Source: a virus. Taken from it: a stretch of 64,000 nucleotides of DNA. A program made the translations under genes and the position numbers. The stretch is taken from IMG/VR virus record IMGVR_UViG_3300032235_000637, positions 24,490 to 88,489 of that record; one strand, given 5' to 3'. The notes under the pieces are model-generated. The model searched no databases. It was not told the DNA's origin and saw only the letters and a list, made by a program, of their open reading frames with translations. Shown here piece after piece: positions 1-64,000 of this stretch. The stretch's first letter is position 1; the number at the start of each line of letters is the position of its first letter.

Positions 1-27
1 ATCGTATCGTAAAATTAGTTTCTGCAT
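1..27 (-). CDS. Start of a gene that runs off the left edge
   Basis: An ATG at 27-25 opens a frame reading MQKLILRYD to the window edge, four bases after the stop of the preceding minus-strand gene. Only nine codons are visible, so no function can be given. Support is the tight spacing typical of this operon. Confidence 0.3.
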
Positions 28-30
28 GGT

Positions 31-372
31 TTATGAATAATCTTCTACTTTGTATAAACTATTATCAGTTGTAACGTAAGTCACGCCATTCCGCTCTTCC
101 ACATTCCGAACAATCGAGCTATGGAAAACACCACGCATTTCGATCAATGCTCCTGTGGTGTCAGATCGGAAAAATCGATTCATTAAAATTTGTCGATCAA
201 CTTCAATTTCACCAATCAATTCACCGACCATTTCATAAGCAATTGGTGGGGATTTACCTTCAAAGAATTGTTCCCATCCTCCACGCTCTTGATCAATTCT
301 ATATTCTTCGATTGTTTGCGCTTGAAGCACAAGACTGTTAGGGTTTACGTCTATTTTTGTTAATCTTTTCAT
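31..372 (-). CDS. Hypothetical protein, 113 aa
   Basis: Unrecognised protein. The open frame extends upstream to 441, but that part would overlap the preceding gene, so the ATG at 372 (MKRLTKIDVNP) is chosen. It lies directly after an AAAAACTAG/TACAAT box (379-396) that recurs before other genes. The C-terminal half alternates charged and beta-type segments with no clear motif. First gene after a likely internal promoter. Confidence 0.6.
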   Translation of the reverse strand: MKRLTKIDVNPNSLVLQAQTIEEYRIDQERGGWEQFFEGKSPPIAYEMVGELIGEIEVDRQILMNRFFRSDTTGALIEMRGVFHSSIVRNVEERNGVTYVTTDNSLYKVEDYS

Positions 373-378
373 GCTACT

Positions 379-396
379 ATTGTAATCTAGTTTTTT
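379..396 (-). promoter_or_regulatory. AAAAACTAG-type early promoter-like box
   Basis: Minus strand reads AAAAAACTAGATTACAAT, then six bases to the ATG at 372. Same arrangement as at 1675, 5533, 53847 and 55091. Interpreted as a -10-like promoter; inference from recurrence. Confidence 0.5.
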
Positions 397-643
397 ATTT
401 GTCTCTCCCACAATATTGACAACGCTCTGCCAAAATTCCATTTAATTTGCGTCTTCTTTCTGGTGTAATAGCGAATTTGTGTCCTGTCTTTTCAAAGCAT
501 TCTTGATACAATTCAGCCTCTTCTTTCAACCATTTTTTAGAAGCTTCTGCCAATAAAGAAGAGCGTTCTTCAGAATGTTTATCCAGTAATGCGCGATGTT
601 TCCTCCACATTTCTTTACCAAGTTCTTTACTCATACCATCCAA
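395..643 (-). CDS. Hypothetical protein with C-terminal CxxC
   Basis: Small charged, probably helical protein of 82 aa ending in CQYCGRDK, one half of a possible zinc site. It overlaps the end of the Cys-rich gene upstream; ATG codons at 643 and 634 are both possible and the second gives the shorter overlap. Not recognised. Confidence 0.55.
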   Translation of the reverse strand: MDGMSKELGKEMWRKHRALLDKHSEERSSLLAEASKKWLKEEAELYQECFEKTGHKFAITPERRRKLNGILAERCQYCGRDK

Positions 644-896
644 ATAATCGCATCACATCATCTTTTTGCTTACCACCATACTTCAATGCTGATTGTAGTA
701 AATACAACCCATTGCAAGCCTCACTGCCACCACAACCAGCACCACATATACACATTCTCGCGCCACCAGCACCGCTTCTGTGACTATCATGACACACCTT
801 AAAAAGCGCATCAACAGCTTTGTGATTCCTGATTAGGCAATCATCGCACCAAGTGTAATTGTCGGATGATTTTTTACCACAGTAGCATTCTTTCAT
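627..896 (-). CDS. Cysteine-rich small protein (zinc-ribbon-like)
   Basis: 89 aa with many cysteines: CYCGKK near the start, then CDDC, then CICGAGC. The spacing suggests one or two zinc-binding knuckles. It overlaps the preceding gene by an ATGA junction at 893-896, so the two are probably translationally coupled. Family not recognised. Confidence 0.6.
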   Translation of the reverse strand: MKECYCGKKSSDNYTWCDDCLIRNHKAVDALFKVCHDSHRSGAGGARMCICGAGCGGSEACNGLYLLQSALKYGGKQKDDVMRLFGWYE

Positions 897-1204
897 AATT
901 TTTCCAATTTTTCAAAATCTACCACATGATCCTCTTCTACCAAATATTCCCTACACCAATTTCCACCACCAAAAAAATTAATCCACGATCCAACATATTC
1001 CATCTCACTCCACCCATGTTCTTTACAATCAGGTAAAGCATAATAAAGTTCTCTAAATTTAATATCGTCTCTTTCGATGAAAGCGGCATGAAGAATATCC
1101 ATCTGTCTTTGAAGCTGTTCACCTTTAAAGCATTTTTTCAAACGACGAATCTCTTTTTTCAAATCGTAATCATAGACTTCTGTTTTTGTAACTGTTATTT
1201 TCAT
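893..1204 (-). CDS. Hypothetical protein, 103 aa
   Basis: Unrecognised. Begins MKITVTKTEVYDYDLKKE, followed by a charged helical stretch and an aromatic Gly-rich segment (WINFFGGGNW). Four-base overlaps with both neighbours (ATGA at 893 and 1201) place it within one operon. Confidence 0.65.
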   Translation of the reverse strand: MKITVTKTEVYDYDLKKEIRRLKKCFKGEQLQRQMDILHAAFIERDDIKFRELYYALPDCKEHGWSEMEYVGSWINFFGGGNWCREYLVEEDHVVDFEKLEKL

Positions 1205-1668
1205 ACTTCACGATTTTTCAAAATGTATTCAATTACTTTCTTCGTCTCTGCTTGAATATGTTTAACATCTTTCAAAATATTCTGTAGATGATCGGTATCG
1301 CAATTCTTTAGGAGAACGCATTTCAGAGGTGATTTACCATCTTTACCACGAGTCCCCCAAATAAAATTCTCGACTTGCACTTCGATGCTATCACAATTTG
1401 GATGTTCTTCAGGTGGTAGGATTCTACCTTGTTTCACATCCCAAACACCATTGATTTCTTTTCGATTATATTTGTTATAAATTTCTGCGAAATCTTCATC
1501 AACTTCAAACCAAACTCTTTTACCTTCCAAAGAATAGCGATTGTAGCCACCGTAAAAATTAGTGTGGGGTTGACCACCATCAAACATCATGTCACCATGA
1601 GTCACATAATGATAGTGATGGAGCGATGCGATGAATTTCTCACCGTCTGTTATTCCTAAAAGTTTCAT
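1201..1668 (-). CDS. Hypothetical protein, 155 aa
   Basis: Unrecognised, rich in His, Tyr and Gly near the N-terminus (HHYHYVTHGDMMFDGG), where the paired histidines could bind metal, though no family is evident. The start at 1668 sits six bases after an AAAAACTAA/TATACT box. Heads a tightly overlapping group of four genes. Confidence 0.65.
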   Translation of the reverse strand: MKLLGITDGEKFIASLHHYHYVTHGDMMFDGGQPHTNFYGGYNRYSLEGKRVWFEVDEDFAEIYNKYNRKEINGVWDVKQGRILPPEEHPNCDSIEVQVENFIWGTRGKDGKSPLKCVLLKNCDTDHLQNILKDVKHIQAETKKVIEYILKNREV

Positions 1669-1674
1669 GATTAT

Positions 1675-1691
1675 AGTATACCTTAGTTTTT
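1675..1691 (-). promoter_or_regulatory. AAAAACTAG-type early promoter-like box
   Basis: Minus strand reads AAAAACTAAGGTATACT followed by six bases and the ATG at 1668; a one-base variant of the box seen at four other starts. Confidence 0.45.
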
Positions 1692-1908
1692 ATTTTCCAA
1701 AAATTGTTTCCATTGTGTTCATTTGATCAATTGTTTCGCGAACTTCTTCTTCACTGATTTGTTCATCATCTTGATTAAGGACGCGAAATGGATAGGACAG
1801 TTCTCTTACTTGCTCTATGATGGGCATCAAATAGCGGCGATAATCGCCCATTGTCCAAGTTTGCCCACCATCGTCGGAGTATTCGTAATAATAAAATTTA
1901 TGTTTCAT
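1690..1908 (-). CDS. Hypothetical protein, 72 aa
   Basis: Small protein with Tyr-rich N-terminus (MKHKFYYYEYSDDGGQTW) and an acidic helical C-terminal half. Its stop codon overlaps the promoter-like box of the next gene. Not recognised. Confidence 0.55.
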   Translation of the reverse strand: MKHKFYYYEYSDDGGQTWTMGDYRRYLMPIIEQVRELSYPFRVLNQDDEQISEEEVRETIDQMNTMETIFGK

Positions 1909-1916
1909 TTTGTTGA

Positions 1917-2045
1917 TTAATTGTCAGAGAAAAGAGCGATGATTATTGCTGTTGCGTATGCTGCCCAAACAAAAAACAGTTCAGGGTTGCGTTTGTGAAA
2001 TTCCCATTCTTCGCGTAGATGTTCTTTATATTCTTTCCATTTCAT
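1917..2045 (-). CDS. Small single-pass membrane protein, 42 aa
   Basis: Open frame from ATG 2045 to a TAA at 1917-1919. It encodes a charged N-terminus (MKWKEYKEHLREEWEFHKRN) followed by a hydrophobic stretch ELFFVWAAYATAIIIALF that could span a membrane. It overlaps the previous gene by 20 bases and ends eight bases before the next start, filling an otherwise empty gap. Function unknown; small membrane proteins in phage early regions often act on the host envelope, but that is inference. Confidence 0.55.
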   Translation of the reverse strand: MKWKEYKEHLREEWEFHKRNPELFFVWAAYATAIIIALFSDN

Positions 2046-2223
2046 ATTTCTGGTGTCTTCGGTAATTATCAAATCTTTCAATCAGATTGTCAAGTTCTAA
2101 ATTGTGATATTCTCCTTTTGTGATGATAGCTCTATCAGCTTGCAAAATTGAATAACAAGTGGAGAGACGAATATTTTTATCGGGGTCTTCTATTGTAATT
2201 GTAATTGTTTCGTTGCCTGTCAT
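2026..2223 (-). CDS. Hypothetical protein, 65 aa
   Basis: Short acidic protein beginning MTGNETITITIEDPDKN, a beta-type N-terminus followed by a charged helix. ATGA overlap with the HNH gene upstream at 2220-2223. Not recognised. Confidence 0.55.
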   Translation of the reverse strand: MTGNETITITIEDPDKNIRLSTCYSILQADRAIITKGEYHNLELDNLIERFDNYRRHQKYEMERI

Positions 2224-2801
2224 TGTTTCAATAGTTCAGGGTTCTCGAAATTCTCATATATTTTTAATATTTCTTTTGCCCATTTAATTTTATCCTCTAC
2301 CCTTTGTCCACTTGGCTGCGTAGTATTCCAAAGTTCTAGGTTAGATAATTCATTATTTTGCCTATTTCCATCTTTGTGGTGAACATTTTCACCTTTAGCA
2401 AGCGGTCTTTCAAGATATTTAGACATTACTAATCTATGTTCACCGATATAACCTTTTTTTGTCGTGTTAGGGTGATTCGGTTCGTAAACCATAACATATC
2501 CATTTGCATCTATAATTCTTCCACCCTTCCATCCACAACTTCTTTTGCCCTTATGTGCCAATGCGCTATTTTTACGAGCAAGTTCTGAAAACTTAGGTTC
2601 TAATGGTTTTAATCCCATTTCTTTTATAAATCCCGTCCAATTACCAAATCTCTGACGTATGGGCATATTACTCGGAGTCTCTGAGTCCAAGTAATATTGC
2701 TCTGCGGTAGGTCTCGCACCAAGTCTTTGTTCCAAATCCTTGAATGACTGTATCAGTTTCTTCTTCGTCCATTTGATAGACGCTTCCTTTGATGTTTCCA
2801 T
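2220..2801 (-). CDS. HNH homing endonuclease
   Basis: 193 aa. Residues ~10-66 (KWTKKKLIQSF... RFGNWTGFIKEMGL) match the homing-endonuclease-associated repeat with its conserved FG-W pattern. Residues ~118-160 form the HNH core (EHRLVMSKYLERPL, then ENVHHKDGNRQNN and LELW), with the His pair expected for metal binding and catalysis. Such enzymes cleave DNA and spread their own gene as free-standing phage elements. The first ~44 codons overlap the 3' end of the YopX-like gene in another frame, a sign of insertion there. Confidence 0.88.
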   Translation of the reverse strand: METSKEASIKWTKKKLIQSFKDLEQRLGARPTAEQYYLDSETPSNMPIRQRFGNWTGFIKEMGLKPLEPKFSELARKNSALAHKGKRSCGWKGGRIIDANGYVMVYEPNHPNTTKKGYIGEHRLVMSKYLERPLAKGENVHHKDGNRQNNELSNLELWNTTQPSGQRVEDKIKWAKEILKIYENFENPELLKQ

Positions 2802-3099
2802 GTTTATCTATTATATCGCCTTCATAAACTTCTTTCAAGTTGTTCTTGTCTTTCATGCCAGTAAATTGAACGAGAACATATCTCGGCTCATTCACAATCT
2901 CACTGCCACGAAAATAATAATTAGGAGCAGGATTGGCATTATAGCGCGTTTTACGATCACCATCAATTGCACCAACAAAATCAGTTAGCTGTCCTGTGAA
3001 GGGATCAATCTGCCAATTGCTAAAGCAATGCAGTGAGCAATCGTTCTCAGCCCATGCTTCGGCTTGTCTGTCCCAGATACGGAATTTTAATTCTCTCAT
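2668..3099 (-). CDS. YopX-like protein, 3' end overlapped by HNH gene
   Basis: N-terminus MRELKFRIWDRQAEAW and the segment VQFTGMKDKNNLKEVYEGDIID match the YopX family (FR-WD, then TG-KD--G--IYEGDI), a common phage and prophage protein of unknown role. After ~residue 100 the sequence (GFGTKTWCETYRRAILLGLRDSE) no longer looks like YopX and shares DNA with the start of the HNH gene, so the C-terminus was probably replaced when the HNH gene inserted. Confidence 0.75.
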   Translation of the reverse strand: MRELKFRIWDRQAEAWAENDCSLHCFSNWQIDPFTGQLTDFVGAIDGDRKTRYNANPAPNYYFRGSEIVNEPRYVLVQFTGMKDKNNLKEVYEGDIIDKHGNIKGSVYQMDEEETDTVIQGFGTKTWCETYRRAILLGLRDSE

Positions 3100-3102
3100 A
3101 TT

Positions 3103-3363
3103 TTACCACGCAATTAAAGTTCTAAGCTGGTCAGTAATAGTATCAAATAAACCATTTGGCCAAAGAAGTTGACCCTTTTCATTGATTGGACTCTCCGCAT
3201 TTTTGTAACGAACACTGAAACCAGTCGCCGCAGCTTGCTTGATTTGAATGCGAAGGTCGTTAAATTCATAATCATTTTCAACAGTGCCGAAATACTCACC
3301 GTTTAGGTAAATGTCGGCAGGTTCAGGGTAAATTTTTCGAATTTGAATATCAGTAATTTTCAT
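3103..3363 (-). CDS. Hypothetical protein, 86 aa
   Basis: Unrecognised. Begins MKITDIQIRKIYPEPADIYL with alternating beta-type residues. Packed between neighbours with 1-3 base gaps, which supports it being real. Confidence 0.6.
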   Translation of the reverse strand: MKITDIQIRKIYPEPADIYLNGEYFGTVENDYEFNDLRIQIKQAAATGFSVRYKNAESPINEKGQLLWPNGLFDTITDQLRTLIAW

Positions 3364-3364
3364 A

Positions 3365-3646
3365 TTATTCTTTTAATAGATTTTTTAATGCATTGATCAG
3401 ATCGAGAACTGTCGCATCACAACATTGACCATTATCAACATGCTCTTCTGTGAGATATTTTAAAGCTTCCACCAATGGTAGATTTTCTTCTACAGTTGTA
3501 ACATAAACTTCATGAGCTTTCAAATTGTTGATTTTTTCCTGCAATGCAATAAGCTTGCCAGCGAGTTCTACATTGGATTTTCCAAGTTCTTGATTGGAGG
3601 TTTGTAGCTTAGAAAAGTCTTGAACGATGTCAATATTCGGATTCAT
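3365..3646 (-). CDS. Coiled-coil hypothetical protein, 93 aa
   Basis: Residues ~12-45 show heptad-like spacing of Leu (DFSKLQTSNQELGKSNVELA onward), suggesting a coiled coil, followed by an acidic helical C-terminus with a CC pair. ATGA overlap with the gene upstream. Role unknown. Confidence 0.6.
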   Translation of the reverse strand: MNPNIDIVQDFSKLQTSNQELGKSNVELAGKLIALQEKINNLKAHEVYVTTVEENLPLVEALKYLTEEHVDNGQCCDATVLDLINALKNLLKE

Positions 3647-3969
3647 TTTTTTTGTAATGTTTTTAATATCGCCAATGCTTTTTCTTTACGATTTGCCACA
3701 ACAGCATCGTCCATATTTCCACCAACAATCTCATAAAGATTCAAAATATAAAGCCTTTCTTCGCCTCTTGTGAATGAAGCAATGATGTCGTGTGTGGCGT
3801 TTGCATCTGAGCAGTAATCGGGATATGGAATATCATCATCGTCATCATCGTCATATTTAGTCCATGGACCACTATGGACGATTTTGGCAAAAGACCAACC
3901 ATATTCTTTGGGTTTAAATATCCACCCCCGCAATTTAGCAATAGCGATGTTGATTTCTTTATTGTTCAT
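3643..3969 (-). CDS. Phage ABA-sandwich-like small protein
   Basis: The frame opens further upstream, but the ATG at 3969 (MNNKEINIAIAKLRGW) fits the usual start of phage ABA-sandwich-type proteins (N-terminal helix, LRGW, then PDYCSDANATHDII). It overlaps the upstream gene by 11 bases. Residues ~35-45 hold a run of seven Asp encoded by a GAT/GAC tract. Function unknown; family assignment is from pattern only. Confidence 0.55.
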   Translation of the reverse strand: MNNKEINIAIAKLRGWIFKPKEYGWSFAKIVHSGPWTKYDDDDDDDIPYPDYCSDANATHDIIASFTRGEERLYILNLYEIVGGNMDDAVVANRKEKALAILKTLQKK

Positions 3970-4453
3970 CTCTTTGTTTCTGATAATGTTCATCGCAGCG
4001 CGTTTTCCACCATCCTGTGCTGCGCAACTCACCATCTTTACCACAGACTTCGCAGACTGTCAAGGATTTTTCTTCCCATTTGCGACAAATACCATAATAT
4101 TCATCGCGATAGATTTCCCATGCACCCTCACTCTTTTCCAAATCACCTTGGGGAGTGAATTTGCCAAATTTTTCTTTAATAATGCATCCTTTGTATTGAA
4201 AGATGTGACCTTCTGCGGCAGCTTTTTCAGCAAGCTTCTGCAAATCTTCACAAAAGCCGATTACAATATCTTTCCAACCGATACCATGTTCAAAACCATA
4301 GCGTAGATTCACCATATCTTCTTTCTTGACGAAATCTTTGTAGTATTTTCCCCAAATATCAATAACATACTCCGATGGTTCTAAGAAAATCTTGGGAAAT
4401 TTTTCGACGACTGGTAGCCAGTCTTTGTTTACGTGTTCTTTAATGAATTCCAT
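3959..4453 (-). CDS. Hypothetical protein with C-terminal zinc-finger-like motif
   Basis: 164 aa. The C-terminus reads CEVCGKDGELRSTGWWKTRC followed by DEH, four likely metal ligands in a short zinc-knuckle arrangement often seen in phage accessory proteins. The N-terminal 130 residues are helical and unrecognised. Confidence 0.65.
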   Translation of the reverse strand: MEFIKEHVNKDWLPVVEKFPKIFLEPSEYVIDIWGKYYKDFVKKEDMVNLRYGFEHGIGWKDIVIGFCEDLQKLAEKAAAEGHIFQYKGCIIKEKFGKFTPQGDLEKSEGAWEIYRDEYYGICRKWEEKSLTVCEVCGKDGELRSTGWWKTRCDEHYQKQRDEQ

Positions 4454-4457
4454 AATT

Positions 4458-4622
4458 TTAAAATTTGTCCACCCATGCTGGACGTTGAGGTTTTGGTTTT
4501 GGGTTACACTGCAATTTGAATGATGCTATCTGCTCTTGCACATGTTTACGCATGGCGAGTGTTTTTGCTTGTGATAGGTTAATCTCAAAGCACGTAAGAA
4601 TAATTTGTTGATCACGGGTCAT
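4458..4622 (-). CDS. Small basic protein, 54 aa
   Basis: An open frame from ATG 4622 to TAA at 4458-4460 fills an otherwise empty 196-base gap. It begins MTRDQQIILTCFEINLSQAK and ends with a Pro/Lys-rich tail (NPKPKPQRPAWVDKF). The start is preceded by GAAGGAAG, one of the few clear Shine-Dalgarno-like sequences in the window. Function unknown. Confidence 0.55.
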   Translation of the reverse strand: MTRDQQIILTCFEINLSQAKTLAMRKHVQEQIASFKLQCNPKPKPQRPAWVDKF

Positions 4623-4649
4623 TGATTTACTTCCTTCTATTCACAGTTT

Positions 4650-5000
4650 TTACACTTCAGTGTCTTTGACGAATTTTCCATCGACCATTTTCCCAGAGCG
4701 TTTTGAGATCACTTCATATGCTTGCTGTAAGCACTCTTCCAAGGTGAACCCATACATCTCACATACTCCAATCAAGGTGACTATGGTGTCTCCAATGCCA
4801 TCTTTGATTTCAGTGAGTGAATCAATTTCTTTTCCTTCGCCGTTTGTAACTGTGTTAATTCCATAAGAGTGTAGCACTGCGGCATCTCGCGTCTCTGTTA
4901 GCTCTTCCTGCGTTTTCTCTAATTGTTTGAGAGGATTACTATTTTCAATGATTCCTTTTGCGTGAAACCAATCTACTACATCATCAATTAATAAGTTCAT
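4650..5000 (-). CDS. MazG-like nucleotide pyrophosphohydrolase
   Basis: 116 aa all-helical protein with EKTQEELTE in the first part and DGIGDTIVTLIGVCEMYGF in the second, the two acidic helices that bind Mg2+ in the MazG/all-alpha NTP-PPase fold. The C-terminal SKRSGKMVDGKFVK is typical of phage members. These enzymes hydrolyse NTPs or dNTPs to monophosphates and may adjust nucleotide pools or ppGpp during infection. Confidence 0.8.
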   Translation of the reverse strand: MNLLIDDVVDWFHAKGIIENSNPLKQLEKTQEELTETRDAAVLHSYGINTVTNGEGKEIDSLTEIKDGIGDTIVTLIGVCEMYGFTLEECLQQAYEVISKRSGKMVDGKFVKDTEV

Positions 5001-5021
5001 ATAATTTATTTGTTTGTTCGT

Positions 5022-5525
5022 TTATCGTAATTTTAAGCTATTTTTAATATTTTGCTCTTGACGCTCAAGAACATGATCAGGCACATTATGAATGTTTTTA
5101 TTGCCATGACGATTCTCAAGCACCAATGAGAAAACCATAATACCACGTTTTTCCGCTTCGTCAAGATAAAATTTGTAGTCGCTTTCTTTCGTGTTCGTAT
5201 TTGAGACTACAATGGTATCTGCAAACGGTGAGTCAAGCAATTCCAAATACTTGTCTTGGCAAGCTTTGTGAGCCTGTCCAAGCTTGGAAGCATCGAAATT
5301 GTAATTACCTTGTTCGTCTGTGAAGAAATCATCGGCACAGCAAATGAAATCACTGGACTCTAGAAATTCAGCAAAAGTAGATTTTCCCGCTCCACTCGTC
5401 GCACGAATAACCACTACACGTTTCAACGAATAATCAAGTTTAGATGCGAAAAACGCATTCAATTCTTCGTCTGACGTATTCGCTAATTTTTCATCAAATG
5501 CTTTTTTAAATTCTTCAGGGTTCAT
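5022..5525 (-). CDS. P-loop polynucleotide-kinase-like protein
   Basis: 167 aa. Walker A TSGAGKST at residues 43-50, then CADDFFTDEQGNYNFDASKL and QDKYLELL, the layout of the PNK/N4BP2-type kinase family (Walker A, short acidic motif, helical lid). By family it could phosphorylate 5'-OH nucleic-acid ends or another small substrate. No phosphatase domain is fused. Preceded by an AAAAACTAG box, suggesting early expression. May act with the cREC, HAD and RlaP-like genes near 52-58 kb. Confidence 0.72.
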   Translation of the reverse strand: MNPEEFKKAFDEKLANTSDEELNAFFASKLDYSLKRVVVIRATSGAGKSTFAEFLESSDFICCADDFFTDEQGNYNFDASKLGQAHKACQDKYLELLDSPFADTIVVSNTNTKESDYKFYLDEAEKRGIMVFSLVLENRHGNKNIHNVPDHVLERQEQNIKNSLKLR

Positions 5526-5532
5526 GTCGCCA

Positions 5533-5550
5533 ATTGTAGGCTAGTTTTTT
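5533..5550 (-). promoter_or_regulatory. AAAAACTAG-type early promoter-like box
   Basis: Minus strand AAAAAACTAGCCTACAAT, seven bases before the ATG at 5525. The CTAG includes the TAG stop codon of the preceding gene (5541-5543). Confidence 0.5.
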
Positions 5551-5729
5551 ATTCTCATCCACCAATCCGATATTTCCATGTGGAATTGGCGTTCGTTCTT
5601 GATTTCTCCTTCTTTGAGGTAGATGTAGGACTCTGGAAATTCCGCATCCGTATCTGACCACACTTCAATTACATCATCACCTTCTTTCATAATGAAGGTG
5701 TAACTGTTAATATTACCTGTATATTTCAT
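5541..5729 (-). CDS. Hypothetical protein, 62 aa
   Basis: Short protein MKYTGNINSYTFIMKEGDDV..., beta-type with acidic patches and a WW pair near the end. The start overlaps the stop of the preceding gene as ATGA (5726-5729). Not recognised. Confidence 0.55.
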   Translation of the reverse strand: MKYTGNINSYTFIMKEGDDVIEVWSDTDAEFPESYIYLKEGEIKNERQFHMEISDWWMRIKN

Positions 5730-5899
5730 TGTCTAAATTTTTTAATCAAAACATCATGATAACCTAAATCTTGTAATTTATGATGCTCCTTTAGGGCATC
5801 TTCTAATGTATCAACTCTTTTTTTCAAAAAATGGAGTAGTCCATCTCTTTCTTTTCTATAGGAAATAATATAATTTCCATAATTGAATTTATCTTTCAT
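5726..5899 (-). CDS. Small charged protein, 57 aa
   Basis: An open frame from ATG 5899 to TGA at 5726-5728 fills the space between two neighbours exactly: ATGA overlaps occur at both ends. It reads MKDKFNYGNYIISYRKERDG..., then a Lys/Leu/His-rich helix. The double coupling makes it very likely real. Function unknown. Confidence 0.65.
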   Translation of the reverse strand: MKDKFNYGNYIISYRKERDGLLHFLKKRVDTLEDALKEHHKLQDLGYHDVLIKKFRQ

Positions 5900-6759
5900 A
5901 GTCTTGTAATCACTTTTTTTAATATTTGTTTGAATTTATATGATATTGGGTTGTTTGGTAGGTTTTTCCAATGAGCAATCAATTCAGCGAACCACTCATC
6001 GAAGTTCGTGGCAGCATAATCAGATGGTAATCCCATTTTCTTTGCTACTAGCTCTCTCAATTTCTCATTTTTCTTACCTTCCAAATTTTTTCTTCTTGTT
6101 TTTCTCTCGAAAAAAGCATCCAACATTTTTTTGTATTCGTTTCTCAAAAATGGTTCAACTTGTTTCGACATCCTATCGGACAGAAAGTGAGCATATTCAT
6201 GCATAAGAACATCTATATCATCAACATAAAATTGATCTAAATAAATAATTCTATCATGGTAAACACCAGAAGGTGATGTTTTACTACCAATAATATTTAA
6301 ATTTTTGAATTTTGGATTTGTTTTGGTATTCGTAATAACAATCTTTGGTTTTCTATTTGGTAGTAGATCACGGTAATCTCGAAACAACATCTGAATCAAT
6401 CTTTTCATTGTTCTCATGTTGAGAGAACCTTGTTTAAAATCCTGATCGACATACTTGTCTTTGAATACATTGATACCATAGTCGGTGAAAAGTAATTCAC
6501 CCTCTACTTTGGTTCGTAGATAATCAGCTTTCAGACGTTTCTCGTATTCAGCTTTTTTAGCATTACGAAATCTATCAATCAATTCAGAAGGAACTTTTAG
6601 TTCCTCCATTTTATTGATTTTATCTGCTTCTTCGGGAGGTAGGTTTTCCTTCTCTTGGTCTACCCAATCCTTATAATTAGGCACACCCTCGTCTTTCAAC
6701 TCCTGTTTACGAAGTCGATTTCTCTCGCGTCTTTCAAAGAATAATCCAAAAGAATCCAT
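5896..6759 (-). CDS. Zincin-type metallopeptidase
   Basis: 287 aa from ATG 6759. HEYAHFLS at residues ~187-194 is an HExxH zinc site, and the downstream FDEWFAELIAHW could supply the third ligand Glu, as in gluzincins. The N-terminal ~90 residues are strongly charged and helical. The chosen start lies directly behind a TAAATAAT box, unlike its early-type neighbours, so it is probably made late and may be a virion or assembly protease, or a release protein. No signal peptide is visible. Confidence 0.75.
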   Translation of the reverse strand: MDSFGLFFERRERNRLRKQELKDEGVPNYKDWVDQEKENLPPEEADKINKMEELKVPSELIDRFRNAKKAEYEKRLKADYLRTKVEGELLFTDYGINVFKDKYVDQDFKQGSLNMRTMKRLIQMLFRDYRDLLPNRKPKIVITNTKTNPKFKNLNIIGSKTSPSGVYHDRIIYLDQFYVDDIDVLMHEYAHFLSDRMSKQVEPFLRNEYKKMLDAFFERKTRRKNLEGKKNEKLRELVAKKMGLPSDYAATNFDEWFAELIAHWKNLPNNPISYKFKQILKKVITRL

Positions 6760-6762
6760 GTG

Positions 6763-6770
6763 ATTATTTA
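6763..6770 (-). promoter_or_regulatory. Late-type TAAATAAT box
   Basis: Minus strand GGTTAAATAATCACATG. The TAA is also the stop codon of the metallophosphoesterase gene, and the ATG three bases on starts the metallopeptidase. Confidence 0.6.
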
Positions 6771-7856
6771 ACCACAAATGGTTTTACCCAATGTCGCGAT
6801 GTTGGCTAATCCACTGTTGATCATGACTTGCTCCACACCAAATGTCTCTTGACCAAGAGCTACGATATTAAAACCTTGTTGCCAGTTAAATGTCGTACCG
6901 TATGCAGAGTTCAGCGAACAAAGACAACCACCTTCAAAACCATAAATTTGTTTTTCAGGACGATTACCAACAGCAGGAATGCGTTGACATGTGCTACCGA
7001 TTCTGTGAGTATGACCATGTAGAATAGATGCGCCCCATTTATCAATCTCACCACGAGCAGAATAACCACCATTCTTACGCACAGTCGTTCCGTGTGTAAC
7101 AATCAAACCATTCAAATCCACGTAATCAACATGCTCAACTTTATTTTGATAATCACCCATGAACACGTTCTGATAGCTTAGTCTTTCAGTGATTTCTGGA
7201 AGGCAACCAAGTTCTCCCAAACGATCCGATAGATAACGTCTCCATCTACCATCAATCGATTGACCGCTGTGATTGGAAACGGTTTCATAGATTTTAGCAC
7301 CATTGGACACGGAAATCAGATCATCCAAAAATTGATGATATGCCTTACGCTCATCCAAGAGACTCCAATGCTTTTTAATATCTTTTGGATATTTGGAAAT
7401 GGCAAGCATATCCATAGTATCACCATTCAATACAATCGTTCTTGGTTGCAATTCAGCAATTGTTTCAAGAAAGATATTGATAGCCGATTCGTCATGGCAA
7501 CCAAAATGGAAATCAGAACCAACGACAGCATACTCATTCAATCCGTAAGACACTGAATTATTATTCAGACTATTGACTTTAATTGGAGCAAGTTGTTCGA
7601 GAAATGCAAAGACTTCATCCTCTGTCTTTTTGAATTTCTGTGGTTTGTCACGTTGCATATTTTCCACTACGTAACCCTGTTTATGAGATACAGTAGGTTT
7701 CACATCTTCATATTCGGATGTGATCACATTATCCTCATAATAACGTTTGATCCAGCCTTGGGCTGTTGATTTAGGCACTCCGTATGTATCGTAGATCATT
7801 GAAAATGTCCAACCTTTATCAATACGCGCATCGATTACTTCTTGTTTATTTATCAT
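6768..7856 (-). CDS. Calcineurin-like metallophosphoesterase with N-terminal HTH
   Basis: 362 aa. Residues ~14-40 (KGWTFSMIYDTYGVPKSTAQ) look like a small helix-turn-helix. The phosphoesterase motifs follow in order: SDFHFG (~114-119), NGDTMD (~144-149), a degenerate NH motif (SNHSG), THGT, and HGHTHRIG. These bind two metals and hydrolyse phosphodiesters or monoesters. The HTH plus phosphoesterase arrangement suggests a DNA-associated role, but the substrate is unknown. Confidence 0.85.
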   Translation of the reverse strand: MINKQEVIDARIDKGWTFSMIYDTYGVPKSTAQGWIKRYYEDNVITSEYEDVKPTVSHKQGYVVENMQRDKPQKFKKTEDEVFAFLEQLAPIKVNSLNNNSVSYGLNEYAVVGSDFHFGCHDESAINIFLETIAELQPRTIVLNGDTMDMLAISKYPKDIKKHWSLLDERKAYHQFLDDLISVSNGAKIYETVSNHSGQSIDGRWRRYLSDRLGELGCLPEITERLSYQNVFMGDYQNKVEHVDYVDLNGLIVTHGTTVRKNGGYSARGEIDKWGASILHGHTHRIGSTCQRIPAVGNRPEKQIYGFEGGCLCSLNSAYGTTFNWQQGFNIVALGQETFGVEQVMINSGLANIATLGKTICG

Positions 7857-7864
7857 CGCTTTTA

Positions 7865-8209
7865 TTACTTAATTTCTTCTTTGTGTTTTTTAGCCAATTC
7901 TTTATTATGTTGATATTTTTGTATAAAATGCTCATCCCCTTGAACTGTATGTTCTGTATCATCCCACCCATCATCATAACCCATGTCATCCACTGTCGTG
8001 GTATGAACATTGATCTTGTCACCATCCTCTGCGGTTGCTTGTCGTATTCCAATAATTTTTCCTTCATCGTCTTTGATGAGAATAGAGCATTTCCCATCAT
8101 AATACCATGGGAGTCTCATAAGATAGGTGATAGCTCCTCCGAAATTGATTTCACAATTTCCTTCAGGATCAAGCTTGTTTAGCTCTTTAATGAGTTCTTT
8201 CGTTTTCAT
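7865..8209 (-). CDS. Hypothetical protein, 114 aa
   Basis: Starts MKTKELIKELNKLDPEGNCEI, resembling small phage proteins that open with a KELIKEL-LDP helix. The middle is acidic (DDMGYDDGWDDTEH) and the end is Lys-rich. ATGA overlap with the upstream gene at 8206-8209. No function assigned. Confidence 0.6.
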   Translation of the reverse strand: MKTKELIKELNKLDPEGNCEINFGGAITYLMRLPWYYDGKCSILIKDDEGKIIGIRQATAEDGDKINVHTTTVDDMGYDDGWDDTEHTVQGDEHFIQKYQHNKELAKKHKEEIK

Positions 8210-8436
8210 ACAAATGAGGGTTTCACTTGACCTGTTTCAACCGCTTCCCAAAAAGTTTTCAATTTTTCAATATCTGCTGATTCCATGTCCGATAATAGAA
8301 CTTCATCACCATCATCAACATATTTCACCCAAAAAGCATCAGATTTGAAAATGATGTAAGCATTCATATCATCATTCCACCCTTCTACTTGGACACAATC
8401 ACCGACGAACAATTCTTCGCCAGTATGGTCGGTCAT
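8206..8436 (-). CDS. Hypothetical protein, 76 aa
   Basis: Begins MTDHTGEELFVGDCVQVEGW, an SH3-like opening found in small phage proteins. The open frame extends far into rmlB, but ATG 8436 is chosen because a TAAATACT box (8440-8447) lies three bases upstream and the longer start would overlap rmlB. ATGs at 8460 and 8469 are alternatives. Confidence 0.55.
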   Translation of the reverse strand: MTDHTGEELFVGDCVQVEGWNDDMNAYIIFKSDAFWVKYVDDGDEVLLSDMESADIEKLKTFWEAVETGQVKPSFV

Positions 8437-8439
8437 TCC

Positions 8440-8447
8440 AGTATTTA
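8440..8447 (-). promoter_or_regulatory. Late-type TAAATACT box
   Basis: Minus strand TAAATACTGGAATG, between the rmlB stop and the chosen start at 8436; same geometry as other late boxes. Confidence 0.4.
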
Positions 8448-8449
8448 TT

Positions 8450-9421
8450 TTATTTCGCATACGATCCATATTTATTTTTATAAAATTCCACAGTCTCTTT
8501 GAGAGCTTCGTCATGATTCCGTAATTCAAAAGGAATATGAGATTCGATGGCATAACGGAAGTCATGCCCCTTTCTATCTTCGACAAATTTGATATTAGGT
8601 GTCACTCCCAATATACTACCAATATCTTTGATCATGTCAAGGTTTGTTTTTTCAATTCCCGAACCAATGTTGGTAGAACAGTATGGATTACTAGCGATTT
8701 CCAACAACCATTTGTTGTGATCTTCAACATGAATCCACTCACGGATGTTCTCTCCTGTTCCATAGACAGGAATTGGTTCACCTCTTACGATAGAGCGAAT
8801 TACAGTGGGGAGAAATTTCTCATTTGCTTGGTGCTTACCGAAATTGTTACAGCAGTGTGTCGTGGTGATGTCTAATCCATAAGTCGTGACATAAGAGTTA
8901 GCAATCAGATCAGCAGATGCTTTGGATGCAGCATAAGGACTTCTTGGGTTGAATGGTGAATCTTCTGTGAATGCGGGGTCATTCACGTTCAAGTGTCCGA
9001 ATACTTCGTCAGTGGAAATATTAATAACTTTTGCTTGAGGTTGATATTTTCGCACCCATTCCAATAGAGACACCATACCAATTACATTATTTTCAATAAA
9101 TGCTTCGGGAGAATTGATGCTGCGATCAACATGAGATTCAGCAGCAAAATGGAAGATGTAATCGAATTTCCATTCTCTAGCTCGACTCAAGGATGAGTCT
9201 AAATTCATAATATTTTCCCTATATTCATAATATAAATTATCAGGATTTGATGTGATCCAATTGTAAGATTCTTTTATCAAAGGTCTTGCGCCAATTCCAT
9301 ACTTATCGATATTCACCAACTGGAGATTTTTATATTTTCGGAGAACCATTTCAATGAAATTACTCCCAATGAATCCACACCCACCAGTAACCAACACTTT
9401 ACAATTTGTTAAATCAATCAT
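8450..9421 (-). CDS. rmlB: dTDP-glucose 4,6-dehydratase (RmlB-like)
   Basis: 323 aa extended SDR enzyme. Rossmann motif GGCGFIG at residues 13-19, HFAAESHVDRS near 91-101, catalytic STDEVFG at 136-142 and YAASK at 163-167, and NNFGKHQANEKFLP near 192, all characteristic of RmlB. It converts dTDP-glucose to dTDP-4-keto-6-deoxyglucose, the branch point for deoxysugars. RmlA and an RmlD-like enzyme are encoded at 20.7-22.4 kb; no RmlC epimerase is seen. A TTGACA/TAAAGT promoter-like pair and AAGGGA lie upstream. Confidence 0.92.
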   Translation of the reverse strand: MIDLTNCKVLVTGGCGFIGSNFIEMVLRKYKNLQLVNIDKYGIGARPLIKESYNWITSNPDNLYYEYRENIMNLDSSLSRAREWKFDYIFHFAAESHVDRSINSPEAFIENNVIGMVSLLEWVRKYQPQAKVINISTDEVFGHLNVNDPAFTEDSPFNPRSPYAASKASADLIANSYVTTYGLDITTTHCCNNFGKHQANEKFLPTVIRSIVRGEPIPVYGTGENIREWIHVEDHNKWLLEIASNPYCSTNIGSGIEKTNLDMIKDIGSILGVTPNIKFVEDRKGHDFRYAIESHIPFELRNHDEALKETVEFYKNKYGSYAK

Positions 9422-9430
9422 ATTTCCCTT

Positions 9431-9458
9431 ACTTTAGCGTTGAATTAACCAATGTCAA
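9431..9458 (-). promoter_or_regulatory. Sigma-70-like promoter before rmlB
   Basis: Minus strand TTGACA (9458-9453), a 16-base spacer, then TAAAGT (9436-9431). Two other minus-strand sites begin with the same TTGACATT. Confidence 0.45.
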
Positions 9459-9500
9459 GAGTATTTTTTAAATCATTTCAAAAAATTTCATCATATTGAC

Positions 9501-9508
9501 TAAATATT
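9501..9508 (+). promoter_or_regulatory. Late-type TAAATATT box before tnpB-like gene
   Basis: Plus strand GACTAAATATTTATGTGACC: the box, one base, then ATGTGA overlapping the GTG start at 9512. Matches the context of virion genes. Confidence 0.5.
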
Positions 9509-9511
9509 TAT

Positions 9512-10849
9512 GTGACCACTTTGAAAATCAAACACGAATGTGATTCTGATCTGACAGCATTTCTCAGGGAATGTAATAAGATCAAAAGGATTGCGTTTAA
9601 TTTGTTCAAAATAGAGTATGATAGAAATGTAGTCAATAAGATTATCAAAAATGATTACAATATCAATTATAATTTGGTTGATATTTCTATTTTGGAATAT
9701 CAAGTTAGTAACGCTTTTGATTTGATGAAATCCTGTAAAGAACGTAAGCAATCTAAAATGACTTTCGGTTCTTTATTACAATGGAAAAGATTTAATAAGG
9801 GAATCATCTCTAAAGAGGAATTTAATAATATCAAAAATACCCAACCAATTCTATTTACTGGTAGATCAAACGAGTCGTTTGGTAATCGTAAGATAAAATT
9901 AGATATTTATAATAAACAAATTATTTTCAAACGCACCAAAAAAGACCACTATAATCTCAAGATTATCACATCCAATTCTCGTTGGAAAATGCTTGAGAAG
10001 TTGCAGAATTATTTTGAATTCAATTCTACGCCAATCACTTATAAATTAGATAATAATTATATTTATATAACTTTTGATGAGTCAGTTCTAAAAGAACGCG
10101 AACACCATTTTATTGACAATAGAATCGCTGGATTAGATTTGAATCCAAATTATATCGCTTTTACTATTAGGGATTTCAATAATGATTCTATCGTTCATAA
10201 GACTGTTTATGATCTTACCAAGTTAAATGATACTCATAATAAGAATAAAAAAGATCATGAAGTGGTGGAAATCTCTAAGAGTATTTCAAATCTCTGTAAG
10301 CATTATAAAGTGGAGTGTGTTGGTCTTGAAAAACTTACTATGACTTCCAAGAATCATAACAAGGGTCGTAAGCTGAATAGATTACTTAATAATTCTTGGA
10401 ATCGTAATAGATTCGTTAATAATCTCAAGAAACGTCTTAATATTTTAGGTATTAAAAATCAAGAATTGATATGCGCTTATTCATCTACCGTGGGATGCTT
10501 AGATCATCCAGAAGAAACAGACAGTATTGCAGCAGCCTTGGAAATGGCTCGTCGTTGCTATGTATTTTTAAATCGCTATGTTAAAAAGCGTAAAGAATTT
10601 TCAGATGTGGATGTTATGTTCCCATCGTTCAACAGGGGTCTGATAAAAGAGAGATGGAATTCAATTCTATCAGACTATAACCCTAAGAACATGGGATACA
10701 AAGGTATTCACGAATATCTGAAAGCTAATAAGAAATCGAATGAGTTAAGATTTCTCTTCAAGGACTATGATTTTAGTTCTTGGAGTTGTTTTAGTCTAAA
10801 ATCATACAAAAGTTTGGTAGCTTGCTACCAGAATGTGTTTGATTTATGA
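9512..10849 (+). CDS. TnpB-like RuvC nuclease lacking the zinc finger
   Basis: 445 aa, GTG start. The N-terminus (LKIKHECDSDLTAFLRECNK) and middle resemble IS605 OrfB/TnpB wedge and REC regions. RuvC residues are intact: D209 in IAGLDLNP, E273 in VGLEKL, D337 in ETDSIAAALEMARR. The four-Cys zinc finger normally between RuvC II and III is absent; only AYSSTVGCLDHPEE remains. A ~95-residue C-terminal extension follows. Known TnpB proteins are RNA-guided DNA nucleases. No TnpA or element ends are seen, and the gene sits behind a phage late box next to the probable small terminase. It could be a homing-type element or a domesticated nuclease. Confidence 0.8.
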   Translation: MTTLKIKHECDSDLTAFLRECNKIKRIAFNLFKIEYDRNVVNKIIKNDYNINYNLVDISILEYQVSNAFDLMKSCKERKQSKMTFGSLLQWKRFNKGIISKEEFNNIKNTQPILFTGRSNESFGNRKIKLDIYNKQIIFKRTKKDHYNLKIITSNSRWKMLEKLQNYFEFNSTPITYKLDNNYIYITFDESVLKEREHHFIDNRIAGLDLNPNYIAFTIRDFNNDSIVHKTVYDLTKLNDTHNKNKKDHEVVEISKSISNLCKHYKVECVGLEKLTMTSKNHNKGRKLNRLLNNSWNRNRFVNNLKKRLNILGIKNQELICAYSSTVGCLDHPEETDSIAAALEMARRCYVFLNRYVKKRKEFSDVDVMFPSFNRGLIKERWNSILSDYNPKNMGYKGIHEYLKANKKSNELRFLFKDYDFSSWSCFSLKSYKSLVACYQNVFDL

Positions 10850-10860
10850 TAGCTCAAGAG

Positions 10861-10868
10861 TAAATATC
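10861..10868 (+). promoter_or_regulatory. Late-type TAAATATC box
   Basis: Plus strand GAGTAAATATCAATATGG, three bases before the ATG at 10872 and 12 bases after the tnpB-like stop. Confidence 0.5.
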
Positions 10869-10871
10869 AAT

Positions 10872-11336
10872 ATGGATCACGATGAAGATGATGATTTTTT
10901 GAATGCGGAAGTGGATGATATTATTTCACAAATCAAAAATCAATCAAAAATTGTTAATCAATTACCAAAAAATAAACCAGATCTCAAGAAAGAAGATTTG
11001 GAAGAATTTGTTATTACCAATGCTGGTAAAGTCGTGAATCATTCTTTGGAAATGGTTGAGAATCTTAAATTGGAAGTTCTTGCTGGTGCAGATTCCAAGT
11101 TGATTGAGTCTGTATCAGAATTGGTGAAAGCTACCACATCTGCGATTGATGCTCTTTCCAAATTAAAAATATCGGAGGACAAAATCAAAGCACAGAAAGA
11201 AATCACTCAAATGAATATTCAAGCAAAAATCATTCGAGATGAAGAGGAGAGCAATACTCCAAAATTAACTTTCACTAGAAACGATATCATCAAATTGTTG
11301 AATCAAAAAGAAGAATCACCAGTAGTGGATGTTTAA
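10872..11336 (+). CDS. Putative small terminase subunit (gp16-like)
   Basis: 154 aa from the ATG at 10872, chosen because it directly follows a TAAATATC box. An acidic N-terminus is followed by a long helical core (residues ~55-125) with the pattern of T4 gp16 coiled-coil regions (VNHSLEMVENLKLEVLAGAD, then SELVKATTSAIDALSKLKI), and a C-terminal KLTFTRNDIIKLLN resembling the closing VFVGS-type motif of gp16. Small terminase recognises DNA and regulates gp17. It lies far from gp17 (30 kb), unlike T4. Assignment is by pattern and length. Confidence 0.5.
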   Translation: MDHDEDDDFLNAEVDDIISQIKNQSKIVNQLPKNKPDLKKEDLEEFVITNAGKVVNHSLEMVENLKLEVLAGADSKLIESVSELVKATTSAIDALSKLKISEDKIKAQKEITQMNIQAKIIRDEEESNTPKLTFTRNDIIKLLNQKEESPVVDV

Positions 11337-12244
11337 TTACCCAACTGTCCATCGACAGTATTGAGTTTGTATTCTTCGTTCTTGTCTGGTTTCTGTATTT
11401 TGAGAACAGTGTCTCTCTTATCAAAAACATCACCGAAGATATCTTCTTCAAAGATTTCATCCTTGTCTCCTTCTTTCAATTCTTTCTCAAATACATAATT
11501 TGAAGATGTTGCATTATTCTTTTCTGAATCGAATGGGGAGTAATCTTTTTTATCTCTAAAGATTCGGAAATGCTCTTCTCCAATAACTTCTTTAACCTTA
11601 TCGAAAATTTGACTTCTGATGTCTGACATCTTCACACGATAGTAAGAGTCCTTGACATTGATTGTGCCATGAGATTTTTGTTGCCATTCTCCTGTTTTCT
11701 CCAGTGAATATCTTTGCTGCGGTGCTTTATCAACAATTGGTAAGGTGTTGTCATTCACCACACTAGCGTTCAAAGAAGAACGAAACATCTTCTCTACTTC
11801 TTTATTGGCAGATACTATCATGTTCTGTATGAATTTTGGAGACTTATTGTAAATGTCCACTGGTATTTCCAATGGGTAATCACCATCTTCGAATAAGGTA
11901 GTGTTATGTCTAGTTATTTCTTTATTACCAACATTTCCAAGTATATCAGGAATCGCTTCAAAATACTTTTTATCCTTTGCCAATTCTTTAGCATAAGATG
12001 ACAACGGACCATTCGATAATTGCTTGACGTAATAGGCAATGTCCCATGGTTCCAAATCTTTTCCTTCTTCATCCAATTTATTAATAAATTTTTCCAATTG
12101 GTTGAGTCCTAATTCGTAAATCTTTTTAAATTCTATCATGAACTCAATTTCCACTTTGGAAAATTTGTCATCAATATTTTTATAATTCACCAAATCTTCT
12201 TTAGTGAATAGAATGCTACGGAGTATTTCAATTTTATTTCTCAT
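11333..12244 (-). CDS. Hypothetical tail/baseplate-region protein, 303 aa
   Basis: Charged, mostly helical, with an acidic C-terminus. It overlaps the hub gene upstream by ATGA (12241-12244) and lies at the end of the baseplate operon, so a virion or tail-assembly role is likely. No family recognised. Its stop overlaps the convergent gp16-like stop by four bases, leaving no room for a separate terminator. Confidence 0.65.
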   Translation of the reverse strand: MRNKIEILRSILFTKEDLVNYKNIDDKFSKVEIEFMIEFKKIYELGLNQLEKFINKLDEEGKDLEPWDIAYYVKQLSNGPLSSYAKELAKDKKYFEAIPDILGNVGNKEITRHNTTLFEDGDYPLEIPVDIYNKSPKFIQNMIVSANKEVEKMFRSSLNASVVNDNTLPIVDKAPQQRYSLEKTGEWQQKSHGTINVKDSYYRVKMSDIRSQIFDKVKEVIGEEHFRIFRDKKDYSPFDSEKNNATSSNYVFEKELKEGDKDEIFEEDIFGDVFDKRDTVLKIQKPDKNEEYKLNTVDGQLGN

Positions 12245-13551
12245 TCAACTTCATTTTTTATTTTGCTACTACTACCAACGTAGGTCTTACAGCATTTGAA
12301 TTCATTAGTATAGGTATCACTCGAAAAAATATGGCGCACTTCTGTTACAAACCACCTACCATACATTTTCGTATCACCTTTTTGTTTCACTTCTCCAATT
12401 TTAACAATATCTAAAAATTTACCTGCTTCTCTTCCAGTGAATCCTATGTTACTGAAAATACAATTCAAATTATAAAATGTTAATAAATTACACATTTCAG
12501 CTTCCACCATTTTCACAGTATCTTCAACTTCATATGGTGTTCTATAATGTCTAAATTTTTGTTTCGTGGTTTTATTTCTCACGACAAATGGTTTGGGACT
12601 ACCACCAATTGCTTTGAAAACATCAACAAATTTGGTCTTCCATTTTTTCTCAATATCTTCCAATTTTAAAATTTTCATTTTTTGGACACCTAAAAATTTG
12701 TCATACCCATGAACAACTGAATTGATAAAGAAATCATTATTCCATTCATACAGAGGTGTATTATATGCGAAATTTTTCAAACCACTGGAAAATTTACTAA
12801 CTTTCGCATCAGGTGGTGGGTTGTTTTCATTTTCAGCAACGCTTTTATCTGACAAATCAGCAGTGGTAAAAGCATCTGTCGTATTTTTTTTATTTTCTGA
12901 AAAAATCTTGGTGAGATACATCATTTGATATTTCCCAATTTTTTTATTTTTCATTATGAGTGCTTTAGTATAAAGTTCTCCATCTTTACCATAAAAATAT
13001 TTTAGTAGATGATAGACCAAATCAATGTATCTGAAAGACATGGGTGGTATGTAAGAAAAATCAAAATCTCCGCTTTCCCAATTTTCTTTATCGATTTTAT
13101 CTTCTCCCAATAATTCAATAAAAATGTCTTTTAAGATATCACCTATTTTACCACTGAACGATTTGTTGTATGGAATGGTGTCCATAAACGGTAACATATC
13201 TTTATGGATTATCTTAAATTTTTTAATATTTTCCGAACGAACTTCAACATCTCCACTGTTATCTTCTTGTAATAAGATAAATTCTTCTTCTATTTTTTCT
13301 TCCTCATCTTTGGGTTTTAAGAAAATTTTAACTTCATCTCTTCCATCACCTCTTAAAAGATATTTCTCTTCGAATAAATCATAAGGGTTTGCGACAGCAA
13401 TCGTTCCCCTTAAAAAAGGATTGAAAATACTATCTACCAAAGTTAAACCTTTGACAGCAGAACTAGCATATTTATTTTCATCTCCGTCAGAATTTTTAAA
13501 CGTGTATTCGTATTCAAATTCTACATCATTTATCTTACATACCTCAGCCAT
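12241..13551 (-). CDS. Baseplate hub protein (gp27/VgrG-like)
   Basis: 436 aa. The C-terminal segment KMYGRWFVTEVRHIFSSDTYTN ... KCCKTYVG follows the closing barrel pattern of phage hub proteins (G-W-V--V-H-F----Y--EF). The N-terminus (YASSAVKGLTLVDSIFNPFL, then GTIAVANPYDL) also fits the gp27 tube-like domain. T4 gp27 is 391 aa. It would form the trimeric hub joining tube and spike. Starts in a TAATG overlap with the preceding gene. Confidence 0.6.
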   Translation of the reverse strand: MAEVCKINDVEFEYEYTFKNSDGDENKYASSAVKGLTLVDSIFNPFLRGTIAVANPYDLFEEKYLLRGDGRDEVKIFLKPKDEEEKIEEEFILLQEDNSGDVEVRSENIKKFKIIHKDMLPFMDTIPYNKSFSGKIGDILKDIFIELLGEDKIDKENWESGDFDFSYIPPMSFRYIDLVYHLLKYFYGKDGELYTKALIMKNKKIGKYQMMYLTKIFSENKKNTTDAFTTADLSDKSVAENENNPPPDAKVSKFSSGLKNFAYNTPLYEWNNDFFINSVVHGYDKFLGVQKMKILKLEDIEKKWKTKFVDVFKAIGGSPKPFVVRNKTTKQKFRHYRTPYEVEDTVKMVEAEMCNLLTFYNLNCIFSNIGFTGREAGKFLDIVKIGEVKQKGDTKMYGRWFVTEVRHIFSSDTYTNEFKCCKTYVGSSSKIKNEVE

Positions 13552-13952
13552 TAGAAATGCCTCCCATTGAATATAGTATTTTTTGTAATATCGTTATAAA
13601 GCAATACTCTGTATTCCAATTTGATATATTTCAACCTTATACCACCATCAACCCAAAATGGAGGGTTTTGGATTTGGTCTTTATTCATCAGATACAAAAT
13701 CCACCATGATTTAATATCACCGTAAATTTTATAAGATAAAGTCGTCATGGGCATTCTGGTTGTCACATCATAAAATTCCACGAATTCTGGATCTAAATCT
13801 ACTAAATCAATTTTATTTAAAATATTATAGAAATAGAAATCTTTATCATCGACCTTTTCTGTATATACTCTAAAAATACGCTCATAATCCCCAATATTCA
13901 GCGTGGAAAGGGACTCTATGTTATTTTGGTAATCTCCTCGTTTTTCTTCCAT
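13551..13952 (-). CDS. Baseplate protein, gp53/LysM-like
   Basis: 133 aa. The segment YDVTTRMPMTTLSYKIYGD, followed by SWWILYLMNK, then PPFWVDGG and YIKLEYRVLLYNDI, resembles the gp53/LysM-like wedge protein pattern (start, WW-I---N, P---G--L). In T4, gp53 joins the wedges to the hub. Shorter than T4 gp53. Position between hub and tube-cap genes supports a baseplate role. Preceded by a TAAATGAT box that includes the stop codon of the previous gene. Confidence 0.45.
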   Translation of the reverse strand: MEEKRGDYQNNIESLSTLNIGDYERIFRVYTEKVDDKDFYFYNILNKIDLVDLDPEFVEFYDVTTRMPMTTLSYKIYGDIKSWWILYLMNKDQIQNPPFWVDGGIRLKYIKLEYRVLLYNDITKNTIFNGRHF

Positions 13953-13953
13953 A

Positions 13954-14805
13954 TCATTTAACTTTGTCCATGAAGTTGCTAACTTCGGTTGTCAATGAAG
14001 TGAGTGACATTGTAATTTGATAGCCATCAGGTGTGATAGCACCATTTACGAGTCTTCTCGCACCGATCATACTAACAGAAAAATTGCTACAATAAGCCCA
14101 TCTCATGTATCTCAAACCCTTTAATTTTACTTGGTAAATATGAGGAGGTTCCATGGTAATGGATGTTAGCCTTTTTGGTCTATTAATTCTTGTTAATTTA
14201 TCAATCAAATCATAATTTTTCTGAACAGCATCTCCATTTATCGTGTTGAATAATGGGAATGTTATTTCCAATGCACCATCGTTCTGTGCATATTGATATA
14301 ATTTAGGTGTTTCAATGTAAGAGCCAGGTGCGGTAGACATTCCTTTACCAAATCCACCAGCAGCTTTTTTAAATTCTTCCATATTACCTATACTAGAAAC
14401 CATTTCCCCTCCTTGTTTTACCAATTTAGAAATATTTTCTTTACCTTTAAATTCTTGCAAAGGTGCTAATATCTCATTAGAACCAGTTTGTAGCAAACTG
14501 TCAACTTTCGCTAAGGCTCCGTTTTGAAAAGTATCACCAAATTCATTTGAGAACGATCTAACACTATCACCAAAGTATGGTATAAAAAAATCATCAACTT
14601 TTTCAACGTTTTGATACAATCCTTCATAAAATTCATCAGCACTTTTAGCTGTAGCCAAATTTATATAACTCTGTAACCTATTCAAAGCGGCACTCGATTT
14701 TATTTTATAGGATGACAATTTTACATAAGGCGCAACATTTCGATATGGACTATTTCTGGGAACAGAAGTCCAGTCGTATTCTTTATGTACATTGATCGTA
14801 GCCAT
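13954..14805 (-). CDS. Baseplate tail-tube junction protein (gp48/gp54-like)
   Basis: 283 aa. The C-terminal half (KLYQYAQNDGALEITFPLFNT, SITMEPPHIYQVKLKGLRYM, then TPDGYQITMSLTSLTTEVSNF) matches tube-fold baseplate caps, where a P-xY-V-v-G motif and closing PD-y-v-m-l strand are typical. These proteins start tube assembly on the baseplate. N-terminal 150 residues are Ser/Ala-rich and helical. A TAAATAAT box precedes the start. Confidence 0.55.
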   Translation of the reverse strand: MATINVHKEYDWTSVPRNSPYRNVAPYVKLSSYKIKSSAALNRLQSYINLATAKSADEFYEGLYQNVEKVDDFFIPYFGDSVRSFSNEFGDTFQNGALAKVDSLLQTGSNEILAPLQEFKGKENISKLVKQGGEMVSSIGNMEEFKKAAGGFGKGMSTAPGSYIETPKLYQYAQNDGALEITFPLFNTINGDAVQKNYDLIDKLTRINRPKRLTSITMEPPHIYQVKLKGLRYMRWAYCSNFSVSMIGARRLVNGAITPDGYQITMSLTSLTTEVSNFMDKVK

Positions 14806-14809
14806 TGAT

Positions 14810-14817
14810 ATTATTTA
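14810..14817 (-). promoter_or_regulatory. Late-type TAAATAAT box
   Basis: Minus strand TTAAATAATATCAATGGC, four bases from the ATG at 14805. Confidence 0.6.
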
Positions 14818-14818
14818 A

Positions 14819-16693
14819 TTACGCGAATGCATATGGAGAACTACCATAATCACCTCTACTTGTATTCAAAGATACTTGAGAGGATGGTTTACTTTTAGAA
14901 CCACCACCAGAATTGGGAATAATTATTGGACTCGCAGAGCCTCCACCACTACTACCAGCAAGAACTTTATATGTCTGCATACCAATATTTCTGATATCTG
15001 TCAGAATAGCAATTTGCTCTCTACCAATCAATACCAAATCATCTACGTGTTGTTTACGTTTATCATCAACAACTTCTACTTTCTTTTTATTGGGGTTTTC
15101 TTTCCAACCAGATTTTTCATACTCTTCAACAGAATTCCAACCCATTTTTTTGGCATTTTCCTCTACCTCTTTGTCACCACCTCCGAATAAACTGAAATTT
15201 TTAATTTTATCCAAAACACCATTCATGATATTTTTTAACGTGTCGAATAGGTTGGTGATGACACTCATAACTGAGGTTCCGATGTTTTTAAGATTTTCAA
15301 TAATACGGACCATAAAATCACTACCCAAAAATTCTTGCACCGATTTAAAAAGACCAGAAAACCACTCACCGACTACTTTCAATGTAGGAGTTATCTGTTC
15401 CCAAAGACCAGAAAACCAATTGGTTATTTTACTCCATAAACCACCTGTTTCGGCTCCACCACCTTCAATCATAGGTTCTGATTGTGATTGATCATCATCT
15501 AAAATTCCCAACCATTGTAGAGGTGTTTTCAAAAAAGAAGGCAATTTTTTCAATTTATTCTTAACCCATTCTTTAATTCTACCGAACCAAGAAGTGTTTG
15601 GTTTTAAATCTTTTTTCTCTTCTTTATCACCGAAGAAGCCCATCAGAGTTTCAATACCCATAATGATCGGTCCCATACCTGCAAATGATAGTATACCAAG
15701 TCCAAATTGTTTCAGACCTTCCATAATATTACCACCTTTGAAAGCATCGTAAGCCATACCCCAACGCTTGAAGCCACCAATCACTGGCAACCACAAAGCA
15801 TTGTCCCAAATCCAGTTGCCAATACTTTTTGCCATGTCTCCTAAAATGTCCAATTTAGCAGAATTTTTATCCTTTGCTCCTGCTGTCTTGGCATCCAACC
15901 AAGCATTCAAAATATCCAAACCTATGGTAAGAGGTATAGCAATAATCGAGCCACCTGGAATTAAATTTAATAATCCAGCCAAAGCACTGAGAACGTCGAT
16001 AACACCCCCCACTGTATCGCCATCCATGAAGCGAGAAATAGCAAAACCTATGGATATGATAGTGCCAATCAAGGGAATTTTTTTAAGTATTTTAGCTAAT
16101 GGTTTCAAAGCACCAACGATTCTACCCATGAATCCTTTACCCAACAATTTACCAGCGAATTTGAAAGGTGCTGTAACAAATTTAGAGAATGTTCCTAACA
16201 TTCCTTTAGCTGCTGTCATGAGCATCTTGATACCACCTGATATACCAATTTTAGATAGTATTTTCAAAGCACCTTTAAACGGACCGTCAGTTAAAAGACC
16301 CATTATCAAAGCACCCGCACCACCTAATAGCATCAAAATACCACCAAGCATTGACCCTTTCTTGGGCATTTCCAAATCGCTTTTACGACCACCAGTTTCT
16401 AATTTCTTAGCATTTGGTATGATTTTTTGAACAGATGTTTTAAGTGCTTTATCACCCTGAAATTTTCGCTGCATTTCAAAAAATGTCTTTGCGAAAATAG
16501 ATGCGACCTCTTTAGTCTTCTTCTGTTCTTCATTAGAAAGAGAGCTTTTGACTTTTTTATTTGGATTGGAATTTCCTGTTTGGAGAACATTCTTGTCAGA
16601 TATATTCTCCCCTTCAGGTACACCCCTTGTCTCATTGATCGTTTGTAACAGACCAAGTACTTCTTCTAATAAGGGAACGATATTAACACTCAC
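14819..16693 (-). CDS. Tail tape-measure-like protein (gp29-like)
   Basis: 624 aa, GTG start. Several long hydrophobic Gly/Ala/Ile segments between residues ~110 and 370 (MLGGILMLLGGAGALIMGLL, LAGLLNLIPGGSIIAIPLTI), amphipathic Trp-rich helices after that (LWSKITNWFSGLWEQITPTL) and a Ser/Gly-rich tail. This is the usual make-up of tape measure proteins, which set tail length and can enter the host membrane. T4 gp29 is 590 aa, a similar length. Position beside tube-cap and hub genes agrees. Confidence 0.65.
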   Translation of the reverse strand: MSVNIVPLLEEVLGLLQTINETRGVPEGENISDKNVLQTGNSNPNKKVKSSLSNEEQKKTKEVASIFAKTFFEMQRKFQGDKALKTSVQKIIPNAKKLETGGRKSDLEMPKKGSMLGGILMLLGGAGALIMGLLTDGPFKGALKILSKIGISGGIKMLMTAAKGMLGTFSKFVTAPFKFAGKLLGKGFMGRIVGALKPLAKILKKIPLIGTIISIGFAISRFMDGDTVGGVIDVLSALAGLLNLIPGGSIIAIPLTIGLDILNAWLDAKTAGAKDKNSAKLDILGDMAKSIGNWIWDNALWLPVIGGFKRWGMAYDAFKGGNIMEGLKQFGLGILSFAGMGPIIMGIETLMGFFGDKEEKKDLKPNTSWFGRIKEWVKNKLKKLPSFLKTPLQWLGILDDDQSQSEPMIEGGGAETGGLWSKITNWFSGLWEQITPTLKVVGEWFSGLFKSVQEFLGSDFMVRIIENLKNIGTSVMSVITNLFDTLKNIMNGVLDKIKNFSLFGGGDKEVEENAKKMGWNSVEEYEKSGWKENPNKKKVEVVDDKRKQHVDDLVLIGREQIAILTDIRNIGMQTYKVLAGSSGGGSASPIIIPNSGGGSKSKPSSQVSLNTSRGDYGSSPYAFA

Positions 16694-16696
16694 CTA

Positions 16697-16704
16697 ATTA
16701 TTTA
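16697..16704 (-). promoter_or_regulatory. Late-type TAAATAAT box before GTG start
   Basis: Minus strand GTTAAATAATTAGGTGAGTG; the GTG at 16693 starts the tape-measure gene three bases after the box. Confidence 0.6.
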
Positions 16705-16713
16705 ACTATATGA

Positions 16714-18240
16714 TTACCAATCACCGCAAGCCGCTGCTTTTGGGGAACCTGGTTTAGCAGAAGAACATTTATGTCTCGCACGGAAAGACTTCCTGCGTTT
16801 TGGGTTGTCTTTACCGACTCTTACACCAGCTTGACCCCAATGGATTCTTTTATAAGAACCATCTGGTTGTCTAGCGCATTTAGTCCATTTTTTACCTTTT
16901 CTATCACTAGATGCTTTTTTTGTCGGACCAGTGCATTTACTTTCAAGCAATGCGTTGACTTCTTGAAGATCGATCATGAAGTCATTAACATCCAAATTGA
17001 AAGAAGATGCGTATCTTACTGCCAATTCATCGAAGGATTCGGTGATGTTTTCTGCTTTTAATGATGAAATTATTTTAATAGCAGCATTAGCTTTACCTCT
17101 TATTGCTTGAAACGGTCCTTTTGCAAGGTTGATGAGCATATCTTTTTTATTTTTATCAATTTTTTGTTTTTTGAGATATGCGATCAAGTCGGGTCTAATT
17201 TCTTCCCATTCTCTCTCGTTTTTAATTTCACTCATACGAGTCATCATACCATCCCCCTTAGTAAGAGAATCTGCACGTTTTTTCTGTTTCATGTTCAGCG
17301 CAATGGCAGGTGATTTAAGAATAATATGGGAGAAGTAATTCACCAAAGAAAACAATGGTAAATTTTTATATAATTGTTCAATCGCAATGCTATAATTATC
17401 ACCTCTACTGGTGTTGAAGAAATTTTGTTTAGAATTTTCATATCTTTCTTGTTGTAATTTTAAAAACAATTTCAAAGGATTTGAATCATCAGAGGATAAC
17501 AACATTTCCAACAATTGCATTTGCACTTGAGAATTTTTTTCAACTTCTTTTTGAAGCATTTCATAATCTAATTCATGAAGAGGGATGATTCGAGATTGAG
17601 ATTCTTGACCATCGATCATAAGCGCATCTGATTGTTTTTTGTAAAGACGCTTCGCAGTATCTCTGATAACATAAAGCATTTGCTCCAAATAACTATCACT
17701 CAACTCCTCATTTTCCAATGCTACGTTTTCAATTTGTGAAAAGACATTATCCAATTCTCCTTGTTCTTCATCTTTTTGAGCTTTTAAGTCTTTCAATTCT
17801 TTCTCAAACTCAGCCACACTTGGATCTTGACGTTTTTTAGGATCATTCACAATCGTGATCAATCGGTTAATTCTACCCCAAAGATTATCAATTGTTTTTG
17901 GTTTGTATTTAATAACACTTTCTTGGTATGCTGAAATTTGTTTACGATTTTTCTTAAAACCGTTCATAATACCTCTCATTTGATCAGCAAATACTTCATC
18001 GTTTTTCAACAATTGAAACGCCTTTCCGAGTAATTTAATAATCGATACTTGATCGGACATCCCTTTATCAGCGGGATCTTTTTGTTCTGGTTTAAATATT
18101 TCTGGATTGTAATTACTTTTACCAATTGGAGATGAGGAGATACCAGACGGTCCTTCGGATTCCGATGCTCTGTAAAATCTTTCTCCTGGTTTAGTTCCCT
18201 TTGCTTCCAATGCCAATGTGTATAAATCTTCGAAATTCAT
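16714..18240 (-). CDS. Large late protein with Cys/Lys-rich C-terminal domain
   Basis: 508 aa from ATG 18240 (MNFEDLYTLALEAKG); the frame upstream of this runs through the promoter box. Residues 1-440 are helical and charged. The last ~75 residues (CTGPTKKASSDRKGKKWTKC, then QPDGSYKRIHWGQAGVRVG, KSFRARHKCSSAKPGSPKAA) form a basic Cys-containing domain also found in scattered phage proteins. Two plus-strand neighbours carry related Cys/Lys-rich segments. Probably virion-associated; molecular role unknown. Confidence 0.65.
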   Translation of the reverse strand: MNFEDLYTLALEAKGTKPGERFYRASESEGPSGISSSPIGKSNYNPEIFKPEQKDPADKGMSDQVSIIKLLGKAFQLLKNDEVFADQMRGIMNGFKKNRKQISAYQESVIKYKPKTIDNLWGRINRLITIVNDPKKRQDPSVAEFEKELKDLKAQKDEEQGELDNVFSQIENVALENEELSDSYLEQMLYVIRDTAKRLYKKQSDALMIDGQESQSRIIPLHELDYEMLQKEVEKNSQVQMQLLEMLLSSDDSNPLKLFLKLQQERYENSKQNFFNTSRGDNYSIAIEQLYKNLPLFSLVNYFSHIILKSPAIALNMKQKKRADSLTKGDGMMTRMSEIKNEREWEEIRPDLIAYLKKQKIDKNKKDMLINLAKGPFQAIRGKANAAIKIISSLKAENITESFDELAVRYASSFNLDVNDFMIDLQEVNALLESKCTGPTKKASSDRKGKKWTKCARQPDGSYKRIHWGQAGVRVGKDNPKRRKSFRARHKCSSAKPGSPKAAACGDW

Positions 18241-18243
18241 ATT

Positions 18244-18251
18244 ATTATTTA
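18244..18251 (-). promoter_or_regulatory. Late-type TAAATAAT box, leftward half of divergent pair
   Basis: Minus strand GATAAATAATAATATGAA before ATG 18240. Faces a plus-strand copy ten bases away. Confidence 0.65.
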
Positions 18252-18261
18252 TCAAAAAGAC

Positions 18262-18269
18262 TAAATAAT
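18262..18269 (+). promoter_or_regulatory. Late-type TAAATAAT box, rightward half of divergent pair
   Basis: Plus strand GACTAAATAATCTTATGGG before ATG 18273. Together with 18244-18251 it fills the whole 32-base gap between the divergent genes. Confidence 0.65.
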
Positions 18270-18272
18270 CTT

Positions 18273-19091
18273 ATGGGTAAAAAATTTGATGCAATCTACG
18301 AGTCCGTTATTTCTAGAGGTGAAGCTGGAGGTTATCTTCCAGGCGACTGTGTGAAATTTCGCACTGGTTATAAAAACACGGAAACCTACAAGCATATGCC
18401 ATCCACTCTTAAAAAAGAAGTTGATGAATTGGCTACTTGTGGATTGAATATTAAAGTTGTTCAAGTAGGTGATAAACAATCAGGATTTTCCGCTGGTAAT
18501 CAATTCAAACCAGCAGGTTGTGCTGTGTTGACTATCGCTGCTGATCACGGTGGTGGTAGAACTTATGGTAGAGTCACTGTAACTACTGATATGGTAGATG
18601 AAAGTGATGGCGTTCTAGTTCCTGATAAATTTAAGAAAAAAGATGTAGTCATTATTAAACCTATGGAATTAAAAGTCGATCCAAATCTCATTACCAATGT
18701 AACTGATAAAGGAAATGGTAAGAATACTCCAACAAATCTTAAATTGGCGGGGGAATCCAAATCTTGGGAATCCGTGAATGAATTGACCATGATCTATGAG
18801 GAAACATTGAGAGAAAAATTCGATTTCAAAAAAGCCGATAGAAATAAAAATGGTGAATTGGAAGATTGGGAAGAAAATATAGGTAAAAAAGTCTTTGGTG
18901 ATGACGAAGATGAGGATGAGGGTGAGGGAGACAAAGATAATGAGGATTGCGGCGAGGAACAAGATGAGCAGGATGCTTGCTATAAAAAAGTAAAATCCCG
19001 ATATGATGTGTGGCCTAGTGCATATGCTTCTGGCGCATTAGTTAAATGCAGAAAAGTAGGAGCAAAAAATTGGGGGAACAGTAAAAAGTAA
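18273..19091 (+). CDS. Late protein with DUF5872-like C-terminal domain
   Basis: 272 aa. N-terminal domain GGYLPGDCVKFRTGYKNTET with SH3-like features, a middle region (~170-200) with KADRNKNGELEDWEENIG reminiscent of an EF-hand-like Asp-rich loop, an acidic linker (DDEDEDEGEGDKDNED), and the C-terminal CYKKVKSRYDVWPSAYASGA motif followed by VKCRKVGAKNWG, a domain known from phage and giant-virus proteins as a domain of unknown function (DUF5872-like). Start chosen behind the late box. Confidence 0.65.
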   Translation: MGKKFDAIYESVISRGEAGGYLPGDCVKFRTGYKNTETYKHMPSTLKKEVDELATCGLNIKVVQVGDKQSGFSAGNQFKPAGCAVLTIAADHGGGRTYGRVTVTTDMVDESDGVLVPDKFKKKDVVIIKPMELKVDPNLITNVTDKGNGKNTPTNLKLAGESKSWESVNELTMIYEETLREKFDFKKADRNKNGELEDWEENIGKKVFGDDEDEDEGEGDKDNEDCGEEQDEQDACYKKVKSRYDVWPSAYASGALVKCRKVGAKNWGNSKK

Positions 19092-19351
19092 TGGAACGAA
19101 TGTCCCAAAGACAGTTACTGGAAAATTTACGTGATTGGTTCGCTCCTCATGTAGATAAAAAAGGTAAGAAATTTAAAGGTTGGATCAACTGTAAAACAGG
19201 CGGACCTTGTGGTAGAAAAGATACATCAAAAGGTTCTTACCCTGCATGTAGAGCTACGAAAGCCGATTGTAAAAAAATAAAAGGCAAGATGTATAAAAAG
19301 AAAAGCTCTGAAAGAGTTAATTGGGAAAAGAATAATAAAAAAGATAAATAA
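19091..19351 (+). CDS. Small basic Cys-rich protein, 86 aa
   Basis: Starts in the stop codon of the preceding gene (TAATGG). Contains GWINCKTGGPCGRKDTSKGS then YPACRATKADCKK: four regularly spaced Cys in a Lys-rich background, similar in style to the terminal domains of its two neighbours. Probably binds metal and nucleic acid or packs with the neighbours in the virion; inference only. Confidence 0.65.
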   Translation: MERMSQRQLLENLRDWFAPHVDKKGKKFKGWINCKTGGPCGRKDTSKGSYPACRATKADCKKIKGKMYKKKSSERVNWEKNNKKDK

Positions 19352-19355
19352 TAAT

Positions 19356-19832
19356 ATGGCTAGATATAATAATGAAGATCAACGTAATTTGGAAGAACTC
19401 TTGGAAGAAGGATTTTTAGACCGTTTTAAGGCTCGTGGCGCACAAGCACTCGGAGCGGTTAAAGGTGCTGGACAACAATTGAAAGGTAAAGCACAGCAAT
19501 TTGCAGGTTCTGCTCTTGGCAAAACTGCTGAATTGGGTGGCAAGGCACTAGGTGTCGATGCTTCTCAAGGTAGTATGGCTGCAAAAGGTAAAGAACTACA
19601 AACACAAGGTCAAGGTAATATCGCGGCGGGTGGTAATCAAGGCGACAATGCTAAATTGGATTCTTACTCCAAAACAGTTGATGTTAAAATTGATAAACTT
19701 GTCCAAGAAATCACTAACGATTTGTCCAAATTGGGTATTCAAATCCCATCTAATAAGACAGGTCTTATTACAGGAGCTTCAAAGGGTTTGAAAACACATC
19801 TATTGAACGTTTTACAAAATTTAAAACAGTAA
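19356..19832 (+). CDS. Late Gly/Ala-rich protein, 158 aa
   Basis: After an acidic start (NNEDQRNLEELLEEGFLDRF) come Gly/Ala/Lys repeats (GAVKGAGQQLKGKAQQFAGS) and a helical C-terminus. The pattern resembles internal or prohead-associated proteins of T4-like phages, but no family is certain. Follows the preceding gene after four bases; terminated at 19897-19935. Confidence 0.6.
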   Translation: MARYNNEDQRNLEELLEEGFLDRFKARGAQALGAVKGAGQQLKGKAQQFAGSALGKTAELGGKALGVDASQGSMAAKGKELQTQGQGNIAAGGNQGDNAKLDSYSKTVDVKIDKLVQEITNDLSKLGIQIPSNKTGLITGASKGLKTHLLNVLQNLKQ

Positions 19833-20738
19833 TTCTTCCAACTGTAAAAGACAAGCGATACAACATATCTCCCTGTCAGTAACAGAAATCATTTTAAACA
19901 AGCTATCCGCAATTATTAGGATAGCTTGTTTTTTTATAGTATCATCAATTTGTAGATCATAGAAATGATTCAACAAATCTTTCAAAAGAGCTTCGTGATC
20001 AGAATCAAAAAGCTCTTCGTTCTCAATGAGAAACTTTCTGGTTTCCAGTGTCTTACCCGACTTGAGATTATTATAAATTAATTCTAATGTCTCATTAGTA
20101 TCCTTCTTTGATTCAATAGTGAGGATACCAGACTTGGAGAACTTCTCCAACTCATTGATGCATTTCCTGATATCGGGAAAATGACTCTTAATTAGGTTCA
20201 CCAGATTCTTCTTCTGATCATCAGGAATCTCCACATTCTCTTTCCTAAGAATATCCACACAACGACGAGTGACATCTTTCAGGGATGTGTAGAGTGTGAG
20301 ACTCTGACAACGAGACTGTAGAGCAGGGATGATACGATGTTTGTAATTACCTGTGAGGATGAATCGTGTGGTGGATGAATAGGACTCCATGACATTACGC
20401 AGAATCCCCTGCGCCTGTTTGGAGATACCATCTGCTTCATCCAGAATTACAATTTTCAATCCACCATCGAAACTCATTGTCTGAGCAAAACCGATGACTT
20501 TCTCTCGAATTGTATCCACACCGTTTTCATCAGAGGCATTAATATACAAATAATCACAATCCAAAATATCTTTAGCGATGATTTTGGCAAGACTGGTCTT
20601 ACCGCTTCCAGCAACACCAGTCAGTAACAAATTCGGGATATCTCTACCAAAATTTTGGATTATTTGTCTTGTTTTACCATCAACCATCAGATCATCCAAA
20701 GTCTGTGGTCTATATCGTTCAACCCATAAATCGCTCAT
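19821..20738 (-). CDS. 44: Sliding clamp loader, gp44
   Basis: 305 aa AAA+ protein (T4 gp44: 319 aa). Starts WVERYRPQTLDDLM, typical of RFC small subunits; Walker A GVAGSGKTS at 41-49, Walker B ILDEAD at 98-103, sensor 1 TGN near 129-131 and the SRC motif at 142-144 that provides the arginine finger. Loads the gp45 clamp onto primed DNA. The gp62 partner is not seen here. Its last four codons overlap the convergent late gene, and a terminator serving that gene lies within its 3' coding region. Confidence 0.93.
   Translation of the reverse strand: MSDLWVERYRPQTLDDLMVDGKTRQIIQNFGRDIPNLLLTGVAGSGKTSLAKIIAKDILDCDYLYINASDENGVDTIREKVIGFAQTMSFDGGLKIVILDEADGISKQAQGILRNVMESYSSTTRFILTGNYKHRIIPALQSRCQSLTLYTSLKDVTRRCVDILRKENVEIPDDQKKNLVNLIKSHFPDIRKCINELEKFSKSGILTIESKKDTNETLELIYNNLKSGKTLETRKFLIENEELFDSDHEALLKDLLNHFYDLQIDDTIKKQAILIIADSLFKMISVTDREICCIACLLQLEELLF
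19897..19935 (+). terminator. Intrinsic terminator inside the opposing gp44 gene
   Basis: A perfect 12-base stem AACAAGCTATCC / GGATAGCTTGTT with a ten-base loop, then T7 (overlapping the stem end), 64 bases after the plus-strand stop at 19832. On the opposite strand the same bases code for gp44. No T-run follows on the minus strand, so it acts rightward. Confidence 0.85.
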
Positions 20739-21475
20739 ACATCAATACCAATAGCATGGTTTGATCGTTTGTCAATAGTTCTTACGAGATTTGCACAGTC
20801 CAATAGGGAATCGAAGTCACCAATGTCGAACCAAAAACCATCCAGTTTCTCAACATTGACACCTTCCTTCTCATTCATCAAGCGAATAAGGTCAACGATT
20901 TCCAGTTCTCCTCTTGCCGATGGTGCGACCTTTTTAGCCATTTCAACCACTTCATTGGAAAATACATAAAGACCGATTACAGCATCTTCTGAGATAAATT
21001 CTTTAGGTTTCTCCACAATTTGTTTGATCAAACCATTTTCATCAGTTTCCACCACACCATATGCCGATGGGTCTTTTACTTTGTAAGTGTAGATTGTATT
21101 TGATTGGGGATGAATCGGTGAGTTACCAATGATAATATTATCACCAAGGATCAAACAGATTTCATCTGCATCTTTAATAAATTCTTCACCAACAATAAAA
21201 GCATCGACAAGACCACGAGGTTTGTCCTGAATTGCATAAGTCAGATTCAGACCGAATTTACCACCATCTCCCAACAAAATCTTAAATTGTTTTTGTTGTT
21301 CCTCATCAGCATTGATAATAAGGATATCTTGATAACCCATCTCCTTCAGTGTTTGAAGGGGATAGGCGATCACTGGTTTTTTATAGATACCCAATAATTG
21401 TTTGGATGTCGTTTTTGTAATGGGGTATAAACGAGTTGCTTTCCCTCCCGAAAGCACAATTCCTTTTTTAGTCAT
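20735..21475 (-). CDS. rmlA: Glucose-1-phosphate thymidylyltransferase-like (RmlA)
   Basis: 246 aa nucleotidyltransferase. Residues 10-20 GGKATRLYPIT correspond to the NTP-binding loop (usual GGxGTRLxPxT; here Ala replaces the second Gly), followed by SKQLLGIYKKPVIAYPLQTL, near-identical in layout to RmlA. LGDNIIIG holds the metal Asp. Would make dTDP-glucose for RmlB. Shorter than bacterial RmlA (~290 aa), lacking the C-terminal allosteric part. ATGA overlap with gp44 and eight-base overlap with the rmlD-like gene. Confidence 0.88.
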   Translation of the reverse strand: MTKKGIVLSGGKATRLYPITKTTSKQLLGIYKKPVIAYPLQTLKEMGYQDILIINADEEQQKQFKILLGDGGKFGLNLTYAIQDKPRGLVDAFIVGEEFIKDADEICLILGDNIIIGNSPIHPQSNTIYTYKVKDPSAYGVVETDENGLIKQIVEKPKEFISEDAVIGLYVFSNEVVEMAKKVAPSARGELEIVDLIRLMNEKEGVNVEKLDGFWFDIGDFDSLLDCANLVRTIDKRSNHAIGIDV

Positions 21476-22403
21476 AAATTTTATACAGTTCGTCTTCAGA
21501 GATTTCTTGTTGTTTCTTTAATCTTTCCTTCTGATCAGCGATGATTTGTTCACAACATTCAATGATTGCTTGCTTCTCAGTTCTGATTGGAAAGATTTCT
21601 TGCAATTTGTTAGTATCCAACACACAGTTAGAACGATTCGCATATGCTTTCAATTGTGATCTATCTACCAATTTCCAATCAGAATTGTGCATACCGTATG
21701 ATTTTAGAATCTCACAAATCTCCTCTGTTTTCAGTGGTTCGGGATTGGTAACATTGTAAATCTCTTTACGAACCCAATAAGTATCATCATTCAAAGTGCT
21801 AATAAGGCATTGCACGAAATCACAAAGATCAGGAATGTATGTCTTGGAATTTACAAGATTCAATAAATCATTATATTTTTTAATTTTGGTGAAATAATTT
21901 CGATATGAATTATCTTGACCAAAAGGCATTCTAATTCTCAAAACAATACCTTTCAAATCTTTTGCAAGATTTTCGTAAGCATGTTTGGATCTACTGTAGA
22001 ATGAACTGTGATTTTGAAACAGTCCGAAATTAGGAGTATCTTTTTCCGACCACTCTTTGTCGTATCCATCATAAAGACAACCAGTAGAAACGTGGATGTA
22101 GTAGACTCCCAATGAGTCACATGATCTATTAATTTCCAAAGGAATAGTGGTGTTTAATTTCCAACATTCTTCTTTTTCCAATTCTGCTTGGTCTACGTTA
22201 GGTTTACCAGTAAATCCTGAACAATTTATTACCGTTCTAATATTATTATTGAGAATGAATTTCTTCAATACTGACATGTCATGGTAATCAAGATCGTTTC
22301 TCGATTTAATTTGGATGCTGAATTGATTGGATTGTAAATGGTTAAAAAGGTAATTACCAATGTAACCCTTTCCTAAAATTAAAATATTATTGTTCTGGCT
22401 CAT
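21468..22403 (-). CDS. NAD(P)-dependent sugar-nucleotide reductase (RmlD-like)
   Basis: 311 aa. N-terminal LGKGYIGNYLFNHL is a Rossmann GxxGxxG loop; NCSGFTGKPNVDQAE and VSTGCLYDGYDKEWSE match RmlD/epimerase cores, with YSRSK supplying the catalytic Tyr and Lys. Likely reduces a 4-keto sugar nucleotide such as the RmlB product. Without a visible RmlC the product could be 6-deoxy-D-talose/fucose-like or rhamnose if the host supplies RmlC. Co-transcribed with rmlA. Confidence 0.75.
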   Translation of the reverse strand: MSQNNNILILGKGYIGNYLFNHLQSNQFSIQIKSRNDLDYHDMSVLKKFILNNNIRTVINCSGFTGKPNVDQAELEKEECWKLNTTIPLEINRSCDSLGVYYIHVSTGCLYDGYDKEWSEKDTPNFGLFQNHSSFYSRSKHAYENLAKDLKGIVLRIRMPFGQDNSYRNYFTKIKKYNDLLNLVNSKTYIPDLCDFVQCLISTLNDDTYWVRKEIYNVTNPEPLKTEEICEILKSYGMHNSDWKLVDRSQLKAYANRSNCVLDTNKLQEIFPIRTEKQAIIECCEQIIADQKERLKKQQEISEDELYKIYD

Positions 22404-22611
22404 ATTCGTTCTCGATAAATTCTCTGATATTGATTAGACTACAAGTATCATTCTCTTGAATAAAGTCAAGGACACCTGCGCAGAAATCTTCAGCCATTAC
22501 TGAAATTTCCGTGTCTTCAATTGAATCAAGAAAATCTTGAAAATCGTTAATAGATTTAATAATTTTCTCTTCGTGAGTTTCCAATTTTTTAAGTATTGTG
22601 TTTTTCTTCAT
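22387..22611 (-). CDS. Small acidic protein, 74 aa
   Basis: Begins MKKNTILKKLETHEEKIIKS; helical and acidic. Overlaps the rmlD-like start by 17 bases and starts one base after the stop of the gp26-like gene. Not recognised. Confidence 0.55.
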   Translation of the reverse strand: MKKNTILKKLETHEEKIIKSINDFQDFLDSIEDTEISVMAEDFCAGVLDFIQENDTCSLINIREFIENEYEPEQ

Positions 22612-22612
22612 A

Positions 22613-23344
22613 TTAATTATCAAAAAATGTTATGTCAATGTCAAATGTTTTTTCTTCCCCATCGATAACCACTTTCGTTTGGCTTCTATCGATTTCTTTA
22701 ACTTTATCAATGAATTTAGCAATGTCTTGATTGATGGTCAGAGGCAAGTTCTCGATCACTGAAATTCTATCTTTGATAGACAATTCAGAGAAACTCAAAG
22801 ATTTTTCACCAAATTTCACACTCTTGACGAATTTAACAATTTCAAAAGTGAATAGATTAGTCAGATTCTTTCCGACATCTTTTTCTCCATCTTTTTTCAG
22901 AATATCAATTGCATAATTGATAACTTTATTTTCTTCAGATAATGTAGGGGTATCCAGTTCTACTGTCACTACACCCTCGACAGTATGTTGGAGAGGGATA
23001 TCAATTTTCTCCAAAATTTTGATGTCTCTGATATTAATCTCTCCATCTGATGTTTTAACAATATCACCTAAACTTTCCTTTCTTAATTTTAAGATAACAG
23101 GAATTTTATCGACAACCAACCAACCATTACTTCCAGTGTTTTCGACGATGATATCATTCAACATTTTTTGGAATTTCAAAACACCAACAGTTCCTTCTGT
23201 GAAGGTTGAAATGATATTTTTTTGTTGTTTGAATGATAAAGGAGCGCAATCAAACTTTTCACCAGTAGTGATACAATTCACTTTGAATTTTGTATTTTTT
23301 AAATCTTGGATACTGTCCAAGAAGTTCTTAACATTATTGTCCAT
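22613..23344 (-). CDS. 26: Baseplate hub protein, gp26-like
   Basis: 243 aa (T4 gp26: 208). APLSFKQQKNIISTFTEGTV, then LNDIIVEN, VDKIPVILKLRKESLGDIVK and the hydrophobic C-terminal helix-rich half follow the T4-type baseplate hub protein family, where a PL-f-eqk-ll stretch is followed by a D-l-illlR segment. Needed for hub assembly. Preceded by a TTGACA element and a TAAATAC box. Confidence 0.65.
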   Translation of the reverse strand: MDNNVKNFLDSIQDLKNTKFKVNCITTGEKFDCAPLSFKQQKNIISTFTEGTVGVLKFQKMLNDIIVENTGSNGWLVVDKIPVILKLRKESLGDIVKTSDGEINIRDIKILEKIDIPLQHTVEGVVTVELDTPTLSEENKVINYAIDILKKDGEKDVGKNLTNLFTFEIVKFVKSVKFGEKSLSFSELSIKDRISVIENLPLTINQDIAKFIDKVKEIDRSQTKVVIDGEEKTFDIDITFFDN

Positions 23345-23348
23345 GCCC

Positions 23349-23376
23349 GTATTTACTACTGAAGATCAAATGTCAA
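23349..23376 (-). promoter_or_regulatory. Composite TTGACA + TAAATA promoter
   Basis: Minus strand TTGACA (23376-23371), 15-base spacer, TAAATAC (23355-23349), then four bases to ATG 23344. Combines a sigma-70-like -35 with a late-type box. Confidence 0.45.
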
Positions 23377-23422
23377 TAAAAAATCTACAAAAAATACAAC
23401 CAAGACAACACCTTAGAATTTT

Positions 23423-23671
23423 TCATCGTTCTTCCACCTTCCAATCAGTCCTGAGAAGCGTGTAACCATCGGACATTTCAGGCAACACATCACCAATTAT
23501 CGCCATTCTCAGCTTATCATAATTCGCAACCACCCGATCATACTCACGCAATGACACAACTAAAGAAGCCGAACAAGACGCTTCTGGCAACACGCCGAAA
23601 GTGTCTGTTTGGGAATCGGAGTTTACATCGGCGTGTGCCAGAGCTTGACGTTGTGTAGAATTATCATTCAT
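23423..23671 (-). CDS. Hypothetical protein, 82 aa
   Basis: MNDNSTQRQALAHADVNSDS..., with a helical YDRVVANYDKLRMAI stretch. Codon use looks less AT-rich than its neighbours, hinting at separate origin. A TAAATATT-like box lies ~10 bases upstream. Function unknown. Confidence 0.5.
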   Translation of the reverse strand: MNDNSTQRQALAHADVNSDSQTDTFGVLPEASCSASLVVSLREYDRVVANYDKLRMAIIGDVLPEMSDGYTLLRTDWKVEER

Positions 23672-23707
23672 AAGATTAATATTTATTATATGCTAGAAAA
23701 ATATCAA

Positions 23708-24406
23708 TTAAAAAAGTTGCGGTGTTTCGGGAACATCACTTTTCATTTTATCGATATAATATTCGATATCCATAATGGTAGAATCCATTAAAATCTTACC
23801 ATCAATTTTCTTCGATAGATAATAGATGATATCTCGAAAGTAATCCATATCATAGGAATAAAACAAACCTTTAACCATTTCGTATGGTAAAGATGTTAAG
23901 AAGTTGATTTCCATGTTTTCCAGTGCAGCATTTTGCAAAATGACTTTTTTATCCTCTGCATTTATTAAAAATTGTATCATCTTATTGTAGAAATCTGCTG
24001 GTAATTTTTCCAACATTTCATCTTTAACTTCATCTGACAATTCCGTAAAATCAATAACAAAATTACCGTATTCTATTTTTTTAATAAAATTGGATACAGA
24101 TAGAATATTCAATTCTTTTACAAATTTACTTGGGATATCGACTAATACTTTTATATTTGAATGTTCAAACCAAGTAGGTTGAGTGTGAAATCCATTCAAT
24201 TCTTTTATAAGATAATCCAATGATATTTTTATATTTTTCTCTTTTATATTAAAATTGATAGTATATGATACATATTTCTCCCAATTCTTTAAGATATTTA
24301 CGAACTTTTCATGTATATTATCACCTTTGAATTTGTTCAAATAATCCATGAAAAAGTCCTCATCTTCCTCCAAACATTTTTTTATATCGTTGATCGTTAT
24401 CCTCAT
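23708..24406 (-). CDS. Tail-region hypothetical protein, 232 aa
   Basis: Starts at ATG 24406, overlapping the previous stop as TAATG. Acidic, helical, with LSDEVKDEMLEKLPADFYNK and a second DIIYYLSKKI segment. This composition and its place between tube and hub genes suggest a baseplate hub or assembly factor; no family recognised. Confidence 0.6.
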   Translation of the reverse strand: MRITINDIKKCLEEDEDFFMDYLNKFKGDNIHEKFVNILKNWEKYVSYTINFNIKEKNIKISLDYLIKELNGFHTQPTWFEHSNIKVLVDIPSKFVKELNILSVSNFIKKIEYGNFVIDFTELSDEVKDEMLEKLPADFYNKMIQFLINAEDKKVILQNAALENMEINFLTSLPYEMVKGLFYSYDMDYFRDIIYYLSKKIDGKILMDSTIMDIEYYIDKMKSDVPETPQLF

Positions 24407-25014
24407 TACACAGCAATCTGTTCGTAATTCTGACAAGCAAATGTCACAGATTTCACAGGGAATTCTGTATTCTGATAATCCATCGTAAACCCTTCAACAC
24501 CAGTGGGAAATGCTTTTCTAAAGATATAACCTTTTCTCAATTCGCCACCATTCGTGTATTGTTTTACTGTGATATCAGCTTTGAGATTTGCACCTGCTTC
24601 GATCAAACCTTTTATTGATAAAGCTATGATCCAAGGTCTAAAGTATTCATGCTCCAAATCTTTACGTGTTTCCAAGAAGTTCACGGAAAAGCTACGTGAT
24701 AAGAAATCTTGTCTGTTATTCAACACATATCCTGGTAAAAATCCACCACTATTTTCACCAATTGAACTGGAACCAAAGTTAGCACCTTCAGTTGGAATTG
24801 TCACTGATTGTGCTGGTAAAATATTACCATTTTTCGTCATGGAATTAGGAGTGATCTTAGCTCTCCATTTTTCCTGCGCCAATTGTAAATACTGATTTAT
24901 AGAATCATTAGACACTCCATCAATAGATACTGACCATAATACTGGTATAGAAAGACAGTATCTAGCGTCCCCTGAGAACGCTTGGAGAAAATCTTCAATC
25001 TGTGGGTTGGACAT
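24406..25014 (-). CDS. Tail-tube-fold protein (gp19/gp54-like)
   Basis: 202 aa. N-terminal FSGDARYCLSIPVLWSVSID and C-terminal AFPTGVEGFTMDYQNTEFPV followed by KSVTFACQNYEQ match the tube-fold pattern (FP-----l-y-----i---vtF-y--y). It follows the main tube gene and is probably a tube-initiator or baseplate tube paralogue. A TTAAGTAATT variant of the late box precedes its ATG. Confidence 0.6.
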   Translation of the reverse strand: MSNPQIEDFLQAFSGDARYCLSIPVLWSVSIDGVSNDSINQYLQLAQEKWRAKITPNSMTKNGNILPAQSVTIPTEGANFGSSSIGENSGGFLPGYVLNNRQDFLSRSFSVNFLETRKDLEHEYFRPWIIALSIKGLIEAGANLKADITVKQYTNGGELRKGYIFRKAFPTGVEGFTMDYQNTEFPVKSVTFACQNYEQIAV

Positions 25015-25030
25015 GTAATTACTTAATCAC

Positions 25031-25600
25031 TTAGACCAGTCCACGATAGAAATGATACGCGAAAGTCGCAGTGAATGTTTTAATTTCACCAGTTCCATCA
25101 GCAATTTCATAAGAAACTTCACTGATATTTCTAAGAGAAGCACCAATCAATTGGATGGTTCTACCGACTTGCATTTCACTACCCGATGTTACATTAGAAC
25201 CTCTTTGGCAAGGAATTTGAAGAACATCCAAAGTGATTACAGACTCATATCCTGGCATACAAATATTGCCAGTAGTGGTTTCATTGTCGAAAAGAATTCT
25301 ACTTGCTCTTTCAAGTTTCTCTCTGATATCCAAATTTTGATCGAGATAAAATTCTACAGACCAACCTTCAGAACCTGGATAGCTAGATTTTCCAGGAATA
25401 TTGAAAGTTTGACCTGAATAATTCACCTGTTTGTTTTCAATATCTCTTCCAGGAAAAGTAGCTGTTTTAGCGTAAACAAGATCAGTCTCACCATTCAAGG
25501 AGAGTCCTGTGATGTCGATTTGTTTAACACGGAAGAGGAAGTCGCGAGCAAATTGTTTTTGCATCGCCTGATTCATAAAATTCTCGATGGTAGTGGCCAT
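25031..25600 (-). CDS. 19: Tail tube protein, gp19
   Basis: 189 aa from ATG 25600, chosen because it follows a TAAATATT box. QFARDFLFRVKQIDITGLSL, then AKTATFPGRDIENKQVNYSG and FNIPGKSSYPGSEGWSVEFY align well with T4 gp19 (ARPNLFQVE, CKATALPAGIV, GDRTFDDWTV). Forms the inner tube through which DNA passes. Lies downstream of the sheath gene as in T4, but a GIY-YIG gene separates them. Confidence 0.88.
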   Translation of the reverse strand: MATTIENFMNQAMQKQFARDFLFRVKQIDITGLSLNGETDLVYAKTATFPGRDIENKQVNYSGQTFNIPGKSSYPGSEGWSVEFYLDQNLDIREKLERASRILFDNETTTGNICMPGYESVITLDVLQIPCQRGSNVTSGSEMQVGRTIQLIGASLRNISEVSYEIADGTGEIKTFTATFAYHFYRGLV

Positions 25601-25603
25601 AAT

Positions 25604-25611
25604 AATATTTA
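25604..25611 (-). promoter_or_regulatory. Late-type TAAATATT box
   Basis: Minus strand GTTAAATATTATTATGGCC, three bases before ATG 25600. Confidence 0.6.
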
Positions 25612-25614
25612 ACT

Positions 25615-26376
25615 TTAAGATGTGATTTTTCTCCAAATAAAGTTTCCAGCACTTTTTCTTTTCCCATTACAAACAGAACCGATATGTCCACTATCTATAC
25701 CAGTCTGCCTCATAGCTTCTTGTATTGATGAATATCTTGCAACAAATTCCCCTGATTTAGTATATTGTTCCACTTCTATACGATCCTTTCGATTCATCAT
25801 TAATTTATTTTTATGATCATCAGATGTTTTTTTACCATATCTCCCATTTCTCTCACCTCTTCTGGAATCTCCCATTTTTTTCTTCGTCTCCTCTGACATT
25901 TTTTTACCATACATAGGATGGTTTTCCCCACTCTTGGCTTTTGACATATTTTCTCTCCATTCTTCTGTGATGACTCTCCCTTTAAAAATTTCACTTCTTT
26001 TTTTGCGAGCTTCAAGAGATTGTGTTGCTGAATATCTATTTTGCCCTCTTGAACAAACATTGTATCCATTTCCACTCATTAAACTATTGTGTTCTTTTAT
26101 TAATCTCTCTTCAATATCCAATAATTCTTCCTTAGACATATCGGGATAATATTGATATTTGAAGGAAAAATTTTCTAAACCATGTTTATTAATAGCTCTC
26201 AATATGGGTCTAGGAGTATCTATATTCGATTTATGATATGAATATACTCGCTGTCTCAGATTCATAGTTTCTCCGATATAAACCTTCCCATTTATTTCAT
26301 TTTTTAAAATATAAATAGCAGGGTATTGATCATATTCAGTTGCTTTACCTAAATTGTAAATAGTAGTTCCAGCCAT
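25615..26376 (-). CDS. GIY-YIG homing endonuclease with NUMOD repeats
   Basis: 253 aa. GIY-YIG domain: IYILKNEINGKVYIGET at residues ~21-37, catalytic Arg in LRQRVYSYH and Glu in EERLIKEHNS. Then NUMOD3-type repeats (SGENHPMYGKKMSEETKKKM; RGERNGRYGKKTSDDHKNKL) and a C-terminal NUMOD1-like DNA-binding segment (YTKSGEFVARYSSIQEAMRQ ... SVCNGKRKSAGNFIWRK). Free-standing homing endonuclease, like T4 Seg proteins, placed between sheath and tube genes with its own late box. Confidence 0.92.
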   Translation of the reverse strand: MAGTTIYNLGKATEYDQYPAIYILKNEINGKVYIGETMNLRQRVYSYHKSNIDTPRPILRAINKHGLENFSFKYQYYPDMSKEELLDIEERLIKEHNSLMSGNGYNVCSRGQNRYSATQSLEARKKRSEIFKGRVITEEWRENMSKAKSGENHPMYGKKMSEETKKKMGDSRRGERNGRYGKKTSDDHKNKLMMNRKDRIEVEQYTKSGEFVARYSSIQEAMRQTGIDSGHIGSVCNGKRKSAGNFIWRKITS

Positions 26377-26379
26377 AAT

Positions 26380-26387
26380 ACTATTTA
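26380..26387 (-). promoter_or_regulatory. Late-type TAAATAGT box
   Basis: Minus strand GACTAAATAGTATTATGGCT before the GIY-YIG start at 26376. Confidence 0.6.
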
Positions 26388-26407
26388 GTCATTTGTCAAA
26401 AATTTCA

Positions 26408-26446
26408 ATAAAAAAAATCCTGATCAGTAAAAACCAATCAGGATTT
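26408..26446 (-). terminator. Intrinsic terminator after the sheath gene
   Basis: Minus strand stem AAATCCTGAT / ATCAGGATTT (26446-26437 and 26424-26415) with a 12-base loop and T8-9 after it, 22 bases beyond the gp18 stop. Confidence 0.85.
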
Positions 26447-26467
26447 GAATATTATTCAGTATTTAGA

Positions 26468-28879
26468 TTAGATCAACTCATCAAAGTTTGCATCAGATCT
26501 AGTCGCCGTAAAGGTGCAGAGGATGAACTCTCCAGTTCTCGTTGGTTTGATTAGAATATCAACTTTCAGTTCATTGCTGTCAATGACTTGTGGTGTATTA
26601 TTTCTCTCATCGCAGACGATCAAGTAATCATAGCAACCACCGTTTTCTTTCGCAGTTTTGAAGATTGGGTCTAGTGTATTGACCAATCTGGTGCGAGTGA
26701 ATTCATTGTTAGGTTCAAACACGAAGAATTGTGCTGTTTTCTTGGTAGGTCTTTCCAGAGCAAGGAACAATCTACGAACATTGATACGATCAAATGCACT
26801 TGGTTTGCGAGACATCGTTTTTTGACCGAATACCACGATTCCTTGAGATGCAGAGAACATAACAGGGTTGATATTCACTTTGTAAAGTTCATCACGTTGT
26901 TTCTGATTAGGATTGATAGCGATGTCCAAAGCGTTGGTTACAAGACCACGAGTGAATCCAGCAGGAGCAGACCATGGGAATTCAGCAGCATCGCTACGAG
27001 CCATGATAGCAGCTTGATAACCAGAGAATGGAATCCAAACTTTCTCACCAGTGAAATCATCATAAGCTTGCACCCAGTTACCATAGGTAGCAGCGTAGGA
27101 GGTGTTTTCCAATTCAAATTGGTGTCTCATTGCCCAATAAACGTCCAATTGGAAGTTCTTGGTTTTATCAGCAAGAATCTTACTATTTCTACCAGTCACA
27201 AGAATGTGACGGATTGGATCAGCAATGAAGATACAGTCACCACGACCACCAGTGTTACTTGGGAGGTTACAGAAATTCTCAAATTGATTGAAGACTGCAC
27301 TGTAGCTTCCACGAAGATCGGTAGCAACCGCATCGTTGAAAATATCTTGTGATGTTCTAAGAGAATCGACTTTCGCTTTCAATGCAGGATTGTATAGAGT
27401 ATCGTCGTAATAAGGCGTTCCAGCGGCAGATGCCATTGTGAACACTGTTCCAAGACCACCTTCGACTACGACATCAATGTCGTAAATCTCATCGTTTTTA
27501 ACACTTTCCAAAGCACGATTGATTTTATTTGGAATGCTTCCAATCAATTTCTGTGTAATTTTAGTTGGGCTATATGCACCAAGAGGATACAGAGCATCAG
27601 CTTTTACTTCCAAATCCTTAACAATTTCATCCAATTGTTGTGCAAATGCTCCGAACTTGTTGGTAGCAGATAAACTACCACCAGCAGACAATTTGCTAAC
27701 TTCGTTGTAGAAATTATCAGTAAACACTCTGATTTTTTTCTGAGGAATGCCAGCGGAATCCAAAGAAGATTGTGTAAATTTATTGGAAATGTATGGGTTC
27801 ACCATGACTTCCACATTACGAGCATTGGTATCTTGTGTTTCCAAGAAGAATGGAACAGATGGACCACCTGTAGGATTGAGTTGAGTACGGAATGTATCAA
27901 TCGAACCAACAATTCTGTCATCCAGAACGAAATCCAATTTGAAAGATTCTGTAGCATAAATGCTCTTACGAAGTTTGAATACTCCCAAATTTAAGAGGTC
28001 ATCATCTTCTCTACCATCAATGTTGTAATCTGTAAGATTCTCCATGATTTGAGAGATGCTATTGGAAGCTCCACTTGCAGTAGAAGACAGATTGAATTGC
28101 AGAGTGCCATTTGGAATCTGAGTATAGGTGCTGTGGTAGAGAGAAGTCAAGCTAGTAGTATATGCACGAGTAACAGCATTGAATGGGGAAGCGGGGTCGA
28201 TGTTAGTATTATCGCAAATACCAACATAGTAACCTTCAAATTGACTGTTGATGGTGGTCTGAGCTTTATCAAGCACGATCACACCAGCATTACCCAAAGA
28301 GCTAAGAGACGCGCTAAGTCCGCTAGTAATTCCTGTTCTTGTTTGAGAATTTGAACTCCATTCGAACAAGGTTCCTTCGATTGCTTGGGCATATTGAGTC
28401 TCAGTTAGAGTAACTTGGATAGGGCTACCCAAGATGTAGGTAGCAGCAGAAAGATCCAAATTAGTTGTAACTGATGCCGACAAATTGGCAATCGTAGAAG
28501 CAGAAAGAGCGGGATTACTCAAACTCGCAGTTGAAACAACATCAGGTTTAACTGCAACTACTGGATAAACCAGTGCAGTGTGTTGTGTGCCGAATCCATC
28601 ACCAGAACCGCTACCATAAGGAATGCGGAAAGTGTAGATGTTGGCAGGAGAATTCAGAAGTTCTCTTACAGTATAATAAAAATATCTTTCAGCACTATTC
28701 GTTGGTGTGCCGTAAATCGAATCCAATTCGTCTCTAGTAGTGATTTTGATCACTTCATCTGATGGACCTTGTGAGGTGAAACCAGTCACGAAAACGTTAG
28801 TACCAACATTTGTTGGTGCGATGAGACTCAAATCTCTTTCGAAAATTTCTACTCCTGGGCTATTGATTGTTCGTTGCAT
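26468..28879 (-). CDS. 18: Tail sheath protein, gp18
   Basis: 803 aa from ATG 28879 behind a TAAATAAT box. N-terminus INSPGVEIFERDLSLIAPTN, then FVTGFTSQGPSDEVIKITTR and FYYTVRELLNSPANIYTFRI are hallmark sheath motifs; the C-terminal domain includes NVRRLFLALERPTKKTAQFF and YLIVCDERNNTPQVIDSNEL, typical of the conserved contractile core. Longer than T4 gp18 (659 aa), so extra surface domains are inserted in the middle. Followed by a strong terminator. Confidence 0.95.
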   Translation of the reverse strand: MQRTINSPGVEIFERDLSLIAPTNVGTNVFVTGFTSQGPSDEVIKITTRDELDSIYGTPTNSAERYFYYTVRELLNSPANIYTFRIPYGSGSGDGFGTQHTALVYPVVAVKPDVVSTASLSNPALSASTIANLSASVTTNLDLSAATYILGSPIQVTLTETQYAQAIEGTLFEWSSNSQTRTGITSGLSASLSSLGNAGVIVLDKAQTTINSQFEGYYVGICDNTNIDPASPFNAVTRAYTTSLTSLYHSTYTQIPNGTLQFNLSSTASGASNSISQIMENLTDYNIDGREDDDLLNLGVFKLRKSIYATESFKLDFVLDDRIVGSIDTFRTQLNPTGGPSVPFFLETQDTNARNVEVMVNPYISNKFTQSSLDSAGIPQKKIRVFTDNFYNEVSKLSAGGSLSATNKFGAFAQQLDEIVKDLEVKADALYPLGAYSPTKITQKLIGSIPNKINRALESVKNDEIYDIDVVVEGGLGTVFTMASAAGTPYYDDTLYNPALKAKVDSLRTSQDIFNDAVATDLRGSYSAVFNQFENFCNLPSNTGGRGDCIFIADPIRHILVTGRNSKILADKTKNFQLDVYWAMRHQFELENTSYAATYGNWVQAYDDFTGEKVWIPFSGYQAAIMARSDAAEFPWSAPAGFTRGLVTNALDIAINPNQKQRDELYKVNINPVMFSASQGIVVFGQKTMSRKPSAFDRINVRRLFLALERPTKKTAQFFVFEPNNEFTRTRLVNTLDPIFKTAKENGGCYDYLIVCDERNNTPQVIDSNELKVDILIKPTRTGEFILCTFTATRSDANFDELI

Positions 28880-28882
28880 ATA

Positions 28883-28890
28883 ATTATTTA
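28883..28890 (-). promoter_or_regulatory. Late-type TAAATAAT box before sheath
   Basis: Minus strand GCTAAATAATTATATGC, three bases before ATG 28879. Confidence 0.65.
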
Positions 28891-28916
28891 GCAAATACCG
28901 AACAAAAATTTCCTAT

Positions 28917-29522
28917 TTAAGAAAGAGTCTGATTATATCTATCACATCCTAACAAATTGATGTGCATTTGTGAGAAAACAAAGGTAAATCCACTTTCAAT
29001 CTCCATTTCACCCGTCTCGTTCTGAGAAAATGCCAATTCATCAATTGATGTCACAAAAGCTTTAGTATATTTAAATTGGATTACTTTATTATCATATTCA
29101 TCCAAACCATACATCGTAATATCTGTTTGGTAATCGGAGAAATTACCATCGACTACAATTCCTTTTGCATTGAATTGTCCTGTTTTTTGGTCATGTTGTA
29201 AGTTCAACCATTGATAAATTGCCCAGTAATTATTATAGCCAGAATCCACCTTAAATTTTACATTTACAGGAGGATATGGATCTTTGGAGTGGGATGACAC
29301 ATAAAGAGTATCGCCAGCATATCGAGTCGCAATCGCTTTGATTGTCAGACCTGGAACCATTGTCCCATAGATACTGAATTGCACACTATCAGGGATGATC
29401 GTATTGTCATTTCTCGTGTAATTTGATTGGATCTTCTTGAGAATTGGGGGTAGATCAAATACCAGAAGGAATTTGTCTTTTCTTGTTCTGTTAAGAAAGC
29501 TTTGGACTACGGGAGTTGACAT
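28917..29522 (-). CDS. Tail-tube-like paralogue
   Basis: 201 aa from ATG 29522 (MSTPVVQSFLNRTRKDKFLL). Segments VQFSIYGTMVPGLTIKAIAT, RYAGDTLYVSS, YPPVNVKFKVDSGYNNYWAI and YQWLNL, and the closing strands, fit a second gp19-type tube fold. Position between terminase and sheath genes suggests a tube or tail-terminator role. A GATAAGTAAT variant of the late box precedes it. Confidence 0.6.
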   Translation of the reverse strand: MSTPVVQSFLNRTRKDKFLLVFDLPPILKKIQSNYTRNDNTIIPDSVQFSIYGTMVPGLTIKAIATRYAGDTLYVSSHSKDPYPPVNVKFKVDSGYNNYWAIYQWLNLQHDQKTGQFNAKGIVVDGNFSDYQTDITMYGLDEYDNKVIQFKYTKAFVTSIDELAFSQNETGEMEIESGFTFVFSQMHINLLGCDRYNQTLS

Positions 29523-29526
29523 ATCA

Positions 29527-30033
29527 TTACTTATCAAGAATACTTAATGGAAAGCACTCTTTCAATAAGATATAAAATGGTTCATAGAAATAAACATTAT
29601 CGGGAGGATGCTCCACTGACCACATTTTAACCATTTCATCAACTTCGTAGCCATTATATCCTTTTTCAGCGTTTTGTGCAACGTAGAATTTCCATTGAGG
29701 GTTGTTTTCAGCGAATTTATAGAATTTTTTAATATTTTCTTCTATTTTCTTTTTCGGAATTGATCTTTTAGCACCAGCTTTTGTCACTGTTGGAATGGCG
29801 TAAGATTTCCCCACCCTACCCTCTTGAATCCCTTCAGAACAGCCTTTTACATTATAAAGACCTTTCCATCCATTTGGTTTTAAGTGATAATCATAATTTC
29901 TCCAAACGTTACCAGACTGCCCGAAAGATGCCCAAGCTGCCGCTCCTGCACCATGGAAACCTTGATGATTGCTACCAAATACCCACACCTCATCATCTTT
30001 TAATTCGGTAATATACTTGGAGTATGATTTCAT
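29527..30033 (-). CDS. VFGSN/GAGAA phage protein (A1S_2505-type, macro-like)
   Basis: 168 aa. VWVFGSNHQGFHGAGAAAWA, then GKSYAIPTVTKAG and a helix (ENIKKFYKFAENNP) belong to a widespread phage family with a macro-like GAGAA loop. By resemblance it may bind or process an ADP-ribose-type ligand, but no activity can be assigned. It lies unexpectedly between packaging and tail genes. ATGA overlap with the small gene upstream. Confidence 0.6.
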   Translation of the reverse strand: MKSYSKYITELKDDEVWVFGSNHQGFHGAGAAAWASFGQSGNVWRNYDYHLKPNGWKGLYNVKGCSEGIQEGRVGKSYAIPTVTKAGAKRSIPKKKIEENIKKFYKFAENNPQWKFYVAQNAEKGYNGYEVDEMVKMWSVEHPPDNVYFYEPFYILLKECFPLSILDK

Positions 30034-30221
30034 TTCATCAAATTTAAATAAAACACTTGTCCAGTGGGATAATCGATAGGCATGAGTCCGACGATCTCTT
30101 CACTAAGCGCAGACGGAGGCATCTTGTATAGAAGACTTCTAATCTTTCTAAATATTCTCCCTCTCCTCTTCACAAGAATGAGAGATTGGCCATAAAGCTG
30201 CCTGTATATTTTATTTTTCAT
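30030..30221 (-). CDS. Small basic protein, 63 aa
   Basis: MKNKIYRQLYGQSLILVKRR..., an Arg-rich N-terminal half. Start is preceded by a TTGACA/TAGTAT pair; stop overlaps the next start as ATGA. No family recognised. Confidence 0.5.
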   Translation of the reverse strand: MKNKIYRQLYGQSLILVKRRGRIFRKIRSLLYKMPPSALSEEIVGLMPIDYPTGQVFYLNLMK

Positions 30222-30227
30222 ATAAAA

Positions 30228-30255
30228 ATACTAACAAAAAATCTACCAATGTCAA
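30228..30255 (-). promoter_or_regulatory. Sigma-70-like promoter
   Basis: Minus strand TTGACA (30255-30250), 16-base spacer, TAGTAT (30233-30228), then six bases to ATG 30221. Begins TTGACATTGG, as does the rmlB promoter. Confidence 0.45.
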
Positions 30256-32024
30256 CCAAAATATTTATTCATCGCATCCCATTGCTCATAAGAAATATTC
30301 CTATCAGGATTGGAATAAACAGAACCTTCAGGTAAGAACCATCCCTGTGCTTCCAAATCTGCCATGTCGCTAGCTGCCATTGAACCTGAACCACTAAAAA
30401 GCATTGGTGCTAAGTTAGAATTTTCAATTTTAGCAACTTCTTCATTGGTGTATATGGATGTGGCTGATTTGTATTTGAATAGTCCTTGGTCGATTGGTTT
30501 GATAACCAATGGTTTATCACAATCGTCTAGTTCATCAATTTCAAAATATAATTCGGTGATATCATTATACAATGCCATGAGCATCCAAACAGTTGCCATA
30601 ACTCTATCGTCATGTTCTCCTGCTTTTGCTTTCCAAGAACCATTTGAATATCGAACAAATGTTTTGAATTCTTTCAAACAATCTATCGAACGGAAAGATA
30701 CTGCTCTTGTTTCATTGACAAAATATCGCATATTAAGCACTGCTTTATATTTCGTATTGATATGAGAAATCATACCATTCTGTTTGTTTTTGTGTGCTTC
30801 TTTCGCACCCCAAGAAACCAGATTTTGATACATGAACTCGTTTGCCAATCGATCACAAACACCTGATCCTTGGTTGTTTCTCTCTATGAGTAGCAGAGGA
30901 TTGCCCCAATGACCACAAATTTCATTGACCACATTTGTGAATTCTGATGGACCGATTTTGTTGTTGACATATTCAGCAACTTGCACGATTTCTTTTGGAT
31001 TGGTAATATCAAAGATTTCCAAAACAGATGCATCCAATCCGACACCTTCCGCAACGTCACCACCAATGGCATATATTTTCTCCTGATCATACTCTTCCCA
31101 AATTTTGTAGTGACCATCTTTGAGAATATGTTTTGGTTCAGAGCATTCCGATTTTAATTTATCGAATAATGCTTCGTCAATCGACTGTTGGCTATTATCC
31201 AAGAATTCGTTACCATATTCCTGATTAAATGCTTCATAAGAACCCAAATCTTTGATTTGTTCTTGTTTCCACTCTTCGTCACGACCTGGAACTTCCCACC
31301 AATCAATACGCTCATAATGGAATCTGTTTTCCTTTTTGGTTGCACCGATATATAGACGATGGAATAGATTCCCAACACCATTTGGGGTTGATGTGATAAG
31401 AATCCTAGATGTTCTAGCACGAGAAATTGTTGGATATACCGATCTCCAGAAGTCTTCAACAATACTCTCTGGTTCGATGAAAGCAAGCTCATCTAACAAC
31501 AATAGGTTAATTGTTTTACCCCTTGCAGCATTACCAGTGGTGGTTGAAATCTCAATGCTACTACCATTAGCCAATTCCAATCCAGTATCACCCCATTTTT
31601 TAATACCTGGCTTCAACCAGTTAGGCAATTCCATGTAAGCAAGTCGGACTCGTTTGAAGATGTTTTTAGCAGTTTCCTCTTTGTTAGCAACGATAACGAT
31701 GTTTTTATGGTCTTTGAAACATGCTTCATGTAAAGCTAATGCTGTTGCGATGGTGGTTTTACCACTCTGTCTCGATGATAGAACAATATTGAATCGGTGT
31801 TCATCAAAAGCTTCTAACAGTCTCTCTTGATAATCAAACAAAGGAATGACTTTCTTACCTTCATCGGGATCAATAATATAAAAGTAATTTGATGCGAAAT
31901 ATAAAAGAGATTCCTTACACTTCTCTATCTCCATCACCATTTCTGGTGTATATTCAAACACTGCATCAGCAGTTGGGAGATTGGGATTACCCATATACTC
32001 CTGTCTTTTTCTTTTAGCAGCCAT
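30252..32024 (-). CDS. 17: Terminase large subunit, gp17
   Basis: 590 aa (T4 gp17: 610). ATPase: SRQSGKTT Walker A at 84-91, LLLLDE Walker B at 174-179, TSTPNG coupling motif near 211-216. RNase H-like nuclease: AIGGDVAEGVGLDASV with first Asp near 323. Packages DNA into proheads at the portal. The stop lies within a TTGACA promoter element for the next gene. Starts in an ATTATGG junction directly after the gp14-like gene. Confidence 0.95.
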   Translation of the reverse strand: MAAKRKRQEYMGNPNLPTADAVFEYTPEMVMEIEKCKESLLYFASNYFYIIDPDEGKKVIPLFDYQERLLEAFDEHRFNIVLSSRQSGKTTIATALALHEACFKDHKNIVIVANKEETAKNIFKRVRLAYMELPNWLKPGIKKWGDTGLELANGSSIEISTTTGNAARGKTINLLLLDELAFIEPESIVEDFWRSVYPTISRARTSRILITSTPNGVGNLFHRLYIGATKKENRFHYERIDWWEVPGRDEEWKQEQIKDLGSYEAFNQEYGNEFLDNSQQSIDEALFDKLKSECSEPKHILKDGHYKIWEEYDQEKIYAIGGDVAEGVGLDASVLEIFDITNPKEIVQVAEYVNNKIGPSEFTNVVNEICGHWGNPLLLIERNNQGSGVCDRLANEFMYQNLVSWGAKEAHKNKQNGMISHINTKYKAVLNMRYFVNETRAVSFRSIDCLKEFKTFVRYSNGSWKAKAGEHDDRVMATVWMLMALYNDITELYFEIDELDDCDKPLVIKPIDQGLFKYKSATSIYTNEEVAKIENSNLAPMLFSGSGSMAASDMADLEAQGWFLPEGSVYSNPDRNISYEQWDAMNKYFG

Positions 32025-32026
32025 AA

Positions 32027-32818
32027 TTAAAAGTAATTACCATATATACTCCCATCACTGCCTCCTGTAGATGGTGGGAATATCTCATTTCTCACAATAT
32101 CATCGGAATTTTCCGTATAGATCTTATTGGCACTCAAAGCACTGGACAATTCAGGGAACAATACTGAAGATATTTTACCGAAGTAAGAATTATCAGCATT
32201 TTGTTGATTGAATGCTTCTCTAGGTTCATTGGTAACGAAATTGTGTTCACTACGAACTGCTTTCAGTCTCCATACATAATGACCCATTGCGGGGTTGAGT
32301 TCTGATTGGTCTTCGTCCATCGCCTCTGACACTTCAAATATCTTAGCACTTCTACCATTAGGTCTATCACATCCAAATGGATAAACGATAATCTTGTCCT
32401 GTGATTTGGGTTCTACTGGATGATTTTGGAAATAACTCAAAGAACCGAATTTCGTCTCAAATTCATCGATATGTAAATACAATGTTAAAGTATCAGGGGA
32501 GTCCATACCAGCCAAAGCATAAATTGGAGAACCATTTTCCATTTGGATATATGCTTTGATTTCCATTGCACTCAACCAATACATCGTGGTATGTTCTCCA
32601 TAAATAGAATTCATTTGGTCTGGTTCAAAAGTATTGACCATATAACCAATTGTTACACCATAGTTATTGATGAGTTCTCCAAATTGAGAATTAAAAATTG
32701 CTCTTTCTGCTTGGAAATTAGATGGATCAGCGAATCCACCACAATTAGGACGATATACACCAGCGAAAATTTTCTCAGGTGTTAAGCATGATAAAGGTAT
32801 TGTTGGACATCCAGCCAT
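32027..32818 (-). CDS. Neck protein, gp14-like
   Basis: 263 aa (T4 gp14: 256). FGELINNYGVTIGYMVNTFE, NSIYGEHTTMYWLSAMEIKA, YIQMENGSP, LAGMDSPDTLTLYLHIDEFE and KIIVYPFG follow the gp14 pattern (E-i---G--i-Y, lyGE, a-eIk-Yi, G---d-l-l-i--f, P--gD-i). The neck closes the head and joins the tail. Immediately upstream of terminase, as in T4 where genes 13-17 are linked. Confidence 0.65.
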   Translation of the reverse strand: MAGCPTIPLSCLTPEKIFAGVYRPNCGGFADPSNFQAERAIFNSQFGELINNYGVTIGYMVNTFEPDQMNSIYGEHTTMYWLSAMEIKAYIQMENGSPIYALAGMDSPDTLTLYLHIDEFETKFGSLSYFQNHPVEPKSQDKIIVYPFGCDRPNGRSAKIFEVSEAMDEDQSELNPAMGHYVWRLKAVRSEHNFVTNEPREAFNQQNADNSYFGKISSVLFPELSSALSANKIYTENSDDIVRNEIFPPSTGGSDGSIYGNYF

Positions 32819-33177
32819 TATTTTTTAATTTCTATGATTTTTCCGCATTGTTGACCATGAAGATTGGTAAACATTTTTATAACTTGATTGGAATTCTTTC
32901 TTTTGATTTCTTTACCATCTTCAAATTCAATACCACCCAAAGATCCCAACTCTTTTAATAATTCATCACCGATCAAAATTTGACCATTGGTTCTGATCTT
33001 TTGATATGGCCCTTCAGTTGAGATATTTTTTCTATTAACCATACGGACAATATCACTACCACCTTTTTTGTTGTCAGGATTGACTAGACTTTGTTTAATA
33101 TTCCCAAAAGCATCTTTATGGCGGTATTCTAATATGACACCGTTGTGTTTTTCGAAAAATTCCAGAAAAGATTCCAT
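32818..33177 (-). CDS. Hypothetical late protein, 119 aa
   Basis: The frame extends to 33210, but that would run through a terminator hairpin; ATG 33177 (MESFLEFFEKHNGVILEYRH) follows a TAAATAGT box. Beta-type with Lys/Asn-rich segments. Not recognised; next to the neck gene, so possibly a head-completion or neck protein. Confidence 0.6.
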   Translation of the reverse strand: MESFLEFFEKHNGVILEYRHKDAFGNIKQSLVNPDNKKGGSDIVRMVNRKNISTEGPYQKIRTNGQILIGDELLKELGSLGGIEFEDGKEIKRKNSNQVIKMFTNLHGQQCGKIIEIKK

Positions 33178-33180
33178 ATT

Positions 33181-33188
33181 ACTATTTA
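33181..33188 (-). promoter_or_regulatory. Late-type TAAATAGT box
   Basis: Minus strand CTTAAATAGTAATATGG, directly after the terminator T-run and three bases before ATG 33177. Confidence 0.6.
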
Positions 33189-33189
33189 A

Positions 33190-33221
33190 GAAAAAAGGGA
33201 GAATCACCACGATTCTCCCTT
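33190..33221 (-). terminator. Intrinsic terminator after the acidic late gene
   Basis: Minus strand stem AAGGGAGAATC / GATTCTCCCTT (11 pairs) with a five-base loop and a T-run at 33196-33191; 27 bases after the stop at 33248. The late box of the next gene begins two bases beyond. Confidence 0.9.
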
Positions 33222-33247
33222 CTTGAGTTTATTTTTTCTAGAAATTA

Positions 33248-34294
33248 TTAGCGGAAGAAATCTTCCGACTGTCTCAAATCAGACACTTTGTTTTGTTTGC
33301 CGTAATTTGGTTGTTTTGCACCATGCAGAGCATGACCGTAATCACCATCGTTACCAACTTTATCAGTGGTTCCAGTTACTTTGGTTCCTTGATTCTTAGG
33401 TTGTGGGCGACCACCAACTTTGTTGTTTTTGGATTGAAGTTTGTGAGAGCCGTCTTTGGAGTTTTTAGCACCAATCGTTCCATCGTTACCAACTTCATCG
33501 GTAGGATAAAAGTTTTGTTCATCTTCTTCTGCGTTGCTGTATTCCTCTTCATCGTCATACATATCGCCTTCTTCATCCATTTCATCGCCTTCTACATCGA
33601 AATCGAGATCATCTCCTTCGTCACCGAGGTCTTCTTCACCTCCAAGAACGCCCATAAGAACATCATGAAGTTTCTGAGCAGTAGCACGGTCGAGAGTAAA
33701 GGTAACTTCATCACCCATGTCTTCATCACCCATGTCTTCACCCATGTCATCACCGAATTCGTCATCAGTAGGAGCATCGGAAAGACCCAATGCAGCGTTT
33801 TCAGCGTCTTCGGAGAAATCGCCGCCCATCACAGATTCAAACAATTTATCAAATGTAGATTTTTTCATCATAAAAGTATTTAGTCTTTCTCTTGCAATTT
33901 TTTTAGATTCTTCAACAATATTTTCTTCAGCCTCTTCTCTTTGCATATTTTTTTTCATATCTTTGAGATTTTTCTCAAGAGAAGCTTTTTCTTTATCAGA
34001 AAGATTAGGATTTTTCAATTTTTTCTCAATTTCAGAAATTCTATCATATTGTTTTTCTTCGTTGTCTTCTTCATCACAACCACAATAATCATCGTTCAAT
34101 GCTTTATGGAAACCATCTGCTTCTGTCGGTCCTCCTTTTTGGATACCCATTTTATCATTGAATGCGTTTTTCGACATTTTAGGAATTTTTTTGGATTTGT
34201 TGATATTTTCCTGAGCATTCTCATTCACAACGGTTTTAACGTTTTTAAGCATTTCCCCGTAAACATCTCCTAGTGTTGTTTGTTTTTTTCTCAT
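33248..34294 (-). CDS. Highly acidic late protein, 348 aa
   Basis: Lys/Glu-rich helical N-terminal half (SEIEKKLKNPNLSDKEKASL), very acidic middle (residues ~185-260, GEDMGDEDMGDE onward), then a basic Gly/Asn/Lys tail containing two related DxVGNDG-YG/TIG motifs. The composition resembles scaffold or core proteins of T4-like heads and cyanophage virion proteins; no firm family. Own terminator downstream. Confidence 0.6.
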   Translation of the reverse strand: MRKKQTTLGDVYGEMLKNVKTVVNENAQENINKSKKIPKMSKNAFNDKMGIQKGGPTEADGFHKALNDDYCGCDEEDNEEKQYDRISEIEKKLKNPNLSDKEKASLEKNLKDMKKNMQREEAEENIVEESKKIARERLNTFMMKKSTFDKLFESVMGGDFSEDAENAALGLSDAPTDDEFGDDMGEDMGDEDMGDEVTFTLDRATAQKLHDVLMGVLGGEEDLGDEGDDLDFDVEGDEMDEEGDMYDDEEEYSNAEEDEQNFYPTDEVGNDGTIGAKNSKDGSHKLQSKNNKVGGRPQPKNQGTKVTGTTDKVGNDGDYGHALHGAKQPNYGKQNKVSDLRQSEDFFR

Positions 34295-34297
34295 AAA

Positions 34298-34663
34298 TTA
34301 TGGTTGGTATGGTTGATCGGTTACAGTTACAGTTCCAGTATTAACATCTATATCGAATGAATTAGTTGGATATTTCAATTCAACAGTAGAACCATCAAAT
34401 TGTGCCAATTCTGAAATGAATTGGCACAATTTAGCGTGAAAATGGAAAACTTTGAATACATCAACTCCCAATTCATCGATAATTTCTTGAGGAGTTAAAT
34501 TTTCATGATTCCACATGATGTCAATACCATCTCTCTGGGTTTTAACCAAATTGTTAAAGCAATTTTTTGATAATTCTTTAATACGTCTGGTGGTATTTTC
34601 CAGTCTAACCTTCTTTGGCACTGGTACTCGTAATGGTATTGTGTTGTCTCCTAATAATGACAT
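34298..34663 (-). CDS. Hypothetical late protein, 121 aa
   Basis: MSLLGDNTIPLRVPVPKKVR, a helical region (LTPQEIIDELGVDVFKVFHF) and a beta-type C-terminus. Three bases from the next gene and behind a TAAATAAT box, so late. Not recognised; probably virion-related. Confidence 0.6.
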   Translation of the reverse strand: MSLLGDNTIPLRVPVPKKVRLENTTRRIKELSKNCFNNLVKTQRDGIDIMWNHENLTPQEIIDELGVDVFKVFHFHAKLCQFISELAQFDGSTVELKYPTNSFDIDVNTGTVTVTDQPYQP

Positions 34664-34666
34664 GTT

Positions 34667-34674
34667 ATTATTTA
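34667..34674 (-). promoter_or_regulatory. Late-type TAAATAAT box
   Basis: Minus strand GCTAAATAATAACATGTC. The TAA is the stop codon region of the sulfotransferase gene (stop at 34668-34670 lies within it on the other phase). Confidence 0.55.
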
Positions 34675-35468
34675 GCTAAATTTTTCCAAAATTCGTAACC
34701 TTTTAGTGTTTTACATATATCTTCTCCTAAAATCTCATTTGCTTTAGAATTGGAAGGGATGATAGAATTTTTTATTGTGTGTAGATCAACGTAATTATAC
34801 ACTGTATCATCCTCTGGTGTCTTATTGACTATATTATTGAAATCGTGTTCAATTTTAGGAATATCTAAAAATTCCCAAACCTTATCCATAACATATTGTG
34901 GATTATGTGTAAGATAATCGTAATCAATCAAAAGAAACCTGTCACTATAACCTCTCAAAAAGGCATCCTTTAAAATTGCATACGCTGATCCGACTTCACC
35001 TTGTAGACTTCCCCAATGCTGCATTCTACCCTCAGTTGTGACGCATTGAGGCATCGGACCTTGAGGTGGGAATTTATATGAACCTTTTCTATATAAAGAC
35101 TCGAAAGAAGCTAAAACATCTTTGATGTCTCTCACAGGGGCAATAATTTTAACTTTTTTACCTGTTATTGTTTCGATCATTTCTATATTATGACCCCATG
35201 CTCTCGACTTATCAAAGATGTATGGTTTTTCGGTGTTGTGGTAATTGTAAAATACTGTATTGAGTATTCTTTTCAAGTTTTCATCAGCAGAAGCATTCTT
35301 ATCAGCACGGTGTTCTAGCATATTAGACCAAGAAACCTTAATACTGTTTAATAGATTTGGCAAGCCAGAGGTAGGAGTGCAGAATACGTTTTCATTCTGT
35401 GCCAATAAGTTCATGAGTAGTGTGCTACCAGATCTTGGTAGACCTCCAACAAAAAATATTTCTTTCAT
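34668..35468 (-). CDS. PAPS-type sulfotransferase
   Basis: 266 aa. FVGGLPRSGSTLLMNLLAQN at residues ~6-25 is the 5'-phosphosulfate loop, and APVRDIKDVLASFESLYRKG near 115-134 is the 3'-phosphate-binding loop with its conserved Arg. KPYIFDKSRAWGHNIEMIE and DYDYLTHNPQYVMDKVWEFL also fit. Transfers sulfate from PAPS to sugars or other acceptors. Rare in phages. It sits between virion genes and directly before a fibre gene, and the genome also encodes sugar-nucleotide enzymes, so a glycan or fibre target is possible. Confidence 0.82.
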   Translation of the reverse strand: MKEIFFVGGLPRSGSTLLMNLLAQNENVFCTPTSGLPNLLNSIKVSWSNMLEHRADKNASADENLKRILNTVFYNYHNTEKPYIFDKSRAWGHNIEMIETITGKKVKIIAPVRDIKDVLASFESLYRKGSYKFPPQGPMPQCVTTEGRMQHWGSLQGEVGSAYAILKDAFLRGYSDRFLLIDYDYLTHNPQYVMDKVWEFLDIPKIEHDFNNIVNKTPEDDTVYNYVDLHTIKNSIIPSNSKANEILGEDICKTLKGYEFWKNLAK

Positions 35469-35486
35469 CCTAAGATTTAGTCTATA

Positions 35487-36797
35487 TTAGGCAGGAAGAA
35501 AGGCAATTTTTCTCAAAACACCATTTATTCTCACAACTAAAGCAGTATCACCGTTTGTCGTGGATAGAGGTACTGATGCTGATCCAAGAACGAGTTGATT
35601 CCGTGCGGTAGGAACAGCACCATTACCTAAAGCAATACAACCTGATAAAGATGCACCAGAATTTGAACCAATGAAGATAGAATCATTTGCATCAGTAGCA
35701 TTAAGACCAGCATTCTGCCCTATAAAAATAGAATTATTTGCATTTATAGCACCGCTACCAGCATTATAACCTAAAAAATTAGAATTATTCGCATAGGTAG
35801 CATCATTACCAGCCTTCTGACCTAAAAAATTAGAATGATTCGCAAATTTAGCCTTATAACCAGCATCAAAACCAAAGAAATTGGAATTATTCGCATATAC
35901 GGCATAAATGCCAGTGCTACCACCACCCGCCCTCTGACCAAAGAAATTAGAATTATATGCCTCTTCGCATCGTTCACCAGCCTCAAGACCAAAGAAATTA
36001 GAATTACTTGCATTGGTAGCATTATTACCAGCATATCTTCCTAAGAAATTGGAATTATTCGCATCATCAGCTTGAAAACCAGCATTATAGCCTAAGAAAT
36101 TGGAATTAGCTGCATTGATAGCATCATTACCAGCACCATTACCTAAAAAATTAGAATTATTTGCACTATCAGCACTACTACCAGCACCATTACCTAAGAA
36201 ATTAGAATTATTTGCACCTGTAGCACTACTACCAGCACCACTACCTAAAAAATTAGAATTATTTGCATTATCAGCACTACTACCAGCACCACTACCTAAA
36301 AAATTAGAATTATTTGCACCTGTAGCACCGTTACCAGAGTAAAGACCTATGAAGTTAGAAGAATATGCATTTGTAACACCAAACCCAGCATATCTACCTA
36401 CAAAGTTAGAATCAGTCGCATTTGTAGCACCAACCCCAGCAGCGTAACCTACAAAAAAACTATTTAAGATTGGTGTATTGATAGGTAGGCTACCTATGTT
36501 GATCGCACTCGAAGCAAATGTCTGTGTCGATGAGAAATTGTTATCAACGTTCACTTTCGCATAATTAGCGGAATTAGCACGGAAAGTGGTCGCAGTGCTT
36601 TGCCAGTTGGATGATAAGCTACGAACTGTGGTTGTAGTGCTTTGCCAATCAGAGGATAAGCCACGAACTGTGGTATCCGTATAATTTTTGATAGAGCTTA
36701 AAGGAGTATTATATGTCACCCCTCTTTGATTCAAAATAAAAGTCTCACCACCAGATAGAGGTGTTGTTGCTGGATCATATTGGGAAATCTTAGGCAT
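35487..36797 (-). CDS. Fibre protein with ~16 tandem 17-residue beta-roll repeats
   Basis: 436 aa. N-terminal MPKISQYDPATTPLSGGETF resembles other fibre attachment starts. A coil-like Ser/Thr region (DTTVRGLSSDWQSTTTTVRS) follows. Residues ~111-385 are repeats of NNSNFLGxxAGxxAxxA, a beta-roll of YadA-head style; the tail CIALGNGAVPTARNQLVLGS is a classical YadA-type motif. Likely a trimeric, surface-exposed adhesin or fibre. Divergent from gp25, sharing a double late promoter. Confidence 0.8.
   Translation of the reverse strand: MPKISQYDPATTPLSGGETFILNQRGVTYNTPLSSIKNYTDTTVRGLSSDWQSTTTTVRSLSSNWQSTATTFRANSANYAKVNVDNNFSSTQTFASSAINIGSLPINTPILNSFFVGYAAGVGATNATDSNFVGRYAGFGVTNAYSSNFIGLYSGNGATGANNSNFLGSGAGSSADNANNSNFLGSGAGSSATGANNSNFLGNGAGSSADSANNSNFLGNGAGNDAINAANSNFLGYNAGFQADDANNSNFLGRYAGNNATNASNSNFFGLEAGERCEEAYNSNFFGQRAGGGSTGIYAVYANNSNFFGFDAGYKAKFANHSNFLGQKAGNDATYANNSNFLGYNAGSGAINANNSIFIGQNAGLNATDANDSIFIGSNSGASLSGCIALGNGAVPTARNQLVLGSASVPLSTTNGDTALVVRINGVLRKIAFLPA
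35640..36467 (-). repeat. 51-bp tandem coding repeats
   Basis: About 16 copies of a 51-base unit coding for NNSNFLGxxAGxxAxxA. Copies between ~36120 and 36330 are nearly identical, pointing to recent duplication; one copy near 35900-35965 has a five-codon insertion (IYAVY). Confidence 0.9.
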
Positions 36798-36800
36798 ATG

Positions 36801-36808
36801 ATTATTTA
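36801..36808 (-). promoter_or_regulatory. Late-type TAAATAAT box, leftward half of divergent pair
   Basis: Minus strand GACTAAATAATCATATGCC before ATG 36797 of the fibre gene. Confidence 0.65.
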
Positions 36809-36817
36809 GTCATCAAT

Positions 36818-36825
36818 TAAATAAT
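36818..36825 (+). promoter_or_regulatory. Late-type TAAATAAT box, rightward half of divergent pair
   Basis: Plus strand TTAAATAATAATGTGAGT before the GTG at 36829; an out-of-frame ATG-TGA overlaps this GTG. Confidence 0.65.
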
Positions 36826-36828
36826 AAT

Positions 36829-37314
36829 GTGAGTATTAAAATATCATCTCTTCAAAAGTCGAAAGCACAGAAAAATGCAAGTTCTTCAGGATATTTGTAT
36901 AAAGATGTCGATTTTGACCTCAAGCCAGCTTATTCTTACAATAACCAATTGAATAGAAAAGAGAATTTGAAGGATATTCAAGCCACATTCGATGTCGAAG
37001 CGATTAAAAATAGTATTGTTAATTGTTTCTTGACAGCACCTGGTCAAAAGATATTGAATCCTACCTTTGGTATTGATCTGAGAAGATTTTTATTTGAACC
37101 TGTGGATGATTATACCTCAGAAATCATCGAAGATGACATCTCAAGCAGATTACCTCTTTTAGAACCAAGAATTACAGTGACAAATGTTTCGGTATTTGCT
37201 GATCCTGATGCACAGGAATATCGAATTTTTCTACAAATCAATATTCCATCTTTAGATGTGGAAGGTTTAAGTATCAAATCAAAATTAAATACCATCGGTT
37301 ACACTATCCTCTAA
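36829..37314 (+). CDS. 25: Baseplate wedge protein, gp25
   Basis: 161 aa, GTG start (no other start codon nearby). FDVEAIKNSIVNCFLTAPGQ followed by KILNPTFGIDLRRFLFEPVD is the gp25/GPW lysozyme-like fold signature (N-i--ll-t-pGer-l-P-fG--l---lfe), then ISSRLPLLEPRITVTNVSVF. T4 gp25 is 132 aa; here an N-terminal extension adds about 30 residues. Forms the wedge core with gp6 and gp53 and contacts the sheath. Confidence 0.9.
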   Translation: MSIKISSLQKSKAQKNASSSGYLYKDVDFDLKPAYSYNNQLNRKENLKDIQATFDVEAIKNSIVNCFLTAPGQKILNPTFGIDLRRFLFEPVDDYTSEIIEDDISSRLPLLEPRITVTNVSVFADPDAQEYRIFLQINIPSLDVEGLSIKSKLNTIGYTIL

Positions 37315-37324
37315 ATAATAAAAA

Positions 37325-39130
37325 ATGAAAGAATCTATTGAATACAATTTACCGAAAAACGCTTACATCAATTTCGATGCGCTTTCTCTCAAAGATTTCA
37401 TCATTCAAAAATTGAATGAAAATTCTAATTTCACTGATCAGAATTATGAGGGAAGTAACTTAGCTTCTTTTATTGATATCATCGCTTTTAGTTACCATGT
37501 TTTACTGTTTTATTTGAACCAGACAGCTTCGGAGAGTATGTTCTCTCAAGCTACGATTTATGAGAACATCAACAAAATCGTAAATTTGATCGGGTATAAA
37601 CCAACTGGTAAACAAACATCTCTAGTTCCTGTGTCATGTGTGGCAAGCAATTCTTTGGGAGTTGGTAACTACACATTAAGAAAATATGGATATTTCTTGG
37701 TTGATAAAATCCAATACACGATATTGGAAGATTTCAATTTTGAAAAATCAATTACTGGTTCTCAGGATATTGATAGTATTAAAAATAATTTAATCCTTTA
37801 TCAAGGCACAGTTGGTGAATATCCAATATACACTGCAAATGGTGATGAATTTGAAACTCTCCCGATTGTAGTAGTTAATAGAGTCGATACCAACGATACC
37901 AGATTTATTGCTGATGGGACTATCAGTGTGTATGTCAAAGAGCAGAGTGATGGTAAATGGTATGAATACCAAGAATTGGATAATATTTTCCTCGCTAAAA
38001 ACGATGATCGTTACTACAGTGTTCGCCTGAACGATTCAGGGTTCCATGAAGTCAAATTCGGTAATGGTGTTTTCGGTAAAAAAATTGAATCTGGTGATGA
38101 AGTTGCAATTTATTACATCCTGAGTGATAACATCAATGGTATTATCAGCAAAGGTGCTATCAATGGTAACAAATTGTTCAATTTCAACTCCACTATATTC
38201 ACTCAAATCTATAATGATACCACAACTTCCAACAGTGAGAATGTCATTGATTCTGTAAACAATTCGTTTCTGTATTTCACCAATACAGACAATTCCACTG
38301 CTATATCGGAAGCAGAAAGTGTTGAGCAAATCAAAAACAACGTTCCAAAATATTTAAATTCTCAAATAAAATTGGTAACTGAGGATGATTATGATACTTT
38401 CTTGAACAAAGAGATATCGAATATCATTTCTTCTGTTAAGACTGTCAACAACAAAATTTTTATTGATAGTTACATTGACTATTTCTACAAAATCTGCGTT
38501 GATCCCAATAAATCAAACAGAGTAATCATAAATCAAGTAAATTTCGCAGATTCTTGTGACTTCAATAATGTAAACGTGTTCTGTGTTCCCAAATTTAGTC
38601 TAAAAGATGATGGCATCTATCCACCGTTTCTATCAAATAGCTTGAAAAATTTGATTATTGAAAAAACAAAAGATAGAAAAATTTTAAGCCATGAAGTAGT
38701 CCCTCGTGATCCAATTTATGTCGCTTTCGATATTGGATTTACCAATGGTGTCGCCAACAAAAGCGTCTTGGATACGAGTAAATTGGAAATTGTTCGTAAA
38801 AACGATTCTAAAACAAATCCTGAAAATTTGAAAAAGAAAGTTGGTGATATCATCTTGTCGTTTTTCGATAGTTCAAGAAATGTTTTGGGTCAAAAGCTGG
38901 ATATTTCATCGCTGACATCGGACATATTAAGTTTGGAAGGAGTCGCCAATATAAGAACAAGAAATGGTAATGAAATTTTCAATGGTATTTCATTCGTATC
39001 ATGGAATCCTATTTATGAGGATGTTGATGATCTTATTATCAATCAAACGACGACATTACCATTCTTTAAATTCCCTTATTTCTTCAATCCTCAATCAATA
39101 TATCAAAAAATTTCAATAGTAAATGAGTAA
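37325..39130 (+). CDS. 6: Baseplate wedge protein, gp6
   Basis: 601 aa (T4 gp6: 660). NFDALSLKDFIIQKLNENSN, NYEGSNLASFIDIIAFSYHV, LFYLNQTASESMFSQATIYE and NINKIVNLIGYKPTG match the gp6/gpJ-like N-terminal region; LVTEDDYDTFLNKEISNIIS is the typical l-t-edye mid motif. Forms the inner ring of the wedge. Start ten bases after the gp25 stop, which lies in a TAAATAAT box. Overlaps the next gene by eight bases. Confidence 0.9.
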   Translation: MKESIEYNLPKNAYINFDALSLKDFIIQKLNENSNFTDQNYEGSNLASFIDIIAFSYHVLLFYLNQTASESMFSQATIYENINKIVNLIGYKPTGKQTSLVPVSCVASNSLGVGNYTLRKYGYFLVDKIQYTILEDFNFEKSITGSQDIDSIKNNLILYQGTVGEYPIYTANGDEFETLPIVVVNRVDTNDTRFIADGTISVYVKEQSDGKWYEYQELDNIFLAKNDDRYYSVRLNDSGFHEVKFGNGVFGKKIESGDEVAIYYILSDNINGIISKGAINGNKLFNFNSTIFTQIYNDTTTSNSENVIDSVNNSFLYFTNTDNSTAISEAESVEQIKNNVPKYLNSQIKLVTEDDYDTFLNKEISNIISSVKTVNNKIFIDSYIDYFYKICVDPNKSNRVIINQVNFADSCDFNNVNVFCVPKFSLKDDGIYPPFLSNSLKNLIIEKTKDRKILSHEVVPRDPIYVAFDIGFTNGVANKSVLDTSKLEIVRKNDSKTNPENLKKKVGDIILSFFDSSRNVLGQKLDISSLTSDILSLEGVANIRTRNGNEIFNGISFVSWNPIYEDVDDLIINQTTTLPFFKFPYFFNPQSIYQKISIVNE

Positions 39131-41204
39131 TTACCAACAATTTGATTTTAAAATCGTTGATTACAAAAACGAACAAGTTCTTAGTGCATATGCTCTAAAG
39201 GAAACACCGTTAAAATTTATACCAAATGTTAATAATTTTGTATATATTAGAGTTTTGTGGGATTTCGGTGATGGGACATATTCCACATCATTAACTGCTA
39301 ACAAATATTACGATAAGCCTGGAAAATATGATACCAATCTAACAATTTTCGATTGCTATTCAAACGCTATTATATCAAATACAATTAAAACAGTTGATAT
39401 CAAAGACTATTTGGTAAACACCTTTAGAATAGACTTTGAAGATGCATCGTATTATGATAATATTACATGGAAAAATGGAAAGATTTCAGGTCCTTTAATT
39501 GCTTCGGCAACTTACCCAAGTAATGTTACTCCTTCCACCATATTCTACAGAATAAGCGGAAGTGGTAGTGAGTATTATTTCCAAGATACTCCAGATAAGT
39601 TCAGACATTTAAGAAACACATATTCTTTTTTTGAAAAAATATACAATCAAACAAAAAAACAATATGAATATATCGAGATTGATAAAATTGAAATAGATAC
39701 AGTTCCAGTGTATGCTAAGATATCAAATAATAGTATTACATTGACTAATTCTACAGATGTATCAGCGTTTTATGTTGGTCTATCAGGTAACAAGCAAGTT
39801 TATTTTAAAGACGATAGTGTCAATAAGTTGCAAATCGATCTTTTCTTTGATAAGAGAAACAATAACATATGGGACAACAATTTGAAAGTGTCTCTATCTG
39901 CTAATATCATCCAAAACAATGAAGTCGATAATTTCAGTGTTACCTCAAATGGTATGGATGGTGAATTTTATGCGGAAGATTCTTTCAACATAGATTCTCA
40001 AAAGTTTTCAAACGTCGATATTCCCTTTGTTATCAAAGTTAAAGATTCAGAACACTTTACAGTTAAGAATTTTAAACCTCTTTCTGCTTCAAACTTAGTA
40101 TATACGGTGTTATCTTCAAACGAAGTTATTTCATCTCAATATTATACAATATCAGCTAAGGATTCTTTCAATGGTGCAGTGAGAAATACCATACGTTTCA
40201 CATCACCAACCAAAATGAATGATGTTAAAATCACGGTATCTGGATCAGTATCATCAGTTCAAGGTAGTGTATACTCTTTGAATGGTGAGACATCTGTATT
40301 TGATGTTTATCCACAGAATTTCTTAACAATTGAGAAAAAGAATGAGAGTTACGATGCCACTGAAATGTTCAAGGATTTACGATTCCAAGAATTTCTTTTG
40401 GATGATAGTATGCTGTTTGATGAGTTCATTGGGTCTATATTTGGAACATTGACTTCATCTTATGACACTCTTGGTAAGAAGATATACGAAAAAATAACAA
40501 ATTTTGTTCAAAATATTCAAGATGTTGATAGGAATGAGATATTCCCATTAATTTCGCAAATGAAAATGCTGAATGCATCGAATAATGTGTTTGAGGACAA
40601 TTCTTTCACTTATCCAGAAAAAATTAAAAGAATTTTGGATCTTTTTTCCATCAGCAACAATAAATTGTTGGGTATCAATAATAAATTCAAAGAAAATTTC
40701 GATTTGAGAGGATATTCATCTAAGAGTGTATACGGTATCAATCTCGGAGATGAGATAAACACGAATACTTATGTGGTGTCTGCTGGAATCCCTATTGTAG
40801 CACTCGAAAAGTTCAGTAATAAATATTCCCTATTGAATACTGAGCAGCCTGTTGAATATACCACAAATACTGTCTATGCATTATCATCCTACAATCAAAA
40901 TTGGGGATGGCCGTTGGTATTACCTGATACTTTCCAATTTGGAGATATAGAAAAATATTATCTATTTTTCGAATATGTCGATACTTTCGATAATACTCTG
41001 TATGACAACACCATAATCAAAGATAATACGTTATATGACATGTTATCCACGGAAAACATCATTAGAGATAATGATAATGATCCAATTTTGGATGAAAACG
41101 GTGATTACATTCTCAGTGAATATGTCACACCGTCTTACAAAGACTTCACAATGGGAATTGTATTACGTGATACGCTTTATCAATCATTATCTCTGGTTAA
41201 ATAA
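39123..41204 (+). CDS. Large baseplate protein with PKD-like domain
   Basis: 693 aa. Residues ~42-85 (VYIRVLWDFGDGTYSTSLTA, YYDKPGKYDTNLTIFDCYSN) form a PKD domain (WDFGDG, then Y--pG-Y-v-l). The rest is beta-rich with many Asn and Ser, and a helical patch near 410-520 (FKDLRFQEFLLDDSMLFDEF) that may contact the wedge. Position after gp6, where T4 has gp7, suggests a wedge or peripheral baseplate component, but no sequence match to gp7 is visible. Confidence 0.7.
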   Translation: MSNYQQFDFKIVDYKNEQVLSAYALKETPLKFIPNVNNFVYIRVLWDFGDGTYSTSLTANKYYDKPGKYDTNLTIFDCYSNAIISNTIKTVDIKDYLVNTFRIDFEDASYYDNITWKNGKISGPLIASATYPSNVTPSTIFYRISGSGSEYYFQDTPDKFRHLRNTYSFFEKIYNQTKKQYEYIEIDKIEIDTVPVYAKISNNSITLTNSTDVSAFYVGLSGNKQVYFKDDSVNKLQIDLFFDKRNNNIWDNNLKVSLSANIIQNNEVDNFSVTSNGMDGEFYAEDSFNIDSQKFSNVDIPFVIKVKDSEHFTVKNFKPLSASNLVYTVLSSNEVISSQYYTISAKDSFNGAVRNTIRFTSPTKMNDVKITVSGSVSSVQGSVYSLNGETSVFDVYPQNFLTIEKKNESYDATEMFKDLRFQEFLLDDSMLFDEFIGSIFGTLTSSYDTLGKKIYEKITNFVQNIQDVDRNEIFPLISQMKMLNASNNVFEDNSFTYPEKIKRILDLFSISNNKLLGINNKFKENFDLRGYSSKSVYGINLGDEINTNTYVVSAGIPIVALEKFSNKYSLLNTEQPVEYTTNTVYALSSYNQNWGWPLVLPDTFQFGDIEKYYLFFEYVDTFDNTLYDNTIIKDNTLYDMLSTENIIRDNDNDPILDENGDYILSEYVTPSYKDFTMGIVLRDTLYQSLSLVK

Positions 41205-41209
41205 TAAAA

Positions 41210-43741
41210 ATGGAGAACGTATTAAACATCACACTTCCCAAATCCATCACAAATCCAAATGTCGATATTGTCGATGCTTTGGATTCGTCACAACCATTTT
41301 CTTTCTTAGAATTTATAAAAGTAGTAGAAGATTCAGTTGATAACTTACAAAATGTTTACATTCAATACTTGAAAAGATGGAACAGGGTGAAGAATGTGAA
41401 GGAATCAGAAGATTCTTTGGTTATTATCGAGAGATATAGAGATTTCATAAAAGAAATAAATTTAAAATACTCCACAACAGAGGAACAGAAATTCTTATCA
41501 CAATTGGATTTTAATGATCCTTTGGATTTAGAGTTGGCGATACCATTCTACAGTCGAAAATTGATAGAGATTGCTAATTATTACAATAAAAAGAGAGAAG
41601 AAGCAAAATATCAAGTTGTAAAGAAAAAGTTACTCGGCACTAATAATCTATTGGTGCAAGAAATAAGAAACAATATCATAAATTATTTGGAAAATGTTTC
41701 TAATGGTGAAATTTATTATGATATTCAACAAATCAAGGAAGATATCGATATTGATATTGATGAATTGTATGATTCATATCCATTGTATTTCAACCAAACT
41801 CCGAATGATAGGATTTATGATAATAAAGATCTAGATTATGGGTTGGATATATTTTTGAAAAATAATTCAGAAATTATTTCAAACGTGTTTTCTAGTATGT
41901 CTAGTTCGGAATTAGGTATCAAAGAAATAAATGACCTTTTGGATAATAAAAGAAGACTAACGAAAAAATACATCGGTAGTGATTTCTATTACTTGTCCAC
42001 TGGCTCAACTGTGAATAATTTTGTATCTGGTTTGGCTATATTGGCTGATGACCCGTCACAAAATTTTTTAAATGTTGATTATCCAACTACAGCATCGACA
42101 GATAGAAAAATCTTAATTACAAAAGAAGATATTGGATATTTTCGACCCCATAAAACCTCGATAATCAATATTGATGGGAAAACACTCAGCTTTTCTTTCA
42201 ATACTGAGAATCTAGAGCCGAATACCATTTATTATTTCCCTGATCCGTCTATAAGAGGTGATAATGGTGATATTGTCACGTTTATCAATGATAATGACTA
42301 TGTTCGTAGAAATTTCACTTCTGGTAAATCACAAATATTACCATCAAGTAAAAGAAATGACAGTAAATATTACGGATACGTATCAAAAATCGAACCAAAT
42401 TTCGACAAATATCTTGATAGATTACCAAATATCGGTTATCTACAAGATTCTAAACGTGATATCTACAACAATTTATTTGGATTGTTTAAAGATGATAATA
42501 GCTTCACAAAAACTATTTCTACTTATGAAGCTGCCCCTGTATATTATCAGATATTGAATGGTCATACTTTTTATGACTATCTCTATGGAGAAGGTTTCAA
42601 TTTCAATTATTCAACAGTTGATAATACCACATACGATTACACGAGTAGATCAGGATTGAGTACATTCACCAACGGTTTTTCCAGTATCGATCTGTATTAT
42701 CAAATATTTGGTGGTGATTTCAGCAATAATGAATTTTATTATGAGGGTGAATATCTTCCAAATTTCCAAACATTGGAAGGTTTGTTCATAATGGACGGTG
42801 ATACTCCGTATATCGACGCAGCATCGTCTGATTTGAGTTCTTTTGAATTGAGTGGTAATTTCTATTACTCAAGACTGATTGAAGGTGGTATTAATTCTTC
42901 CTCACCATTGAGAAGAGCTTTGAATGATTCTAGATTCCCGACTATAACAGCGAACATGACTCAAAATGTGTTTCCTAATGAATTAAGCACATTTATGATT
43001 GATGGTGCTTGGTTTGGTAGTGATTATCCAGATTTTTCCCCGACTATATCTCAAATTTATTACGATAATACTACTTTGAAATCGAGTGAATACGTATTAT
43101 CGTCAGCACCTGTTCAAAATCTTTATAACAGATTTAATTTGAATGGTAAATTGTATGTTAGAAACTCATATACAATGGAAATTTCACCTTTTGAATCTGA
43201 ATTGAGTTATCTAACAGGTGTTCTCCCATTGTCAGTGTATACTGAATCGGTAAGTGCTGTTAAGAGATTTGATATTATCTCTGATATTCTCACAATTGAA
43301 ACGGAAAACAACTTAATTATCACTAAATTGATTTTTGAAGATGGTGAATTTTTGACTCCAACCAAACAGACATATATAGTCCAGCATAATGGAAATATTT
43401 CAAATAGATACAGTAAAGATGGTAAAATTTACTTCACCACTATTGGAAGCTTGTCGAGTAATAATGTCGATTATGTGCTTGTAAGACCTTCGATATTTGA
43501 ATTCAACACTGAAAAACACACTTTATCGGAATATGATGATTATTCCATATCTCCAATAAAAGTGAATTCGCCCTCAATGTCCACATTTGAATCGCCAACA
43601 TTGGCTTACAATCCGAAAAATGATAAGTTCACCACATCATTCTTGATTAAGAATGCTCTAAATGAATTTATTATAAGTGAAATGGATTTCAAAATGAATC
43701 CTTTGGAAATAATAAATATTTCACAATACAATCAAAAATGA
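41210..43741 (+). CDS. Large baseplate/tail protein, 843 aa
   Basis: Helical N-terminal ~180 residues (FIKVVEDSVDNLQNVYIQYL, RKLIEIANYYNKKREEAKYQ), then a long beta-rich, Asn/Ser/Tyr-rich body. The helical head may insert into the baseplate and the body be exposed. Start follows a TAAATAAT box at 41198-41205 that includes the previous stop. ATGA overlap with the next gene. Not recognised. Confidence 0.65.
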   Translation: MENVLNITLPKSITNPNVDIVDALDSSQPFSFLEFIKVVEDSVDNLQNVYIQYLKRWNRVKNVKESEDSLVIIERYRDFIKEINLKYSTTEEQKFLSQLDFNDPLDLELAIPFYSRKLIEIANYYNKKREEAKYQVVKKKLLGTNNLLVQEIRNNIINYLENVSNGEIYYDIQQIKEDIDIDIDELYDSYPLYFNQTPNDRIYDNKDLDYGLDIFLKNNSEIISNVFSSMSSSELGIKEINDLLDNKRRLTKKYIGSDFYYLSTGSTVNNFVSGLAILADDPSQNFLNVDYPTTASTDRKILITKEDIGYFRPHKTSIINIDGKTLSFSFNTENLEPNTIYYFPDPSIRGDNGDIVTFINDNDYVRRNFTSGKSQILPSSKRNDSKYYGYVSKIEPNFDKYLDRLPNIGYLQDSKRDIYNNLFGLFKDDNSFTKTISTYEAAPVYYQILNGHTFYDYLYGEGFNFNYSTVDNTTYDYTSRSGLSTFTNGFSSIDLYYQIFGGDFSNNEFYYEGEYLPNFQTLEGLFIMDGDTPYIDAASSDLSSFELSGNFYYSRLIEGGINSSSPLRRALNDSRFPTITANMTQNVFPNELSTFMIDGAWFGSDYPDFSPTISQIYYDNTTLKSSEYVLSSAPVQNLYNRFNLNGKLYVRNSYTMEISPFESELSYLTGVLPLSVYTESVSAVKRFDIISDILTIETENNLIITKLIFEDGEFLTPTKQTYIVQHNGNISNRYSKDGKIYFTTIGSLSSNNVDYVLVRPSIFEFNTEKHTLSEYDDYSISPIKVNSPSMSTFESPTLAYNPKNDKFTTSFLIKNALNEFIISEMDFKMNPLEIINISQYNQK

Positions 43742-44226
43742 ATACTGCATATTTATCTTTATCTTCGAGTAACACATCCAATACAACGACAGTGCCTTTG
43801 GTGGTGTTGAATGATATAACAACGCTAAATGTTGTTTTGACTGGTGTTTCGGAAAAATTTCTACCTTGTTTCTTGAAAATAAATTGGGGTGATAATGTTG
43901 AAGATTTTTTTGAAAATGATGTAATGTTGAACATTTTTTCACCGATTAATAGGTATTCGGAGGTATTGAATACTACTCATAGTCATGTCTATTACCCAAG
44001 TGTTTCTTCAACGAGTAAAAATCTATCGGCAAATGTTTACATATCCTATTGTAATGGTGATGTTTCTACTTTCACCGTTCCCATCAGTGTTGTCAATTAT
44101 AATTATTCACAAAGTATTGAAGATTTGACGTTGATAAAGACCATCAGCAAATTTGATAAAAAAATACACCAATTTGTGACCAAAAATGGTGGGTATTTGA
44201 TTGAGCTTGAAACACCATTCAATTAA
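43738..44226 (+). CDS. Small beta-sandwich (PKD-like) tail protein
   Basis: 162 aa. CFLKINWGDNVEDFFENDVM and HSHVYYPSVSSTSKNLSANV, then FTVPISVVNYNY follow the PKD order (i-WGDG, H-Y, closing strands). Coupled to the preceding gene by ATGA at 43738. Likely an Ig-like accessory domain of the fibre or baseplate complex. Confidence 0.6.
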   Translation: MNTAYLSLSSSNTSNTTTVPLVVLNDITTLNVVLTGVSEKFLPCFLKINWGDNVEDFFENDVMLNIFSPINRYSEVLNTTHSHVYYPSVSSTSKNLSANVYISYCNGDVSTFTVPISVVNYNYSQSIEDLTLIKTISKFDKKIHQFVTKNGGYLIELETPFN

Positions 44227-44234
44227 ATACTAAT

Positions 44235-46442
44235 GTGGATACCTTTATAAGTCAAATATCATCCTGTAAAGCTCGTGATTTCTCATACAATGATGAGAAT
44301 TTCACGCTCAATAAATTTGAAAGATACTATGATGGAGGGTATAAATTCAATTTTTATAACGCATTTTCCAACATCAGAGATGTCAAATATAAAAATTACA
44401 GCATTTTCTATTTGACTGATGAACGTAAGCTGTCTGACATAACTCTCAATGATAAAAATGTTATAAAATTGGAAAAATCTCTGACATTTTTAAAATTTGG
44501 AGGGATTTATTTGGGATTCAAACCAAAAGATACTGAACAATTGGCATTATCTGGCATTTATACAAAATATGATTATTATGGAGATTATTCTTTCCTCGAT
44601 ATTACGTCAGATTCGACCAATTTTATAATTGATCTGAAAGATTCAAATGTTTGTAACATTTACAAAATTTACAATTATAAAAAATACTATCTAACGCAAG
44701 ATTCTAACAACACTGTCAATTTTTATACTAGAAAATTAGGATTGTCTGGTATAGATTTCAATTACATTTACTCTAGCTCTAATAACTCGTTATGCCTATT
44801 CAGAAATGATGGATCTTGTAAGATACTCACAAAACAAGGTAATAATCTAACTCTAGTTCCGTTTACAAGTGCCAATAAAATATTGGCTCCCTTGAATAAT
44901 ATCAAAATTGACAAAAAAATCTATAATAATATTGGTGACAATGAGAATTTCACATTGGTTGGTTATGAGGAGAGTAACATCATCCCAGATAATCTGATAG
45001 AAAAAGATTTATCTAACAATTATCTATTGCATTCTGAAAACGATGATGTTGAGATCATCACTTTGAAAAACCAATTGACTCAGGAAGATATTTTCACATC
45101 TGGAAACACTTTGATATCTTCAAACAATTCTCCTTTCTACATGAAAGAGATGAGATCGTATACATCGATTTTCAATGATATTGATAGTGAGAAAGACGAA
45201 AGTTTGTCTTTGAATTATGTATTCTACAATAAACCTTATATCATTAAAAGTGGTATGAATACGATTAAAGCTCCAAACGATCTAAATCCTTTCACAAAAA
45301 TCAACATAAATGATACAAAATTTGTAGAATCAGGAGCATTTTCATATACAACTCCTCTGTATGCTGATAAGGTTTACAAATTGGATAATGCCAATGGATA
45401 CACTGATGGACAAAATTACCTATGCACTTGGTTATCTGGTTCGCCTTCGAGTAATAATAAAGTATGGGTAGATAGATATTATTACCCAGATCGCATTGAG
45501 AAGGCATCAGCATTGGCGACTAATTCAACTTTCAATGTTACTTACACTGATTTGATTGAACAATTGGTATCTGGAAATGAACTAATTAAACAAAGTTTAT
45601 CAGCTTATCAGGTTTTTGATAAGAAAAGTGATTTCATTATTGAACCAAATGATGTATTTGTATATGAACGGTTGAACTCTTTACCTGCTGTGAGTTCTCC
45701 AGATGAGATTCCAGTGTGTAAAATTGAAAATGTTAATGTTTTCAACGAAATAAATTATTTTGAAAATATAAATGCAGATGGTGTCTTTTCCATATTTTTC
45801 ACTTTCAGTGGTGATAATACCAATTGGTCGTTTTCTAGTAAACGCAATAATATTAATGGTGGATTGAATATTGATAAGAAGAATGATGGTAATATTTCAT
45901 TTCTGATGAATTTGTATGATCCTAGTAATGAAACTATTATCGGTTTTGATGCTACTGCAAGCTTTAAAAAATTAAAAATTAACACATTGGTAGTTGCTAT
46001 CGATACTATTAATGGACGGGGATATTTCAATCTGAATGGTGCAAGTATCAAAGAGTTCACTTTTGATAAATCACAATTTTTTGGCAAGAAAATACTTTTC
46101 GGAGACTTTGTTGATAATGATCATATTCAAAATTTCAAAATATATACAAGATATATCGATTTCGACGAATCTTTAATATTACCATACACCAATGGGTTGC
46201 AAAGTATAGACACTCTGGTTATCACTATTCCATCTGGACAAAGAAATAGCGAAGATGAAATCGAATTGTTGCAAAGTGTCTGTAATAATCAAACCTTCAA
46301 ATCAAATCATGTTGATATTTTGATTAAAAATATTAGTCTCCCCGATAATATCAAAAATGAATTGAAAAGGATTGTAACGGAAACATGCAAATCCTTCTCA
46401 CCTTTAACTTCGGAAGTAAATAACATAGAATTTATTGAATAA
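44235..46442 (+). CDS. Large tail protein with LamG-like C-terminal region
   Basis: 735 aa, GTG start behind TAAATACT. Mostly beta-rich with many Asn, Asp and Lys. Residues ~510-640 (GVFSIFFTFSGDNTNWSFSS, FDATASFKKLKINTLVVAID, GRGYFNLNG, KILFGDFVDNDHIQNFKIYT) look like a concanavalin/LamG-type jelly roll, a fold often used for carbohydrate binding. Probable baseplate periphery or receptor-binding component. Confidence 0.62.
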   Translation: MDTFISQISSCKARDFSYNDENFTLNKFERYYDGGYKFNFYNAFSNIRDVKYKNYSIFYLTDERKLSDITLNDKNVIKLEKSLTFLKFGGIYLGFKPKDTEQLALSGIYTKYDYYGDYSFLDITSDSTNFIIDLKDSNVCNIYKIYNYKKYYLTQDSNNTVNFYTRKLGLSGIDFNYIYSSSNNSLCLFRNDGSCKILTKQGNNLTLVPFTSANKILAPLNNIKIDKKIYNNIGDNENFTLVGYEESNIIPDNLIEKDLSNNYLLHSENDDVEIITLKNQLTQEDIFTSGNTLISSNNSPFYMKEMRSYTSIFNDIDSEKDESLSLNYVFYNKPYIIKSGMNTIKAPNDLNPFTKININDTKFVESGAFSYTTPLYADKVYKLDNANGYTDGQNYLCTWLSGSPSSNNKVWVDRYYYPDRIEKASALATNSTFNVTYTDLIEQLVSGNELIKQSLSAYQVFDKKSDFIIEPNDVFVYERLNSLPAVSSPDEIPVCKIENVNVFNEINYFENINADGVFSIFFTFSGDNTNWSFSSKRNNINGGLNIDKKNDGNISFLMNLYDPSNETIIGFDATASFKKLKINTLVVAIDTINGRGYFNLNGASIKEFTFDKSQFFGKKILFGDFVDNDHIQNFKIYTRYIDFDESLILPYTNGLQSIDTLVITIPSGQRNSEDEIELLQSVCNNQTFKSNHVDILIKNISLPDNIKNELKRIVTETCKSFSPLTSEVNNIEFIE

Positions 46443-48223
46443 TGATGACATATTTCAAATATACAAACGGTGAATCCTTTACCTTAAATGGTATTGATTA
46501 TTCAGGATTTTTTAATGTTGATAATGGTGTGGCTTATACTGGCAAGACCAAAGACCAATTCTCTGAAGAATTGACATCGAAAAATAATTTTTCGTCGGAA
46601 TTTTATCTTAAAAAATTAGAATTTGATAATCAATTTGATTCGATTCAACGCATAACACCATATTTCACTAATGCTTTCGATGTTTTAAATAAAAATGAAT
46701 TAGATAAAATTTTCGATAAAATCAATACAAACAATTTGATTGTTTTCAAATCTTTGATTATTAGTAACCCTCAAATTGTGGATTTCGATGAAAACGATTG
46801 CCATTTTTATGGACTATCATCAACAATTAGAGATGAAAGAAACAATGATTTGATGGTGGGTAAAGATGTTGTCACACATATTGACAATTTCAACTATTCG
46901 AGTGAATGGGATTTTTTAGAAAAAGTGAAATATGGTGATTTTGTAGTGAAATCTGATCAAAAATTCAAATATCTCTGCTCAACTGGTAAAGAATTGATAA
47001 CAATAAATGGATCATTTGATGATACTTCATTATTGACATATAATATTCAAAACTTGGAATTTGGCGAGGAGGTTTATGGTATAAATTATGATGAATTTGA
47101 AAATAAAATCAATATAATTATAAATGATGTCATCAACACTTATGAAGGATTGAATTATATCGAATGTGAAGCTTTAATCTTAGTTGATAGTATAAAAATC
47201 GGCAATGTTGACACCATTTCTTTAAAATGGAGTGCTAAAGAGAAATTTTCAAAAGCATTTGGCAATTTCAATGACAAATTTTTCAACATAAATTCCAATA
47301 ATGTGAAATTTATGAAATATGGTGACAATATGAGAACCGTAATTGATGGGAATATTCTTTATCTTTGGAATAAAAAATCTTCAACATTACTTGGAAGAGT
47401 AAATCTATCTGAATATAGTATAGAAAATGTCGTGGCGATTGATATCAGAAGTGTTGACGATTTTGTCATCATTTTACATGAAAAAAACGGTATTTATTCA
47501 ATTTTTACATTTGATCCTTATTCCATCTCCACTACTTTCACTAATTATGAAATAAATGATTTGGAGGTGGATAATTATGATATCGCTTTTTCAACTTACG
47601 ATTCTAATATATTTTATATAAGAAGTGTGAAGAATATTGAAACTAGATTTATATCCAACCCACGTAATACTGCCAATAATTTCAAGAAATTCAATTTGAA
47701 ATATCCACCTGACTATCTCTTCAAAAACACTTATCATAAATTTGGCAGTGACAACGCTCCAATTAAGTGGAATACGAATAGAATGAACGCCAATAACTTT
47801 TATAACATACTATTCAGTGAAATTACTAAGGGTGATAAAAATTACACATTATTACACAATTCTGGTAGAATATACGCTCTAAAACAACCTATCGAAGATA
47901 ATAGATACACTGCAATTGATAGTAATATCACGAAAAATTTCAAAAATGTGACATGTGGAGATTATTCGTTCGGTATATTTTTCAACCAAAATCTTTCGAA
48001 CATTCTGAAAGACGTATTGACACTCTTCACCAAAGCGTCAAATTCATTTAATTTTAAAAAAGATGACGTATTATTGAATAATATTGAATTGATCAGTTAC
48101 GACTTTGATAATTTACGAATTAATGGCAATGAAAGCATCAACACAACAACTATGCAAAGAATTTTCACATTAATAGTCGAAATTCAACAAAAATTAATTT
48201 CCAATTTAACAACTTCCGAATAA
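46442..48223 (+). CDS. Large tail protein, 593 aa
   Basis: TAATG start overlap with the preceding gene. Beta-rich, with repeated V-S/T-x-D-G/N strands and segments such as GDNMRTVIDGNILYLWNKKS and HNSGRIYALKQPIEDNRYTA that suggest a propeller-like body. A helical C-terminus (TTMQRIFTLIVEIQQKLISN) may trimerise. Not recognised; baseplate or fibre connector by position. Confidence 0.6.
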   Translation: MMTYFKYTNGESFTLNGIDYSGFFNVDNGVAYTGKTKDQFSEELTSKNNFSSEFYLKKLEFDNQFDSIQRITPYFTNAFDVLNKNELDKIFDKINTNNLIVFKSLIISNPQIVDFDENDCHFYGLSSTIRDERNNDLMVGKDVVTHIDNFNYSSEWDFLEKVKYGDFVVKSDQKFKYLCSTGKELITINGSFDDTSLLTYNIQNLEFGEEVYGINYDEFENKINIIINDVINTYEGLNYIECEALILVDSIKIGNVDTISLKWSAKEKFSKAFGNFNDKFFNINSNNVKFMKYGDNMRTVIDGNILYLWNKKSSTLLGRVNLSEYSIENVVAIDIRSVDDFVIILHEKNGIYSIFTFDPYSISTTFTNYEINDLEVDNYDIAFSTYDSNIFYIRSVKNIETRFISNPRNTANNFKKFNLKYPPDYLFKNTYHKFGSDNAPIKWNTNRMNANNFYNILFSEITKGDKNYTLLHNSGRIYALKQPIEDNRYTAIDSNITKNFKNVTCGDYSFGIFFNQNLSNILKDVLTLFTKASNSFNFKKDDVLLNNIELISYDFDNLRINGNESINTTTMQRIFTLIVEIQQKLISNLTTSE

Positions 48224-48228
48224 ATAAT
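48221..48228 (+). promoter_or_regulatory. Late-type TAAATAAT box formed on a stop codon
   Basis: GAATAAATAATATTATGC: the TAA at 48221-48223 is the stop of the preceding gene and the ATG at 48232 starts the collar fibre. Confidence 0.6.
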
Positions 48229-48231
48229 ATT

Positions 48232-48906
48232 ATGCTACCTGATCTCACTGACCAATTCATCGCAGATTCTTATAAAGGAATATTACACACCTCAAATGTC
48301 CCCACTGATGGAGCCAGTTTACCCCAAGTTTATGATGGTTCGGGTAATAAAACTTCTTTTAAAGTGGGTTCTGATGGTAATGGTGCATCTTTCACTGGAA
48401 CTTTATCATCTGACAATTATAGCATCGGTAATTACTCCACTTTGATTGATTACCTTTATCCTGTGAATTCAATTTATCTCTCATCTGATGATGTCAATCC
48501 ACAATCAAGATTTTCGAATACCACATGGCAAGCTGTGGCGGAAGGTAGATTTTTGGCTGGTGTCGGTTTGGGTGACGATGGAGTAAATGATAAAAACATT
48601 ACAAGCGGTAATAATAGTGGTAAATATGTAACCACATTAACTGTAGGACAGTTACCAAGTCATACCCACACTGGAGTCACTGGCACTAGAGGACCTAGTG
48701 GAGAGACTCTTATGAGCGGTGAACCAACTTTATTGGATTCCAGACGTTCCATGGTTCACGAGAACGATGGTCATACGACAGACGACAGTACGAATAAAAC
48801 GCTAAATTTAGATGGTCAGGTATTTTTGGATAATACTGGTAGTGGGAACCCTATTGATAATACACCACCATCATTCGGTGTTTATGTCTGGAAAAGAACT
48901 TCATAA
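48232..48906 (+). CDS. Collar-domain tail fibre (gp12-like tip)
   Basis: 224 aa. Residues ~78-115 (YPVNSIYLSSDDVNPQSRFS, TWQAVAEGRFLAGVG) form the phage collar domain opening, LTVGQLPSHTHTGVTG holds the conserved SHxH metal motif, and the C-terminus TPPSFGVYVWKRTS is the usual N-PP---vy-WkR end. Such domains trimerise around a metal at the tips of short tail fibres and often bind the host receptor. Confidence 0.88.
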   Translation: MLPDLTDQFIADSYKGILHTSNVPTDGASLPQVYDGSGNKTSFKVGSDGNGASFTGTLSSDNYSIGNYSTLIDYLYPVNSIYLSSDDVNPQSRFSNTTWQAVAEGRFLAGVGLGDDGVNDKNITSGNNSGKYVTTLTVGQLPSHTHTGVTGTRGPSGETLMSGEPTLLDSRRSMVHENDGHTTDDSTNKTLNLDGQVFLDNTGSGNPIDNTPPSFGVYVWKRTS

Positions 48907-48908
48907 TT

Positions 48909-50000
48909 ATGCCTGATATCGTCATATCTAAATTAAAAATCCGTAGAGGTACAAATGAACAAAGAAAATCTGTTCGTTTGGATCAAGGGGAACCTGGATA
49001 CACAACTGATACCAAACGTTTATACATCGGAAACGGTGTATTGAGCGGTGGAGTATCAATAACGACAAAAAATCATATACCTCTGACTAATTTTTATAGT
49101 TTATCCGATACATATTCGGAAATAGGTGATATCGTATCTATTGATAATATTTGGTATCAATTAACGGCAAACCCTTATACTGATATCACAAAATGGGGTA
49201 GGATCGCTACCAAAGTATCACAAGAATTTGAGTATGACTCTTTTTCAACAATCAATTTGAAATTGAGTGGTCTATCGGCATCTAAAATAAACCCAAATAC
49301 AGTTGATGGTGGCTTGTTTATTAATAATAATAAATTACAAATCAATTATAATCCAACATTTTTCGGACTTTCAGCTAGTAAATTATCGTTAAATGCTGCA
49401 TCGATTACTACTAGAGAGTTATTGTCAACATCATTTGGAAATGGTTTGAGTGGTGGGAATGGTAATACAGTTACTTTGAGAACCAATCCGACGAATTTTT
49501 CATTTGTCGATGGTGTTTTAACTGCTAATTATACTTCACTATACAATTCGATTAGTTCTTCTTTTGGTAAATCACAATTTTTTCCACCAGTAAGCACATA
49601 CAATTCTCTAACAACTCTAAGTGCTAATGGTAATGATGTATCAACTTTCGATGGTGTTCTATATCAAATGAATGGTTCATCTGCTACCAAATTAAGTGCG
49701 TGGACGAACATTAGCGACACAAAAGCAGTTCAGAGGTCTGTTTTTACAACACTGACAGGTAATTCTACATTAAATGCGACAAATAGCTTATCATCTATTT
49801 TTAATGGGACACCTGCACACACTATCACAGGTGCTATACCAGGTCTTCAATTAACTAGATTTGAGGCGATATCATCAAATGGTGTCACCACGGTAACAAT
49901 AACACTATCATCTGCTGGGTTTTTAGCTTATGAAGGTGATTTCAGTTCAAAAACAGGTCAACAATTCGGTAGATTCGCAATTCCAATTTTCGCATATTAA
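48909..50000 (+). CDS. Tail fibre with Mtd-N-like attachment domain
   Basis: 363 aa. Residues ~7-45 (LKIRRGTNEQRKSVRLDQGE, PGYTTDTKRLYIGNG) match the Mtd N-terminal/fibre attachment module seen in many tail fibres. A middle part with NFYSLSDTYSEIGDIVSIDN continues the structural repeat, then Ser/Thr/Asn-rich beta structure. The same module begins the next gene, so they are paralogues. Confidence 0.8.
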   Translation: MPDIVISKLKIRRGTNEQRKSVRLDQGEPGYTTDTKRLYIGNGVLSGGVSITTKNHIPLTNFYSLSDTYSEIGDIVSIDNIWYQLTANPYTDITKWGRIATKVSQEFEYDSFSTINLKLSGLSASKINPNTVDGGLFINNNKLQINYNPTFFGLSASKLSLNAASITTRELLSTSFGNGLSGGNGNTVTLRTNPTNFSFVDGVLTANYTSLYNSISSSFGKSQFFPPVSTYNSLTTLSANGNDVSTFDGVLYQMNGSSATKLSAWTNISDTKAVQRSVFTTLTGNSTLNATNSLSSIFNGTPAHTITGAIPGLQLTRFEAISSNGVTTVTITLSSAGFLAYEGDFSSKTGQQFGRFAIPIFAY

Positions 50001-50002
50001 TC

Positions 50003-50470
50003 ATGAGTATAGAAATCTTTAACAACACACTATTAAAAATTTTATTCCGTCAAGGAACTGATAATGAACGCCGAAATATAATTTTTAATTCGGGAGAACC
50101 TGCTTATACTACAGATACCAAACGATTATTTATTGGTGATGGGGTGACGACTGGTGGCGTTCTCGCTGGTAATCTATTTAAAGGAACAGTGACAAATATC
50201 ACCAGTGTCGCTCCAGCAGAAATTGGCGATACTGTTTATAATAGCGACACCAAAATACTATATCGATTGAAGAGTGGTAGCGGATCAAATATTGGTGATT
50301 GGGAGGCTATTGGTGGTAAAGGAATCGATAGCAACGTGCAAATAGCTAAGGGTGGCAACACCATAACAAATTTAGTGAGCAGCACTAAAACGAATTGGCA
50401 GACTTTATCACTCAATACAGATCCAAACACATTTTATATAGTGACCAATGATAATTATATTATATTTTAA
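50003..50470 (+). CDS. Short tail fibre paralogue with Mtd-N-like domain
   Basis: 155 aa. LFRQGTDNERRNIIFNSGEP followed by AYTTDTKRLFIGDGVTTGG repeats the attachment module of the preceding gene; then TSVAPAEIGDTVYNSDTKIL, a linker also present there. The body is much shorter, as if truncated or an adaptor. Starts two bases after the preceding stop. Confidence 0.75.
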   Translation: MSIEIFNNTLLKILFRQGTDNERRNIIFNSGEPAYTTDTKRLFIGDGVTTGGVLAGNLFKGTVTNITSVAPAEIGDTVYNSDTKILYRLKSGSGSNIGDWEAIGGKGIDSNVQIAKGGNTITNLVSSTKTNWQTLSLNTDPNTFYIVTNDNYIIF

Positions 50471-50510
50471 TGTAATTTAAAAAGTAAATTTTATAAATTT
50501 ATCCCCTATT

Positions 50511-51005
50511 ATGGATACTTCTACTACAGAACCTACTGATACTACCCCCACTACTCCTCCACCTACTACGGATACTACTCCTCCGCCTACTACTCCTACT
50601 ACTACGGATACTACTACCCCCACTACTCCTCCGCCTACTACTCCTACTACTACGGATACTACATCTACATCTACATCTACATCTACATCTACTTCCACTA
50701 CTACGGATACTACACCTCCATTCACTACCCCCACTACCACTGCTACCCCTACTACTGAAAAATGTTGCGTACCGCAACCAGAAGTCACGGTAAATTTGCC
50801 ACCTATTGTGCCAAGCTTCACCACGATTTCCATACCACCACTATCGGTTTCGTTGTCACTACCAACTACTTCAAATCCTTTAAATATTAATATAACAAAC
50901 ACCACTACTACCACTACTACCACTACTACTACCACTACTACTACAATTCCGACAATTTTTATCCCAAAATGTGTGGATAATACTTGTAATAAATTAGGAT
51001 TCTAA
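50511..51005 (+). CDS. Mucin-like Thr/Pro-rich protein
   Basis: 164 aa. Residues 1-82 are almost only Thr, Pro, Ser and Asp (TTPTTPPPTTDTTPPPTTPT style), encoded by ACT/ACC/CCT triplets; then CC at 84-85, a Pro-rich beta-type region, a run of about 15 Thr and a C-terminal CVDNTCNKLGF. The pattern is that of O-glycosylated mucin stalks. It ends 11 bases before a glycosyltransferase gene, making it a candidate acceptor. Preceded by TTATAAATTTAT, close to the T4 late consensus. Confidence 0.7.
   Translation: MDTSTTEPTDTTPTTPPPTTDTTPPPTTPTTTDTTTPTTPPPTTPTTTDTTSTSTSTSTSTSTTTDTTPPFTTPTTTATPTTEKCCVPQPEVTVNLPPIVPSFTTISIPPLSVSLSLPTTSNPLNINITNTTTTTTTTTTTTTTTIPTIFIPKCVDNTCNKLGF
50519..50945 (+). repeat. 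Low-complexity ACT/CCT triplet tracts
   Basis: Coding triplet repeats for Thr/Pro/Ser, including (ACATCT)n near 50660-50690 and (ACT/ACC)n at 50900-50945. Prone to length change by slippage. Confidence 0.85.
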
Positions 51006-51016
51006 TAATTATTTAC

Positions 51017-51856
51017 ATGAGAAAATTGACCATTGGAATGGCGACACATGATGATTATGATGGGGTATATTTCACCATTCAAGCAATACGAATGTATCAT
51101 TCGGAAGTTTTGAATGATATTGAATTTGTAATTATTGATAATAACCCTGATTCAAATCATGGTAAAGCGATAAGGGATTTAACAAATTGGATGAAAGAAC
51201 CGTTTCAATATCTTCCTTTCGTAAAATATAAATCAACCAGTATTAGAAATAAAATATTCGAGTTGGCAGATACTCCTTACGTGTTATCAATCGATTCTCA
51301 TGTCTTTTTGGAAAAAGGATCTTTGAAAAGACTGATAGATTTTTATGACAGTGGTTTAGATGGTGGTAATTTACTACAAGGACCGATCATTTATGATGAT
51401 TTGAAAAATTATTCAACTCATTTCGACTTCACATGGAGAGGACATATGTTAGGCACTTGGCAAACAGATGAAAGAGGATCAGATAAAGATAACGATCCCT
51501 TTGAAATCCCCTCTCAGGGTCTTGGTCTTTTTTCTTGTAGAAAAGATTCTTGGTTAGGATTTAACAAAGAATTTCGTGGATTTGGTGGAGAAGAAGGATA
51601 CATCCATAAAAAATACATAAAAAATGGTAAAAGAACATTGTGCTTACCATTTTTAAGATGGTTACATCGTTTTAATAGACCAAATGGGGTTACTTATCCG
51701 AACAAATACGAAGAAAGATTTCGTAATTACATGTTAGGGTTTCACGAATTAAATCTTCCGACAAACGAATTGAAAGAACATTTCAAAGACGTATTATCAG
51801 AAGATAAACAAACGGAAATTGAGAAAGAAGTTATAGGATTACTCCAAAATTCCTAG
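51017..51856 (+). CDS. Family-2-like glycosyltransferase
   Basis: 279 aa. MRKLTIGMATHDDYDGVYFT and FVIIDNNPDSNHGKAIRDLT form the GT-A nucleotide-binding half; VLSIDSHVFLEKGSLKRLID holds a DxH motif in place of the usual DxD metal site. A C-terminal region with FGGEEGYIHKKYIKNG resembles polypeptide GalNAc-transferase-type acceptor sites (GxEE). Likely transfers a sugar to a virion protein; the mucin-like gene next door is the obvious candidate. Its end overlaps the convergent gene by 18 bases. Confidence 0.82.
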   Translation: MRKLTIGMATHDDYDGVYFTIQAIRMYHSEVLNDIEFVIIDNNPDSNHGKAIRDLTNWMKEPFQYLPFVKYKSTSIRNKIFELADTPYVLSIDSHVFLEKGSLKRLIDFYDSGLDGGNLLQGPIIYDDLKNYSTHFDFTWRGHMLGTWQTDERGSDKDNDPFEIPSQGLGLFSCRKDSWLGFNKEFRGFGGEEGYIHKKYIKNGKRTLCLPFLRWLHRFNRPNGVTYPNKYEERFRNYMLGFHELNLPTNELKEHFKDVLSEDKQTEIEKEVIGLLQNS

Positions 51857-52069
51857 ATCATACTCATATCGAACATCGGAAAGCATTGCATGATATCGCT
51901 CGTCAATGTATTTTTCAATTGCCAGTGGCTTAATCATGTTGACAGGGTTAATGTTTAGTTCTTCAGCTTTGTTTTCAATGAAGATAAATGCTTCTGCTAA
52001 ACATGCCCATCTTGCAAATTCAGTCAGTGTCATTTCAACATTTCCTTTTTTAGTTTCTATTTTTATCAT
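51839..52069 (-). CDS. Hypothetical protein, 76 aa
   Basis: MIKIETKKGNVEMTLTEFAR..., helical, Ala/Glu-rich. It overlaps the upstream gene by 20 bases and the convergent glycosyltransferase end by 18 bases. Not recognised. Confidence 0.55.
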   Translation of the reverse strand: MIKIETKKGNVEMTLTEFARWACLAEAFIFIENKAEELNINPVNMIKPLAIEKYIDERYHAMLSDVRYEYDLGILE

Positions 52070-52565
52070 TCGTATTTTCTTTAATTAGTTTATCAATGTT
52101 AAGGTCTTCGATTGGTTCAGTGATCAGTATAGTATCCAATTTAAGTGTGACGGAATATTTGTTTTTACAGTAGTCACATTCAACCACAAATTCTTCCATT
52201 GGCTTGAAAATACCGTCAAACATGTTGTTACCACAATTACAAGGGAATTTGACAGATGCTTCATCCAATAGTTCCTCATAATTTTTAATAACTTCTTCTT
52301 GCTCAGTGATCACCACATCGGATTCTTGGAGCATATTCTCCAGAGTCTCGACACGCTCATCAACTTTCTTCTTCCCCAAAAGTTCTTCCAATTCTTCCAC
52401 TCTTTTATCATTGCTCTTTCTGTTTTGCGACCAGTAATAAACTGATCCGTAACCTAATCCAGCCATGACAAATGTTTTAGAGAATGACTCCAAATTATCT
52501 GATAACCCATAAGCAATAGCACTTGAAGCCACTACTCCCAATAATATCTGTTTTCCGTATTTCAT
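52050..52565 (-). CDS. Membrane-anchored coiled-coil zinc-ribbon protein
   Basis: 171 aa. Two short hydrophobic stretches (ILLGVVASSAIAYGL at 7-21; TFVMAGLGYGSVYYW at 31-45) followed by a coiled coil (~53-102) and a four-Cys zinc ribbon: C109, C111, C130 and C133. Probably sits in the inner membrane with the ribbon in the cytoplasm. ATGA overlap with the RlaP-like gene. Function unknown. Confidence 0.65.
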   Translation of the reverse strand: MKYGKQILLGVVASSAIAYGLSDNLESFSKTFVMAGLGYGSVYYWSQNRKSNDKRVEELEELLGKKKVDERVETLENMLQESDVVITEQEEVIKNYEELLDEASVKFPCNCGNNMFDGIFKPMEEFVVECDYCKNKYSVTLKLDTILITEPIEDLNIDKLIKENTNDKNRN

Positions 52566-53317
52566 ATTTGTTTTGCTTTTAAAATAATATCTGCTGCAAT
52601 GTCTGGATCAAATTTGAAAGAGATCTTAGATGACTCCATGATTCCTTCCAACTTGCCAAATTCTTCGTTCACCATTCGCTCCAATTGCTCGCATGTGTAG
52701 TATTGTGGGCTAGTTTTTAAATCCATCAATTTCTCCCAATACTTCTCATCAGATTCCTTGACATTTACCATGTATTTACCAGTGGTGAAGAACTCAATAC
52801 CAACTCTACACAATCGAAGGATTTGAACAAAGTTTTTGGGACTGAATCCGTAGGTTTCCACTGCTTTTTTCCTTTTACCACCTAACTGACCGCTTCTTTG
52901 CCCAGTAGCCAATCGAATCTCACTGAATACATAACCCTTCAATGAATTTTTAAGGGTATTGGTATCAATTAGATCGTAAGCATGGGTGACAATCTCGTCA
53001 AAGATTGGATGTTTGTAGGTGAATGCCGTGTCGGGAGCAAATAATATCTCCAAAACCTGAGTATTACTCTTTCTCAATAATTTTAAGTATCGAGTGATCT
53101 CGTAATAAGTGGAATCAATGTCATCAGTCTGGACAATCGATTCAATATTATCCAAATTGGCTAAATATCGCTTATTTTTAGCGACAAATAGACCACGATA
53201 ATCAATATCGGACTCTGGTGTGTTCAAACCATACAAAGTTGAGCCACCAATCAATTGGCAGATCATTTTACCTTCGCAATTCTTAAATGCTTCGTGATTT
53301 TCAATACTTAATTCCAT
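52562..53317 (-). CDS. RlaP-like nucleotidyltransferase
   Basis: 251 aa polymerase-beta-type fold. GGSTLYGLNTPESDIDYRGL at residues 24-43 contains the GS loop and the DxD metal pair (D37, D39); LEILFAPD supplies a possible third carboxylate region. The family (RlaP) is associated with RNA ligases and predicted RNA repair. In this phage it lies a few kb from cREC and HAD genes of the same predicted pathway. No ligase is seen in the window. Confidence 0.8.
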   Translation of the reverse strand: MELSIENHEAFKNCEGKMICQLIGGSTLYGLNTPESDIDYRGLFVAKNKRYLANLDNIESIVQTDDIDSTYYEITRYLKLLRKSNTQVLEILFAPDTAFTYKHPIFDEIVTHAYDLIDTNTLKNSLKGYVFSEIRLATGQRSGQLGGKRKKAVETYGFSPKNFVQILRLCRVGIEFFTTGKYMVNVKESDEKYWEKLMDLKTSPQYYTCEQLERMVNEEFGKLEGIMESSKISFKFDPDIAADIILKAKQI

Positions 53318-53841
53318 AAATACCCCCTGTATTTTATAATTGTGTTCATTATTTTTGTATCTTTCTTCAAAAACGATTCTTCCAGTATCAAATATTCATT
53401 TACATTAGTCCCACCCCAATTATCAACTTGATATTGTAGAGCAGGACGCTCATTTTTTAGATAAAGATAAGCATTTTTGAGTTCTTTTTGACGCTTTTTA
53501 TTAGCATTCGCCGTTTTCTGATCGATATGACCCTTTTCTAATTCATAGGAGTAGTCATAGGCAGCATCATTAAGACCATCTTCCTTTTCCACATAATGAA
53601 TCAATGACTCGAACAATGCAATTTCGATGATCAGTTCTTTATCCATCCAATCACCTTTGAGCTTGTCAGTTAGCCATTTCTGTTGATTTTTATTTTTCTT
53701 TTTAGTCATTCCAATTGAAACCTTTATTGTCTCTGAATAAGGTGTTGATTTATTACAGATATCTTTAAGCATCGACATTTGTTCATAGGGAGGATGCCCA
53801 TGAACGTGTTTCATTTTTATGTTATCGGGAATTTTGAACAT
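53308..53841 (-). CDS. Hypothetical protein, 177 aa
   Basis: Lys-rich, helical (MTKKKNKNQQKWLTDKLKGD; TANANKKRQKELKNAYLYLK). Start five bases after an AAAAACTAG/TATAAT box; overlaps the RlaP-like gene by ten bases and so may function with it. Not recognised. Confidence 0.6.
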   Translation of the reverse strand: MFKIPDNIKMKHVHGHPPYEQMSMLKDICNKSTPYSETIKVSIGMTKKKNKNQQKWLTDKLKGDWMDKELIIEIALFESLIHYVEKEDGLNDAAYDYSYELEKGHIDQKTANANKKRQKELKNAYLYLKNERPALQYQVDNWGGTNVNEYLILEESFLKKDTKIMNTIIKYRGYLWN

Positions 53842-53846
53842 GCCCG

Positions 53847-53863
53847 ATTATACTCTAGTTTTT
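53847..53863 (-). promoter_or_regulatory. AAAAACTAG-type early promoter-like box
   Basis: Minus strand AAAAACTAGAGTATAATCGG, five bases between TATAAT and ATG 53841. Overlaps the stop region of the preceding late gene. Confidence 0.55.
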
Positions 53864-54215
53864 AATTATTGCCAATGGTATAATTCGACAATATCTTGTC
53901 ACCATTTTTCATCAAATACATCATGATCTTCTCCAGATTACCTTTCAGCTTAATTAGATCACCATTTTTTTGATATTTTTCCATTTTAATGATATTATTC
54001 AGTTTGGAAGACGCTTGAAATGCACTGTCTTGGATATCGGCTAGATATTGAGGCAGTCCTTCAAATTCATATGGGAGAGTGTCTGGTGCTTGTGCCAATT
54101 TCTCATCCGTTTTATATTTTCTCATCTGTTCAGAAGGATTTAGAGGATTTTTGAAATCAAAATCAATAGCACCAGAGGCGATTGCAGTAGAATAAGGAGA
54201 ATTTGAAGCAGCCAT
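53862..54215 (-). CDS. Hypothetical late protein, 117 aa
   Basis: MAASNSPYSTAIASGAIDFD, then FKNPLNPSEQMRKYKTDEKL and helical C-terminus. Behind a TAAATAAT box in a divergent double promoter. Not recognised; presumably virion or assembly protein. Confidence 0.6.
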   Translation of the reverse strand: MAASNSPYSTAIASGAIDFDFKNPLNPSEQMRKYKTDEKLAQAPDTLPYEFEGLPQYLADIQDSAFQASSKLNNIIKMEKYQKNGDLIKLKGNLEKIMMYLMKNGDKILSNYTIGNN

Positions 54216-54221
54216 ATATAG

Positions 54222-54229
54222 ATTATTTA
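54222..54229 (-). promoter_or_regulatory. Late-type TAAATAAT box, leftward half of divergent pair
   Basis: Minus strand GTTAAATAATCTATATATGG before ATG 54215. Confidence 0.6.
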
Positions 54230-54240
54230 ACTATTTAAGC

Positions 54241-54248
54241 TAAATAAT
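54241..54248 (+). promoter_or_regulatory. Late-type TAAATAAT box, rightward half of divergent pair
   Basis: Plus strand GCTAAATAATAATATGCG before ATG 54252. Confidence 0.65.
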
Positions 54249-54251
54249 AAT

Positions 54252-54668
54252 ATGCGAAACAAATTTCAAGCTAAATTCATTAAATTACTCAGAGAAGCAC
54301 CTGAACTCGATTTCGATCCTGCTGCTGAAGAAGCCGCTGCTGATGGACAATTAGATGATGGAGTGAATCTCGATGATTATGATGTAGATATGGAACCCGA
54401 TCCAAATGCTATGGATGAAATTGGCGATGCTGTTGCTCGTCAAAATGAGCAAATGGTCGGCGTTGTTGATAAATGGAGTGCTAACATCGATAAGTTCCTT
54501 GGTTATCTCAATGGTGATCAACCAAACAGCATTCAAAGTGTTCTCGCTACTGCAAATGCTGATTCTATTTTAGGAAACTTGCAAAGACAACAAGTTAAGA
54601 TTGGTCGTATTGCTTCTGATCTCGCTGCTCTTCAGCAAGCGTTTCTGACTGCAAAGAAATCACAGTAA
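54252..54668 (+). CDS. Late acidic protein, isolated plus-strand gene
   Basis: 138 aa. Basic start (MRNKFQAKFIKLLREAPELD), an acidic middle (GVNLDDYDVDMEPDPNAMDE) and a helical C-terminus (GNLQRQQVKIGRIASDLAAL). The short basic N-terminus followed by acid is similar to scaffold/core precursors. It stands alone among minus-strand genes with its own late box, so it may be a moved late gene. Not recognised. Confidence 0.6.
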   Translation: MRNKFQAKFIKLLREAPELDFDPAAEEAAADGQLDDGVNLDDYDVDMEPDPNAMDEIGDAVARQNEQMVGVVDKWSANIDKFLGYLNGDQPNSIQSVLATANADSILGNLQRQQVKIGRIASDLAALQQAFLTAKKSQ

Positions 54669-54670
54669 GA

Positions 54671-55090
54671 TTATCTATATTCTGGTGGAATGTAATTGTA
54701 TTTCGTCGGATCTTCGGAATCTTTCATAGCATCTTGAATCGCTTTATCAGGAGTAGAACCCCATCCTATAGCTTTTCGTCTCTTACCGTATTCCTCATAG
54801 ACCACCCATTGAGAATCATAATCCCCCGTGTCGGCAATTGCCCACGTTTCACAGACAAGTTCTGATGCTTCCTCGTCAAGCCAGTCGAATAATTCTCTGT
54901 AATCAATTTTAAGCTCCGCTTTAAGCTTTTCAATATCACGAATTCGATAAGCTAACCGCCTATTTACCGAATTTAGCTCATTTATCAACCTTTGAGCAAA
55001 TTCAACCCTAATAAGACCTCTGGATATACAGGGTTCTCCCACAAAATCCAATTCTTTTTGTAGTTCTTCTTCGTAATTTACCATAACCAT
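54671..55090 (-). CDS. Hypothetical protein, 139 aa
   Basis: Begins MVMVNYEEELQKELDFVGEP. The ATG at 55090 touches the TATAAT of an AAAAACTAG box; if transcription starts about seven bases after TATAAT, the second ATG (55084, MVNYEEEL) would be the true leaderless start. The C-terminus (GSTPDKAIQDAMKD) is common in small phage proteins. Not recognised. Confidence 0.6.
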   Translation of the reverse strand: MVMVNYEEELQKELDFVGEPCISRGLIRVEFAQRLINELNSVNRRLAYRIRDIEKLKAELKIDYRELFDWLDEEASELVCETWAIADTGDYDSQWVVYEEYGKRRKAIGWGSTPDKAIQDAMKDSEDPTKYNYIPPEYR

Positions 55091-55107
55091 ATTATAATCT
55101 AGTTTTT
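55091..55107 (-). promoter_or_regulatory. AAAAACTAG-type early promoter-like box
   Basis: Minus strand AAAAACTAGATTATAATATGG. The TAG is the stop codon of the primase gene, and ATG follows TATAAT without a gap. Confidence 0.55.
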
Positions 55108-56121
55108 AATTAACTTCATCTTCACTGTTGCTGCCAAACCCTTATGAGTATTCTTTAGAATTAAATCTGTTGGGTATTCGTTCATTTCATAAGCCATACA
55201 TACGGCATTTATGTCTTTGAACCGCTTACCATCATATTCAGGCCAGATGAACACTTTCTCCCCCATCTTAATGAGCTTTAAAGTCTTTTCTCGTGCTGTT
55301 TTATCAATCCACTGTGAATCCAATACCCAAATTCTCTCAAAAAACTTCAGAGCGTCTATTTGTTCTTGTTGACTAAAAGTAAACAATTGTTCACCTTTAG
55401 TAATACCCCCAAGACCAAGACCATTCCTAACAAAACAGGCATCTAATGGACCTTCTATGATGAAGACTTTATCCAACTCGGACGAAATTCTCTCGATTCC
55501 AAAAATACTTCGATCTCCGCCGTCTTTCGACATATAACTTGGAGATTCATCATCTAAAATCTTTCTCGATTGGTAATAAATAATCTTACCCGACTCGTCT
55601 TTGAACGGGATCACCAAACGCTTATCATGCTTATCATCTTTTAGAGATAGATAAAAAGCATCAGGACGATTTACCGCTTTATCCAATCGTCTTTCTTTGA
55701 TATAATCTAATGCTTTTCGGACAATTTTATTATTTTTATAATAATCTGTCTGATTTTTATCGAATAAATTGATACTATCGAGCGGTAAAGACGATGTAGT
55801 CTTTGGTTTTTCTTCTTTTTCTTCTAAATCCATCACATTTATCATGCCGAAATTACCTTTTTCAATCTCATCGACTATTTGATTGAATGACATTCCTGAA
55901 ACTTCCTTGATCCATTTGTAGGGTTTGGATGACCATCCACAATTATGGCAAAAAATGTTATCATTCTCTGGAATATAGAAGCATCTCTTCTTATGACCCC
56001 AGCTTTTTCCTTCCCTGCAAATAGGACAACAACAATTATAAGTGTTGCCATGAGTATTATGGCTTACTTTATACCCAAATTCATAAAATTTGGATACAAC
56101 GTAATCACTTGGAATCTCCAC
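55099..56121 (-). CDS. 61: DNA primase, gp61
   Basis: 340 aa from the GTG at 56121, very close to T4 gp61 (342 aa). An upstream in-frame extension to 56352 lies wholly inside the neighbouring gene and is rejected. Zinc motif CPIC at 32-35 and CHNC at 58-61; Toprim-type VFIIEGPLDACFVRNGLG and WVLDSQWIDKTAREK. Makes RNA primers for lagging-strand synthesis with gp41. Overlaps the upstream gene by 17 bases. Confidence 0.87.
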   Translation of the reverse strand: MEIPSDYVVSKFYEFGYKVSHNTHGNTYNCCCPICREGKSWGHKKRCFYIPENDNIFCHNCGWSSKPYKWIKEVSGMSFNQIVDEIEKGNFGMINVMDLEEKEEKPKTTSSLPLDSINLFDKNQTDYYKNNKIVRKALDYIKERRLDKAVNRPDAFYLSLKDDKHDKRLVIPFKDESGKIIYYQSRKILDDESPSYMSKDGGDRSIFGIERISSELDKVFIIEGPLDACFVRNGLGLGGITKGEQLFTFSQQEQIDALKFFERIWVLDSQWIDKTAREKTLKLIKMGEKVFIWPEYDGKRFKDINAVCMAYEMNEYPTDLILKNTHKGLAATVKMKLIKN

Positions 56122-56392
56122 CAACCTTTTTTGATTGGTGTTGATATTCCGCTTCGATAACTTGGAAGATATTTCTTGGAAGATTTTCAATGTATTCAAT
56201 GATACCTTGTTCTTTCGCAAAGTCAAATTTTTCTTTCGGGACTCGTTGGATTTCCAACAATGGTGTGGAAAGAAAAACGTATTCATCGCCATCTTTTTTA
56301 ATAAAATTGAAGAATTGACCAACGAAGTCCCCTGCTTGAACAGCATAGACATCGCCTTTTTTTATTTTCGGTTTTAAAAAATTAAAAATCAC
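56105..56392 (-). CDS. Hypothetical protein, 95 aa
   Basis: MIFNFLKPKIKKGDVYAVQA..., an SH3-like beta opening followed by FVFLSTPLLEIQRVPK-type strands and a helical C-terminus. Overlaps both neighbours (primase start and upstream gene end). Not recognised. Confidence 0.6.
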   Translation of the reverse strand: MIFNFLKPKIKKGDVYAVQAGDFVGQFFNFIKKDGDEYVFLSTPLLEIQRVPKEKFDFAKEQGIIEYIENLPRNIFQVIEAEYQHQSKKVGGDSK

Positions 56393-56693
56393 CTGATATA
56401 TTCATTCTACCAGCCATGAACTCTCCAAATTTTTGAATGAAGAGGTTCTGCATGGCGTTATCTTCTAATTTATTAGAATGAAATGAGATTTCCACCACAT
56501 TTCCATCTAAATCGTAACCTAAGAGTTTACCACATGTTAAAAATTCTTGCATTGTAGCTTTTAAAGCATTTTTAATTACGCTTTTACCACCTTTTCTATC
56601 TCTTTTGAGCTTTTGTTTCAAAGATTCTCTAAGGATTTCTAAAACCTTTTCATCCACAAATACCTCATCAGGGGGTTCTTCTCCCTTTTCCAT
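56382..56693 (-). CDS. Hypothetical protein, 103 aa
   Basis: Lys/Glu-rich helical N-terminus (VLEILRESLKQKLKRDRKGG) and a compact C-terminal half with CGKLLGYDLDGN. Behind a TAAATAAT box that contains the preceding stop. Not recognised. Confidence 0.6.
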   Translation of the reverse strand: MEKGEEPPDEVFVDEKVLEILRESLKQKLKRDRKGGKSVIKNALKATMQEFLTCGKLLGYDLDGNVVEISFHSNKLEDNAMQNLFIQKFGEFMAGRMNISGDF

Positions 56694-56696
56694 AAT

Positions 56697-56704
56697 ATTA
56701 TTTA
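56697..56704 (-). promoter_or_regulatory. Late-type TAAATAAT box formed on a stop codon
   Basis: Minus strand GACTAAATAATATTATGG; TAA is the stop of the gene at 56702-57028 and ATG 56693 follows after three bases. Confidence 0.55.
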
Positions 56705-57028
56705 GTCTTTTTTATAGACTGAATTTTCTTCGATTTGTCCAACACCCTTTTCAATCAAAGTCGTGATAACAATCTCCATACTTTGTGTTTTGAGGTTGAA
56801 ATTTTTAATAAAACGATTTCCACCGTCATTAATCTCGAATAGAATATCACCTTTGAACTCTTTGTTTTGATAACAAGTGATCATCACAGATGTATTACTT
56901 GGGTCTACCATCACAGACCATTTACGAGGATCATGTTGACCGTATTGGTCAAACAATTTGACCACGACGAAACCAGAATCTCTCAATCTTTTAACAAAAT
57001 AACCTTGTGTGGTAATATTATTCTTCAT
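56702..57028 (-). CDS. Hypothetical protein, 108 aa
   Basis: MKNNITTQGYFVKRLRDSGF, then VVVKLFDQYGQHDPRKWSVM and beta strands. The N-terminal helix plus strands may form an alpha/beta nucleic-acid-binding fold, but no family is recognised. A TAAATATT box lies at 57032-57039. Confidence 0.6.
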   Translation of the reverse strand: MKNNITTQGYFVKRLRDSGFVVVKLFDQYGQHDPRKWSVMVDPSNTSVMITCYQNKEFKGDILFEINDGGNRFIKNFNLKTQSMEIVITTLIEKGVGQIEENSVYKKD

Positions 57029-57031
57029 AGA

Positions 57032-57039
57032 AATATTTA
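57032..57039 (-). promoter_or_regulatory. Late-type TAAATATT box
   Basis: Minus strand AGTAAATATTTCTATGAAG, three bases before ATG 57028. Confidence 0.5.
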
Positions 57040-57042
57040 CTG

Positions 57043-57567
57043 TTATTTGGATTTTTGCAAGAGAAATTCTTCCACTGATGAGTAGAAATCATCATCTTCA
57101 AAATTCGTCCCGTAATAAGGTGTAATACTGAGATAACGATCAGGCTTAATACCGATATAAATCATTTTCTTCTCGTTCTCTCTAGCAGGAAGATTATCAA
57201 TCAAAACATTATCAGAATGTGATATCTTAGTATTAGTCCCATAATTCATACCACCATATAATGTCTTATATGTTGCTTGGTGAATTTCCTCTCTTGGGAT
57301 TATATTTTCAGAAGGAAAGTCAAAACAAGCTAATCTTGATACTTCTGTTGCATATTCTCTAGTCGCAATTGTTAATAGATACACGTTTTCCAATCCAACA
57401 TAGCTACGTGCCAATTTAATGACATCGAGTGCTGATGGTCGAACTTTGATGTCGTAAACACCGCCGTATTCTAATGCGATAGTGAAATCACAATCGGTTA
57501 GATATCGCGATGCTGCCGACCCAGATATTAATGTCTCGTCAAGATCTATGAAAATTTTATTTAGCAT
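57043..57567 (-). CDS. HAD-superfamily phosphatase-like protein
   Basis: 174 aa. FIDLDETLI at residues 6-14 gives the nucleophile and acid/base Asp pair (D8, D10); LLTIATREY is motif II and SDNVLIDNLPARENEK supplies motif IV. Could remove phosphate from nucleotides or RNA ends. Overlaps the cREC gene by seven bases, supporting a joint role. Confidence 0.8.
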   Translation of the reverse strand: MLNKIFIDLDETLISGSAASRYLTDCDFTIALEYGGVYDIKVRPSALDVIKLARSYVGLENVYLLTIATREYATEVSRLACFDFPSENIIPREEIHQATYKTLYGGMNYGTNTKISHSDNVLIDNLPARENEKKMIYIGIKPDRYLSITPYYGTNFEDDDFYSSVEEFLLQKSK

Positions 57568-57950
57568 GATAATATTTGTTTAATGATTCGTCTTCCTACG
57601 TGATTTGCGGTGTGGACATAGATTTTAATATCTTCCCCACCTTTTAATAATGATTTAAGGTAATTGGCACAGTGGATACCACATTTGGTATCAAAATTTT
57701 CCCATTCGTAAATTTCAGACCGTGTTGTTTCTTTCATGTAATGAACCATATGGTCTTCACATAAGTCACAATCGAAAGAAACTGCTCGTGGCAACCCTTT
57801 TTCGTTGAGGATTTTCACAAAGTCCTCATAATTTCTAACAATTTCCCAACAACCATTAGGAATATCAGAGTATCCACACAACATTTTTCCTTCCCCATAA
57901 AGAAATGCTTCTTTTGGAGTTCTAACATCGTCTAAGAATAAGTTATACAT
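57561..57950 (-). CDS. Cyclic-phosphate-processing receiver-domain protein (cREC-type)
   Basis: 129 aa. NLFLDDVRTP at residues 3-12, then WEIVRNYEDFVKILNEKGLP, VSFDCDLCED, CGIHCANYLKSLLKGG and KIYVHTANHVGRRII follow the cREC family (receiver-like fold with LDD, SFDhDL and vHs-N--G motifs). The family is predicted to process 2',3'-cyclic phosphates in RNA repair. Overlaps neighbours on both sides. Confidence 0.8.
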   Translation of the reverse strand: MYNLFLDDVRTPKEAFLYGEGKMLCGYSDIPNGCWEIVRNYEDFVKILNEKGLPRAVSFDCDLCEDHMVHYMKETTRSEIYEWENFDTKCGIHCANYLKSLLKGGEDIKIYVHTANHVGRRIIKQILSC

Positions 57951-58197
57951 TAGGAATTTTACAAAGTATTGTTGAAATGTTTAATCTTTTTTGGAAATCA
58001 GACCATTTGATGGGAGTATCCATATCGACACCATCGTTCTGTCTCCAACCATCAGGGTCCATCATTTGAACATCTGGCATCGTCTTGAGCCATTCGTTTG
58101 CAGATTTCTTAGCGAAGACTTTTTCCCATCCTTCAGAATATGCAGAATTCTGAGGAGATGTTTTAATGACTTTTCCTGTAATTTCGTTAATCGCCAT
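57943..58197 (-). CDS. Hypothetical protein, 84 aa
   Basis: The start at 58197 (MAINEITGKVIKTSPQNSAY) is preferred over 58248 because it gives an 11-base overlap with the upstream gene instead of 62. Contains SEGWEKVFAKKSANEWLKTM. Not recognised; adjacent to the cREC gene with an eight-base overlap. Confidence 0.55.
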   Translation of the reverse strand: MAINEITGKVIKTSPQNSAYSEGWEKVFAKKSANEWLKTMPDVQMMDPDGWRQNDGVDMDTPIKWSDFQKRLNISTILCKIPNV

Positions 58198-58393
58198 AAA
58201 TAATTTCTTTTGTTCTTGTGATAAATTCCGATCTGTCACCAATTTCACAATTGAAGCAGTAATCCCATAGATAATCTTCGATATCAGGGTTCACTAAATC
58301 TTTGATATTTTTATAAATTTCTTGTTGTTGATGATCAAGAGCTTGAATAGCTGCTCTAGCATCCTCGATTTGTAATTTCGTTTCTTCGTCCAT
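58187..58393 (-). CDS. Small helical protein, 68 aa
   Basis: MDEETKLQIEDARAAIQALD..., coiled-coil-like helix followed by YLWDYCFNCEIGD with a CxxC-type pair. Two bases after the clamp gene stop. Not recognised. Confidence 0.55.
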   Translation of the reverse strand: MDEETKLQIEDARAAIQALDHQQQEIYKNIKDLVNPDIEDYLWDYCFNCEIGDRSEFITRTKEIIYGD

Positions 58394-58395
58394 AA

Positions 58396-59103
58396 TTAAT
58401 TCTTCAGGGAGCTAAAAATATATTCCATTTCAAAATCACCACTCTTCGTGACGATACAACCAACTCCCAACTTGGAATTGATTTTGAATACATTACCCGT
58501 CTTCGATACTTTAGACAATAATTTCAAATTGTCAATCTTTAGAATGAAAGGATTGAGTTCAAATTCAACTTCATCCCCTACAATACTCAGAGTATCGCTG
58601 TTTGGAACAGTCTCGTCTCCTACTTTCCACACCAAATTACCATCTTCTGTGAAAATATATAATTTTTTGGTGTTTGTGATGGAAGATTTTTGAAGAATAT
58701 TGGAAAGGAAATCAAAGTCCAACTCAAATTCGATGTTATATTCAAAATTACGAATCTTTTCCAGAGATAACTTGGGTCTAGTGATGACTCCTTCTTCATG
58801 GAGATGGTATTTGAATTTGATTTGCTTATCTTTATACTCCAAATGGTTTCCGTTCAACTTTAGCTTCACAGTATCAGATGATACCATGTCTAATGCTTTG
58901 GAAAGCTTCTTCAGAGAAGGTAGATTCAGATTCTTTTCTTCAAAATCACCTCTTAGATATGCATGAGCATACATGGAGTTATCCTCGCTAGAGGAAATAC
59001 CATGTATGCCATCATCTTTCATCTCTAGGACACATGTATCACTTATTTGTGACAAGCTTAACAATAGGTTCTGAAACGGTTTTCTGTTTAGATTGATTTG
59101 CAT
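58396..59103 (-). CDS. 45: Sliding clamp, gp45
   Basis: 235 aa (T4 gp45: 228). NLLLSLSQISDTCVLEMKDD, YAHAYLRGDFEEKNLNLPSL and KKLSKALDMVSSDTVKLKLN are PCNA/gp45-like; the C-terminal VGCIVTKSGDFEMEYIFSSL closes the second domain. Trimer ring tethering polymerase; in T4 it also activates late transcription. The start at 59103 overlaps the upstream Pro-rich gene by 65 bases; a shorter start would remove the first clamp strand. Confidence 0.88.
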   Translation of the reverse strand: MQINLNRKPFQNLLLSLSQISDTCVLEMKDDGIHGISSSEDNSMYAHAYLRGDFEEKNLNLPSLKKLSKALDMVSSDTVKLKLNGNHLEYKDKQIKFKYHLHEEGVITRPKLSLEKIRNFEYNIEFELDFDFLSNILQKSSITNTKKLYIFTEDGNLVWKVGDETVPNSDTLSIVGDEVEFELNPFILKIDNLKLLSKVSKTGNVFKINSKLGVGCIVTKSGDFEMEYIFSSLKN

Positions 59104-59491
59104 ATGTCTTTTCTAGCAGATTATTCTGCTTTGTCAACTTATTAGAGATTTCTCTCAATAAAATAATAACTTCTTCTACTTTAGTTGGTTCCAAATTCAA
59201 TTCCAATTGCCCATCATCCACTTTTTGTGGCATTGGAGCATACTGAGGAACTTGGGGTAGTTCTTGAGGTGGAACATAATTTGGAATTGGGGCGATTTGT
59301 GGGGGATATTGAACAGGAGGAGGAGGAGGTGCTTGTTGTCTTTGTGTTTGAATATAATCATTCAAACCTTTTTTCAAAGTATGTGCTGATGTGATAAGTG
59401 TCGATGGTCGATCAACCATCATTTGATCAATTTGACTGGATTGTCCAATCAAAAATGCCATTGCTTCAATTTCTTCGGGAATGTTATTCAT
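59039..59491 (-). CDS. Proline-rich linker protein, 150 aa
   Basis: Helical N-terminus (EEIEAMAFLIGQSSQIDQMM), a Pro/Gln stretch at ~52-90 (QQAPPPPPVQYPPQIAPIPN), then a helix/coil (VEEVIILLREISNKLTKQNN). Sits between gp32 and gp45. Its last 22 codons overlap gp45 in another frame. May bridge replication proteins; no homologue recognised. Confidence 0.6.
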   Translation of the reverse strand: MNNIPEEIEAMAFLIGQSSQIDQMMVDRPSTLITSAHTLKKGLNDYIQTQRQQAPPPPPVQYPPQIAPIPNYVPPQELPQVPQYAPMPQKVDDGQLELNLEPTKVEEVIILLREISNKLTKQNNLLEKTYANQSKQKTVSEPIVKLVTNK

Positions 59492-59507
59492 AATTTATTA
59501 AAGGGGA

Positions 59508-59537
59508 AACCCTCCCCACCGATTGATGGAGAGGGTT
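59508..59537 (-). terminator. Intrinsic terminator/hairpin after gene 32
   Basis: Minus strand stem AACCCTCTCC / GGGGAGGGTT (one T-G wobble) with a ten-base loop, eight bases after the gp32 stop; followed by TTTCCCCTTT, a weak T tract. May attenuate rather than fully stop transcription, or stabilise the gp32 mRNA 3' end. Confidence 0.7.
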
Positions 59538-59544
59538 AGTAGGG

Positions 59545-60462
59545 TTAGTCATCTAATCCAGCAAGAAGATCGTCAATTTCATCATTGTCATCTTCGACTA
59601 CTTGCTTTTTGGGAGTCGATGTCGCTTTCGGTGTTTCATGAACGAAAGGAATGTCATCGTCATCGTCTTCTTTAGAGGCTACAGCTTCTTTTTTGGCTTG
59701 CTTCAAAGGCTTGCGCTCTTCTTTCTCTTCACCAACGAAGAAGTGTTCGTTAAGAACTTCTTGAAGCTCATCAAAAGTCTTCACGGGATAAACCGCTTCC
59801 AGATCATGAAGAGACTCACAAATCTTATCAATCTCTTCCTCATCCAAAACAGTCTTGGACTTGGTAGTGATAAACGAAGATTCGAATGTGGTATATTCAC
59901 CTTTCTTCTCAGCAACGATCTTGAAATCGTGTCCTTTAGTCGGGTCAAAAATGTCCCAACCAAGTTCATCGGAACGCTCACCTTCAGTGGCATCGTCGAT
60001 GATCTTCTTGAGTTGTGGACCCATACGAAGAATCTTCACAGTGCCATTGTTTTCTGGTTTAGCAGGATCATTGACCACGTAAACATTCACAAGCCACTGC
60101 TCTTTCTGAGCGATTTCTGCTTTATATTCTTTGTTCTCAGCTTTAGGATTAGCTTCTTTCCAGCTTTTCCAAAGCTTCCAACGAAGTTCAGAAATCGGAT
60201 CACGATCACCAAAAGTTTGAAGACCGATGAAGCTCATGTAAGAACCTGTCGCTTTGCTGTTCCAGCCATTCACCCAATGATGGAAGAGACTCTTTTCAGG
60301 ATTCTCCACATTTGGGATCAGACGCAGAGTATATGTATTACCAGCAGGAAAACTCATAATATTTGAGAATTGTCCACCAGACGATTCATTACCCTTGTTT
60401 AAAGCTGCTTTGATCGAATCGAACATCGCAGCACCGAATTTGCTTTTTGTTTTTGTACTCAT
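59545..60462 (-). CDS. 32: Single-stranded DNA-binding protein, gp32
   Basis: 305 aa (T4 gp32: 301). Basic start (MSTKTKSKFGAAMFDSIKAA), OB-fold core (SFPAGNTYTLRLIPNVENPE, SLFHHWVNGWNSKATGSYMS), and a very acidic C-terminus ending DDLLAGLDD that in T4 binds partner proteins. The T4 zinc ligands (Cys77, Cys87, Cys90) have no counterpart: this protein has only one Cys, late in the sequence. Own terminator downstream. Confidence 0.92.
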   Translation of the reverse strand: MSTKTKSKFGAAMFDSIKAALNKGNESSGGQFSNIMSFPAGNTYTLRLIPNVENPEKSLFHHWVNGWNSKATGSYMSFIGLQTFGDRDPISELRWKLWKSWKEANPKAENKEYKAEIAQKEQWLVNVYVVNDPAKPENNGTVKILRMGPQLKKIIDDATEGERSDELGWDIFDPTKGHDFKIVAEKKGEYTTFESSFITTKSKTVLDEEEIDKICESLHDLEAVYPVKTFDELQEVLNEHFFVGEEKEERKPLKQAKKEAVASKEDDDDDIPFVHETPKATSTPKKQVVEDDNDEIDDLLAGLDD

Positions 60463-60476
60463 TTGTTGTTTAGTTA

Positions 60477-61112
60477 TTATAGTTGTTTTGTTATTTTGGC
60501 AATTGCTTGTTTTGAAAATTCCTTCATTTTTTTACTCAGATAGAATTTGTTCTTCGTTTTTTGAAACGAAATCCAAAAGTCTGAGAAAATAAAATCCAGA
60601 ATACGATTCTCTACCTCGATTTTTGTAACACCTAAAGCATGAAGCGCATACATATTTATATGATGGTTCTTCAGATGGTCAATTATGTTCGGTAGAGCGT
60701 CTTCAATATATAATGGATATTCTTTCAAAGTCAAGTTTTTTTCTTTGCAGAAATTTTTGACAAATTTAAGACTATCCACCAATCGATTGAGTGAACTCTC
60801 CGAATCAGGATCATCCATCTCAATTTTCTTCATGTATTGAGAGTATGCCTTCTTTGCTTTGGAAGTCAAGTAAAAATCCAAATCAAAATAGTCATCATCC
60901 TCAAAAATTACGTAAGGGGCAGCAAAATAATCATCAATTTTAATATTTTGATAACTATTAAAAAATCTTCCCAGAGAAGCGAGACGATCTAGCTTGGTTT
61001 GATCCATGTCGGAGAAATCCTTACGAATCCGAAATGGTTTGTCGCGCATTTTGCGGGAGATGGCGAGATGAGAATTGTAAATTCTCTTTTGAAAGTCTGT
61101 CATATCAATCAT
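60477..61112 (-). CDS. Putative helicase loader (gp59-like)
   Basis: 211 aa (T4 gp59: 217), all-helical. TSKAKKAYSQYMKKIE, then NRLVDSLKFVKNFCKEKNLT and LPNIIDHLKNHHINMYALHA align loosely with the T4 gp59 C-terminal half. Immediately upstream of gene 32, where T4 also has gene 59. It would load gp41 on gp32-covered forks. Sequence support is weak, so context carries the call. Confidence 0.4.
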   Translation of the reverse strand: MIDMTDFQKRIYNSHLAISRKMRDKPFRIRKDFSDMDQTKLDRLASLGRFFNSYQNIKIDDYFAAPYVIFEDDDYFDLDFYLTSKAKKAYSQYMKKIEMDDPDSESSLNRLVDSLKFVKNFCKEKNLTLKEYPLYIEDALPNIIDHLKNHHINMYALHALGVTKIEVENRILDFIFSDFWISFQKTKNKFYLSKKMKEFSKQAIAKITKQL

Positions 61113-61331
61113 TTAATATCTATCATTATAACTCATGAACGCATCCATGTAAGCGTCTTCTGCCATATCACGAATATCCCATTCAACAGATTCCAACCAT
61201 CTTTTATTAAAGTTGATACCATCAACATGTTCAGATAGCCATAAAATATAAGATGGTTCAATATCAGCAATCTCATCAAAAGATTTACCTTTATATTTCC
61301 CAAAATTAATTATATCCTCTGGTTTTTTCAT
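61113..61331 (-). CDS. ExoX C-terminal-like small protein
   Basis: 72 aa. INFGKYKGKSFDEIADIEPS followed by YILWLSEH is the module found at the C-terminus of exodeoxyribonuclease X-like proteins (fGKykGk---eia--dp-Yl-Wl). No nuclease domain is attached. Probably a protein- or DNA-binding adaptor. The stop abuts the gp59-like start. Confidence 0.7.
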   Translation of the reverse strand: MKKPEDIINFGKYKGKSFDEIADIEPSYILWLSEHVDGINFNKRWLESVEWDIRDMAEDAYMDAFMSYNDRY

Positions 61332-61620
61332 ACTTTTCTCGATTTTCCCTAATTTTCCTTGCTCTCTCCAATGCCCTCTCAGCAGCCCGTTCGTATTGTT
61401 CCGCAGTAGGAAATCCAGCGATCATGCCGATACCAACATCATCGTATTCCGTTATTTCTCTAATAATCTTACCATCCGATCTAACCATTCTCAGGTGAAT
61501 TCGTGGCATTTCTCCTTTCATGGCATCCATGTAGCCATCACAGTATGATTTCACTTCATTTTTAATAAATGAGTTCCAATCATTTAAAAATGGACACTGT
61601 ATACTGTAAGTATATTTCAT
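61306..61620 (-). CDS. Hypothetical protein, 104 aa
   Basis: MKYTYSIQCPFLNDWNSFIK..., then beta strands and an Arg/Glu-rich C-terminal helix (YERAAERALERARKIRENRE). Overlaps both neighbours (26 and 4 bases). Not recognised. Confidence 0.6.
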   Translation of the reverse strand: MKYTYSIQCPFLNDWNSFIKNEVKSYCDGYMDAMKGEMPRIHLRMVRSDGKIIREITEYDDVGIGMIAGFPTAEQYERAAERALERARKIRENREKYEKTRGYN

Positions 61621-61901
61621 TTCTTTCTCTTTTTCTGCTCTGAATTAATGTATTTCGTGATGAACTTACTACGTGAAATAGTAGGATCATAATCTAGAAA
61701 CACTTTAACAAGTTCTTGGTCAGAGTCAAGAGATAAAATCGTTTTCAAAATTGTTTTTAGCCTTTCCTCTTGAAGAGTGGTCACAAAAACATTCTGAATG
61801 GATAATTTTTTTCCTTTAAGATGATTTATAAAGGAACAATAGCAAAGGAAGAGGTGATTTGTTTCCTCTTCCACAATTTCTGATGATGGATCAAATGACA
61901 T
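61617..61901 (-). CDS. Hypothetical protein, 94 aa
   Basis: Helical: NHLFLCYCSFINHLKGKKLS, then LKTILKTILSLDSDQELVKV and a basic tail (NSEQKKRKK). ATGA overlap with the next gene. Not recognised. Confidence 0.6.
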   Translation of the reverse strand: MSFDPSSEIVEEETNHLFLCYCSFINHLKGKKLSIQNVFVTTLQEERLKTILKTILSLDSDQELVKVFLDYDPTISRSKFITKYINSEQKKRKK

Positions 61902-61910
61902 ATATTTATT

Positions 61911-62462
61911 TTAATATTCAACAGTTTGGAGTGCTAGAGCGTAAAATTTTTTACGTGGATAACCTATGTATATAGCATTTTTATACCATTCAGATTGAAA
62001 ATCGTCTCCTGAACAATCATACAAACAAACATCATAACTCTTACCCCTCAATGGATATGGCTGTTTATTAGCAACAAGCATATTAATAGATGAAGTCGTC
62101 GGGATACCTATTTTATCACATTTATTCATACACTCGCGATATACACGTTGTTTCATCCAGTGATTACTATGCGCCAATACTACTACCCTACCTTTAAAAG
62201 ATTCCCATACCGCCAATGTCATTAAAAATGTAGTGACACCAGATCTTCTATTTCGCGCACCAATATTATTTTCGGAATATCTCTGTTTGAATGCAGCTTT
62301 TTGCATTTCATTGATCGGAAACCCATTAAAATATAAAAAGAATTGATAAAAATACTCTTCCTCTGTCGGAGGAGTGATTTTATTTTCGACGATTGTTTTC
62401 GCTACTGCTACGGTGGGGAGAAACAAAGCTCCCAATGCTCCTAAAAATGTTCTACGTTTCAT
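61911..62462 (-). CDS. Tat-signal protein with degenerate terminase-like ATPase domain
   Basis: 183 aa. The N-terminus MKRRTFLGALGALFLPTVAV then AKT matches a twin-arginine signal (KRRTFLG, hydrophobic core, AxA-like site). Residues ~70-115 (ARNRRSGVTTFLMTLAVWES, GRVVVLAHSNHWMKQRV) parallel the large terminase Walker A region (SRQSGKTT...), but the Lys is replaced by Val; KSYDVCLYDCSGDD is Walker-B-like. An exported ATPase is unexpected, since ATP is absent outside the cytoplasm. ATGA overlap with the DHH gene. Confidence 0.6.
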   Translation of the reverse strand: MKRRTFLGALGALFLPTVAVAKTIVENKITPPTEEEYFYQFFLYFNGFPINEMQKAAFKQRYSENNIGARNRRSGVTTFLMTLAVWESFKGRVVVLAHSNHWMKQRVYRECMNKCDKIGIPTTSSINMLVANKQPYPLRGKSYDVCLYDCSGDDFQSEWYKNAIYIGYPRKKFYALALQTVEY

Positions 62463-63355
62463 AATTCCTTCAATGTTTCGCTGAATTTCAAAAATTCTTT
62501 GGTGATTTTACCTCCTGATGCCCATTCGCCGCCACCACCGTCACACAGATTAGCAGCCATTTTAGCAATGTCAACCTCCGATCCCTTATATTTGCGGAAA
62601 GATACGAATTGTGTGTCGGGATTCATGACGATCACAGCGTCTCCTTGATAATTTTCCATGATGGAGTGGCTTAATTCATTTACAGAGAACTTAGAAATGG
62701 TGGAAATCACCTTAAATCCTTCCCATTCTCCTGTAAATAACTGGATTTGTTCCAATTCATTCTCCAATTCCTTGAAAAAACCATCAGCAAGCTTAACTTC
62801 CGTTGTAGTAAACCCATCAAATCCATTCCAGAAGCGATTCACAAAATTAACAAAGCGATTTCCCCCTGATTTACGATAAAGAGCATTGAGATACTTGGTT
62901 TCATCGTGTTTTAGGTCGTAGGAATTGTAATCATCGACATAAAGGAAGAATTTTTTCAAATCTTTTGTGAATTTCACCTTTTCTTTGAACTTTTTATATA
63001 ACATCTTGGTGCAAGACGAGCATTCCTCTTGAATCATGGTGGAATCCCACACTTTAAAGTCTTCGGGACGGTCGGAAACGAATACCACACGATGATCATC
63101 GATCTTTTTAATCAAATTCTGATCCAAAACCATACCAACCACGAAGATTTTTTCGTAATCCTCCGCATTTTCTTTAGCCCAAGGTAGATATTGCTCCTCA
63201 AATTTACCAAAGAAGCAGTGGCGATACTCGAAATTCTTAAACAAATTACCCAAAAGGACGGTAGAACCGATACCATCCAAATCACTATTGACCCAAGCAA
63301 AACACTTTGACATGTCATACCTACAATTTTTTATAAATTTGTCAAGAGTATTCAT
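62459..63355 (-). CDS. DHH-family phosphoesterase
   Basis: 298 aa. NSDLDGIGSTVLLGN at residues 23-37 holds the first Asp pair (D25, D27); VSDRPEDF and YVDDYNSYDL give further acidic motifs; the C-terminal AANLCDGGGGEWASGG is a DHHA1-type GGG substrate loop. NrnA/RecJ-like members cleave short oligonucleotides or phosphodiesters. Position between helicase and replication genes suggests nucleotide recycling or repair in replication. Confidence 0.8.
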   Translation of the reverse strand: MNTLDKFIKNCRYDMSKCFAWVNSDLDGIGSTVLLGNLFKNFEYRHCFFGKFEEQYLPWAKENAEDYEKIFVVGMVLDQNLIKKIDDHRVVFVSDRPEDFKVWDSTMIQEECSSCTKMLYKKFKEKVKFTKDLKKFFLYVDDYNSYDLKHDETKYLNALYRKSGGNRFVNFVNRFWNGFDGFTTTEVKLADGFFKELENELEQIQLFTGEWEGFKVISTISKFSVNELSHSIMENYQGDAVIVMNPDTQFVSFRKYKGSEVDIAKMAANLCDGGGGEWASGGKITKEFLKFSETLKEL

Positions 63356-64000
63356 TAGTCGCTTAATTTCTCAAGGAGGCTAAGTTCATCATCATTCATC
63401 AACTCTTCTTCATCGTCATCCGATTGGTATATACTAAGCGTTGGGTAATCAATTCTCATGGCTTGCGTCATTCCTCTTGGTCCGAACCTATTTTTCATCA
63501 TTCCTAGACGAATTACTGCCATTTCTTGGTCTTCTTCGTTCTGGAAGATAGATGTAATCACATCAGCAGTCATAACGATTGCTAATGACTCAGCAACACC
63601 CGACATATCAGGGTTATTCTGTCCGACAGCAGATCTATTCAACTGGCAAGCTGAAATAATAGGGCATTTATAGACATAAGACAATGCTCTGACTTGTTCG
63701 CAGATGTTTTTACCTTTTTCATAGCTGTTACTACCAGCAGCAGTCATCAAAGTGATGTAATCAAGCACAATAGCATCAATTCTGATACCAGAATCCTTCA
63801 TTTTCTTGATGAAAGCTCCCAATTGCTTAGGTGTAATCGTAGATGGGGGGAATTCTTTGATATAAATGCGTCCATCAGTGTTCTTATGCTCTTGTTCAAG
63901 GGCATGTCGAAGCGTTGGAACACAATTGCGGAACTCCTTCATGGGAATCTTCGTCACATTCGACGCGATTCTCTTAGCATAGAGTGTCTCAGACATCTCC
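63355..64000 (-). CDS. 41: Replicative helicase, gp41 (C-terminal part, runs off the edge)
   Basis: DnaB/RecA-type helicase C-terminal domain: ALEQEHKNTDGRIYIKEFPP, IDAIVLDYITLMT (Walker B), ISACQLNR (H3/Q motif) and NRFGPRG near the end. Walker A must lie beyond the window; the Met at 63996 is internal. 5'-3' helicase of the T4-type fork with gp61. Overlaps the DHH gene start by one base. Confidence 0.9.
   Translation of the reverse strand, partial: EMSETLYAKRIASNVTKIPMKEFRNCVPTLRHALEQEHKNTDGRIYIKEFPPSTITPKQLGAFIKKMKDSGIRIDAIVLDYITLMTAAGSNSYEKGKNICEQVRALSYVYKCPIISACQLNRSAVGQNNPDMSGVAESLAIVMTADVITSIFQNEEDQEMAVIRLGMMKNRFGPRGMTQAMRIDYPTLSIYQSDDDEEELMNDDELSLLEKLSD

What the first reader, a model, noticed from the sequence alone, without database searches (positions are those of the whole stretch)
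9501..10849. TnpB-like RuvC nuclease without a zinc finger, expressed from a phage late box
The three RuvC acidic residues are intact (D209 in GLDLNP, E273 in VGLEKL, D337 in TDSIAAALEMARR), but the four-Cys zinc finger normally between RuvC II and III is gone, and a ~95-residue C-terminal extension was gained. There is no TnpA, no sign of IS ends, and the start has the same TAAATA-box/ATGTGA context as virion genes. TnpB proteins are RNA-guided nucleases whose guide RNA overlaps the 3' end of the gene; here the 3' end (10600-10870) runs straight into the small-terminase-like gene. This could be a domesticated nuclease acting in packaging, homing or competition with other phages.
Basis: partly seen in the sequence, partly recalled or inferred. 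Interest (0 to 1): 0.82.

Follow-up and report, generated by a model that had tools for sequence, protein, structure and literature searches.

The report
Mobile RNA-guided nuclease gene in phage
A T4-like phage carries a small, mobile, apparently intact TnpB nuclease gene whose own 3' end also encodes a structured guide RNA, so it looks like a programmable relative of the DNA-cutting selfish genes that phages use against each other.

Summary
In detail: window 9512-10849 encodes a 445-aa TnpB with D209/E273/D337 intact, no zinc finger and a long C-terminal tail. The zinc-finger loss and tail are not special to this phage. They mark a lineage of more than 60 mostly phage proteins that includes IS607-type ISCaje4 TnpB. 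The triad is invariant in 47 of 47.

The best evidence is new. The last ~80 codons (10565-10831) also encode a structured RNA. Synonymous change collapses there in three independent groups. A five-helix fold has 12 compensating pairs (0/500 shuffles), and folding z-scores are -3.3 to -5.7 against ~0 upstream. This is an omegaRNA ending in a hairpin, followed by ~22 guide-sized variable bases.

The gene is mobile, not fixed in packaging. A 97-99% identical relative (L089) has the empty site, so the insert is 9464-10862 with a 9-bp repeat. Close relatives sit at other loci. No transposase is present. In two relatives (clearly) and one more (moderately) the bases after the hairpin are a diverged copy of the neighbouring gene's start; for the window this is only suggestive.

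Best reading: a TnpA-less, RNA-guided, homing-like nuclease expressed late. Cleavage, guide target and TAM are untested. New variant of a known kind.

The parts
9464..10862 (+). whole insert relative to the empty site of near-identical phage L089 (1399 bp, second copy of the 9-bp repeat included)
   Evidence: blastn of window against L089: 8467-9463 and 10854-15325 align at 97-99% and overlap by 9 bp in L089; L090-L099 also lack the insert
9455..9463 (.). left copy of the 9-bp direct repeat TCAAGAGTA
10854..10862 (.). right copy of the 9-bp direct repeat TCAAGAGTA
9464..9500 (+). probable left end of the mobile unit (ATTTCAAAAAAT-N14-TAAATA pattern shared with L001 and L151)
   Evidence: inference
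9501..9506 (+). TAAATA late-promoter-like box, 5 nt before the start codon
   Evidence: conserved in L001, L003, L017, L151
9512..10849 (+). TnpB-like RuvC nuclease, 445 aa, GTG start; D209/E273/D337; no zinc finger
10604..10831 (+). omegaRNA scaffold overlapping the ORF 3' end (five conserved helices plus a terminal hairpin); reduced synonymous change starts at ~10565
10815..10831 (+). terminal hairpin (UGGUAG-CUUG-CUACCA); other members have unrelated sequences that form the same hairpin
10832..10853 (+). putative guide AATGTGTTTGATTTATGATAGC (variable part directly after the scaffold)
   Evidence: position by analogy with TnpB omegaRNAs (inference); no sequence conservation after the hairpin in five close relatives

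Best explanation
The locus is a TnpA-less mobile element made of one gene: a zinc-finger-less, IS607-type TnpB nuclease whose 3' end doubles as its omegaRNA. It is transcribed from a late promoter; TnpB binds the RNA cut from the end of its own mRNA and uses the ~16-22 nt after the terminal hairpin as guide to cut DNA. By analogy with free-standing homing endonucleases of T4-like phages, it would cut the matching allele in a co-infecting related phage, and recombination-dependent repair would copy the element or give its carrier an advantage. In its relatives L017 and L151 (clearly) and L001 (moderately) the guide-side flank is a diverged copy of the adjacent gene's start region, so the resident copy mismatches the guide. 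Shown here: intact selected nuclease, structured RNA, mobility, absence of transposase, diverged-copy flanks in those relatives. Inferred: RNA guiding, cleavage, homing, late expression, and the same guide origin for the window.
For: Fold: AF2 pLDDT 85.7, pTM 0.71; Foldseek full-length matches to Cas12f1, Cas12k, ISFba1 TnpB and ISDra2 TnpB, E 3.5e-8 to 6e-5. Triad invariant in 47/47; dN/dS ~0.08. RNA: synonymous-change fraction falls from ~0.45 to 0.13-0.34 from codon 352 to 430 and likewise in two other groups; dS falls about 2.5- to 9-fold among the four closest members; 60-pair structure with 94.7% of cells paired, 12 pairs with changes on both sides, 0/500 shuffles, slid controls 40-47%; z -3.98, -5.66, -3.42, -3.31, controls 0.01 and -0.20. 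Mobility: different gene contexts, empty site, several copies per jumbo-phage contig with homology ending just past the stop. No resolvase or Y1 TnpA in the window record or the L001/L003/L017 records. Flanks: L017 score 25.5 vs cross-locus maximum 16.1; L151 21.0 vs 17.1, coding for a diverged IF-1 N-terminus beside an intact IF-1 gene. Relatives of L003's left neighbour carry an HNH-motif gene where L003 has TnpB.
Against: No exact 17-nt match to the window guide in a plausible T4-like sibling at this locus; the 21 hits look like chance, and the L017 guide occurs only in its own contig. For the window itself the guide resembles sibling alleles only weakly (12/22, p ~0.02-0.06), and a Smith-Waterman flank test is not significant (p 0.058). 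L003 shows no flank duplication. L001 does not exceed the best cross-locus score (17.1 vs 17.1). No TAM consensus could be read. Late expression is judged from a short motif whose extended form is about as frequent as chance in the window.
Confidence: 0.62

Rival explanations
1. Ordinary non-autonomous IS607-family insertion sequence: TnpB and omegaRNA only keep the element in place (guide equals the flanking host sequence), and a TnpA supplied in trans moves it.
For: Sister proteins lie directly beside a serine resolvase (IS607 TnpA) in about 12 of 43 records tested, and ISCaje4 is an annotated IS607-type element; multi-copy lineages in jumbo phages.
Against: No resolvase in the window record or any close-group record searched; the close group forms one deep TnpA-less branch; the insert has a direct repeat and the putative guide is absent from its empty site, unlike IS605/IS607 insertions.
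Confidence: 0.22
2. Nuclease that serves its phage by cutting host or competitor DNA (interference or superinfection exclusion) without copying itself.
For: Intact triad under strong selection; guide-position sequence differs between members; late-type promoter box.
Against: Gene absent from close relatives and at varying loci; no host or phage target found for the guide.
Confidence: 0.12
3. Domesticated nuclease with a role in DNA packaging.
For: Lies next to a phage gene with its own TAAATA box.
Against: About 10 close relatives do without it; its own relatives sit next to other genes; the neighbour has no terminase signature.
Confidence: 0.02

Closest known systems
ISCaje4 TnpB (IS607-type element in Campylobacter phage CP220)
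   Same: Same protein lineage, 30-33% identity, same zinc-finger-less RuvC III region (YSSxxGN) and C-terminal tail
   Different: ISCaje4 has a serine-resolvase TnpA upstream; the window element has none, has a TAAATA box and sits in a T4-like phage of another clade
ISDra2 TnpB / omegaRNA (IS200/IS605)
   Same: WED/REC/RuvC layout, D-E-D triad, omegaRNA overlapping the gene's 3' end
   Different: ISDra2 has a CCCC zinc finger (TNB), a short C-terminal domain dispensable for cleavage, a Y1 TnpA partner and a guide that matches its insertion site
RAGATH-18-guided IS607 TnpBs (ISFba1, PDB 8iaz)
   Same: IS607-type TnpB, matching fold
   Different: Their guide RNA lies wholly outside the coding sequence (PMC11061315); here it overlaps the ORF. 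No RAGATH-18 or other Rfam hit
Free-standing homing endonucleases of T4-like phages (Seg/Mob, HNH, GIY-YIG)
   Same: Single-gene mobile nucleases next to phage genes, no transposase, empty sites in siblings; this phage also has HNH and GIY-YIG genes
   Different: Protein-recognised sites, no guide RNA
TldR (phage-encoded TnpB-like repressors)
   Same: TnpB-derived phage proteins with guide RNAs (PMC13418256)
   Different: From general knowledge, TldRs are nuclease-dead; here all three acidic residues are kept

Membership tests
TnpB superfamily (RNA-guided RuvC nucleases) | WED-REC-RuvC fold | tested here: met
   AF2 model and Foldseek hits to Cas12f, Cas12k and TnpB
TnpB superfamily (RNA-guided RuvC nucleases) | RuvC D-E-D triad | tested here: met
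   D209, E273, D337, invariant in 47/47
TnpB superfamily (RNA-guided RuvC nucleases) | zinc finger (TNB) between RuvC II and III | tested here: not met
   Absent in the window and in nearly all relatives, including annotated IS607 TnpB ISCaje4; so it is not a defining feature of this branch, and the filing is 'ZF-less branch'
TnpB superfamily (RNA-guided RuvC nucleases) | omegaRNA overlapping the ORF 3' end | tested here: met
   Synonymous constraint, covariation, z-scores
TnpB superfamily (RNA-guided RuvC nucleases) | RNA-guided DNA cleavage with a TAM | not testable with these tools
   needs biochemistry; no TAM consensus readable
TnpB superfamily (RNA-guided RuvC nucleases) | sequence-model hit above curated cut-off | tested here: not met
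   TIGR01766 18.8 bits against cut-off 32; 6 of 8 family members hit it, best E 3.9e-7
IS607 transposon | serine-resolvase TnpA next to tnpB | tested here: not met
   No PF00239 hit in the window, L001, L003 or L017 records, while ~12 sister records have it adjacent; the records may be incomplete
IS607/IS605 transposon | insertion without target duplication, guide equals the flank of the empty site | tested here: not met
   9-bp repeat and guide absent from the empty site
Homing element (functional class) | presence/absence polymorphism at homologous sites | tested here: met
Homing element (functional class) | nuclease cuts the empty allele and the gene is copied in | not testable with these tools
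   needs crosses; the guide does not match the sampled empty alleles

The most novel reading that the evidence does not exclude
T4-like phages use a transposase-free TnpB as an RNA-guided homing or interference nuclease that carries its guide with it: the guide is a diverged allele of the start region of the neighbouring gene, so the carrier's own copy is protected by mismatch while siblings with the other allele are cut.
Probability: 0.3. Interest if true: 0.85.

Novelty: new variant of a known kind. Interest (0 to 1): 0.66.

Why it matters
It would be a natural case in which a lytic phage replaced protein-recognised homing endonucleases with a reprogrammable RNA-guided one: changing ~20 bases would change the target. 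It also defines a zinc-finger-less TnpB lineage with an omegaRNA inside the ORF and a conserved C-terminal tail, useful for asking what the zinc finger does, and it gives a direct way to test whether TnpB can act as a selfish nuclease without TnpA.

Tried and rejected
Rfam: no family at this locus; sub-threshold hits only. Pfam, PHROGs and PADLOC on the protein: no meaningful hit. PDB sequence search: nothing useful. Scans for the guide target and mismatch scans in held loci: chance-level hits; a 17-nt match in genes that read like gp32 (identity judged from the translated motif only) was judged chance because four or five unrelated sites match equally. Flanking repeats in the jumbo-phage groups: not above cross-pair controls except L064, low-complexity. 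A nearby CRISPR array: none. RNAalifold alone missed the terminal hairpin because its sequence is not alignable; single-sequence folds show it. TnpA in trans could not be excluded. Chimeric contig as cause of the insert: not excluded by reads, but four relatives with the same unit in other contexts make it unlikely.

Full report
WHAT IS THERE. Window 9512-10849 (+) is an open frame of 445 aa with a GTG start. It lies in an 88-kb virus record of a T4-like phage (Terminase_6N large terminase) and occurs once in that record. The nearest named relatives are 27-32% identical: Campylobacter phage CP220 ISCaje4 TnpB, Lak megaphage proteins and other huge-phage proteins. In IMG/VR, four closer relatives exist: L001 (= L002, same sequence) 80%, L003 74-75%, L017 70%, L151 52%, plus about 70 distant ones.

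THE PROTEIN. An alignment of 47 members keeps D209, E273 and D337 in all. Nearly all members have a YSSxxGN-type RuvC III entry in place of the zinc finger, and about 100 residues after it. So the loss of the finger and the long tail are properties of the lineage, not of this phage. The AlphaFold model is confident (pLDDT 85.7) and matches Cas12f, Cas12k, ISFba1 TnpB and ISDra2 TnpB over the full length. dN/dS of ~0.08 over residues 1-350 among the four closest members shows strong selection for function.

THE RNA. The fraction of synonymous change is ~0.45 along the gene and drops to 0.13-0.34 from window 10565 to ~10800. All six pairs in the close group and two independent jumbo-phage groups show the same drop. 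dS in this stretch is about 2.5- to 9-fold lower than upstream for pairs among the four closest members. The region 10604-10831 folds 4 SD better than shuffles, and its relatives do so by 3.3-5.7 SD, while two upstream control stretches do not. On five sequences the consensus structure has 60 pairs, 94.7% of cells paired and 12 pairs with changes on both sides; no shuffle of 500 equals it, and slid versions pair only 40-47% of cells. The structure came from four of the five sequences, so the percentage leans towards it, but the both-side changes do not depend on that alone. The RNA ends in a hairpin made from unrelated sequences in different members. Directly after it, conservation stops. This is the anatomy of an omegaRNA overlapping its nuclease gene, as in ISDra2 (PMC10278001; PMC10097598), and unlike RAGATH-18 IS607 TnpBs, whose RNA is outside the gene (PMC11061315).

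MOBILITY. L001, L003, L017 and L151 carry the unit between other genes. L089, 97-99% identical to the window's flanks, lacks it; so do L090-L099. The insert is 9464-10862, with TCAAGAGTA at both ends. Nine base pairs alone could be chance, but here they are defined by the empty site. Jumbo-phage contigs carry several diverged copies each; homology starts at or shortly before the start codon in most pairs and stops just after the gene. No resolvase and no Y1 transposase is found in the window, L001, L003 or L017 records, while ~12 of 43 sister records have an IS607 resolvase next to the gene (adjacency worked out from the coordinates). In the tree the close group is one branch (100/100), and TnpA-linked members are scattered over the other branches. 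The simplest history is an IS607-type ancestor and repeated loss of TnpA.

THE GUIDE. For the window the putative guide is 10832-10853. It is not in the empty site. In L017 the sequence after the hairpin aligns from its first base with the start region of the left neighbour gene (score 25.5; best cross-locus pairing 16.1; 0 of 500 shuffles), and in L151 with the N-terminus of an IF-1-like gene (21.0 vs 17.1; 0 of 500), which also exists intact on the left. L001 shows a weaker case (p 0.01, but equal to the best cross-locus pair), the window only a hint (12/22 with the allele in L095, p ~0.02-0.06), L003 none. So the idea that the guide is a second, diverged allele of the adjacent region is supported in two members and open for the window. 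Searches for the target of two guides found nothing convincing.

MECHANISM. Most likely the element makes an mRNA from the TAAATA box, the end of which is processed into the omegaRNA; the RNP cuts DNA that matches the guide in a co-infecting sibling; recombination spreads the element or its carrier wins. Only the anatomy, selection and mobility are shown. The TAAATA box fits the phage's late genes, but the extended motif is not enriched over chance. That this phage also carries HNH and GIY-YIG genes, and that relatives of L003's left neighbour carry an HNH-motif gene at the position of TnpB (motif read by eye, no Pfam hit), fits a homing-type niche. HEGs at exchange boundaries between phages are well documented (PMC10448857).

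LITERATURE. Searches of open papers found no description of a zinc-finger-less, TnpA-less phage TnpB group of this kind; the library lacks most subscription papers and preprints, so this is weak evidence of novelty.

Noticed in passing
L133-L143 (e.g. L133:1797-2927, minus strand): At the locus where L003 carries TnpB, relatives of the left neighbour gene carry a 374-377-aa HNH-motif gene whose end overlaps the next gene.
   Followed up: partly
window 25618-26376 (-): GIY-YIG/NUMOD3 homing endonuclease gene.
   Followed up: partly
window 2223-2801 (-): HNH homing endonuclease gene with an HNH_repeat.
   Followed up: partly
L017 5407-9346: Large terminase gene of this relative reads as split by long insertions that look like inteins and an endonuclease frame.
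   Followed up: no
L151 4587-4799 (-): Phage-encoded translation initiation factor IF-1 homologue (PF01176, 4.7e-11), with a second, truncated and diverged N-terminal copy beyond the TnpB element.
   Followed up: partly
IMGVR_UViG_3300031998_000006 (L025, L031, L032, L034): One 215-kb contig carries at least five diverged copies of ZF-less TnpB genes, two of them in tandem in L031.
   Followed up: partly
window 34671-35468 (-): Sulfotransferase gene (PF13469) among virion genes.
   Followed up: no
window 35490-36797 (-): Long NSNFLG-type repeat protein, no Pfam family.
   Followed up: no
window 8450-9421 (-): NAD-dependent sugar epimerase/dehydratase next to the insert; in relatives L092-L096 part of this gene differs sharply, suggesting allele exchange.
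   Followed up: no
window, many sites: TAAATA boxes 3-9 nt before start codons suggest very short leaders for late genes in this phage.
   Followed up: partly
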